A stretch of 34,117 nt of DNA from positions 1 to 34,117 of the forward strand of contig JAEOSO010000006.1 in the NCBI GenBank assembly GCA_016840315.1. Reading direction: 5' to 3'. The translations under genes and the position numbers were made by a program. Shown here in pieces: positions 1 to 34,117 of the stretch. Position 1 is the first letter of the stretch. The number at the start of each line of letters is the position of its first letter. The stretch comes from Candidatus Borrarchaeota archaeon (lineage in GTDB: Archaea; Asgardarchaeota; Sifarchaeia; Borrarchaeales; Borrarchaeaceae). The notes beneath the pieces were generated by a model. The model worked only from the letters and a program-made list of their open reading frames with translations. It made no database searches and was not told the origin of the DNA.

Positions 1-244
1 GAATCTGTGCTGCCTTTTCTATGGCGTCATCAATGGGCACTTTTTTGAGTTTCCCATTTTCTCTTATCATTGGAGCTGTGATTCTGTGAGACACATCATT
101 GGCTGACATGAATTTTGCTGTGCCGAGGACACAGGCGTTTACAGTTTCCACAATTTTGCCTTTTTCTACATATATTTCAATATCGTCGCATAAACATCCA
201 CAAAAAGGACAGATGACGTCTTTTACAACAGTTTGTTTGCTCAT
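1..244 (-). CDS. fwdB: Formylmethanofuran dehydrogenase subunit B, N-terminal part (runs off the left edge)
   Basis: Reverse-strand translation MSKQTVVKDVICPFCGCLCDDIEIYVEKGKIVETVNACVLGTAKFMSANDVSHRITAPMIRENGKLKKVPIDDAIEKAAQI; CPFCGxxCDD start typical of FwdB/FmdB. An in-frame GTG at 254-256 could be an alternative start. Confidence 0.85.
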   Translation of the reverse strand, partial: MSKQTVVKDVICPFCGCLCDDIEIYVEKGKIVETVNACVLGTAKFMSANDVSHRITAPMIRENGKLKKVPIDDAIEKAAQI

Positions 245-253
245 CTTTTGGTT

Positions 254-593
254 CACTGATCCCCCTCAAGGAAACCCCTGCCCTTGAGGGTGGGCAGGAA
301 TTGAGGGTGTTTTTCACTTGTACTAGGGTCTCTCCCCTTTTAAATATATGTTCTGGGATAGAGGTACGTGGTCTAAAGGCACACCTCTCGGAGAAGTGGA
401 AACGGTTAATGACCTCAAGAAGGATGAAGGAGGAAACTGGTATAGCCCGACTCTAGATGAGGATTACTGGGCTGGGCTGCGGTAAACACGCCCATATGGT
501 AGCGTGCGATGAGGTTGAAACTCTTCTGCAAAGAAGAGGACTGAGACCAAGTACAGCTACAAGCCTCACTGCTTTCGCGTGAGGTAGTTTACT
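254..593 (-). mobile_element. ~340-bp protein-less IscB/HEARO-like (IS200/IS605-type) element, copy 1; probably omega-RNA-like on the minus strand
   Basis: Near-identical to 1142-1480. Minus strand begins CTACCTCACGCGAAAGCAGTGAGGCTTG (CCTCAC/GTGAGG hairpin, GAAA loop), the same architecture as the IscB omega-RNA 5' hairpin at 19484. Internal hairpin CTCTTCT/AGAAGAG (521-538). Right-end palindrome CCCTCAA...TTGAGGG. Confidence 0.7.
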
Positions 594-596
594 TCC

Positions 597-1007
597 TCAC
601 TTTTTGAGCGGCATTATTTTTTTCATTAGTGCAGTTGGGGTTAGTACCTTCTCATTTAGAGCAACTTCAATGACGGCTTCGACCCCCTTGTAAGATGGCA
701 TTCCTGTTGAATCAGTCTCCGGATTGACTACCACGTTTGCGTATAGTCCCATTGGAATAAATATAATTCCTCTGTGTGGAGCTTGGGTTGATTCAATTCC
801 GCTTACTAATATTGCTCCATAATCAGTCTTAACTTTCACAGTATCGCCATCGTAAATTCCTAGTTCTTTCATGTCATCCGGATCGATATCACACACAGCC
901 GTGCTAAGAACGTAACCTCTAGTGAGTTTTTCACCCTCTAAACTGACTCCTTGCTCAATAGATCGACCGGTAAGGAGGGTGACCTTTTTTGACTTTTTCA
1001 TTCCCAT
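597..1007 (-). CDS. fwdD: Formylmethanofuran dehydrogenase subunit D (molybdopterin dinucleotide-binding)
   Basis: 136 aa; LLTGRSIEQGVSLEGEKLT...IYDGDTVKVKTDYGAILV...QAPHRGIIFIPMGLYANVVVNPETDSTGMPSYKGV matches the FwdD pattern. Confidence 0.9.
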   Translation of the reverse strand: MGMKKSKKVTLLTGRSIEQGVSLEGEKLTRGYVLSTAVCDIDPDDMKELGIYDGDTVKVKTDYGAILVSGIESTQAPHRGIIFIPMGLYANVVVNPETDSTGMPSYKGVEAVIEVALNEKVLTPTALMKKIMPLKK

Positions 1008-1141
1008 CTCTTTTCACCATTTTCCTACTGGAAATTTAAGAGGATATCTTGAAAACCAATATAGATGAATATTAGATCTAATCAACGAATTTTCAAATAT
1101 TGATCTTTCACTTATATAGAATTTGAAAGTTGTCGAAACTT

Positions 1142-1480
1142 TCATTGATCTCCTCAAGGAAGCCCCTGTCCCTTAGGGTGGGGGGAATTGAGGGTGTTTT
1201 TCACTTGTACTAGAGTCTCTCCACTTTTAAATATATGTTCTGGGATATAGGTAAGTGGTCTCAAGGCACACCTCTCGTAGAAGTGGAAACGGTTAATGAC
1301 CTCAGGAAGGATGAAGGAGTAAACTGGTATAGCCCGACTCTAGATGAGGATTACTGGGCTGGGCTGCGGTAAACACGCCCATGTGGTAGCGTGCGATGAG
1401 GTTGAAACTCTTCTGCAAAGAAGAGGACTGAGACCAAGTACAGCTACAAGCCTCACTGCTTTCGCGTGAGGTAGTTTACT
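1142..1480 (-). mobile_element. ~340-bp protein-less IscB/HEARO-like element, copy 2
   Basis: Direct repeat of 254-593, about a dozen substitutions by eye; same hairpins and same boundary sequences (CTACCTCAC... to ...GAGGAGATCAATGA on the minus strand). Confidence 0.7.
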
Positions 1481-1855
1481 CATCTTTCCATTTAAATTTT
1501 GCTGATTTTAATGTTGTGAATGATACATTTAGAATCTATTGAAAAGAGTCAGTTGATTTTCAAGATGAGAGGCTGAATGTTGTTTTCCATAAATAAAAAT
1601 ATCTTGTTTTTAAGCTAAAGTAGAATTTTTGCCAAAAACACCAGATAAAAAAGAGCACGTGCTTACTAATACCATGTGATGAAAAGTTCAAAGGAGATAA
1701 AGGGAACAGACACTAGATAAACTATATATAACCACTTTATGTATTTCAATGATCTAGTGTCTCAAAATTCATCTCTTGCTGACCCTGTGATCTACTTGAA
1801 CCCTCATCCTATTCTACTAAAGCGGCTGAATGTAAAAATTATAAAGGTAAATGCG

Positions 1856-2316
1856 TGACATCCTCCCCAGCCTTTCGGATGGGGCTTCCAGCTTTCCATT
1901 GTAGTTCTCGCTCCCTCACGGGAGGCGACGCTTCGCCACGTTCACTACAGGTATGGGCTTACGGAAGCTTACCAGGTTGCACACGCTGCTCACCCTTATC
2001 CTGCCCCTTCTTTATCTGCCTGCAGAATGCTATTGATCTTTTACCTGTCTGTCTGACAGGTTAGCACACTGCACACAATAAGGGGATTCTCTTGCCACGC
2101 TGGATAAGACCTCATGCACGGGCTTCCTCACGTTTAGCCCTGTCACTTACTGACTGGTCGCTTACAGGAGGATATACCTCCACCCAGTCGGGCATTACGG
2201 GTACACTCGCCGTACCATCTATAGGTTTCCAAAAAACTATAAAAAGCCATCGGCTTTCATCCCCTCCCTCTCAGAAGGGGACTTCCCGCCGATAAAGTTA
2301 AATATTCAAAAACTGG
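1856..2316 (+). ncRNA. Structured, protein-less HEARO/omega-RNA-like element
   Basis: 5' hairpin CCCCA-g-CC-TTTC-GG-a-TGGGG-CTT like the IscB leader; junction TGTAGT(1900-1905)...ACTACA(1944-1949) enclosing TCCC-TCAC-GGGA and GGCGA-CGCT-TCGCC; ACCTGTC/GACAGGT hairpin; GACTGG...CCAGTC enclosing AGGAGG-ATAT-ACCTCC; terminal ATCGGC...GCCGAT enclosing CCCCT...AGGGG. Confidence 0.6.
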
Positions 2317-2387
2317 TTAAAGGACAGTTGATCGCCTCACTTATAGGTGATTATCGGCTGATTCCTATGATCTTGAGGGATAATATC

Positions 2388-2621
2388 ATGCCTTACGAAA
2401 TTATTATTAATGAAAGGCTGTGTCATGGGTGTAATGACTGTGTTATTGCATGTCCTAAGACCGTATTATGTAGAGATGATCCTGAGAATATGATAATTAT
2501 TGTAAAGTCAGGAAAGGCTCGTATTATGAAATCTGAGTTATGTGATGGATGCGGAATGTGTATTGAGGCATGTCCTGTCAGGGCAGTAAGAATAATTGTC
2601 CCTGCACAAACTGAGGGGTGA
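2388..2621 (+). CDS. 2[4Fe-4S] ferredoxin, FwdG-like
   Basis: MPYEIIINERLCHGCNDCVIACPKT...ELCDGCGMCIEACPVRAV; ATG at 2388 preceded by gaggga. The ORF-track start at 2328 is upstream of this. Confidence 0.75.
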   Translation: MPYEIIINERLCHGCNDCVIACPKTVLCRDDPENMIIIVKSGKARIMKSELCDGCGMCIEACPVRAVRIIVPAQTEG

Positions 2622-2627
2622 TGCATT

Positions 2628-3401
2628 ATGCTACCTTTAGTACGAAAAACAGAGGATCCTGATACGGTCACAGCAGAATTCAAACTGTTGACCGTTGATT
2701 TAAAGCTTCATTATGATAAGAATCGTTGTACTGGATGTGGAACCTGTATTTTAGTTTGCCCCAAAAGCGCTATTGAGAGAGGACCTGTAGGCGCTGCAAT
2801 AAAAAAGTCTGGAGATATTGAATGCCCTCCAGCAATCTTGATCGACGAAAATAAGTGTGTTTACTGTGGTACATGCTCTTATATGTGTCCCTTTTTCGCT
2901 TTGAAGTTAGAAATAAATGGGGAGCAGAAAAATTTACTTGCTGAAAACAAAGCGGTTCCACCATTACCATCAGAGTTTGTAGACTGTGAAAGAAAAGGAA
3001 TCAAGGCACGAAAATTATTCAAGGGCAAAATAAAAATCTACCCCGAGAACTGCCCCGGAGGATGTAGCACATGCGCTGACATTTGTCCCACTGGAGCAAT
3101 CTATGTTCCAATCCCTAAAGAGGGCGGAGAAAGAACACCACGAATTGCGCTAGATGAGGAAAAATGTATCTATTGTGGGGCATGTGTCAATGCTTGTCCA
3201 ACGAAATGTACAATAATGAGAGATGAAGATCAGTGCCTCTTTGAAACTGAATGTCCTATTGTCTGCGTGAATGAATGTCCTATTGAATTACAGCGTGAAG
3301 TCATTTATGATGAAGAAGGGGAATATACGCAATTTTGGCTTGACATAGTAGCGAAATTAAGATCTCCCCTTAAATTCTACGAAAGAATCGAAACTAAGTA
3401 A
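2628..3401 (+). CDS. Polyferredoxin, FwdF-like
   Basis: 257 aa with repeated CxxCxxCxxxC clusters (CTGCGTCILVCP, CVYCGTCSYMCP, CIYCGACVNACP). Confidence 0.75.
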   Translation: MLPLVRKTEDPDTVTAEFKLLTVDLKLHYDKNRCTGCGTCILVCPKSAIERGPVGAAIKKSGDIECPPAILIDENKCVYCGTCSYMCPFFALKLEINGEQKNLLAENKAVPPLPSEFVDCERKGIKARKLFKGKIKIYPENCPGGCSTCADICPTGAIYVPIPKEGGERTPRIALDEEKCIYCGACVNACPTKCTIMRDEDQCLFETECPIVCVNECPIELQREVIYDEEGEYTQFWLDIVAKLRSPLKFYERIETK

Positions 3402-3438
3402 TGAAACTATCAAAGAACATTATGCCACTTTGGAGGTG

Positions 3439-5454
3439 GTGATTAGAACGTCAGAAGAAAAATCTTCTTTAGAAGAAGAAATTCGCATTGGAGTTTTCGT
3501 TTGTGAGTGAGGCTTCCAAATCGCTGCTTATGTCGATGTTCCAACATTGACCGAATATGCTTCAACTTTGCCGAATGTTGCCACTTCAGTAAACAATCTG
3601 TCTCTATGTACAACCGCTGGTGCAGATCTCATAAAAGATAAAATAGTTGTCTATAATTTAAACCGAATTGTTGTTGCTTCCTGTACCCCTAAGACCCATG
3701 AACCTGTTTTCAGAGCCGTGCTCAAGGAACTCGGGATGAGTCCCAGTTATCTTGAATTTGTGAATGTCAGAGAACACGTGGCTTCCGTTCACATGGAAGA
3801 ACCAGAGGATGCTTTAGAAAAAGCAAAAGCGTTACTGCGGGCAGGCGTAGCTCGCGCTGCCACACTTGAGGACGTTCCTCGAAAGGTAGTCGCTGTAAAG
3901 CCGACAGCTCTAGTAATCGGCGGTGGCATCGGAGGATTATCCGCAGCGTTGAACCTAGGTGATGAGGGATTCCAAGTCTATCTGGTTGAAAAAGCGCCCA
4001 GCGTTGGTGGACACATGGCGGGTTTGGATAGAACTTATCCTACAGATGATTGTAGCATCTGAATTCTCGGTCCGGTAATGCTTGAAGTTGACAGACATCC
4101 AAACGTTGAAGTGATGAGTTATTCGGAAGTAAAAAGTGTTTCTGGTGTGATCGGAGACTTCACCGTAATGGTTGAACATAAGCCTAGATATATTGACGAT
4201 GTAAAGTGCAATGGCTGTGGAAACTGCTCAACTGTATGTCCTGTTTACGCTCCTAACGAGTTTGACTGCAATATTGGACCAAGAAAAGCGATCTATAAAC
4301 CATTTGCTCAGGCTGTTCCTAACATCGTTACAATCGATATGGATCACTGCATAAAATGTCGCCTTTGTGTTAAAGCTTGCGAATTAGAAGCAATCAACTT
4401 TGATCAACGACCTAAAGTCACAGAATTGCATATAGGAACAATAATCGTTGCCACTGGATTTGAAGAATATAAGCCGTACGGTATCTATGGCTACGGAGAA
4501 TATGAAAACGTTATAACGCAGAATGAATTCGAGCGCTTATTAGCACCGAATGGACCTACCTTAGGACATTTACGTAGGATTTCCGATGACAAAGCACCGA
4601 AACACATTGCAGTGCTACAATGCGTCGGATCTCGGGATCGAACAAAGAATTTACACTGTTCGGGATACTGTTGCATGGTTGGCATCAAGAACGCGAAATT
4701 GGCAAAGCTGCATGATCCTGATACTGAAATAACAGTTTGTTACATGGATATAAGAGCCGCTGGAAAAGACTTAGAGGAGTACTATACAAGGTCTAGAAAG
4801 CATAAAATCAAGTATTTACGAGGCAACGTTTCAGAGGTAGCAGAAGATCCAGAAACAAAGAATCTAATTCTAACAGTTGAAGACACTTTATCGAATCAGA
4901 TTAAGACGATCGAGGCAGATTTAGTAATTCTTTCTGCAGCTATGGTACCTGGAGAGGGTACGGTGGACATCGCCAATCTCTTGAAACTTGAGAGAAGTCC
5001 AGACGGCTTTATCAAGGAATTCCATAGCCGATTATCACCGATTGACACAAAAGTTCCAGGAATTTACCTGGCAGGCGCCTGTCAAGGCCCAAAATCGGTC
5101 GCCGAAACAGTAGCCTCAGCAAAAGGAGCTGCAGCAGCCGCATCGGGCCCGCTGATTACGCGCAAATACGAGATGGAGTTAATCAAAGCGATTGTAGACG
5201 ATGAACGATGCTCAAGTTGTACGCTTTGTGTCCTTTCATGTCCGTATGATGCTATAACTATGGATGAATCTGGTATCGCGAAAGTAAACGAAGTTGGATG
5301 TAGAGGCTGTGGCACCTGCAGTAGCGTTTGCCTGTCTAGTGCTATCACACTTAGATACTACAGAGATGGGCAATTAGAAGCATATATTGATGCATTATTG
5401 GCACAGGACGTTGTAACAGAAAAAGTCGCTGCGGAGGAAGAAGCAGGAGGTTAG
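3439..5454 (+). CDS. hdrA: HdrA, heterodisulfide reductase FAD/iron-sulfur subunit, with two in-frame UGA (candidate Sec) codons at 3508-3510 and 4060-4062
   Basis: Single reading frame: RIGVFVCE(UGA)GFQIAAYVDVPTLTEYA...YPTDDCSI(UGA)ILGPVMLEVDRHPNVEVMSYSEV...CNGCGNCSTVCP...CIKCRLCVKACE... GTG start (3436 or 3439) is uncertain. Confidence 0.85.
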
Positions 5455-5458
5455 AACA

Positions 5459-5911
5459 ATGGTTCAGGAACAAAAAGTTGAGGCAAAAGAATTCGTACCT
5501 CAGATAGTAGCCTTCGTTTGCTGGAAATGAGGATATGGAGCCGCAGATATAGCAGGAGTCGCAAGAATACAATACCCTGCAACAGTTAAACCGATACGGA
5601 TTCCTTGTGCTGGACGAGTATCTCCTGATCTTATTATCAGGGCATTACGGAAAGGCGCAGACGCTGTATTAGTTGTCGGATGATATCCTGGAGAGTGTGA
5701 CTACGAAATCGGCAATATCGTTGCAGAAAAGCAGATTAACTATCTGAAAAACTTGGCTAAATTAATTGGTTTAGACGAACGTCGCATTCAAATGAGATGG
5801 TGTTCCGCTGCTGAAGGGGAACGATTTGCAAAGATGGCGATAGAAGTGACAAACGAAATCCAAAAATTAGGACCTAATCCACTAAAAAACCGACCTGCTG
5901 CGAAAGAATGA
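5459..5911 (+). CDS. MvhD/VhuD-type electron-transfer subunit (FlpD/MvhD family) with two in-frame UGA codons at 5528-5530 and 5681-5683
   Basis: MVQEQKVEAKEFVPQIVAFVCWK(UGA)GYGAADIAGVARIQYPATVKPIRIPCAGRVSPDLIIRALRKGADAVLVVG(UGA)YPGECDYEIGNIVAEKQINYLKNLAKLIGLDERRIQMRWCSAAEGERFAKMAIEVTNEIQKLGP; SD aggagg at 5445. Absent from the ORF track because of the UGAs. Confidence 0.85.
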
Positions 5912-5999
5912 TACTCATGGAGAAACTTAAGCCATGAGTTAACGCCCCTGCGAGGGGAGCGGCAGATCTATCAATTCTTTCAGGAGAGTTTACATCCAA

Positions 6000-7199
6000 A
6001 TGGAAATCGGAGAATTCTTCGCTGTAAGACCAAAAGAAGGTCTTGAAGAGCTTATGTCCCTTGATATTCGTTTTGGGAATGGTGCAATTCAGGCGATAAT
6101 GAGTTTTATGTTAAAAAATCAAATAGTAGACACCTTTTTATCATTTCAGGAACGAAAGGATCACTTTACTTTAAAACCCGTTCTTGTAGAAGAACCGAAA
6201 GAAATTTTTGATATTTCTCTTTCTCAATTTATTGCTTACAACTTACCTAACATTGATTCTGTTTCTAAGTATGTTGCCTCTAAACTCAATGGGGCAAAAG
6301 ACAAAAAAATAGGGGTTATTGCGCGGCCATGCGATATTAGAGCTTTCATAGAACTGGCAAAACGCGAACAAGTTTCAATTGATAATCTCTTTGTGATTGG
6401 ACTCGAATGTATAGGTCGAATAGACGCTAAGCTCCTTAAAAAAGTGCTTAAAAAAGCTGAAATCGACCTTGAAAGTGTAGTTAATGAGAAAATAAATGAT
6501 GGAAATCTTATATTAGAATTTAATGATGGAACGACACAAAGTTTCAAATTAGGCGAAGAAATTGATATCAGAAGTTACTGTAATCAATGCCCTGAGAAGG
6601 TTCCAAAAGAAAATGTTGCTGATTTAACATTCTGGATTGATCATCCTCTAGAAGGAAATGAAGAGATTTTTGAAATTCGTTCTGCTGAGGGTCAAGAAGT
6701 ATTAGAAAAAGCAGCAACTGAAGTAATAGAAGCAGAAATTCTTTCTGATGAGGATGTACAGCAACTCACAGATTATATTACCTCCTTAGAACAAACTGCG
6801 CTTGAATTACAAGAGGCAGAATTCCAAAAGCTGGATGAAATGACGGATGAAGAGCGCTTTGATTACATTATTTCTAACTTTGAAGAATGCACTTCGTGCA
6901 TGATGTGTATCCGTGCATGCCCTATATGTTACTGCAAAGACTGTAACGTTATACGAAGAAGAAAGGAATTAGATCCTATTATGATTAATCTAACTCGGCT
7001 ATCACATATTGGTGATACATGTGTCGCGTGTGGAAAATGTTCGGAAGTGTGTCCCAAGTCAATCCCACTCTGCATTATATCAAAGAAATTAGTAGAAGAT
7101 TCAAAAGAACTCTGGCCTGGCCACAAGCCTGGTCACAATATAGAGGAAATTCCTCCAAGATCTTGGAAGGGAATGAAAGCAGCAAGTAGTGCTGAATGA
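6000..7199 (+). CDS. Coenzyme F420-reducing hydrogenase/formate dehydrogenase beta subunit-like (FrhB/FdhB family)
   Basis: 399 aa; KKIGVIARPCDIRAFIEL, YCNQCPEKVP, and C-terminal CTSCMMCIRACPICYCKDC / CVACGKCSEVCPKSIPL clusters. Confidence 0.75.
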   Translation: MEIGEFFAVRPKEGLEELMSLDIRFGNGAIQAIMSFMLKNQIVDTFLSFQERKDHFTLKPVLVEEPKEIFDISLSQFIAYNLPNIDSVSKYVASKLNGAKDKKIGVIARPCDIRAFIELAKREQVSIDNLFVIGLECIGRIDAKLLKKVLKKAEIDLESVVNEKINDGNLILEFNDGTTQSFKLGEEIDIRSYCNQCPEKVPKENVADLTFWIDHPLEGNEEIFEIRSAEGQEVLEKAATEVIEAEILSDEDVQQLTDYITSLEQTALELQEAEFQKLDEMTDEERFDYIISNFEECTSCMMCIRACPICYCKDCNVIRRRKELDPIMINLTRLSHIGDTCVACGKCSEVCPKSIPLCIISKKLVEDSKELWPGHKPGHNIEEIPPRSWKGMKAASSAE

Positions 7200-7253
7200 T
7201 AATAAATTGATTCAGAATACTCGATAAACAATCATCATTTATGAGGGTGTAAC

Positions 7254-8405
7254 TTGCAAAAAAGTATGACGGCTGAAGACATAGTTGACTACTGCTATCA
7301 ATGTGGAAAATGTTCAGGAAAATGTCCACTTGGGCATGTTATGAAATCACCTAGAGTCCTGATCCAAGAAATCCTTTTAGGAGAGGATGTAGCAAATTCT
7401 AAAGATATTTGGCGATGTCTAACGTGCAATGAGTGCACAGTTCCTGAGTGTCCAATGTCTATTAATTTTGCTGAATTCATTAGGACAGTACGTACCAATG
7501 CGGTGCGTGAGGGCTATTTAAACTTCAGAGAAACACATCACGAAATTTTTAAAACTGCAACCAGATTGATGGCAAATCCTGATATCAAGCCAAACAAATT
7601 GCTTAACTGGCCAGAGGATGCCAAAATCAGTAAGGAAGGAGAAACTGCTCTCTTTGTTGGTTGTTTAGAGTTTTTTGATAATGTTAGTTATTTTGATGAC
7701 ATGGGTACCAATTATGGTTCAATCTCACCAGACGCTGTCAGAATACTCAACGAATTGGGAGAAATCCCTGTAGTCCTTGAGGACGAGAAATGCTGTGGAC
7801 ATGACGTTTTATGGTCTGGCGATGAAGAAACCTTTCAAAAATTGGCAGAATACAATACAGTTGCCTTTAAGAAAGCTAATGTGAAACGCATTGTGACTAC
7901 CTGCGCAGAATGTTACCGCACGTTAGCCATAGATTATCCGAATTATGTTCCCGATTTTGATTTTGAAATTATTCATCTTTCTGAATTTCTTGCCAAGAAA
8001 ATTGATGAAGGACAATTAGAATTTCCGAGACATTTCAACAGAGTGGTAACCTATCATGATCCATGTCGGCTCGGAAGGCACATGGGTGTCTACGATGCCC
8101 CAAGGAAAGTGATGGAGAACATCCCAGGTCTTACCTTACAAGAGATGAAGAAGAGTAAAGAAAAAGCGCTCTGTTGTGGTGTCAGTTCTTGGCTTAACTG
8201 TGATGATTACGCAAAGGCGATACGAGTAGATAGACTTACCGATGCACAGAACACAGGAGCACAAATATTAGTAAACACATGCCCCAAGTGTGAGATGCAT
8301 TTTAACTGCCTTAAATGCGAAAAGGGAGAGGACAAACCTTTGGATTTCACAAAAATTGAAGTAATGGACTTTGTAACACTTGTTGCAAAAGCTTTAGGTT
8401 TTTAG
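7254..8405 (+). CDS. HdrD-like (fused HdrC+HdrB) protein with CCG domains
   Basis: CYQCGKCSGKCPLG, CLTCNECTVPECP, then CCGHD...TTCAECYRT and YHDPCRLGRHMGVYDAPRKVMENIPG...ALCCGVSSWLNCDD...NTCPKCEMHF. ATG at 7266 is an alternative start. Confidence 0.85.
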   Translation: MQKSMTAEDIVDYCYQCGKCSGKCPLGHVMKSPRVLIQEILLGEDVANSKDIWRCLTCNECTVPECPMSINFAEFIRTVRTNAVREGYLNFRETHHEIFKTATRLMANPDIKPNKLLNWPEDAKISKEGETALFVGCLEFFDNVSYFDDMGTNYGSISPDAVRILNELGEIPVVLEDEKCCGHDVLWSGDEETFQKLAEYNTVAFKKANVKRIVTTCAECYRTLAIDYPNYVPDFDFEIIHLSEFLAKKIDEGQLEFPRHFNRVVTYHDPCRLGRHMGVYDAPRKVMENIPGLTLQEMKKSKEKALCCGVSSWLNCDDYAKAIRVDRLTDAQNTGAQILVNTCPKCEMHFNCLKCEKGEDKPLDFTKIEVMDFVTLVAKALGF

Positions 8406-8416
8406 GAGGCTCATAT

Positions 8417-9970
8417 ATGGCTAGCCGTCTCAACGAGTCAAATAATGCGGTCTTGGTAATTGGTGGTGGCATTGCAGGTATCCAGTCATCACTGGATCTT
8501 GCAAAATTAGGTTTTAAAACCTACCTCGTTGAAAAACGCCCTAATGTTGGAGGCGGGATGACACAACTTGATAAATTGTATCCAACAATGGAAGACTCGC
8601 TTTATTACCTCACTCCTCTTTTTGGTGATCTATTAGAGAATCCAAATATCGAACTCCTTACATATTCTGAGGTAACAAATGTCACAGGATCTGCAGGCAA
8701 CTTTCAGATAACTATTTTAAAGCACCCTCGTTTTGTTGAAGGAGCAAAATGTGACGCTTGTGACACATGCGCCACTGTTTGTCCCATGGTAGCTGTAGAT
8801 AATGATTTTAACGTTGGTCTTGGTAGAAGAAAAGCTGCTTATACACCCTTTACTCAAGCAGTGCCAAAAACTTATGTGATCGACAAAGATATTTGTTTAT
8901 ACTTCAATGCCAATAAAATGTGTAAAAGTTGCCAAATACTCTGTCCAAAAGGTGCTATTGACTTTGATCAGAAGCCAGTTGAGACTCAAGTCGATGTTAA
9001 TGCAATAATCATCGCAACAGGTGTGTCACGGCATGATGACACAATTCTCTCAAAGTTTGGTTATGATTTTGAAAACATACTAACGGCTTTGGAATTTGAA
9101 AGAATTCTAACTCCGAATGGACCTACAGAGGGGCAAATAGTTAGAATCTCTGATAGACAGACTCCTGAAAGCATTGCATTCATTACCTTAGACTCATCAA
9201 CATCACAAAAAGCGGGTGCAATAAAACAGGCTATTCGTGTCAAAGAAAAAAATCCTAATATCGAATGCTCCGTTCTTATGAATGGAACTTTAGAAAATGA
9301 GGTGTTTGCCAAATTCATTCAAAGGTCAATAGAAGACGGTGTCAGTTATATTGATGGAAGCATTTCTGCAGTAGAAGAAGATCCAGACAGTAAAGATTTG
9401 GTCATCCAATACGAAGATAAAACAAAAGAAACTAATGAAATAAAAGTTAATACGGCTGTTCTCTTTGATAAGTTGCTTCCCTCTGAAGATATGACCCAAT
9501 TGGCTTCCGTTTTAGGTTTAAAACTGAATAAAAAAGGGTTTTTCGTTAAGAAATCGAAATCAGAACCCCTTGAAACAAAAAATCCTGGAATCTTTGTAAT
9601 AGGCGATGATCTGCAACAGGAAAGCATTATTGCAGCGATGACAGATGTCAATGCTGTCGTATCAAAAATTGTTTCGCAATTTGCACCACCGGAATTATGG
9701 ACACCAAAAGCATTCGTTGAAACAGAATACTGTATTGGTTGCGGATATTGTAGAGAAGCATGTCCCTTCTATGCTATTAGTCTCCAGGTAGTAGAACTAG
9801 AGTTACCTGTGGTGGAGGTGGTTGGCATCTCACTTAAAACAAGAAAAGCGCAGGTACATGAGAGCCTTTGTAGAGGTTGCGGAATCTGCGTTTCAGAATG
9901 TCCTGTTCAAGCTATCAGATATGGTGATCCAGAAACATTGGAGCAGGTAATCTCTGCTCTTACTGAATAG
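8417..9970 (+). CDS. Divergent HdrA-like flavoprotein lacking the N-terminal HdrA domain
   Basis: AVLVIGGGIAGIQSSLDLAKLGFKTYLVEKRPNVGGGMTQLDKLYPTMEDSLYYLTPLF...; C-terminal CIGCGYCREACPF and CRGCGICVSECPVQAI. Confidence 0.85.
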   Translation: MASRLNESNNAVLVIGGGIAGIQSSLDLAKLGFKTYLVEKRPNVGGGMTQLDKLYPTMEDSLYYLTPLFGDLLENPNIELLTYSEVTNVTGSAGNFQITILKHPRFVEGAKCDACDTCATVCPMVAVDNDFNVGLGRRKAAYTPFTQAVPKTYVIDKDICLYFNANKMCKSCQILCPKGAIDFDQKPVETQVDVNAIIIATGVSRHDDTILSKFGYDFENILTALEFERILTPNGPTEGQIVRISDRQTPESIAFITLDSSTSQKAGAIKQAIRVKEKNPNIECSVLMNGTLENEVFAKFIQRSIEDGVSYIDGSISAVEEDPDSKDLVIQYEDKTKETNEIKVNTAVLFDKLLPSEDMTQLASVLGLKLNKKGFFVKKSKSEPLETKNPGIFVIGDDLQQESIIAAMTDVNAVVSKIVSQFAPPELWTPKAFVETEYCIGCGYCREACPFYAISLQVVELELPVVEVVGISLKTRKAQVHESLCRGCGICVSECPVQAIRYGDPETLEQVISALTE

Positions 9971-10072
9971 TTTAAAATTGATGTTCAAAATCTGACATAA
10001 TGGAAAAATTAAAAGAAAAAGGCTAAGATCGTATATTCGAAATCAATCTTATCCAAATGCAATCAAAAAAAA

Positions 10073-11803
10073 GTGGTGACATTGACAAATCTATTAATCA
10101 AAAATGGTACAGTTTTTGACCCAATTAACAATATTGATGGCGAAAAAATAGATATCGCTATCAGAGACGGAAAAATCGTGGAAAAGGCTGACTCTAACGC
10201 TAGAGTCATAGACGCATCAAAAATGATTGTTATGCCTGGTGGCGTTGACCTTCATGCACATATTGCAGGCAGCAAAGTAAACGCAGGGCGTCTCTTTAGA
10301 CCGGAAGACCATCGATACGAGGCTTATGCACGTACAGCAACGACTCGTGCCGGTGTGGGGCATTCCGTTCCGTCAACATTCACGGCTGGCTATCGATACG
10401 CAAATATGGGTTATACAACAGTAGTAGAGCCCGCGGTTCCACCCCTCAAAGCTAGGCATACCCACGAGGAGTTGAGAGACACTCCAATAATTGATAAAGC
10501 ATGTTTCCCTCTTTTTGGAAACAATTGGTATGTCTTAGAATGTATAGCAAATGATGACCTTGATATGTTATCAGCCTATATTGCTTGGATGCTAAAATCA
10601 ACAAAAGGATATGCTATCAAAATCGTAAATCCTGGCGGTAGTGAAGCTTGGTCATGGGGCAAAAATGTTGGTGCATTAGATGATCCAGTTCCTAGTTTCA
10701 ATGTTACTCCAAGACAAATTATCCAATATTTAGCTAAAGCAAACGAAAAATTAGGACTTCCTCATCCAATCCATCTCCACACTGTGAAACTTGGACAACC
10801 GGGTAACTTTGATGTGACTATAGAGACAATGGAAGCGTTAAAGGGTATTAAAGTAGCAGGAAATGGAAATGGAGGACGCACGGAAGTTCTTCATATGACA
10901 CATCTTCAATTTCACTCTTACGGTGGAAAAGGTTGGAAAGACTTCAGATCAGCTGCAGCCGATGTCGCTGATTATCTGAACAAAAATGCTCACGTAAGTT
11001 TTGATCTCGGTCAGATCATCTTCGGAGATACCACTACAATGACCGCCGACGGACCTATGGAATATCGCCTGTATAAATTAACGCACAACAAGTGGTTGAA
11101 TGGTGACGTTGAATTAGAATGCGGTTCAGGTGTGGTGCCTTTTAAATATTCCAGAAAGAATCCAGTGAATGCAATCCAGTTTACGATTGGTCTCGAATAC
11201 GCATTACTTATTGAAAATCCATGGCGAGTAGTTCTAACAACTGACCATCCTAATGGAGGTCCATTTACTACATATCCTGGAGTTATCTCTTGGCTTATGA
11301 GCAAAAAAGCACGTGACTACCTGTTAAAGACTTCTCATAAAAAGGCAACTAGCGCTAGCACATTAAGTGATATTGACAGAGAATTGACCTTCAATGAAAT
11401 TGCAATAATGACGCGAGCAGCCGCTGCAAGATTATTAGGCTTAAAGAATAAAGGACATCTCGGAATTGGAGCAGATGCTGATATAGCTGTCTATAATTTT
11501 GATCCAGCATTAAATCCCAGTGACAATCATGTTGCTATACAAAAAGCATTCTCTAATACTGCGTATACTATTAAAGAAGGCAAAGTAGTAGCAAAAGATG
11601 GAGAAATCTTAGCATCACCAGAAGGAAGAACCTTCTGGCTAGACCTAAAGATTCCAGAGGAGTTAGAATTTGCATTATTGCCAGTCTTACAAGAAAAATT
11701 CCGGAGTTACTACACAATTCAACTCAGCAATTATCCGGTACAACTAGAGTATCTACCTCGCTCTACACCAATTGAAATGGATGTCACAGAAAATTTTAGT
11801 TAA
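10073..11803 (+). CDS. fwdA: Formylmethanofuran dehydrogenase subunit A (amidohydrolase)
   Basis: 576 aa; GGVDLHAHIAGSKVNAGRLFRPEDH, GNGNGGRTEVLHMTHLQFHSYGG, TTDHPNGGPFTTYP. GTG start. Confidence 0.93.
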   Translation: MVTLTNLLIKNGTVFDPINNIDGEKIDIAIRDGKIVEKADSNARVIDASKMIVMPGGVDLHAHIAGSKVNAGRLFRPEDHRYEAYARTATTRAGVGHSVPSTFTAGYRYANMGYTTVVEPAVPPLKARHTHEELRDTPIIDKACFPLFGNNWYVLECIANDDLDMLSAYIAWMLKSTKGYAIKIVNPGGSEAWSWGKNVGALDDPVPSFNVTPRQIIQYLAKANEKLGLPHPIHLHTVKLGQPGNFDVTIETMEALKGIKVAGNGNGGRTEVLHMTHLQFHSYGGKGWKDFRSAAADVADYLNKNAHVSFDLGQIIFGDTTTMTADGPMEYRLYKLTHNKWLNGDVELECGSGVVPFKYSRKNPVNAIQFTIGLEYALLIENPWRVVLTTDHPNGGPFTTYPGVISWLMSKKARDYLLKTSHKKATSASTLSDIDRELTFNEIAIMTRAAAARLLGLKNKGHLGIGADADIAVYNFDPALNPSDNHVAIQKAFSNTAYTIKEGKVVAKDGEILASPEGRTFWLDLKIPEELEFALLPVLQEKFRSYYTIQLSNYPVQLEYLPRSTPIEMDVTENFS

Positions 11804-11991
11804 AATCTTTCATCTCCCACAAGCGTCTGTACCTTCTTTTTGTTTTTAAGAGACTTCGAGAATTATTTTTAATTCTTTATATATTGCACATTATGCAGAT
11901 ACTGATTTTTAAATGAATTTTTTGAAAGAAAACAAGAGAAACGCAGAAAACATTAATGAAATGTTTATCGCTTATTTTGAAATTTTGAGAT

Positions 11992-12978
11992 ATGGGTGTG
12001 TTCATGGGTTGGATACCGCTCTCAAGTGTGAAGCCATTTGAGATGGATCGCGCTACAAGACAACGACTTTATTTTGGGCTTGGAGAATTCCCACCATTAA
12101 ATATAGTAAATCCCAAAGATGTGGAAAACTATCTGCAATGGCATCCTAAATTGATAAACAACGAGAAGCTCATATCAGTAACAGAAGTCTATGGATATTA
12201 CCCTGATCTCTACGAGCACTGGTCGCGGAACAAAGTCTACCTTATAGAATTTTTAACTGAGGGTCTCCCTATAAGTAATTCGTACGATTTGGGAAGCAGT
12301 TTGGATCTCGTAAAGGAAAATGTAGTTGGAAAGATTGTAGACCCCGACGTTGGTATCCACGAACGCTCTGTTCAAACAAAATTATTTGAAAGTGGTTTCC
12401 CCGTACCCGAACCAAGAGGGTTATCGCTTCCTACAACCGCTGAAGATGAAGAAATCTTAAGACGTGCGAAACCTAAATCTGTGCTTTGGATGGACTTCGT
12501 GGAATCTAAATATACTTTTGAAAAGTATATGCTCTACCTATGTGTCGGAGAGGAAAAGGTTAATTCCAAATCATTCCAAAGAATAGCAGACCTAATTGCG
12601 GCGATGTGGGATCTCGATGTAGCTCATGGTGATCTAAAAGGGGAGCATATTTTACAAACGAATAAAGATAGATGGGTAATCATCGACCTTGGAGAAGCGA
12701 AAGAAGATGAGTATGCCGCCCGTGTGAATGATTTATACATCTTAATCACTGATACGACCGTTTTTGTAGAGCGTCACTTACGATCAAGGAAATTAGATGA
12801 GGAATCGTTCACTCATGCCCTGTCCGATTTGAGCGATGTGTTAACTTTATTCCTAGAACAAATTAGTTCTTCTGTTCAGCAAACGTTGTTAAATGATGTA
12901 TTTCAGAAAATTTACCGCGAAGCGCACGTGCTTTCAAATGGCTTTCGCAATATCATTGCCTCAGCCTTCCCGAAGTGA
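11992..12978 (+). CDS. Protein kinase-like protein (RIO/Bud32-type fold)
   Basis: LDVAHGDLKGEHILQTNKDRWVIIDLGEAKEDEYAARVNDLYIL resembles the catalytic loop HGDL and DLG/DFG of Bud32/RIO kinases. Confidence 0.6.
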   Translation: MGVFMGWIPLSSVKPFEMDRATRQRLYFGLGEFPPLNIVNPKDVENYLQWHPKLINNEKLISVTEVYGYYPDLYEHWSRNKVYLIEFLTEGLPISNSYDLGSSLDLVKENVVGKIVDPDVGIHERSVQTKLFESGFPVPEPRGLSLPTTAEDEEILRRAKPKSVLWMDFVESKYTFEKYMLYLCVGEEKVNSKSFQRIADLIAAMWDLDVAHGDLKGEHILQTNKDRWVIIDLGEAKEDEYAARVNDLYILITDTTVFVERHLRSRKLDEESFTHALSDLSDVLTLFLEQISSSVQQTLLNDVFQKIYREAHVLSNGFRNIIASAFPK

Positions 12979-13140
12979 CCAATTCCATTATCACAATTTC
13001 TCGTTTTTTGCCATTTCACTTCATATTTCTTCACGTCTAAGAAAGAGTCTTCTTCTTGAATTATCCTTTTTACGAGAAATAATAAAAATGATGATTACGT
13101 TGCCTACTCAGGAAAGATCACAAGGCAAGGATGAGAAAGA

Positions 13141-15009
13141 ATGAAAACGATGGTGCTAGGTAATTCACTACTAACGGTTACGATTAACGAAAATGCCGAC
13201 ATTGCTGAAATGTATTTTCCGTATGTGGGACTCTACCAGTTGGTAGATAAGATGTATATGGGAGTCTGGGAGAAATCAAATGGTATTAATTGGCTTAAGG
13301 ATTCGCATAACTGGACTGTTTCTCAGGCCTATATAGACGATTCTCAGATTGGGGTAACTCATGCGATAAACAAACATGATATAAGCCTAACGATAAGAGA
13401 TTTCGTATATCCTTATCTCCCGATCTTTGTACGAGATATTATCATTGAGAGCCCTAACCAACGGGATATTAAACTATTCAGTTATCATGATATACATTTT
13501 ACGGGTATGGCGATTCCTGATTCAGCTGTTTATGATAAAAAGATTAAAAGTATCGTACATTACGAACTTTCAAATTATATCCTAATCGGAAGTATCCCAC
13601 ACTTCACTCAGCTAGCATGTGGTCGCGCCGATTTTAAAGGTTTGCGCGGTACTTTTGTAGACGCTGAGGATGGTGATCTATCAGGCTGCACGGCCTCACA
13701 TGGACCAGTAGATTCCGCAATAGGCGTCAACGTGAGTTTAGATCCTCAAAAAAGTCCATTTTCACGGGTTTCATTGTTCTTTTGTGCGGGACAAGGATAT
13801 CATGCGGCGAACAACGCTCGAAAAGTTGTTCACGATAAAACAATTGATAAATTGTACGATGAGACCTTCGTCTTTTGGAATCGATGGTTAAAGAATGCAA
13901 GAGATTCAGCAAATGCTGAAAATGTAACTGACGAACGGCTTAAGAAACTTTTTAACGTTTCAGTGTTAATCACGGCTTTAATGTGTGATCATCATACAGG
14001 TTCGATTATTGCCTCTCCTGATGCAGACATTATGAGATATGGCGGAGATACCTATCTCTATTGCTGGCCGAGAGATGCTGCTTTTGTAGTCAAGGGATTC
14101 GATTCAATCTCACAATTTTCCCTATCTCGCAAATTCTTTGATTTCTGCATAAAGACTCTAGGGTTAGGTGGCTATTGGCTTCATAGATATTGTCCTGACG
14201 GGTCATTTGGACCTACTTGGCATGAATACCCATTTATACAGGTTGACCAGACCGGTAGCGTCCTGTTTGCGCTTGACAGTCATTGCAGAGCATTATCGGA
14301 TTTGGAATATCTTAGAAACCACAAATTGTGGGAAATGATAAAAGGTGCAGCAGAATTTCTTATGAGGTGGAGAGATGAAGAAACAAGGCTGCCAAAACCT
14401 ATAAGCTACGACCTCTGGGAGGAAAGAACAGGAATCTTCACCTATTCTTCTTCGGCAGTATATGGCGGACTTTTAGGAGCGTCTAGAATTGCCCATAATC
14501 TTGGAAAACTGGATTTTTCAAAACGTTGGCATAAAGGAGCAGAGGAGATAAAAGAAGCAATACAGAGATTTCTCTGGAATCCGAAAATCCAGAGATTCAG
14601 AAGATCTATTAAGCCAGAAGATGATACTGTCGATTCATCATTATTTGGCATTTGGTTTTTTGATGTTCTCCCGCCTTCTGATGGTCGCGTGCGTTCCACC
14701 ATGAAAGCAATTGAAGATCATCTTTTGAAAGAACATGGAGTTTGCAGGTATCAAGGTGATACTTATCAAGGTCACATGAACCCTTGGATTATTTGCACGT
14801 TGTTCCTCGCGGAATATTATCTCTGGATTAATGAGACAGAAAAAGCTCTTAAATTGTTTCATCTAGTTGCAGATAATGCTTTAGAGACCTATCTACTTCC
14901 AGAACAAGTTGATTCTAAAGGAACGCCATTAAGTGTTGTGCCTTTAACATGGTCACATTCTCAGTATTTGATCGCCTTTAAGCAGTTGGCAAAGCAATTG
15001 GCAAAATAA
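13141..15009 (+). CDS. Glycoside hydrolase family 15 (glucoamylase-like)
   Basis: 622 aa; DIAEMYFPYVG N-terminal domain, YGGDTYLYCWPRDAAFVVKGFDSI, HRYCPDGSFGPTWHEYPFIQVDQTGSVLFAL, PISYDLWEERTGIFTYSSSAVYGGL, PLTWSHSQYLIAF. Confidence 0.85.
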   Translation: MKTMVLGNSLLTVTINENADIAEMYFPYVGLYQLVDKMYMGVWEKSNGINWLKDSHNWTVSQAYIDDSQIGVTHAINKHDISLTIRDFVYPYLPIFVRDIIIESPNQRDIKLFSYHDIHFTGMAIPDSAVYDKKIKSIVHYELSNYILIGSIPHFTQLACGRADFKGLRGTFVDAEDGDLSGCTASHGPVDSAIGVNVSLDPQKSPFSRVSLFFCAGQGYHAANNARKVVHDKTIDKLYDETFVFWNRWLKNARDSANAENVTDERLKKLFNVSVLITALMCDHHTGSIIASPDADIMRYGGDTYLYCWPRDAAFVVKGFDSISQFSLSRKFFDFCIKTLGLGGYWLHRYCPDGSFGPTWHEYPFIQVDQTGSVLFALDSHCRALSDLEYLRNHKLWEMIKGAAEFLMRWRDEETRLPKPISYDLWEERTGIFTYSSSAVYGGLLGASRIAHNLGKLDFSKRWHKGAEEIKEAIQRFLWNPKIQRFRRSIKPEDDTVDSSLFGIWFFDVLPPSDGRVRSTMKAIEDHLLKEHGVCRYQGDTYQGHMNPWIICTLFLAEYYLWINETEKALKLFHLVADNALETYLLPEQVDSKGTPLSVVPLTWSHSQYLIAFKQLAKQLAK

Positions 15010-15072
15010 TTTATCGGATTGTGTTACGCTGAAGTAATTAAAAAAGGAACTCTCTCTAGGAGAGATTTAATC

Positions 15073-16425
15073 CTATGCTTGGACTTGTCGTATCATATAT
15101 CTTTGAATGAACCTGTAGAAGAAGAAGCTTGCAGGTGATGAAAAGAAACGAAACAATTTTTTACCGAGTGGAGACTTCTCAGGATACGCCCAATCCCATA
15201 GAGTTTTGTGGAAAAGTGTATCAATTGCACTCGGGACAGCTATCTTCGCCCAAACACTTAGATCAGCAAATTTTTTAATTGCATCCAAACCAAAATACTT
15301 GTCTTGGTCTTCAAAACTCATCTTTTTCAAAAGGTCGACCCGAACTTCCATTTTGGAGATATATAATTCTAATTGTTCCATCATTTGTATGTCTTCTTCT
15401 GAAAAAATTGCTTGTGTTAACTCTTCTTTCCTAAATTCACTTAACTCATTGTCCTGAAGAAAAATTGGCGTCCGCCAGAGGATGTCCTCAAATTTATTAA
15501 GTTGCAAAAGCTCATTCCACGTAGCGGTGCGGTTAAACTTTTTTGCAATCCAATTTCTAAAGAAATAATAATTTTTCTTAAGTTTATACTTGAATTTTCC
15601 TCTTTCCTTTATTTTCTCCTGTAGTCTCCTGTCAAGATCAAATATCTGATTCATATATATATCCAGATCTATTTCTAAACCCTTTAATTCATCTGACTCC
15701 AAGAAGTAGAATTCGTAATAGCGTTTGGCATCAAAGGGAGAATGTGGTCTCAATATCCCTGTTAATCGTCGAGAGAATCTTGCTAAGCCATCAACGAATA
15801 AACGTACGAAAGTAGACGAACTGACTATTTTTGTATATACCTTTTCGAAGTGGACACGAGTTGTAAGCTCAGAGGGTTTTAACAACCCCATGGCATGATC
15901 TCCTGGTTGGAGAAAAACTTCACATCCTTTTACGGCATCTTCTAATTTTTTATGTTTTCCAAGGTCATCTTTCATAAGAACAGGGAATCCATGAGCTGCT
16001 GTATTCAAGAAATAATAATTTTTTAAGTTACCTGCTGCTGGATAAACCTGAAAGATTACTCTCTCAAGGTCGCCTGGGTGATCTGCATCCACAACACCTT
16101 GTACGGACAGACCTTTTGAGAAGGCAAGGAATGTGTACATTACATACCTTTCTTCGATCTTAAGGCCAGGTAATTTTAGCAGAAATCCTATCATTTCTGA
16201 AAGGCCTTTTTCTTTAGCCCATTCGTGAGTCATTATTAGATATTTCTGTCTCTCTAAGTCCGATTGAATAAACTTGAATAGTTCTAACGTATCTCTTTCA
16301 GCAATGATATTCTCCAGTTTTTGGTAAAGCTCGTCATAAGTTGTTTCATATTTCTCTACTACCGTATCCCTACTTTTCTCTTCATATTTTAGTTCTCTCT
16401 CGGTGATTGCTACTTTCATCTTCAA
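15073..16425 (-). CDS. Hypothetical protein, 450 aa
   Basis: Long ORF, no motif recognised; many charged, helix-prone segments. Confidence 0.65.
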   Translation of the reverse strand: MKMKVAITERELKYEEKSRDTVVEKYETTYDELYQKLENIIAERDTLELFKFIQSDLERQKYLIMTHEWAKEKGLSEMIGFLLKLPGLKIEERYVMYTFLAFSKGLSVQGVVDADHPGDLERVIFQVYPAAGNLKNYYFLNTAAHGFPVLMKDDLGKHKKLEDAVKGCEVFLQPGDHAMGLLKPSELTTRVHFEKVYTKIVSSSTFVRLFVDGLARFSRRLTGILRPHSPFDAKRYYEFYFLESDELKGLEIDLDIYMNQIFDLDRRLQEKIKERGKFKYKLKKNYYFFRNWIAKKFNRTATWNELLQLNKFEDILWRTPIFLQDNELSEFRKEELTQAIFSEEDIQMMEQLELYISKMEVRVDLLKKMSFEDQDKYFGLDAIKKFADLSVWAKIAVPSAIDTLFHKTLWDWAYPEKSPLGKKLFRFFSSPASFFFYRFIQRYMIRQVQA

Positions 16426-16686
16426 TTTTTTTCCCTCTAAATGGGAGTAATTTGCGTCTATATATTATCACAAAAAGTAATAAGAACTTTGCATATATTC
16501 ATCTCTTATTATCATATAAGCCTGTCTTATAACTCAAAGAAGTGTACTCTTCATAGTGTTTACTGATTTTTACCGCTTCTCTCGTTTTTGTATCACATCT
16601 ATAAGATTTACGGACACTGTCATGATCAATTATGATAATTAATAAACAAAAAAATAAAAGCCTACAAAACTTATAAAGGCATGTAA

Positions 16687-16792
16687 GCTATGCAAACCCG
16701 TCGATGTTATCAACCAAATAACATTGCATAGCAAACTACCGCAGAGAAGATTATTTTCTCAACCTTCTCTCTCCCGTGTAGGGAGTTAGAAG
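16687..16792 (+). promoter_or_regulatory. Structured leader/operator upstream of cdhC
   Basis: GCTATGCA(16687-16694)+ATGTTAT(16704-16710) pair with ATAACATTGCATAGC(16718-16732): 15-bp helix with a 9-nt one-sided bulge. Followed by two mutually exclusive helices sharing CTTCT(16764-16768). TATA-like ttataaa at 16671. Confidence 0.5.
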
Positions 16793-16827
16793 TTTCTTAT
16801 TAATCACCAAAAGGAAGAGGTGGAAAA

Positions 16828-18252
16828 ATGAGCTTTGAAGATATGCCCGTTGAAGTAGGCGTTATCTATGAAGGAGAACGGGTTAGAAAGGCGCAAATGT
16901 ATGCCGAATTTGGTGGTCCTAAAGTCACTGAAAAATTCGAGCTGTGTCGAGCGAAGACGCTGGACGAAATCGAAGATATGAAAGTAATCATAGAAGGTCC
17001 AGACATCTCGGAATTAGAGGAAGGGAAAAGTTATCCGCTGGGAGTGATTGCAGAAGTATCAGGAGAGCAAATAGAAGAAGAACTTGAAGGTGTCTTTGAG
17101 AGGAGACTTCATGAGTTCAATAATTACATTCAGGGCTGGATGCACCTTAATCAAAGATACGATATTTGGATGCGTCTGAGCAAAGATTCTTTTAACAAAG
17201 GTTTAAACACATTTCAAGTTGTTGGCACAATTCTTATGCGACTTTACAAGGCAGAATTACCTATTATCGAAAAAATTCAGATGCGGTTCATTACTGACCC
17301 AGAAGCAATAAAGCCGTACTATGAAGAGGCATTACAGATCTATGAGGCGAGAGACGCTAGAGCGCGAGCACTCAGCGATGATGACGTAGAAGAATTCTAT
17401 GGATGTGTTCTGTGTCAATCTTTTGCACCCAGTCACTGCTGTGTCATCACGCCACAAAGAATGGCTTTGTGTGGAGCTATTTCATGGTTTGATGCACGTG
17501 CATCTGCAAGAATTGATCCCAAAGGTCCAAATTTCAAAATCGACAAAGGCGAAGTCATTGATGCCTTTAAGGGCGAATATGAGGGAGCAAATGAAGCCCT
17601 CAAAGAGAAATCTCTTGGTGAAGTAACCCGCGTGTTCTTACATACGATGTTCGAGCTCCCACACACAAGTTGCGGATGTTTTGAGGCAATTGCGTTCTAC
17701 ATTCCAGAAGTGGATGGAATTGCTCTTGCACACAGAGATTTCCGTGGTCCTACTGTTAACGGCTTAGCTTTTTCGACCATGGCGACATCCGTCGGTGGTG
17801 GACTGCAAACCGAAGGTTTTCTTGGAATATCAATTGAATACATGAGATCACCAAAGTTCCTTCAAGCAGATGGAGGCTGGGAACGTATTGTTTGGATGCC
17901 TGCAGACGTAAAAGAGCGCGTAAAGGACGGAATACCAGAGGAACTCTTTGACAAAATTGCAACAGACGCTGACACAATGTCAGTAGATGACTTAAAAGGC
18001 TTTTTGAAAGAGAAACAACATCCCATAAGTGAAAGATGGGCTGAAGAAGAGGCTGAAGAAGCAATCGAAGCCGCAGCAGAAGAAGGATCACCAATGATGC
18101 CATATCCAACGTCGCAACCTATTCAAATGTCTAGCATGAACATACCCCTCACGGGAGCAGGACAAGACATGATAACTTTGACATTGAAGGGTGTCAAGAT
18201 CTTTGCAGAGAAAGCAATCATAAAAAGAACAAAAGGAAAGAAGGGAAAGTAA
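16828..18252 (+). CDS. cdhC: Acetyl-CoA synthase subunit (CODH/ACS beta)
   Basis: 474 aa; YGCVLCQSFAPSHCCVITPQRMALCGAISWFDARA, HTSCGCFEAIAFYIPEVDGIALAHRDFRG, GGGLQTEGFLGISIEYMRSPKFLQADGGWERIVWMP. Confidence 0.95.
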   Translation: MSFEDMPVEVGVIYEGERVRKAQMYAEFGGPKVTEKFELCRAKTLDEIEDMKVIIEGPDISELEEGKSYPLGVIAEVSGEQIEEELEGVFERRLHEFNNYIQGWMHLNQRYDIWMRLSKDSFNKGLNTFQVVGTILMRLYKAELPIIEKIQMRFITDPEAIKPYYEEALQIYEARDARARALSDDDVEEFYGCVLCQSFAPSHCCVITPQRMALCGAISWFDARASARIDPKGPNFKIDKGEVIDAFKGEYEGANEALKEKSLGEVTRVFLHTMFELPHTSCGCFEAIAFYIPEVDGIALAHRDFRGPTVNGLAFSTMATSVGGGLQTEGFLGISIEYMRSPKFLQADGGWERIVWMPADVKERVKDGIPEELFDKIATDADTMSVDDLKGFLKEKQHPISERWAEEEAEEAIEAAAEEGSPMMPYPTSQPIQMSSMNIPLTGAGQDMITLTLKGVKIFAEKAIIKRTKGKKGK

Positions 18253-18253
18253 G

Positions 18254-19471
18254 ATGGCAGAAACACCAGAACCATTTAAAAGACTACTCGCACTTCTCAG
18301 TGAAGTTGAAGAGATCGAATTAGAAAATTTTAAGCTTGAGGCAGAAGAATTAACTCTATCACTTACTCGCGCAATGATGCCAGCGATAATGCCTGCTATG
18401 CCGGCACCAGAAATGGCAAAACCTGGATTACCGACATTGCCAGCATTTCAGGAAGTGGAATTCAAATCTCCAGCCATAGAATACCCTGGAGAAATCGTTG
18501 AGGTACAACTTGGCGCAACAAAGTCTGAGGGTGGAACACGGGAATACGTAGTGAAACTTGGCGGTCAAAAAATCATGCCATTCTATCGCTTTCTTGGCCC
18601 AACGCCGAATCCTCCAGTAGTTTCGCTTGACGTCTTCGACATGCCTCTTAAACTTGCAAAAGCTGTTCGCTCCAACATAGAGGATGTCATGGAAGATCCA
18701 GCAGAATGGGCGAAAAGATGCATTAATAAATTCGGAGCAGATATGGTTACGATTCATTTGATCTCAACCGATCCCTATATCAAAGACACACCCGTCAAAG
18801 AGGCTGCAAAAGTTGTTGAAGATGTTCTACAAGCAGTGAAATGCCCGATAATTATTGGAGGTTCTGGAAACAAAGATAAGGATCCAGAAGTATTAACTAA
18901 GGCGGCAGAAGTTGCTGAAGGCGAGCAGGTATTGATTAATAGCGCAGATTTGCATACCTACAAGCCAGTTGTTGAAGCCGCGAAGAAGTATGGCCATATC
19001 GTACTCAGTTGGACACAACTGGACATAAACAATCAAAAAAAGCTTAATACTTTGATCATGGATGAAGGCTTCCCTAGAGAAAGAATGATTATTGATCCGA
19101 CCACGGCTTCACTAGGATACGGTTTAGAGTATACCTATTCAATTATGGAAAGAATACGCCTTGCAGCACTCAAGGGAGATGAAATACTTCAGATGCCTAT
19201 GAGTTCTGGTACTACCAACGCTTGGGGAGCTCGAGAAGCGTTTCTTAGTAATAAGAAATGTAATGAATTAGGTCTCCCATGGGGCGATGTGGCCTTAAGA
19301 GGTCCTATGTGGGAGACTCTGTCTGCTATGTCCGTGATGTTAGCTGGGGCAGATCTTCTGATGATGATGCATCCAGGCGCAGTTGCTGGCTTTAAAGCAC
19401 TTGTGAAGGCATTTACAGACGATACATCCAGAGATATGCCACCAATTGGAAACTGGGTGACAATGAAGTGA
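18254..19471 (+). CDS. cdhD: Corrinoid iron-sulfur protein small subunit (CODH/ACS delta)
   Basis: 405 aa; GGTREYVVKLGGQKIMPFYRFLGPTPNPPVVSLDVFDMP...IIGGSGNKDKDPEVLTKAAEVAEGEQVLINSADLHTYKP. Confidence 0.92.
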   Translation: MAETPEPFKRLLALLSEVEEIELENFKLEAEELTLSLTRAMMPAIMPAMPAPEMAKPGLPTLPAFQEVEFKSPAIEYPGEIVEVQLGATKSEGGTREYVVKLGGQKIMPFYRFLGPTPNPPVVSLDVFDMPLKLAKAVRSNIEDVMEDPAEWAKRCINKFGADMVTIHLISTDPYIKDTPVKEAAKVVEDVLQAVKCPIIIGGSGNKDKDPEVLTKAAEVAEGEQVLINSADLHTYKPVVEAAKKYGHIVLSWTQLDINNQKKLNTLIMDEGFPRERMIIDPTTASLGYGLEYTYSIMERIRLAALKGDEILQMPMSSGTTNAWGAREAFLSNKKCNELGLPWGDVALRGPMWETLSAMSVMLAGADLLMMMHPGAVAGFKALVKAFTDDTSRDMPPIGNWVTMK

Positions 19472-19479
19472 GGGGTCAA

Positions 19480-19744
19480 TTACCCCACCCTAAAGGGACG
19501 GGGCTTGTTTCGTGAGGAGCAAGAGTAATTAGTTGATTAGCCTAAGAGAGGTCAGGTATATGACGATATCTACGTTATCAGCAGAGTTAAAGAACACACC
19601 AAGGGATGCTTCTCTAGTCCCTTGCTCTGTAAATGGTGGTTTAAACAGAGAGGAAACTCTCAGTGATCATCATAGAGTACTGACTGATAACTTTGGCGAA
19701 GAGAACCTACCTACTTTAAAGCGATTTAAAGGAGGCGATAGGAC
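19480..19744 (+). ncRNA. IscB omega-RNA / HEARO RNA
   Basis: Located directly 5' of iscB; CCCC-a-CCC-TAAA-GGG-ac-GGGG hairpin; CAAGGGA(19600-19606)/TCCCTTG(19618-19624); GAGAG-GAAA-CTCTC(19648-19661); SD aaaggaggcgat before iscB. Confidence 0.75.
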
Positions 19745-20950
19745 TTGAGAGTACCTATCTATGTGTTAAACATGAGAGAGCAACCTCTCATGCCTACCAC
19801 GCAACGCACAGGAAAGAAGTTATTACACGAAGGAAAGGCAAAAGTTGTTCAGAGATGTCCTTTTACCATTCAGTTGAACTATGCCACTGGAGAAACTAAG
19901 CAACCGATTAAACTCGGAGTGGATATAGGATATACGAACATTGGATTTAGTGCCAAGACTGATAAGTTAGAGGTCATCAGCGGGACGCTGGCCTTACGCA
20001 AGGACGTCTCTAAAAAGATAGAAGAAAGATGGATGTATCGTAGAACTCGTAGAGGCAGATTAGGGTATCGACCTCCTAGATTTAATAACCGAACTTGCCC
20101 TGAAGGATGGTTAGCCCCTAGTACTCAGCACAGGTTAGATTCTCATATTCGATTAGTCAACAATAAACTTAAAACGCTACTACCGATAACCTACAAAAAG
20201 GTAGAAGTAGCCAATTTCGACGCTCAAAAAATACAGAACCCAGAAATTAAAGGAGTAGAATATCAGCGAGGCACACTTCAGGGCTACGAAGTGAGAGAGT
20301 ATCTGTTAGACAAGTGGGGACGTAAATGTGCCTATTGTGGTAAAACAAACGTCCCTTTAGAAGTAGAGCATATTATACCTAAAAGTAGAGGTGGAACGAA
20401 CAGAGTGTCTAATTTGACATTAGCATGTAAAAAATGTAATTTAAAGAAAGGAGAAAAGACAGCAGAAGAGTTTGGTTATCCTACCATCCAGCAACAGGCA
20501 AAGAAATCACTTAGAGCACCTACCTGTATAAATAGCATTCGTTGGAGGATAGTGGAGCAATTAGCAGCAGAGCATACTTACGGATACGTCACCAAATACG
20601 AGCGTAACAAATTAGGGTTGGAAAAGTCGCATATCAACGATGCGTTTGTCATTGCTGGAGGAACGAATCAAGAACGATGCCGAGCGTATGAAGTTATTCA
20701 AGTGAGGCGTAATAATCGTTCTTTGCAGAAGAATAGAAAAGGGTTTAAGCCGTCTGTTAGGAGACAGCGATACGAATTACAACCTTATGACCTTGTAAAA
20801 TATAACAATAGAACGTATAGAGTAAAGGGAGTTCATTGTCTTGGAAAACGGGTTATTTTAAAAAATGTTAATGGAAAAGACAAAAGTGTAGCTATCAAAA
20901 AAGTGGAGTTGATTAAATATGGAAAAGGGTTATTATTCAACTTATGTTAG
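19745..20950 (+). CDS. iscB: IscB RNA-guided nuclease (RuvC + HNH)
   Basis: PLMP motif (EQPLMPTTQRTGKKLL), RuvC-I LGVDIGYTNIGFSA, bridge-like RRTRRGRLGYRPPRFNNR, HNH CAYCGKTNVPLEVEHIIPKSRGGTNRVSNLTLACKKCNLKKG, RuvC-III SHINDAFVIAGG. TTG start. Confidence 0.92.
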   Translation: MRVPIYVLNMREQPLMPTTQRTGKKLLHEGKAKVVQRCPFTIQLNYATGETKQPIKLGVDIGYTNIGFSAKTDKLEVISGTLALRKDVSKKIEERWMYRRTRRGRLGYRPPRFNNRTCPEGWLAPSTQHRLDSHIRLVNNKLKTLLPITYKKVEVANFDAQKIQNPEIKGVEYQRGTLQGYEVREYLLDKWGRKCAYCGKTNVPLEVEHIIPKSRGGTNRVSNLTLACKKCNLKKGEKTAEEFGYPTIQQQAKKSLRAPTCINSIRWRIVEQLAAEHTYGYVTKYERNKLGLEKSHINDAFVIAGGTNQERCRAYEVIQVRRNNRSLQKNRKGFKPSVRRQRYELQPYDLVKYNNRTYRVKGVHCLGKRVILKNVNGKDKSVAIKKVELIKYGKGLLFNLC

Positions 20951-21007
20951 CTTCTACGCCTCTTTCCTCTCCACCTTAAAAGGAAGGAGTCTCCAGAGGC
21001 GATTTCA

Positions 21008-22420
21008 ATGAGCAAAAGATTGAAACCTTTAGATATTTTCAAATATCTACCGAAAACAAACTGCAAGATTTGTGGCGAAGAAACATGCATGGCGTTCGCC
21101 ATGAAACTAATTGAACGAGAAACCGAACTAGCTTTGTGCACTCCTCTTTTCGATGAATCGAAATACCAAGAAAACAAAGATACTTTAATTGTGATGTTGC
21201 GACCACCAGTTCAACCAGTTAAAATTGGTACTGGTGAAAAATCGGTTATTGTTGGTGGTGAGGAAGTAGTATATAGACACGAGTTAACCTTTTACAACGA
21301 AACAAGGATTTTTATTGATGTACACGATGAAATGGACTCAAAGGAACTGACTGAACGTGTAAATTTTGTAGACGAATATACTGTATTCAGAATTGGTGTG
21401 CACCTTAAACTCAATGGAATTGCAGTGCGATCTGTTTCAAATGATCCTGCTAAATTTGCAAAAACTGTTGAAGAAATCCTCAAACTAGCAGATTTGCCTC
21501 TTGTCCTGTGTACGTTTGATCCTAAAATAATGAAAGCGGGTCTAGATGCCGCAAAGGGTAAGCGGCCTCTCATCTATGCAGCAACAGTTACAAATTGGGA
21601 AGATATTGCGAAACTAGCGATGGAGTATAATTGTCCTGTTGCAGTCTTTTCGACCGATCTAACAACATTGAATTCCATAGCAATTACACTTCAAAAAGCA
21701 GGAATTGACGAACTCGTACTCGATCCTGGCACTTACTTCGGTGAAAATATTGGGGCTACATTAAATAATTACACCCTGCTCAGAGTAGCTGCAATTGAAG
21801 CAGGTGCAGAAAGCGTTGGATTTCCATTAATGGGAGTCCCAGCTACAGTTTACTTAGAAGGTGATAAAGGTACTGAATCTGCATGGAATGAAACAATTGT
21901 TGGATCAATGTTGATTGATCGATTCGCAAGCATGTTGATTGTTCACAATGTGGAGCTTTGGTCACTGTTAGCGTTATTAACCTTGCGACAGACGATTTAC
22001 ACTGATCCGCGAATTCATCCCGCCGTGGACGCTGGTCTAATCAAAATTGGAAATCCAGGCGTGGACTCACCAGTGTTCCTTACAACAAACTTTGCCTTGA
22101 CATTCTACACTGTAAAAACAGATCTTGAGCAGGCAGCTATAGATAGTTGGTTATTAACCGTGGATACTGAAGGTATTGGTGTAGAAAGTGCAGTAGCTGG
22201 CGGACAACTCAATGCAGGCGCAGTAGCAGATTTGATTAAGGAGACGGGTCTTGAAGAGAAAGTGAAGCATAGAAAACTTATCATTCCCGGTATGGCCGCT
22301 CGTATCAGTGGAGAGACAGAAGATAGTACCGGGGGTTGGCAGATTTTGGTAGGACCGCGCGATTCATCTGCGATTCCCAAGTTTTTAAAACAGAACTGGG
22401 AAGCTGAGGCTACCGCCTAA
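21008..22420 (+). CDS. cdhE: Corrinoid iron-sulfur protein large subunit (CODH/ACS gamma)
   Basis: 470 aa; PLDIFKYLPKTNCKICGEETCMAFAMKLIERE, LADLPLVLCTFDPKIMKAGLD, FFLTTNFALTFYTVKTDLE-like region. Confidence 0.92.
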   Translation: MSKRLKPLDIFKYLPKTNCKICGEETCMAFAMKLIERETELALCTPLFDESKYQENKDTLIVMLRPPVQPVKIGTGEKSVIVGGEEVVYRHELTFYNETRIFIDVHDEMDSKELTERVNFVDEYTVFRIGVHLKLNGIAVRSVSNDPAKFAKTVEEILKLADLPLVLCTFDPKIMKAGLDAAKGKRPLIYAATVTNWEDIAKLAMEYNCPVAVFSTDLTTLNSIAITLQKAGIDELVLDPGTYFGENIGATLNNYTLLRVAAIEAGAESVGFPLMGVPATVYLEGDKGTESAWNETIVGSMLIDRFASMLIVHNVELWSLLALLTLRQTIYTDPRIHPAVDAGLIKIGNPGVDSPVFLTTNFALTFYTVKTDLEQAAIDSWLLTVDTEGIGVESAVAGGQLNAGAVADLIKETGLEEKVKHRKLIIPGMAARISGETEDSTGGWQILVGPRDSSAIPKFLKQNWEAEATA

Positions 22421-22465
22421 ATTTCTTTTTTACTTTTTCCTTTCTCTTTTCTCTCTATATTTCTC
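22421..22465 (+). terminator. Poly-T rich putative archaeal terminator after cdhE
   Basis: aatttcttttttactttttcctttctcttttctctc directly after the stop codon. Confidence 0.4.
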
Positions 22466-22633
22466 AACATGATTTCCTGATAGAAAAGGTTTTTTAATAC
22501 TATTTTCAAGTAGGCTAGAGAACTCTTCGATCCTTATTTATAAAAAAGGGCACATCTTCGTTACTCATCGTCCAAATATCTTTTTAATCAATATCAAGAA
22601 CTACTTTAAAGCCAGAAAAACTCAAGAAGTTCG

Positions 22634-24151
22634 ATGCATATGGATTTTGTTAATATGCTAAGAATATATTTGGAGCGATTGGCAAGTACGATAGATAATC
22701 GAGTTTTTAGCGAAGATCCTACTTCCAGATCGCTATATAGACTCATACAACAGGCAATGGCGTTGATATCAAGACACATTGATAAGATAGGATATGTACT
22801 CATTCCTATTTTGGCGTTTGCGTTGCGTTTATACAATTATGCTATAATTCCTTCCCCTATTGCAACGACAGATGAATATGCATTTGCCTGGTGTGGGTGG
22901 AGTCTTATTCATGGACAAAAGCCTACTTCATGGTCACTGTTACCTGCATATACCAGATGGCAACCTGTAGAATGGCGTGGAATTTCTTTTAGAATCGTTT
23001 CGCCTTGGTTTGATCATCCACCGCTATTTTGTCTTGTAGTTGGTGTTGCTGCTACCATAGGTGGAGCGCCAACTATGTTTGATTGTGCTTTAGAATTCAT
23101 GAGGATTCCTTCAATTTTGTTTGGAACTCTATCTACAGTATTAGTCTATTCTCTTGGAAGTCGTCTATACAACAAAGGAATAGGTATGGTCTCAGCAGTA
23201 CTTTATGCAACGGTTCCAGTTATCGTAATTACAAACCGCCTTGCAGTAGCCGAGAATATGTTAACCGTTCTTTTGTTACTTGCCATCTATGCTACATTAC
23301 AATATATTGAGGACAACGAAACAAAATATTTAATTATAATACTTATTAGTGCACCGAGTGCTATTCTAGCAAAACTTCCAGGCGTATCAGTTACAATCAT
23401 TGTATCTATCATTCTGTTTGCTTATAATTATAGAAAAGAAAGTCTATATGTCATTTTAAGCGGGATTCTAGCAATTTTAGGTTATTTATTGTATGGATTG
23501 TTGTTAGATTGGAATCTATTTGTTGCAGTAAACACCATACAAAGCGAAAGATTTACTCTACATTATAAATTCTTTTTTGATATCCTAACACTGGGATCGT
23601 CTGTTACATATACTTGGATAGATGGATGGATAATTTGGAGCTGGTTTGCTTTACTATATGCAAGTACCAAAGACAAAAAACAAATATTGTCGATAGGTGC
23701 AGGGATGTACATAATAACAATCATTTTATCAGCAGGATTTTTCGCCTACTACTGGTATATCTTCCCATTATTCCCATTTTTTTGTTTAGCATGTGGTAAA
23801 TATATTAACGATTTAATAAAGCACCCCAATATCATTTTTTTTCTTCTCTTCTTCGTCACTGCATGGTTGTTTATTTTTTTAGGAATTTACAGCGAAATCT
23901 TTCATTTCATACGTATTCGAACAATTTATGTTTCGATAGCACGTTTAATTCTAAGTGGCCTTTTCGGAGTGTATGTTTTACACTTTGTTCTTCGTGGTAG
24001 GCGAACAAGGGCGGTTTGTTCTACGGTCACGGTGCTTCTATTTTCGGTGTTTATACTAGTAAACATCTTTGTGGTTATTTATGCGCACGAGGTTTTGCCT
24101 TTACTTGATGAACTGTCGAGAAAGATTTTTACGTATTATGAATTACGTTAA
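22634..24151 (+). CDS. Multi-pass membrane protein, GT-C/PMT (glycosyltransferase 39)-like
   Basis: Many hydrophobic segments; PIATTDEYAFAWCGWSLIHG acidic motif in the first loop. Confidence 0.6.
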   Translation: MHMDFVNMLRIYLERLASTIDNRVFSEDPTSRSLYRLIQQAMALISRHIDKIGYVLIPILAFALRLYNYAIIPSPIATTDEYAFAWCGWSLIHGQKPTSWSLLPAYTRWQPVEWRGISFRIVSPWFDHPPLFCLVVGVAATIGGAPTMFDCALEFMRIPSILFGTLSTVLVYSLGSRLYNKGIGMVSAVLYATVPVIVITNRLAVAENMLTVLLLLAIYATLQYIEDNETKYLIIILISAPSAILAKLPGVSVTIIVSIILFAYNYRKESLYVILSGILAILGYLLYGLLLDWNLFVAVNTIQSERFTLHYKFFFDILTLGSSVTYTWIDGWIIWSWFALLYASTKDKKQILSIGAGMYIITIILSAGFFAYYWYIFPLFPFFCLACGKYINDLIKHPNIIFFLLFFVTAWLFIFLGIYSEIFHFIRIRTIYVSIARLILSGLFGVYVLHFVLRGRRTRAVCSTVTVLLFSVFILVNIFVVIYAHEVLPLLDELSRKIFTYYELR

Positions 24152-24218
24152 ACAAATTCTATGAAAAGGAAGCCAGAAAAGAAAGCCGTAACAAAGAGAA
24201 CAGTCACTAAAAGTTAAA

Positions 24219-25853
24219 GTGATGCATTTGACGTTCTTTGAAGAATTAGTAGTTCAAATAGAGAAGACCTGGGCAAATGTGACTTCAAAAGATATTTCTA
24301 GATTGTTATTTCTTTTTACTTTGATCTTATGCATGATTTTGGGATTAGATAATGGAATGCTTTTCTCAAGCGATGCGTATGCATATTTTTATATGACCGA
24401 ACTTATTTCTGAGAAACAGCAACTCTTTTCCACAGATCCAATCCCGTTTTTTCTGGAACTAAACGGCTTATATTATTCCCCTTATCCTTTAGGCTATTCG
24501 CTATTAGGTGTTCCCTTTTACTTAGCTTTCGAGTTTTCATCTGGATCGCCGATATTGGGACTCCGATTCACAAATATGATAATTTTTTCGTTCAGCGTTT
24601 ATTTTACCAACGAATTCGCTAACGATTTGAAAAATAAAGCACTTGGACTTCTCTCATCACTCGTCTTTATTTTTGGTACATTTGCTATTGAACATGTACT
24701 CCATATCTGGTCTCATATTCCATCGATGTTTTTCGTTCTGCTAGCAATTAGGTATCTGATTCTTTATGAGAGGCAAGGTAATGAAAAATATCTCTACATA
24801 TCGTCGCTTTCGAGTGGCGCTGCGTTTTGGATTCGCTATTTCAATATTATTTTAGCGATTTTAATCCTACTTTATCTCATAATAAAATATAGTAGACAGA
24901 TTGGAGTTTATCTTAGCTTTACTGGCATTTTTTTAAGTATAATATCGCCTACTTTACTTTATCACCAAATCAGTTTTGGAAACGCATTTATAACTCCCTA
25001 TGCTTATCACGCCTTACCTTATGATATTCGATTTCTTCGATATACCATATGGTATATGCTTATCGAATATCATCCCTACCCTAAGGCATTCACACCTGCC
25101 GCTTATTTTCATTCATCGCTTTTGGAGTCTTCACCAATTTTGATATTATCTCTATACGGTTTTTATCTTCTTTATAGGCAAAACAAAGAATTTGTTCTAA
25201 TAGTAGGTGCGCATTTTTGGATAATTGTATTGATTTACGGAATATTTGAAGCCTGGGACGGCGGATGGTGTCTCAGTATGCGACATTTGACAGATACATT
25301 ACCCTTCTTGTCAATAGCAACGGGTAGATATATTCAGCACCAAATGAGAAAATTACAAAATTACAAACTTATTGCGATCTCGATGATTATGGGCGTCTTC
25401 CTGATCACGTTCCTGTTTTGGATCTTAATGGCGACAAAATTCTATCAAACAATCGTTATAACCAAGAGGGTTGCAGTTAATCAGATAAGCCGATTTATCG
25501 GCTTATCTATAGCGAGTTTTATGAGCGTGCTTCTTTTTGTTCACATAAAGAAAAAAGAAAGAATCGAGCAAATTCTAATAATATCTTTGTTAGCCCTTGT
25601 TTTGCTAGCGGTTGCGTGGGCATTTTTTTTGAATGTAGGATTAAACACTGTCATGTGGACGAGTGGAGGTAATCGAGTGCTCCCAACTGTTGACTGGATA
25701 GTCGCACTCTTGAAGTTGCCAGGCTATGATGACAGCTATACACATCCCGTAACTCACTATCCGCTATACCTTAGCCTCTTTTTAACCACTCTAGCGTTTT
25801 TCGTACTTAATATAATCTATCTTACTCGAATTAAGCCATTGATAAAACAATAA
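24219..25853 (+). CDS. Multi-pass membrane protein, GT-C-like
   Basis: 544 aa; LFSSDAYAYFYMTELISE...YYSPYPLGYSLLGVPFYLAFE plus multiple TM segments. Confidence 0.55.
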   Translation: MMHLTFFEELVVQIEKTWANVTSKDISRLLFLFTLILCMILGLDNGMLFSSDAYAYFYMTELISEKQQLFSTDPIPFFLELNGLYYSPYPLGYSLLGVPFYLAFEFSSGSPILGLRFTNMIIFSFSVYFTNEFANDLKNKALGLLSSLVFIFGTFAIEHVLHIWSHIPSMFFVLLAIRYLILYERQGNEKYLYISSLSSGAAFWIRYFNIILAILILLYLIIKYSRQIGVYLSFTGIFLSIISPTLLYHQISFGNAFITPYAYHALPYDIRFLRYTIWYMLIEYHPYPKAFTPAAYFHSSLLESSPILILSLYGFYLLYRQNKEFVLIVGAHFWIIVLIYGIFEAWDGGWCLSMRHLTDTLPFLSIATGRYIQHQMRKLQNYKLIAISMIMGVFLITFLFWILMATKFYQTIVITKRVAVNQISRFIGLSIASFMSVLLFVHIKKKERIEQILIISLLALVLLAVAWAFFLNVGLNTVMWTSGGNRVLPTVDWIVALLKLPGYDDSYTHPVTHYPLYLSLFLTTLAFFVLNIIYLTRIKPLIKQ

Positions 25854-25899
25854 CTAATATATTATTGTAAAAAACAGTAATTAGCTTTAGATATGCATA

Positions 25900-27795
25900 T
25901 TGACGATGTATTCCTACAAGGCATGGATTTGCGGAAGCTGTGAACAAATGATAAATTTGTTACTTCTTAGAGATTTTGGATATATCTCCCTTTTCCTTGC
26001 CTTTGCTCTTTCAGGAATCTTGATTTACTCGATCGTATTCCCAAAAGTGCAGTTATTTGAAAAACTCATCTTAGGTACTGCGCTTAGTTTTGTACTTATG
26101 ATCTATATCGGATTTATAGTCTCTTATGTTGCTAGTTTTGAAAAAATACCTGTAATCATCTCCAATGTTGCTTTAATTGTAGTTCTTGTGATATTATTCA
26201 TTTTTTTTGACGTTCGCAATTCTTACAACAATTTAATTAAGAGGGGGTTATTCAGTCTTATAAAAAAAGTTGTGGAAAATAAATGGGTGTTTTTAATCGT
26301 TTTTTTGAGTGTTATTTTTCGAATTGGGCCAATGCTTTTTTCAGAATTGCCCCTAGGGGATGACACAACGTTTCATGTATTGGTCGCAAAATTAATAATA
26401 GATTCGAAAGAAATCCCTATTACTTTAGAACCTTATGAGCCAATATCAATTAATTATCCCTTAGGTGCCCATATTATACTCGCAAGCTTTAGTATAGTGA
26501 GCGAAAAAGCAGTATACATTGTATTCAAGTTCTTGATACTTCTTTTTGGCGTACTTTCTGTTTGCGCAGTATATGTTTTAGGAAAGCAGGTTTTTAAAAA
26601 GAAAATAATTGCACTGTACGCCATGTTTTCTTATAGTATGTTACCTTTTCTTGGAGGCTTAGGCTATTATGAATGGGGTGGTCTCCCAAATGAAATCTCG
26701 ATGTTTTTTCTTTTAGTAATTGTAGTTGTTTTTCTTAGAGAGACAAATGAGTTAAAAAAGGCAGTTTTATGCGGTATATTAACGAGTGGGGTTATCTTAG
26801 TCCATCATTTATCTGCTTTTGTCCTCTTTGTTGTTTTTATAACCTTTGGAGTCATCACTTCATTTGCTCAAAGATCAATTTCACCTGATCTTAGAAGTTT
26901 TGGAAAATTCTTAGGCATTGCGATCCTCATCTCATTTTTTTATCTATTTACTACATTAACTAGGTTCTCAGAGTTCAGTCAGACTACCGTTTTTAATTTT
27001 TGGGAAGATTTCAACTTCATGGTCAGGTGGACATTCTCAATAGGTGTGTTTTTCACATTTTTTTCACTAATTGGGGTTGGAAAAGTAATTATCAACATTT
27101 CAGAGAAACACACTCGGGAGGAAAAATTTACCTTGACGTGGATAGCGTCGTTACTCCTTGCTTTTGCTATGACTGATAGAGTTTTTCGTTTCGTGAAATT
27201 CTTTCAAACTGGAAGTTTGTATACAGTGGCATTTGTTCCATCGCGCTTCATGACAGATATGATCTATCCATTATCTGTTTTCTCGGGCATGGGCTTGTTT
27301 TTGACAGTAGGAAAGCTACGGAGTTTTGTTAAGCAGAATATGAAATCGTTAACTATACACAGACTTTTACTTTTACTCTTCTTTGTGGCCATAATAAGTG
27401 AGCCAATGTTTTTTCTTCAAAATGGAATCTCTCATGCCCGTTCTTCAGAGATAAATTTCGACGCAATATATTGGATAGATATTAATACTCCCCAAAATGC
27501 GCTGATCGTTAATGAGGGGCGAGAAGGAATATGGATACCCTATCTAACTGGACGAGAGGTAACAAAAACATTTCTACCAAACTCGGAAAACATATTTGAT
27601 AAGTACATCGTAGCAAAAAAGGAATTACACAATCTACTGATTTACGATTCTGAGAATGATAATATCCCTCAGATCGTCGAGAACTGGGACCGCCCGCTTT
27701 TTATTTATTCTCCGAAAGGAATTCATTCTGAATATTTCGAAGAGGTATATCGGGGACAGCAAGCAATCGTCTATAGAATCATAACTGAGGTATGA
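25900..27795 (+). CDS. Multi-pass membrane protein, GT-C-like
   Basis: 631 aa; ELPLGDDTTFHVLVAKLIIDSKEIPITLEPYEPISINYPLGAHI; many TM segments; soluble C-terminus. Confidence 0.55.
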   Translation: MTMYSYKAWICGSCEQMINLLLLRDFGYISLFLAFALSGILIYSIVFPKVQLFEKLILGTALSFVLMIYIGFIVSYVASFEKIPVIISNVALIVVLVILFIFFDVRNSYNNLIKRGLFSLIKKVVENKWVFLIVFLSVIFRIGPMLFSELPLGDDTTFHVLVAKLIIDSKEIPITLEPYEPISINYPLGAHIILASFSIVSEKAVYIVFKFLILLFGVLSVCAVYVLGKQVFKKKIIALYAMFSYSMLPFLGGLGYYEWGGLPNEISMFFLLVIVVVFLRETNELKKAVLCGILTSGVILVHHLSAFVLFVVFITFGVITSFAQRSISPDLRSFGKFLGIAILISFFYLFTTLTRFSEFSQTTVFNFWEDFNFMVRWTFSIGVFFTFFSLIGVGKVIINISEKHTREEKFTLTWIASLLLAFAMTDRVFRFVKFFQTGSLYTVAFVPSRFMTDMIYPLSVFSGMGLFLTVGKLRSFVKQNMKSLTIHRLLLLLFFVAIISEPMFFLQNGISHARSSEINFDAIYWIDINTPQNALIVNEGREGIWIPYLTGREVTKTFLPNSENIFDKYIVAKKELHNLLIYDSENDNIPQIVENWDRPLFIYSPKGIHSEYFEEVYRGQQAIVYRIITEV

Positions 27796-27798
27796 ATT

Positions 27799-27915
27799 AT
27801 GCTGGATGACAGAGAATTCAAATACATCATCTATCTATTGTTTATAGTTATAGGCATCTGTATCGCTGGAGATTTAATATTTCTTGTGTTAAGAAGTCTT
27901 AAATACATTATTTAG
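27799..27915 (+). CDS. Small single-pass membrane protein (38 aa)
   Basis: MLDDREFKYIIYLLFIVIGICIAGDLIFLVLRSLKYII*, starting 3 nt after the stop of the upstream gene; below the ORF-track size limit. Confidence 0.45.
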   Translation: MLDDREFKYIIYLLFIVIGICIAGDLIFLVLRSLKYII

Positions 27916-28080
27916 CCAATAAAAATGCCAGATGGACGCACACGTTTAGAACACTGCTCTTAAAAGTAACCTAAATTAGTTAATCTTAGATTGATTTCTT
28001 CTTCATTTGTTTAATAAGTTAGTCATAAGAACCTTTTCGGTTGATACGAGATCTAATATTTTTTGCAGTTCTTGTTAAAG

Positions 28081-30120
28081 TCATCTAAGTTGGAAAATCC
28101 ACACATTATTTTGCATGTAAATACAATCGTAATTAACTTCGTCAAAGAGATCTGGAACAAGTTGCTGACGGCTAAAAATAGTCTTAGCGCCAATGTATAT
28201 ATGAGTAATACCTTGTTTTTTCATGAGTGAAAGCGCAAGAGGATCATTTGGATTTTCAAGCATTAATGGAATAACTGTATCACCGAAAATTTCGTTTTCC
28301 ATATAAATTCTCTCATTTTGATTGATAAAAAGCGGACTCACTCTTCTTTGAGTAAAAGCGGGTATCCATTGACCCGCGTCAGCGTACGTCACAAAAAATG
28401 TAGCATCATATGAGATATTCTCCCTAATCCAAAGAAATGCTTCGTAATCAGCATCTGTCACTGCAGATAATTCTCTGTTTTCTATCATGAAGTTCCATTG
28501 ATAATATGCTCCCACAGATGTCCAAGTAATGATCAAGACAATTGTTAGGGGGATTATGCTGCCTAAAAAGACTGTCTTAATGCTTAGTTTTTTGATAGTA
28601 GTCAATTTCTGAATCTTTGTTCTATGAAATAATAGAAGAAGTTGAATGACGCTAAATAATCCATATCCTGCTAGAATTGAGAGTGGTAACGTTAATCCAA
28701 GGAGAAATCTGTCTGGAAGAAAATTATACCATTGCGGAAATTGAATAAAGAAAAGACCATAAGGACCGTTTACAATGAAAAAAGACTGAAACGTAATCCA
28801 AGATAGAAGGAATCCTACTTTATTCCACTTACGAGTAAATATAAGTGATAAAACGCCAATAATGGCAAAAAGCACAACGCGAGTACTTATCCATTGTCTT
28901 ACAAGGTATAATAAATATGTTATTACGGATGGCTTCAATGATATAAGTGCCCAAATATGTTCTGGTCGTATGATTTGTTTTACCATCCAAAAGGGGGCCT
29001 GTTGTTCGATTATAAACATCTGCATCTCGGGAGACGAAGGGTAAAGTAAAAGTTTGTACATTGAGAGTAATCCAATAAAAGATGAAAGAATGAAAAGTAT
29101 CAAAACGTCACGAAAACGTTGAAAACTCCAATATTTCACTAGAAGGTATAATAAAAATGGTGCAGCACATCCAATTATAACAATCGTATCTAAAGGATGC
29201 ATACTAATGAGTCCACCCAGTAGCAATGCACCAACTAAGATTCGATCTAGATGAGACTTATAATTCTCGTAATAGAAAAAATATTTGATGAGAACGCCTA
29301 ATGTTGTCAGGCTGACGAAGTATGCAGCAAGTCCTACATTACCTCCCCAACCAAAGAAGCGCAACGGGTTATTGCTGATAAATGCTACAAAAAACGATGT
29401 CAGAAGTGCAATATTTTTATTATTGAAAAGATGGTTTGATAAATAGAAGATTGCCAAAGTAATGAGTGCACTATACACGTTAGTAATAATTAAAACGCTT
29501 TGCACGACAGAAATTGTAGTCAAAAAGTGAATATAAGCACAAATTCCATGAAACATTAGAAAGTACATGATTGGCGAATCAGTATATCCTTTAGGAGCAT
29601 ATACACCCCATACTTCTGGAAATCCATGGTTTTCTACTATCAGCTGAGTGAAAAGTACATGCATTTTAGGGTCATCAGCAGGTGGAGCATATAGCCCTAA
29701 AAGCGGATATAAACGTATAATTAATGAAACTCCAAAAATAGTCCAATAAAGTATTAAGAAAAGTATCTTGTGCTTATGCTTCCGTAATTGTGAAATAGAA
29801 ATAGATTCAAAGAGTTCCACAAATTTTATGGATGTCCAATTAAATTGTGACATACGAACTATCAGAAATATAGCGAAGAAGAGAATGGCACTCCAAAAGT
29901 TGAGTAAATGGAAGATACTCAAAAAGGAAATAATAATCGGTGTTATAACCGTACCTAAGGCAAGAGCAAGAGGGAATCGCATATTATATTGATCTTCTAG
30001 CAAATTACTTCTAAGAACGCGAGAAAAAAAAAGGAGAAAGGTATCGCCAACGCAGAATAAGTAGATAAGTAGTATTGGAACCATGATAAGAAGCGTTTGG
30101 ATGGTTACAAAAGAGCTCAA
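28081..30120 (-). CDS. Multi-pass membrane protein, GT-C-like
   Basis: 679 aa; APPADDPKMHVLFTQLIVENHGFPEVWGVYAPKGYTDSPIMYF; many TM segments. Confidence 0.55.
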   Translation of the reverse strand: MSSFVTIQTLLIMVPILLIYLFCVGDTFLLFFSRVLRSNLLEDQYNMRFPLALALGTVITPIIISFLSIFHLLNFWSAILFFAIFLIVRMSQFNWTSIKFVELFESISISQLRKHKHKILFLILYWTIFGVSLIIRLYPLLGLYAPPADDPKMHVLFTQLIVENHGFPEVWGVYAPKGYTDSPIMYFLMFHGICAYIHFLTTISVVQSVLIITNVYSALITLAIFYLSNHLFNNKNIALLTSFFVAFISNNPLRFFGWGGNVGLAAYFVSLTTLGVLIKYFFYYENYKSHLDRILVGALLLGGLISMHPLDTIVIIGCAAPFLLYLLVKYWSFQRFRDVLILFILSSFIGLLSMYKLLLYPSSPEMQMFIIEQQAPFWMVKQIIRPEHIWALISLKPSVITYLLYLVRQWISTRVVLFAIIGVLSLIFTRKWNKVGFLLSWITFQSFFIVNGPYGLFFIQFPQWYNFLPDRFLLGLTLPLSILAGYGLFSVIQLLLLFHRTKIQKLTTIKKLSIKTVFLGSIIPLTIVLIITWTSVGAYYQWNFMIENRELSAVTDADYEAFLWIRENISYDATFFVTYADAGQWIPAFTQRRVSPLFINQNERIYMENEIFGDTVIPLMLENPNDPLALSLMKKQGITHIYIGAKTIFSRQQLVPDLFDEVNYDCIYMQNNVWIFQLR

Positions 30121-30154
30121 TGTCTATCATCCTATTTTGTTTCATTTGATTAAA

Positions 30155-31492
30155 TTATTTAAACTCATCTAGGCTCATTTGTTGAGTTTTTTCAGGCATT
30201 TGCGGTGGAGGGACGTAATCAAGGACATTATTTGTATCTGACATCCCATCAAGTACTAATCGACCGTATTCTCCATCATATCCTGGGGAAACCTGCACTT
30301 GGCATTGACGAACTTTTAAGATAGTGTCTGCAATTTCTGTTGTTGTCACCTTTAGCAGTTCGTCAAGCGAAGTATTCAGTAAAACCTCAAATTCATTGCC
30401 GAATGAATTTATTAATTCCTGATATTCTGACCAAACACCCTGCGCATATAAAGTGACAATACCTTTTGCTGTGGCAATGATTTCCGAAAGTGGAATCAAA
30501 GTCTTAAAATCTTGGGCGTTTAGTGGTTTATATCCCTCTTCTCGATCAGCCAGTTCTTCAACACGGTGAAGGACTCCAATAGTGAACGATTTATTACAAA
30601 TGGGGCATAAGCATTCAGTCCTGCCAATAGCATGTGAAGGATGCATTCTAACACCTTGTTCATGTTCCAGTTTTTTCTTATCTTTATAGTAAATCCGTCC
30701 TTTCCTGTGCCCATCGTACTGATATTTCCCGTAAGCTGGATTCACTTCAATCGTCATAGGAAATTTTGTGGTATTTTTTTTTCGTATAGCATCAATTAAA
30801 TTGGAATAGGTCATTTCATCAATATCAAATACGTTTACTTCTCGCCCGATACGCCATGGCCAAGGAGAATGACAGTCGCTATTGCTAACAAGAATATAAT
30901 CATCTAATTCTGATATTCTCCAGTTCATGGGAAGATCCGAGGAAAGCCCCGTTTCAAGTGCATGAATCTTCTGAATTTTATCTTGATAGCAATCTTTAAG
31001 TGAATTAAAGCCACGCGCACCTAAAACGGAAAAGTATGTTGTCCAAATATGTGCTGGAATGCATTCAATATCCTTATCAACTTCATTCATTATTTCAATT
31101 AATTCGGCAGGTGTCATTCTAAGATTTGGACGCCCATCAGAAGCTAATTTTCCAAACTTAGACAGGTCATCATTTAATTGAGAAGCAACTTCAAAATTTG
31201 GGACAAGAAGAAGGTGGTGAATCTGTTTACTTTTTCCTTCATATTCAAAAACGGTATTGACTTCTCCTGTCAAAATAAACCGCATATTGTTAAAGGAAAA
31301 TAGATTGCTGCCTTCAGTCGAAGTCAATTTTTCTTTTAATTCAGTAAACCAATCCGGATGAGTTATATCTCCCGTTCCAATCAAGTTTAAACCTTTAAGA
31401 GGTCCGTAACGAGCTAGGTGTTCTAAGTCCATTTTTTTTGAGGTGCCACCAGAATATTTTGAATGAATATGAAAATCAACAAAGAAAACCAA
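30155..31492 (-). CDS. PHP-domain endonuclease, EndoQ-like
   Basis: 445 aa; FFVDFHIHSKYSGGTSKKMDLEHLARYGPLKGLNLIGTGDITHPDWF, SNSDCHSPWPWRIGRE, zinc-finger CLCPICNKSFTIGVLHRVEELADR as in archaeal endonuclease Q. Confidence 0.8.
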   Translation of the reverse strand: MVFFVDFHIHSKYSGGTSKKMDLEHLARYGPLKGLNLIGTGDITHPDWFTELKEKLTSTEGSNLFSFNNMRFILTGEVNTVFEYEGKSKQIHHLLLVPNFEVASQLNDDLSKFGKLASDGRPNLRMTPAELIEIMNEVDKDIECIPAHIWTTYFSVLGARGFNSLKDCYQDKIQKIHALETGLSSDLPMNWRISELDDYILVSNSDCHSPWPWRIGREVNVFDIDEMTYSNLIDAIRKKNTTKFPMTIEVNPAYGKYQYDGHRKGRIYYKDKKKLEHEQGVRMHPSHAIGRTECLCPICNKSFTIGVLHRVEELADREEGYKPLNAQDFKTLIPLSEIIATAKGIVTLYAQGVWSEYQELINSFGNEFEVLLNTSLDELLKVTTTEIADTILKVRQCQVQVSPGYDGEYGRLVLDGMSDTNNVLDYVPPPQMPEKTQQMSLDEFK

Positions 31493-31546
31493 GTAAAGAT
31501 CGCTCCATTATTTCCATCATTAATTTTCTTTGTTGTGTAACTTGCT

Positions 31547-33673
31547 TTAAAAATTTTTAAGACGGACTTGAATTTGTTTAAAATACTCAGGTTTGAAATA
31601 ACCAATACAGCAGATCAATAACGCGAACATTGAAAGGAAAATTGGAATGATTCGCTGCCAAACGGGATAAGTATAGAATAATCGAATCTCAAATATCATA
31701 GTATCTGAACCTATAGATAACAGCATAAATCCAATTTCACTCTTTTTTAATTCCACATTGTTTTCAGTAGTCTCTGCTTGCCAATAAGGAAAGTGTACTT
31801 CCTTTACTAGAAGTTCTATGTTTTGCGTAGTTTTTTCTACTTTTATCACAATTGTGTTAGGATGCGGACGTTCATAAGTTATGTCTGCTTTTCCTTTTTT
31901 AATGTCTATGAAGGATATATTTTTAGAGTTTTCATAGAGATATAGGGAATCTATGTGAAGTACAAGTCGAAATTGAAAGGGTTGAATTAACTGGAGTTTA
32001 TCTTCGTCACCAATGAGAACCCATTTAATTCCATACAACGAAGCATGTTGAAGCAAGTATTCATAGACCCATTCTTCTGAGGAAATTAACTCATTAATAT
32101 TATATGACGTAAGATTTTGAAAAGGATAGAGAAAACGGGCTTGCGGAAACCAGCCATCAATTAAAGGCTTATTTGTATAATATGGAAGCGAATAAATCCA
32201 TGATGGACTGTGTATAGAGAGAATCCGTCCATAAGCATCTGAGTCCTGTAAATACGTGATAAGTGATTGTGGAATTTCTTGATTCTTTTGAAAGATATCT
32301 TCAACATAGAGCATCCCTCCTTGTCCATATCTCGGTTGTATAAAGGGAACGACAAAAGAAAAGGAGAGGATAGTTAGTAGCAAGGATAATGCTAGTTTAT
32401 TTGATAATGAAACGGAATGATAGGATTCCTTAAGAAATTTTATTAAGAAAAGAAACATTCGAGCACCAAGCAGCGAAACAGGGATTGAGGCGTACAGCAT
32501 AAATCGTAAGATATCTAACGTTTGGCTCAAGGGAAAAATGGCAAAAAGGATAGCACGAGGACCAAGCGTCAACCAAAAAAAAATTACAAACCAACTGGCA
32601 TTAAAGACTGTATTAATATCAAGATTAAGCGAAGATTCTGTGAATTGGGGGAGCAAATAGATTAGCAGTAAGAAGGTAATGCAGATGAGAAAAAGCAATA
32701 AGTGCTTTATTGTCACAGTAAACCCACTGCCTAAAAAGGCGTATAAAGTATAAGAGATGATAATTGCAACGAATACAAAGGCCAATAATATTCTAACGCT
32801 ATTTCCTTTTTTTGAAGACAGCATATAAAAGAAAATCAGCAAAAGTAACCCCATGCTTAACATAATATGAGACAAACCAATCATAGAGATGTAAAATCTA
32901 AGAAGAAATTTTAGTGCCAGAATTGGCATTGCTGGATTAAAAAATTGACCATAATAGCTAATATTTGCAATAAAAGGTAGTATCCATACTGCACCAATGA
33001 CTAAAGCAGCCAGAGTTACTAAAAATAAAAGTCGAACGATGATAAGGCGGCGAGAACGCACGATTTCGAATATCGAAAATAATGATATTAAGAAAAATCC
33101 AATAAACGCACTTAGATGGTGTATTAAAATTAGAAGCCCCATTATAAGGGCTGGGATCGTAAAAGAACCATTTTTTTTGTACGAATGAATGAAAGTTCCC
33201 AAGGCGAAACAAACCAAGGGAAATGCAATGACATTCGGATATCTTCCGTAAAATAACAAGTTCATAATGAAAACTGGAGAAACACCTAAAAGAAAAGCGG
33301 CTAATAATGATTCCTTTTCATTGAAGTTAAGGTTTGTTGCAAGAAAATAAACACTTGAAGGCGTTACAGAGAAGAAAATAATGGAAATGATTTTCAGTGA
33401 GAGAATAGGGTTATTCAGGGATAAAACTGCTGCCATGTAATAACTTAATGGTGGATAAAAAAGGAGAAATGGATAACCGCCATACCACGCATGACACCAA
33501 GGCGAAGATAAGCCATATTTCGAGAGGTGTAGTATCTTAAAAAGATGACTATTGGTATCAACACCACCGGGTATCCCCGGGGTGAGTATCCATGTAGATA
33601 TTGCAAAGAAATAGAGCGAAACGAAGAATAGCCAAAAATATCTCTTTCCTAGGGAAATAAAGCGCCCCTTCAT
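31547..33673 (-). CDS. Multi-pass membrane protein, GT-C-like
   Basis: 708 aa; PGIPGGVDTNSHLFKILHLSKYGLSSPWCHAWYGGYPFLLFYPPLSYY; many TM segments; soluble C-terminus. Confidence 0.55.
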   Translation of the reverse strand: MKGRFISLGKRYFWLFFVSLYFFAISTWILTPGIPGGVDTNSHLFKILHLSKYGLSSPWCHAWYGGYPFLLFYPPLSYYMAAVLSLNNPILSLKIISIIFFSVTPSSVYFLATNLNFNEKESLLAAFLLGVSPVFIMNLLFYGRYPNVIAFPLVCFALGTFIHSYKKNGSFTIPALIMGLLILIHHLSAFIGFFLISLFSIFEIVRSRRLIIVRLLFLVTLAALVIGAVWILPFIANISYYGQFFNPAMPILALKFLLRFYISMIGLSHIMLSMGLLLLIFFYMLSSKKGNSVRILLAFVFVAIIISYTLYAFLGSGFTVTIKHLLLFLICITFLLLIYLLPQFTESSLNLDINTVFNASWFVIFFWLTLGPRAILFAIFPLSQTLDILRFMLYASIPVSLLGARMFLFLIKFLKESYHSVSLSNKLALSLLLTILSFSFVVPFIQPRYGQGGMLYVEDIFQKNQEIPQSLITYLQDSDAYGRILSIHSPSWIYSLPYYTNKPLIDGWFPQARFLYPFQNLTSYNINELISSEEWVYEYLLQHASLYGIKWVLIGDEDKLQLIQPFQFRLVLHIDSLYLYENSKNISFIDIKKGKADITYERPHPNTIVIKVEKTTQNIELLVKEVHFPYWQAETTENNVELKKSEIGFMLLSIGSDTMIFEIRLFYTYPVWQRIIPIFLSMFALLICCIGYFKPEYFKQIQVRLKNF

Positions 33674-33777
33674 TTAACAATGCACCTGTCTTGTAGATGA
33701 AAACTCCTGTCAAGAATTGAAGAACATATAAAAGTTAGTAATATTTGTGGAGGATATAAACCTGAAATGAAAATTCA

Positions 33778-34117
33778 TTGAAATGTCTCTGGAGACTCCT
33801 TCCTTTTAAGGTGGAGAAGAAAGAGGCATTTAGACTAACATAAGTTGAATAATAACCCTTTTCCATATTTTACCAACTCCACGTTTTTAATGGCGACACT
33901 TGGATTTTTTCCTTTAGGATTTTCCAACACAACCCGTTTTCCGTAGCAATGGACGCCTTTTACTCTATATGTTCTATTATTATACTTGACCAGGTCATAA
34001 GGTTGCAACTGGTATTTCTGTCTCCTAATAGATGGTTTGAATCCTTTTCTGTTCTTCTGTAGCGAACGATTATTGCGTCTCACTTGAATCACCTCATAAG
34101 GTCTGCAGCGTTCTTGG
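33778..34117 (-). mobile_element. Second IscB element, right-end portion (continues past the window edge)
   Basis: Minus strand ends with ...CTCCACCTTAAAAGGAAGGAGTCTCCAGAGACATTTCAA, matching the right end of the 19480-21008 element. Confidence 0.8.
33835..34117 (-). CDS. iscB: IscB C-terminal part (truncated by window edge)
   Basis: QERCRPYEVIQVRRNNRSLQKNRKGFKPSIRRQKYQLQPYDLVKYNNRTYRVKGVHCYGKRVVLENPKGKNPSVAIKNVELVKYGKGLLFNLC, near-identical to the first IscB C-terminus. Reading continues upstream of the GTG used in the ORF track. Confidence 0.9.
   Translation of the reverse strand, partial: QERCRPYEVIQVRRNNRSLQKNRKGFKPSIRRQKYQLQPYDLVKYNNRTYRVKGVHCYGKRVVLENPKGKNPSVAIKNVELVKYGKGLLFNLC

Follow-up and report, generated by a model that had tools for sequence, protein, structure and literature searches.

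A 336-bp mobile insertion separates fwdD from fwdB in a Borrarchaeum/Sifarchaeum-type Asgard archaeon. The explanation that best accounts for it, and one that we hold with high confidence, is a non-autonomous element of the IS200/IS605 group that arose when a TnpB-encoding element lost internal sequence and that is best classed as a palindrome-associated transposable element (PATE). We analyzed a window of 34,117 nucleotides, the whole stretch of DNA in which this junction lies. By FwdD, the nearest named genomes are those of Sifarchaeum marinoarchaea (92% identity), Borrarchaeum weybense (91%), and B. yapensis (86%), which makes the host a close relative of these organisms. The window was compared with the host's own genome (G000), with three congeners (G001, G002, and G003), and with a wider set of 59 genomes that includes these four. 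The features discussed below are as follows, with LE and RE denoting the left and right ends of the element.

Positions 1-244, minus strand: 5' part of fwdB; proposed start ATG 244-242, with an in-frame stop between GTG and ATG in G001
Positions 253-256, plus strand: TCAC target/TAM motif, which reads GTGA on the strand of the genes; it lies outside the element and is unduplicated
Positions 257-592, plus strand (that of the ancestral tnpB/guide RNA): PATE copy 1, 336 bp, LE at 257 and RE at 592
Positions 263-307, plus strand: LE subterminal imperfect palindrome by DNA folding (z -1.0), also in the 13-copy consensus
Positions 338-350, plus strand: TATA-like TTTTAAATATATG at the position of the putative tnpB promoter; promoter function putative
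Positions 373-412, no strand assigned: most conserved internal block, made of short tnpB pieces (conservation 0.95-0.98 per 20-nt bin)
Positions 441-592, plus strand: RE segment of 152 nt, homologous to the tnpB 3' end and resembling a guide-RNA (omegaRNA) scaffold
Positions 563-585, plus strand: RE subterminal hairpin by folding, 7 nt before the element end
Positions 593-612, plus strand: putative 20-nt guide made of host sequence antisense to the end of fwdD, proposed from TnpB biology as given in passages of PMC8612924 and PMC10278001
Positions 597-1007, minus strand: fwdD (ORF), with relatives in 42 of the 59 genomes searched, own genome counted
Positions 1142-1145, plus strand: TCAT adjoining PATE copy 2; the G002 empty site has GTGA here on the gene strand
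Positions 1146-1479, plus strand: PATE copy 2, 334 bp, upstream of fwdD; empty site in congeners

A PATE between fwdD and fwdB

On the minus strand, the fwdD stop codon TGA (599-597) is followed by the four nucleotides GGAA (596-593), the element from 592 to 257, GTGAACCAAAAG, and ATGAGC, the beginning of fwdB; the sequence directly after the element reads GTGAACCAAAAGATGAGC. An initial annotation had described an element of about 340 bp starting 3 to 4 nt after the fwdD stop, and this geometry is real, with the spacing now set at 4 nt and the size at 336 bp. It had also noted a GTG in frame with fwdB (256-254) and a GAGG 7 nt 5' of it, both of which we find in the sequence. It had described the element as oriented like its host genes; the tnpB/guide-RNA strand of the element is the plus strand, opposite to the fwd genes.

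In all three congeners, fwdD and fwdB are joined directly, without the element. The site in G003 reads ...AAAAAATGAGGAAGTGAACGAAAAGATGAGC, and the window minus the element reads AAAAAGTGAGGAAGTGAACCAAAAGATGAGC, with no duplicated bases. The boundaries given above rest on the agreement of the joined flanks with the empty-site type of the three congeners and on the match of the element ends to those of TnpB elements. Empty sites could have placed the insertion elsewhere; instead, the empty fwdD-fwdB site matches the joined flanks.

Copy 2 is 97% identical to copy 1 over 297 nt. Its site is empty in the same three congener loci, where the flanks differ from those of the window by point changes: G002 reads GATGAGTGAAAG, the window reads GATGA-element-ATGAAAG, and the G of GTGA appears to have changed in the window. 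By the same empty-site comparisons, neither copy is flanked by a target-site duplication. The two copies stand on either side of fwdD as direct repeats, and their mutual identity (95-97%) exceeds their identity to the best congener copy (91%), a pattern that suggests a local hop.

Copies spanning most of the element length number 17 in the four congeneric genomes (two in G000, three each in G001 and G002, and nine in G003), to which one degenerate copy can be added. Among the 59 genomes, which include these four, only two others yielded matches, both partial. For site statistics, we used 16 distinct insertion sites, leaving out the degenerate copy (G003:C101) and one of the orthologous pair G001:C8/G003:C19. 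Another apparently orthologous site holds a full PATE in G002 (L052; G002:C211:6686) and only an RE hairpin remnant of about 29 nt in G000 (L018; G000:C129:17593). At the left-end junctions of loci L050 and L245, the element edge copies host bases of the opposite flank (AAGGGAAATGC and AGAGGAT, respectively); at L050, this copy restores the Shine-Dalgarno sequence and the ATG.

A TnpB element of the related kind is present in the host genome. G000:C77 carries an element of about 1.27 kb that shares both ends with the PATE and has between them a 403-aa TnpB, which scores above cut-off for Pfam PF07282 and PF01385 and contains GVDLG, MEDL, and SDLN (RuvC motifs) together with a C4 zinc ribbon. 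Copy 1 was compared with eight TnpB elements from the genomes searched, and all eight matched it in three places: at the right end (151-152 nt at 74-91% identity), at the left end (43-93 nt at 77-85%), and in the middle, where 18-20 nt match an internal tnpB stretch at 94-95%. Conservation within the PATE is highest in the block at 373-412, although this block lies outside both ends and the scaffold.

At 336 bp, the element is too short for a transposase, and it contains no ORF of at least 100 aa. Its ends have the organization of a PATE: they are shared with an IS605-type element (the eight TnpB elements, at both ends), palindromes lie near both termini, and a fixed short target, TCAC in 13 of 14 copies, adjoins LE. 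The LE palindrome is imperfect, and its fold is not exceptional for one copy. No terminal inverted repeats were seen by eye, as the plus strand begins TGATCCCCCT and the other strand GTAAACTACC. A Y1 transposase gene is present in G001 and G003, two of the four congeneric genomes; the one in G001 is adjacent to a tnpB with a similar right end, closing with a hairpin and TAGTTCAC. None was found in G000 or G002, whose assemblies have a completeness of 77% and 69%, respectively. Mobilization would depend on a Y1 transposase supplied in trans, which would excise the PATE and insert it as single-stranded DNA 3' of TCAC.

The passages on Haloquadratum walsbyi PATEs (HqIRS families) in PMC3119063 describe elements of the same kind, which lack a transposase, have near-terminal palindromes, use a short target oligonucleotide without duplicating it, and in some cases arose from IS605-type elements by deletion of the core. 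The family described here differs in its Asgard host lineage, its sequence, and its TCAC target, which is complementary to the GTGA of the Shine-Dalgarno sequence; those passages do not mention the geometry at start sites. Among open-licence articles, surveyed mostly by listing, we found none that deals with PATEs or IS605 elements located at start sites.

Target motif and initiation of fwdB

The LE is readable in 14 distinct copies. Immediately to its left on the plus strand, 13 of them have TCAC and one has TCAT; this count additionally drops G001:C7 and G003:C37, in which the left end is lost or degenerate. The eight TnpB elements have TCAC in six cases and TCAT in one, with one unclear. 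The 16S rRNA tail in G001 is GGATCACCTCCT, from which the Shine-Dalgarno consensus is AGGAGGTGATCC, and this consensus contains GTGA. On the gene strand, TCAC reads GTGA.

The initial annotation had noted that two independent insertions, in two core C1 operons, fall between a Shine-Dalgarno sequence and a start. We estimated the background from 400 kb of G001 with a simple gene caller of our own, defining near-start as -4 to +16 nt of a called sense start. Only 5.1% of all 2234 GTGA sites are near-start, a share that reaches 20.3% (106/521) outside genes, where most lie 8-12 nt before the start or at the start itself. With the same caller, 6 of the 16 distinct PATE sites are near a sense start, which differs from all GTGA sites (P = 1e-4); against extragenic GTGA alone (P = 0.09), a strong insertion preference for starts is not shown. 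Counting by hand two possible GTG starts (G002:C237 and G003:C31) would give 8 of 16, a figure that we did not use, as the background was not hand-called. The next gene is in the sense direction at 13 of 15 PATE sites, omitting G002:C237, which the caller placed inside a gene, versus 69.5% in the background (P ~0.12 by hand arithmetic, not significant). The target motif, which reads GTGA in the gene direction, and the loss of insertions inside genes thus account for most of the start proximity, and a dedicated targeting of starts need not be assumed, since about a fifth of extragenic GTGA sites lie at starts anyway. There may be a modest extra preference. The near-start insertions would mainly be survivors, genic ones having been lost and extragenic GTGA being enriched at ribosome-binding sites.

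Could the family instead actively prefer translation starts as a safe-site strategy, with its Shine-Dalgarno-like tip under selection because it lets the host gene still be translated? The element edge on the minus strand, the LE tip, is CTTGAGGGGGATCA and does resemble a Shine-Dalgarno sequence. The six near-start sites speak for this; in addition, the predicted anti-Shine-Dalgarno pairing is kept or raised by insertion at such sites, the two possible GTG starts going from -5.4 to -11.5 and from -0.8 to -9.9, and some IscB elements of the genus also end in CTTGAGGTGATCTT followed by ATGA (L295). However, six or more of 16 is within reach of the extragenic background, the GAGG belongs to a palindrome that a transposase would need, at 2 of the 16 sites the neighboring gene is antisense and presents its 3' end, and copy 2 is not at a start, as fwdD begins 138 nt further on. 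We therefore regard active preference as improbable and retain the target motif with purging as the main account.

At fwdB itself, the start codon determines how the insertion is read. G001 has GTG AAC TAA, with a stop in the fwdB frame, before ATG AGC; hence, GTG is not a conserved start, and initiation at GTG 256 is disfavored. The annotation would have been undermined had FwdB homologs never extended to the GTG, and this is the situation in one of the three congeners. FwdB most likely starts at ATG 244-242, for which the GTGA 12 nt upstream has a spacing common in the G001 background. With this start, GTGA belongs to the Shine-Dalgarno signal, which the insertion splits. The claim of a protein-less element that supplies GAGG in the fwdB initiation region thus survives, but its placement cleanly between Shine-Dalgarno sequence and start does not.

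Insertion at TCAC would leave GTGA, part of the Shine-Dalgarno sequence (AGGAGGTGATC), attached to the gene, and the element edge (CTTGAGG..GATCA) would replace the lost upstream part. With both in place, FwdB is probably still translated from ATG 244. The predicted anti-Shine-Dalgarno pairing for fwdB is -13.6 kcal/mol in the empty leader and -12.3 kcal/mol in the occupied one (random 19-mers, -3.8; called starts, -6.6); occupied leaders at the five remaining near-start sites have energies of -8.5 to -11.5 kcal/mol. Because the energy at fwdB barely changes, the insertion is probably nearly neutral for initiation.

Host RNA and IscB/HEARO alternatives

Two copies beside fwd genes and a stably folding 3' part of the plus strand (z -2.67) might point to a host regulatory RNA or riboswitch-like leader of the fwd operon, but the site is empty in 3/3 congeners, the 16 distinct loci are mostly beside non-fwd genes, no Rfam match was obtained at E <= 1, and the fold lies on the strand opposite to fwd; the empty sites and dispersed copies rule this reading out for practical purposes.

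The initial annotation had implied that the fwdD-fwdB element is a protein-less copy of the one between cdhD and cdhE. The latter carries a HEARO RNA and an IscB-type protein (RRXRR and HNH domains) and lies directly before the cdhE ATG, so the likeness in position is genuine. Congeners have GAGGGATGAACAATGAGC or similar between cdhD and cdhE, which places this element, too, between the Shine-Dalgarno region and the ATG, at a similar RTGA site, but the pre-insertion bases cannot be fixed exactly. Each of the two elements lies directly 5' of an RTGA in an initiation region, and they also have a GAGG-like edge in common. They are nonetheless of different families, one derived from TnpB and the other of the IscB/HEARO type: no HEARO match was found at positions 1-1700 of the window even at E <= 1, a repeat search revealed no similarity between the fwdD-fwdB element and 19471-21009, and the former matches TnpB elements from end to end. 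Descent from an IscB/HEARO element (RF02033), one of which occupies a start elsewhere in this window, 5' of an ATGA, can be set aside almost with certainty.

Other HEARO-bearing loci were seen along the way. HEARO RNAs abound in these genomes: G000, of 1.7 Mb, and G001 have 36 matches each, some of which score below the cut-off of the family. The elements at L295, L310, L314, and L320 end in CTTGAG(A/G)TG... before ATGA; in the scan for this end pattern, 21 of 30 loci had no match, and the match at L313 is due to chance. A C-terminal fragment of a second IscB-type element occupies 33787-34117, truncated by the contig end and followed by ATTTCA and ATGA. A second right-end hairpin type, GTGAACTACCTCACGC, occurs in many copies, one of them 22 nt from a HEARO start (G001:C7:413632).

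The right end as a possible guide RNA

The right end that the PATE retains folds at -53.2 kcal/mol (z -2.67), and its hairpin ends at 585, within 10 nt of the scaffold end at 592, as in omegaRNAs. The TATA-like box at 338-350 is largely conserved among 13 copies, and a similar TTTAAATAG precedes tnpB in G000:C77 (other strand). A consensus of 26 right ends (16 PATEs and 10 TnpB-type) has 35 pairs, 7 of them with two-sided changes. Among the 16 PATEs alone, which are related to one another, 96.4% of cells pair, and there are 22 double-change cells versus 9.0 in shuffled and 1-4 in slid alignments. Ten of the 14 readable PATEs keep an open tnpB C-terminal frame (2/16 PATE rows and 1/10 TnpB-type rows were unread), so part of this conservation may be left over from coding ancestry. 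Helix 3 switches from C-G to G-C in eight rows, all of them PATEs; since several neighboring bases changed too, segment exchange is possible.

Three features are shared with IS1341-type IS200/IS605 TnpB elements and their reRNA/omegaRNA (ISDra2, PMC8612924; PMC10278001): an RE hairpin 7 nt from the end, a scaffold-like RE, and a target motif adjoining LE. In contrast to those elements, the PATE has no tnpB left and would need both TnpB and TnpA in trans. Its right end may be a TnpB guide-RNA scaffold behind a TATA-like box, making the PATE a protein-less guide-RNA gene. The box would start a plus-strand RNA near the most conserved internal block, the promoter-like box and scaffold would likely still make a guide RNA, and TnpB from elsewhere could use it to protect the insertion. 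In ISDra2, the joint between target motif and flank left by excision is the target for TnpB with the right-end RNA (PMC8612924). If the fwdB copy behaves likewise, its guide would direct TnpB to TCAC-TTCCTCACTTTTTGAGCGGC, the empty site of this same copy. We can thus tentatively picture a minimal selfish guide-RNA gene consisting of LE, promoter, and scaffold, without protein, that depends on the transposase and TnpB of others, whose edge serves as a ribosome-binding site and whose TCAC target leads it to initiation regions without silencing them, the guide of the fwdB copy being antisense to the fwdD end; as a whole, this picture is possible but doubtful.

If it is true, the guide of the fwdB copy would cut only chromosomes that lack the insertion. 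The family provides naturally occurring TnpB-type scaffolds that encode no protein and whose sites are empty in sister species; with these, one can ask whether non-autonomous elements persist with the aid of guide RNAs acting in trans. For the host, the target is complementary to a part of the Shine-Dalgarno sequence that stays with the gene, and the element edge would restore the rest, which gives a simple, testable reason why ribosome-binding sites in core operons can tolerate such insertions. The element is a new PATE member with an instructive target-site coincidence, and the ideas of a guide RNA and of an element edge acting as a ribosome-binding site are those most worth testing.

Follow-up and report, generated by a model that had tools for sequence, protein, structure and literature searches.

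An IscB/HEARO element in the cdhE initiation region of an Asgard archaeon and a candidate replacement SD at its right end

How can a mobile element lie directly before the start codon of a gene and leave that gene translatable? The question arises in the window, the 34,117-nt stretch of Asgard archaeal DNA analysed here, where cdhC, cdhD and cdhE are consecutive (ORFs and Pfam) and a complete IscB/HEARO element of 1533 nt separates the last two (Table 1). The host genome, G000, is a single incomplete MAG (1.70 Mb, 181 contigs, 76.7% complete), and three genomes of the same genus, G001, G002 and G003, served for comparison. cdhD ends in TGA at 19469-19471, and cdhE is an intact ORF of 470 aa whose ATG at 21008 is identical to the start of the three same-genus orthologues. 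The best-supported reading, which we hold to be probable, is that the right end of the element resupplies an SD for cdhE.

Table 1. Features of the cdhD-cdhE interval and of the second element copy in the window
Feature	Position	Strand	Basis
cdhD (CODH/ACS delta subunit), gene upstream of the element	18254..19471	+	ORF; Pfam CdhD, 240.7 bits
Presumed omega-RNA guide segment (left flank, cdhD 3' end)	19455..19474	+	inference from IscB biology
GAGGG, native SD-like motif that belonged to the ancestral cdhE leader and now flanks the element on its left	19470..19474	+	same in G001-G003
Whole IscB/HEARO element, GTCAATTACCCC ... GGCGATTTCA	19475..21007	+	invariant left end, variable flanks, empty sites
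HEARO / omega RNA	19475..19710	+	Rfam RF02033, 138.8 bits, E 2.5e-30
iscB, 401 aa, without internal stop	19745..20950	+	ORF; RRXRR and HNH Pfam; alignment
Right-end hairpin (5' arm CGCCTCT at 20957-20963, 3' arm AGAGGCG at 20995-21001, enclosing an inner hairpin)	20957..21001	+	folding
AGAGG, proposed SD of cdhE	20995..20999	+	sequence; native spacing mode 7-8 nt
ATGA, target and presumed TAM, also the cdhE start codon	21008..21011	+	RTGA 3' of nearly all A/B right ends
cdhE (CODH/ACS gamma subunit)	21008..22420	+	ORF; Pfam CdhD and FeS; start shared with relatives
Second copy of the same element, truncated by the contig end	33779..34116	-	right end AGAGACATTTCA, then ATGA

The element, its edges and the empty site

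The sequence-only reading had recognized an IscB element between cdhD and cdhE, and both a HEARO RNA and an iscB ORF are indeed there. The RNA is intact, lies 5' of the nuclease gene and scores well above the RF02033 gathering value of 83; the protein matches the RRXRR (PF14239, 190 bits) and HNH families, and from its sequence we read the motifs GVDIG and HINDAF as RuvC motifs. G000 holds 27 matches to the element and 36 HEARO matches. The second copy in the window has lost GAGG and is not at a gene start.

Where does the element begin and end? All 14 readable left ends of G000 share an invariant GTCAA[TC][TC]ACCCC, the bases before it differ, and the RF02033 model begins at the same GTCAA. 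On the other side, nearly all copies of subfamilies A and B are followed by ATGA or GTGA. In clean empty homologues the base that precedes GTCAA joins this RTGA directly, with nothing lost or duplicated: gtattag runs into ATGAATC for the pair L066/L149, gttttctagaag into GTGAAAAC for L008/L165, and cccagaag into GTGAACTTAATG for L083. The left flanks of L066, L008 and L083 join cleanly to their empty homologues, as do, with more divergence, those of L063 and L012. Empty homologues thus consist of left flank plus RTGA, and the element is therefore 19475-21007, with TCAA part of its own sequence; the left boundary drawn earlier after TCAA, with TCAA as target, was abandoned in view of the invariant GTCAA and the empty sites. 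Judged from these sequences, the element inserts directly 5' of RTGA without duplication. A short fixed motif at the right junction, clean empty sites and the lack of target duplication are all as in IscB/HEARO elements, whose target was reportedly given as ATGA or GTGA by Weinberg et al. in 2009.

The cdhD-cdhE junction itself is less simple. Joining the flanks after TCAA had been expected to restore an old junction, GAGGGGTCAATGAGC, and the earlier reading had named related empty sites as the place to look. That literal junction is absent from all three same-genus orthologous sites and is refuted: the empty sites of G001, G002 and G003 read TGAGGGATGAANAATGAGC, a pattern of GTGAGGG, ATGAANA and ATGAGC in succession whose first base varies. 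The filled allele has TGAGGG on its left flank and ATGAGC on its right, and lacks ATGAACA, the 7 nt between the two ATGA copies of the empty sites. The clean left edge would fit an insertion before the first ATGA accompanied by a 7-nt deletion between the ATGA repeats, either before or after the insertion; alternatively, the element may have entered at the second ATGA, with bases lost on its left. G002 has the presumed guide segment unchanged in its empty site.

The missing bases bear on the distance between the element's SD and the cdhE ATG, which is 8 nt without them and would be 15 nt with them. A second locus, cofE (L010), shows a shift in the other direction, reading ATGAATGAATTGG in the filled allele and GATGAATTGG in G001, a gain of 4 nt that brings the junction ATG into frame. 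The two shifts, by -7 at cdhE and +4 at cofE, both make the junction ATG the in-frame start, which in two cases is no more than suggestive.

These observations can be assembled into a candidate mechanism. An IS200/IS605-like IscB/HEARO element would have inserted directly 5' of an ATGA in the cdhE initiation region without target duplication, its left end being its own GTCAA, with the left flank presumably acting as omega-RNA guide and the ATGA as target or TAM. The right end would then present its SD at the spacing native to the lineage, so that the downstream gene could still be initiated, and the 7-nt difference would bring the junction ATG into exact register with the cdhE start, leaving 8 nt between it and the element SD.

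Right ends and translation starts

The expectation that AGAGG stands about 8 nt before the ATG held (20995-20999), the GAGG lying 8 nt upstream. In native leaders of G001, GAGG peaks 7-8 nt before starts; the gene caller used there rewards SDs at 2-14 nt, which partly builds in the existence of the peak and leaves its position free. In the right ends of the elements GAGG stands at 8 nt in subfamily A and at 7-8 nt in omega-RNA-only and E copies, and B copies carry GGAG 2 nt before GTGA, with the start 0-11 nt later. Within the genus, right ends of different subfamilies bear SD-like motifs: AGAGGCGATTTCA followed by ATGA, TTGAGGTGATCTT followed by ATGA and GCGGGAGTC followed by GTGA. Farther afield, Methanoperedens-type archaea have CACGGAGNNTT before ATGA, where each of the four distinct loci is at a start, and a wider count of this right-end pattern found no loci beyond those already known; Chloroflexota have GGAGGTTTTTTCG before ATGA, and Cyanobacteria AGAGGTTTAC before GTGA. 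The hand-read right ends of Firmicutes and Methanosarcina IscB elements hold no SD-like motif, and Firmicutes elements enter start codons with no SD of their own. On these readings the SD-bearing right end is a lineage trait and not a property of all IscB elements.

Do the insertions favour translation starts? For insertions and null alike, a site counted as a start if a start codon lay 0-13 nt from the R of RTGA and opened an ORF of at least 100 codons; for sites with a left flank, an in-frame stop also had to occur no more than about 20 codons upstream. Under this uniform ORF rule translation starts account for 19 of the 39 RTGA insertions in the genus, as against 12-16% in the null, which comprises RTGA sites breaking no gene in 400 kb of one sister genome, G001, annotated with a home-made gene caller. 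The excess holds for ATGA (13 of 25, null 12.2%, P 1.7e-6) and for GTGA (6 of 14, null 16.1%, P 0.016). By class, start-adjacent copies make up 7 of 12 in A, 6 of 8 in B, the single E copy and 5 of 8 omega-RNA-only elements; by the rule, none of the three C-type copies with ATGA and none of the seven micro-elements is start-adjacent, although most of these carry SD-like ends. Beyond the genus, 22 of 43 IscB elements of archaea and bacteria are at starts, a count from hand-read right ends that may be biased upward; restricted to right ends common to at least two copies, it is 11 of 22. An excess at starts, one mark of the proposed SD-carrying, start-codon-inserting variant, is found inside the genus and, in the hand-read set, outside it.

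The target has a bearing on where the family lands. RTGA is the beginning of many genes (ATGA) and the 3' half of SDs (GTGA), and the family therefore often lands in initiation regions. At L057, L066, L067 and L014, all copies for which homologues exist, the native start codon is itself the target ATGA; at L008 and L083 the target GTGA falls within or beside the native SD, and there the insertion splits the SD (agaag before GTGA) and the right end brings a new 5' half, GGGAG. The proteins encoded downstream mostly belong to recognized families (F420 ligase, TGT, Asn synthase, malic enzyme, ThrRS, adenosine-specific kinase, FKBP, HEPN), and many are housekeeping proteins.

How, then, does the proposal of a replacement SD fare? 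It is favoured in kind by the native spacing, the recurrence at starts, the SD-like motifs of unrelated right ends and the unequal preservation of the hairpin arms described below; against it stand a predicted fold in which the SD is almost fully paired, the Firmicutes elements that do without one, and the micro-elements and C-type ATGA copies that are not at starts. The sequences show the boundaries, the target, the empty sites, the recurrence at starts and the spacing; that ribosomes use the right-end SD, and that such insertions survive because of it, we infer. A wider version, a real possibility though short of probable, is that the whole class of IscB elements uses the initiation signal as a target, with RTGA giving access to start codons and SDs, their right ends having evolved, separately in several lineages, either an SD at the spacing favoured by the host or an iscB stop supplied by the target TGA and overlapping the start downstream, so that the downstream gene stays translatable and may be coupled to iscB.

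Alternative readings of the right end

The right end folds as a hairpin both as RNA and, on the other strand, as DNA. In the cdhE copy AGAGG is part of a 7-bp stem, on its 3' side, and in the predicted mRNA fold GAGG is only 0-7% unpaired. How could a ribosome reach it? Translation of cdhE might be coupled to that of iscB: a ribosome finishing at the iscB stop (20948-20950) would open the hairpin, whose stem begins only 6 nt further on, and expose the SD, making cdhE expression dependent on iscB. An overlap of stop and start as ATGA is the usual layout of translational coupling, and just this overlap with the downstream start occurs in several distant families (L252, L257-L260, L270), where iscB lacks its own stop codon and terminates on the TGA of the target. 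Against coupling, masking the 5' arm in silico leaves the SD largely paired and frees it only partly, and omega-RNA-only elements, which have no ORF, are still found at starts. We regard this idea as tentative and somewhat doubtful; it is a refinement of the replacement-SD reading, not exclusive of it.

Another objection is that AGAGG is merely the 3' arm of a hairpin recognized by the transposase, that its likeness to an SD is coincidental, and that the RTGA target, together with purifying selection against intragenic insertion, fully accounts for the start bias. End hairpins are needed for transposition in IS605-like elements, GAGG doubles as an end-hairpin arm in A, D (omega-RNA-only) and E ends, and the hairpin by itself could explain the conservation of AGAGGCG; the sequestered SD of the cdhE copy and the SD-less Firmicutes insertions at starts also agree with this view. 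However, the null was already limited to sites that break no gene, and unrelated right ends put SD-like motifs at native spacing. The arms differ, too: start-adjacent copies keep GAGG in 13 of 14 cases and its partner CCTC in 8 of 14, as against 6 of 8 and 7 of 8 in the other copies, and all five discordant start-adjacent copies favour the SD arm, a number for which a sign test gives about 0.03 one-sided and about 0.06 two-sided. Retention of the SD alone differs little between start-adjacent and other copies. As a small-sample trend the asymmetry is suggestive of selection on the SD. One of the five discordant copies, L100, may never have had CCTC. In subfamily B, moreover, GGAG lies outside the stem and is kept in 8 of 8 copies while the next two bases vary. 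Taken with this evidence, the idea that the right end is a hairpin and nothing else seems unlikely.

That the insertion instead damages or silences cdhE, as a recent and mildly harmful allele with cdhE either transcribed from a promoter within the element or scarcely expressed, would agree with the paired SD and with an allele known from a single MAG, and is very improbable in view of the intact cdhE ORF and of the many housekeeping genes that equivalent insertions precede.

Relation to known systems

If a replacement SD is indeed supplied, it would explain how an RNA-guided element of the Cas9-ancestor type can lie before essential genes in densely coding genomes and still spare its host, and would link the short target motif of IscB to translation signals; coupling to iscB, if it occurs, could tie retention of the element to an essential gene. 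It would also yield testable predictions about expression, right-end evolution and target differences between IscB families (RTGA versus ATAAA).

IscB/HEARO elements are already known, as are their omega RNA and short TAMs (PMC9755519, PMC13180657). The element shares with IscB/ISC elements carrying HEARO RF02033 a 5' HEARO RNA, RRXRR and HNH, the absence of target duplication and a short right-end target; unlike them, it combines an SD-bearing right end at native spacing with a strong start bias. In the searchable, mainly open-access literature neither a bias of IscB towards start codons nor a right end with an SD was found to be described, and both look new. OrufIscB uses NTAAA, and OgeuIscB prefers NWRGNA (PMC13180657). 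The C-type copies of this genus, with ATAAA on their right, resemble the former, whereas the A and B copies differ from these editing TAMs in having RTGA, a motif that falls on start codons or SDs.

Mobile elements that limit harm to a host gene have a precedent in IStrons (PMC4227781), which act by RNA splicing, whereas here the initiation signal would be resupplied. The free-standing IS605 stem-loops at Borrelia lipoprotein genes (PMC2775950) likewise place IS605-type end hairpins at gene borders, but at the 3' ends of genes, and the passages of that study on which we draw link them to neither SDs nor start codons.

Hairpins just inside the ends and a short constant motif at the point of cleavage recall IS200/IS605 elements and their transposase (TnpA_Y1). 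No Y1 transposase TnpA was found in the incomplete MAG G000, and no TnpA carrying these element ends in the genus. A TnpA locus of G001 has a TnpB-like ORF as its neighbour, and the stretch examined there has no GTCAA left-end motif. An IscB element of Heimdallarchaeota (L238), as read from its sequence, has a TnpA-like ORF beside iscB.

Junctions with neighbouring genes

Some insertions strike the stop codon of the upstream gene as R/TGA (L002, L054 and L125), and in these cases the upstream reading frame, continued into the left end, meets a stop after a few codons: G TCA ATT ACC CCA CCC TAA. A stop falls within the first 8 codons of the left end in this frame in 48 of 64 left ends, compared with 10 and 31 in the other two frames. 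At several IscB loci (L246, L247, L251-L253, L257-L260, L270, L282 and L288), spanning several lineages, iscB lacks a stop codon of its own and terminates on the TGA of the target, and this end often overlaps the downstream start.

At L055, in the congeneric genome G002, the element end is joined directly to the start codon of a mazG-like gene. Compared with the G000 (window genome) homologue, the native leader is unrecognisable beside it, and the GAGG of the element may therefore be the only Shine-Dalgarno motif left to this gene. The window holds a second copy of its cdhD-cdhE element, in which the right-end GAGG is mutated to GAGA.

IscB/HEARO-type copies in the window
Copy	Positions	Strand	Remark
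Element between cdhD and cdhE	19475-21007		
Second copy of the same element	33779-34116	-	truncated at contig end

Reduced elements

Elements of ~360-410 nt that comprise the omega RNA without iscB occur at L115-L123 and L133 (all G001), L077 (G003) and L214. Their right end is ...CTTGAGGTAATNATT/ATGA (the slash marks the junction between element end and flank), and several directly precede start codons, of HEPN, FKBP and adenosine-specific kinase genes. Micro-elements of ~37-57 nt (L080, L124-L130 and L203), for example GTCAATTACCCCACCCTAAAGGGTAGGGGCTTCCAGAGGCGGGAGTC/GTGA, consist of the left-end hairpin and the right-end tail, and are possibly the smallest mobile forms.

Related subfamilies and targets

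C-type copies, a related iscB subfamily (L004, L059, L072, L082 and others), have ATAAA rather than RTGA in their right flanks, matching the NTAAA TAM reported for OrufIscB (PMC13180657). Two different targets, ATAAA and RTGA, thus appear to be paired with IscB proteins that are ~80% identical. Immediately 3' of iscB at L238 (Heimdallarchaeota) lies a Y1-transposase-like ORF, starting ATGAAGTATGAACC, which is apparently broken by a frameshift or stop.
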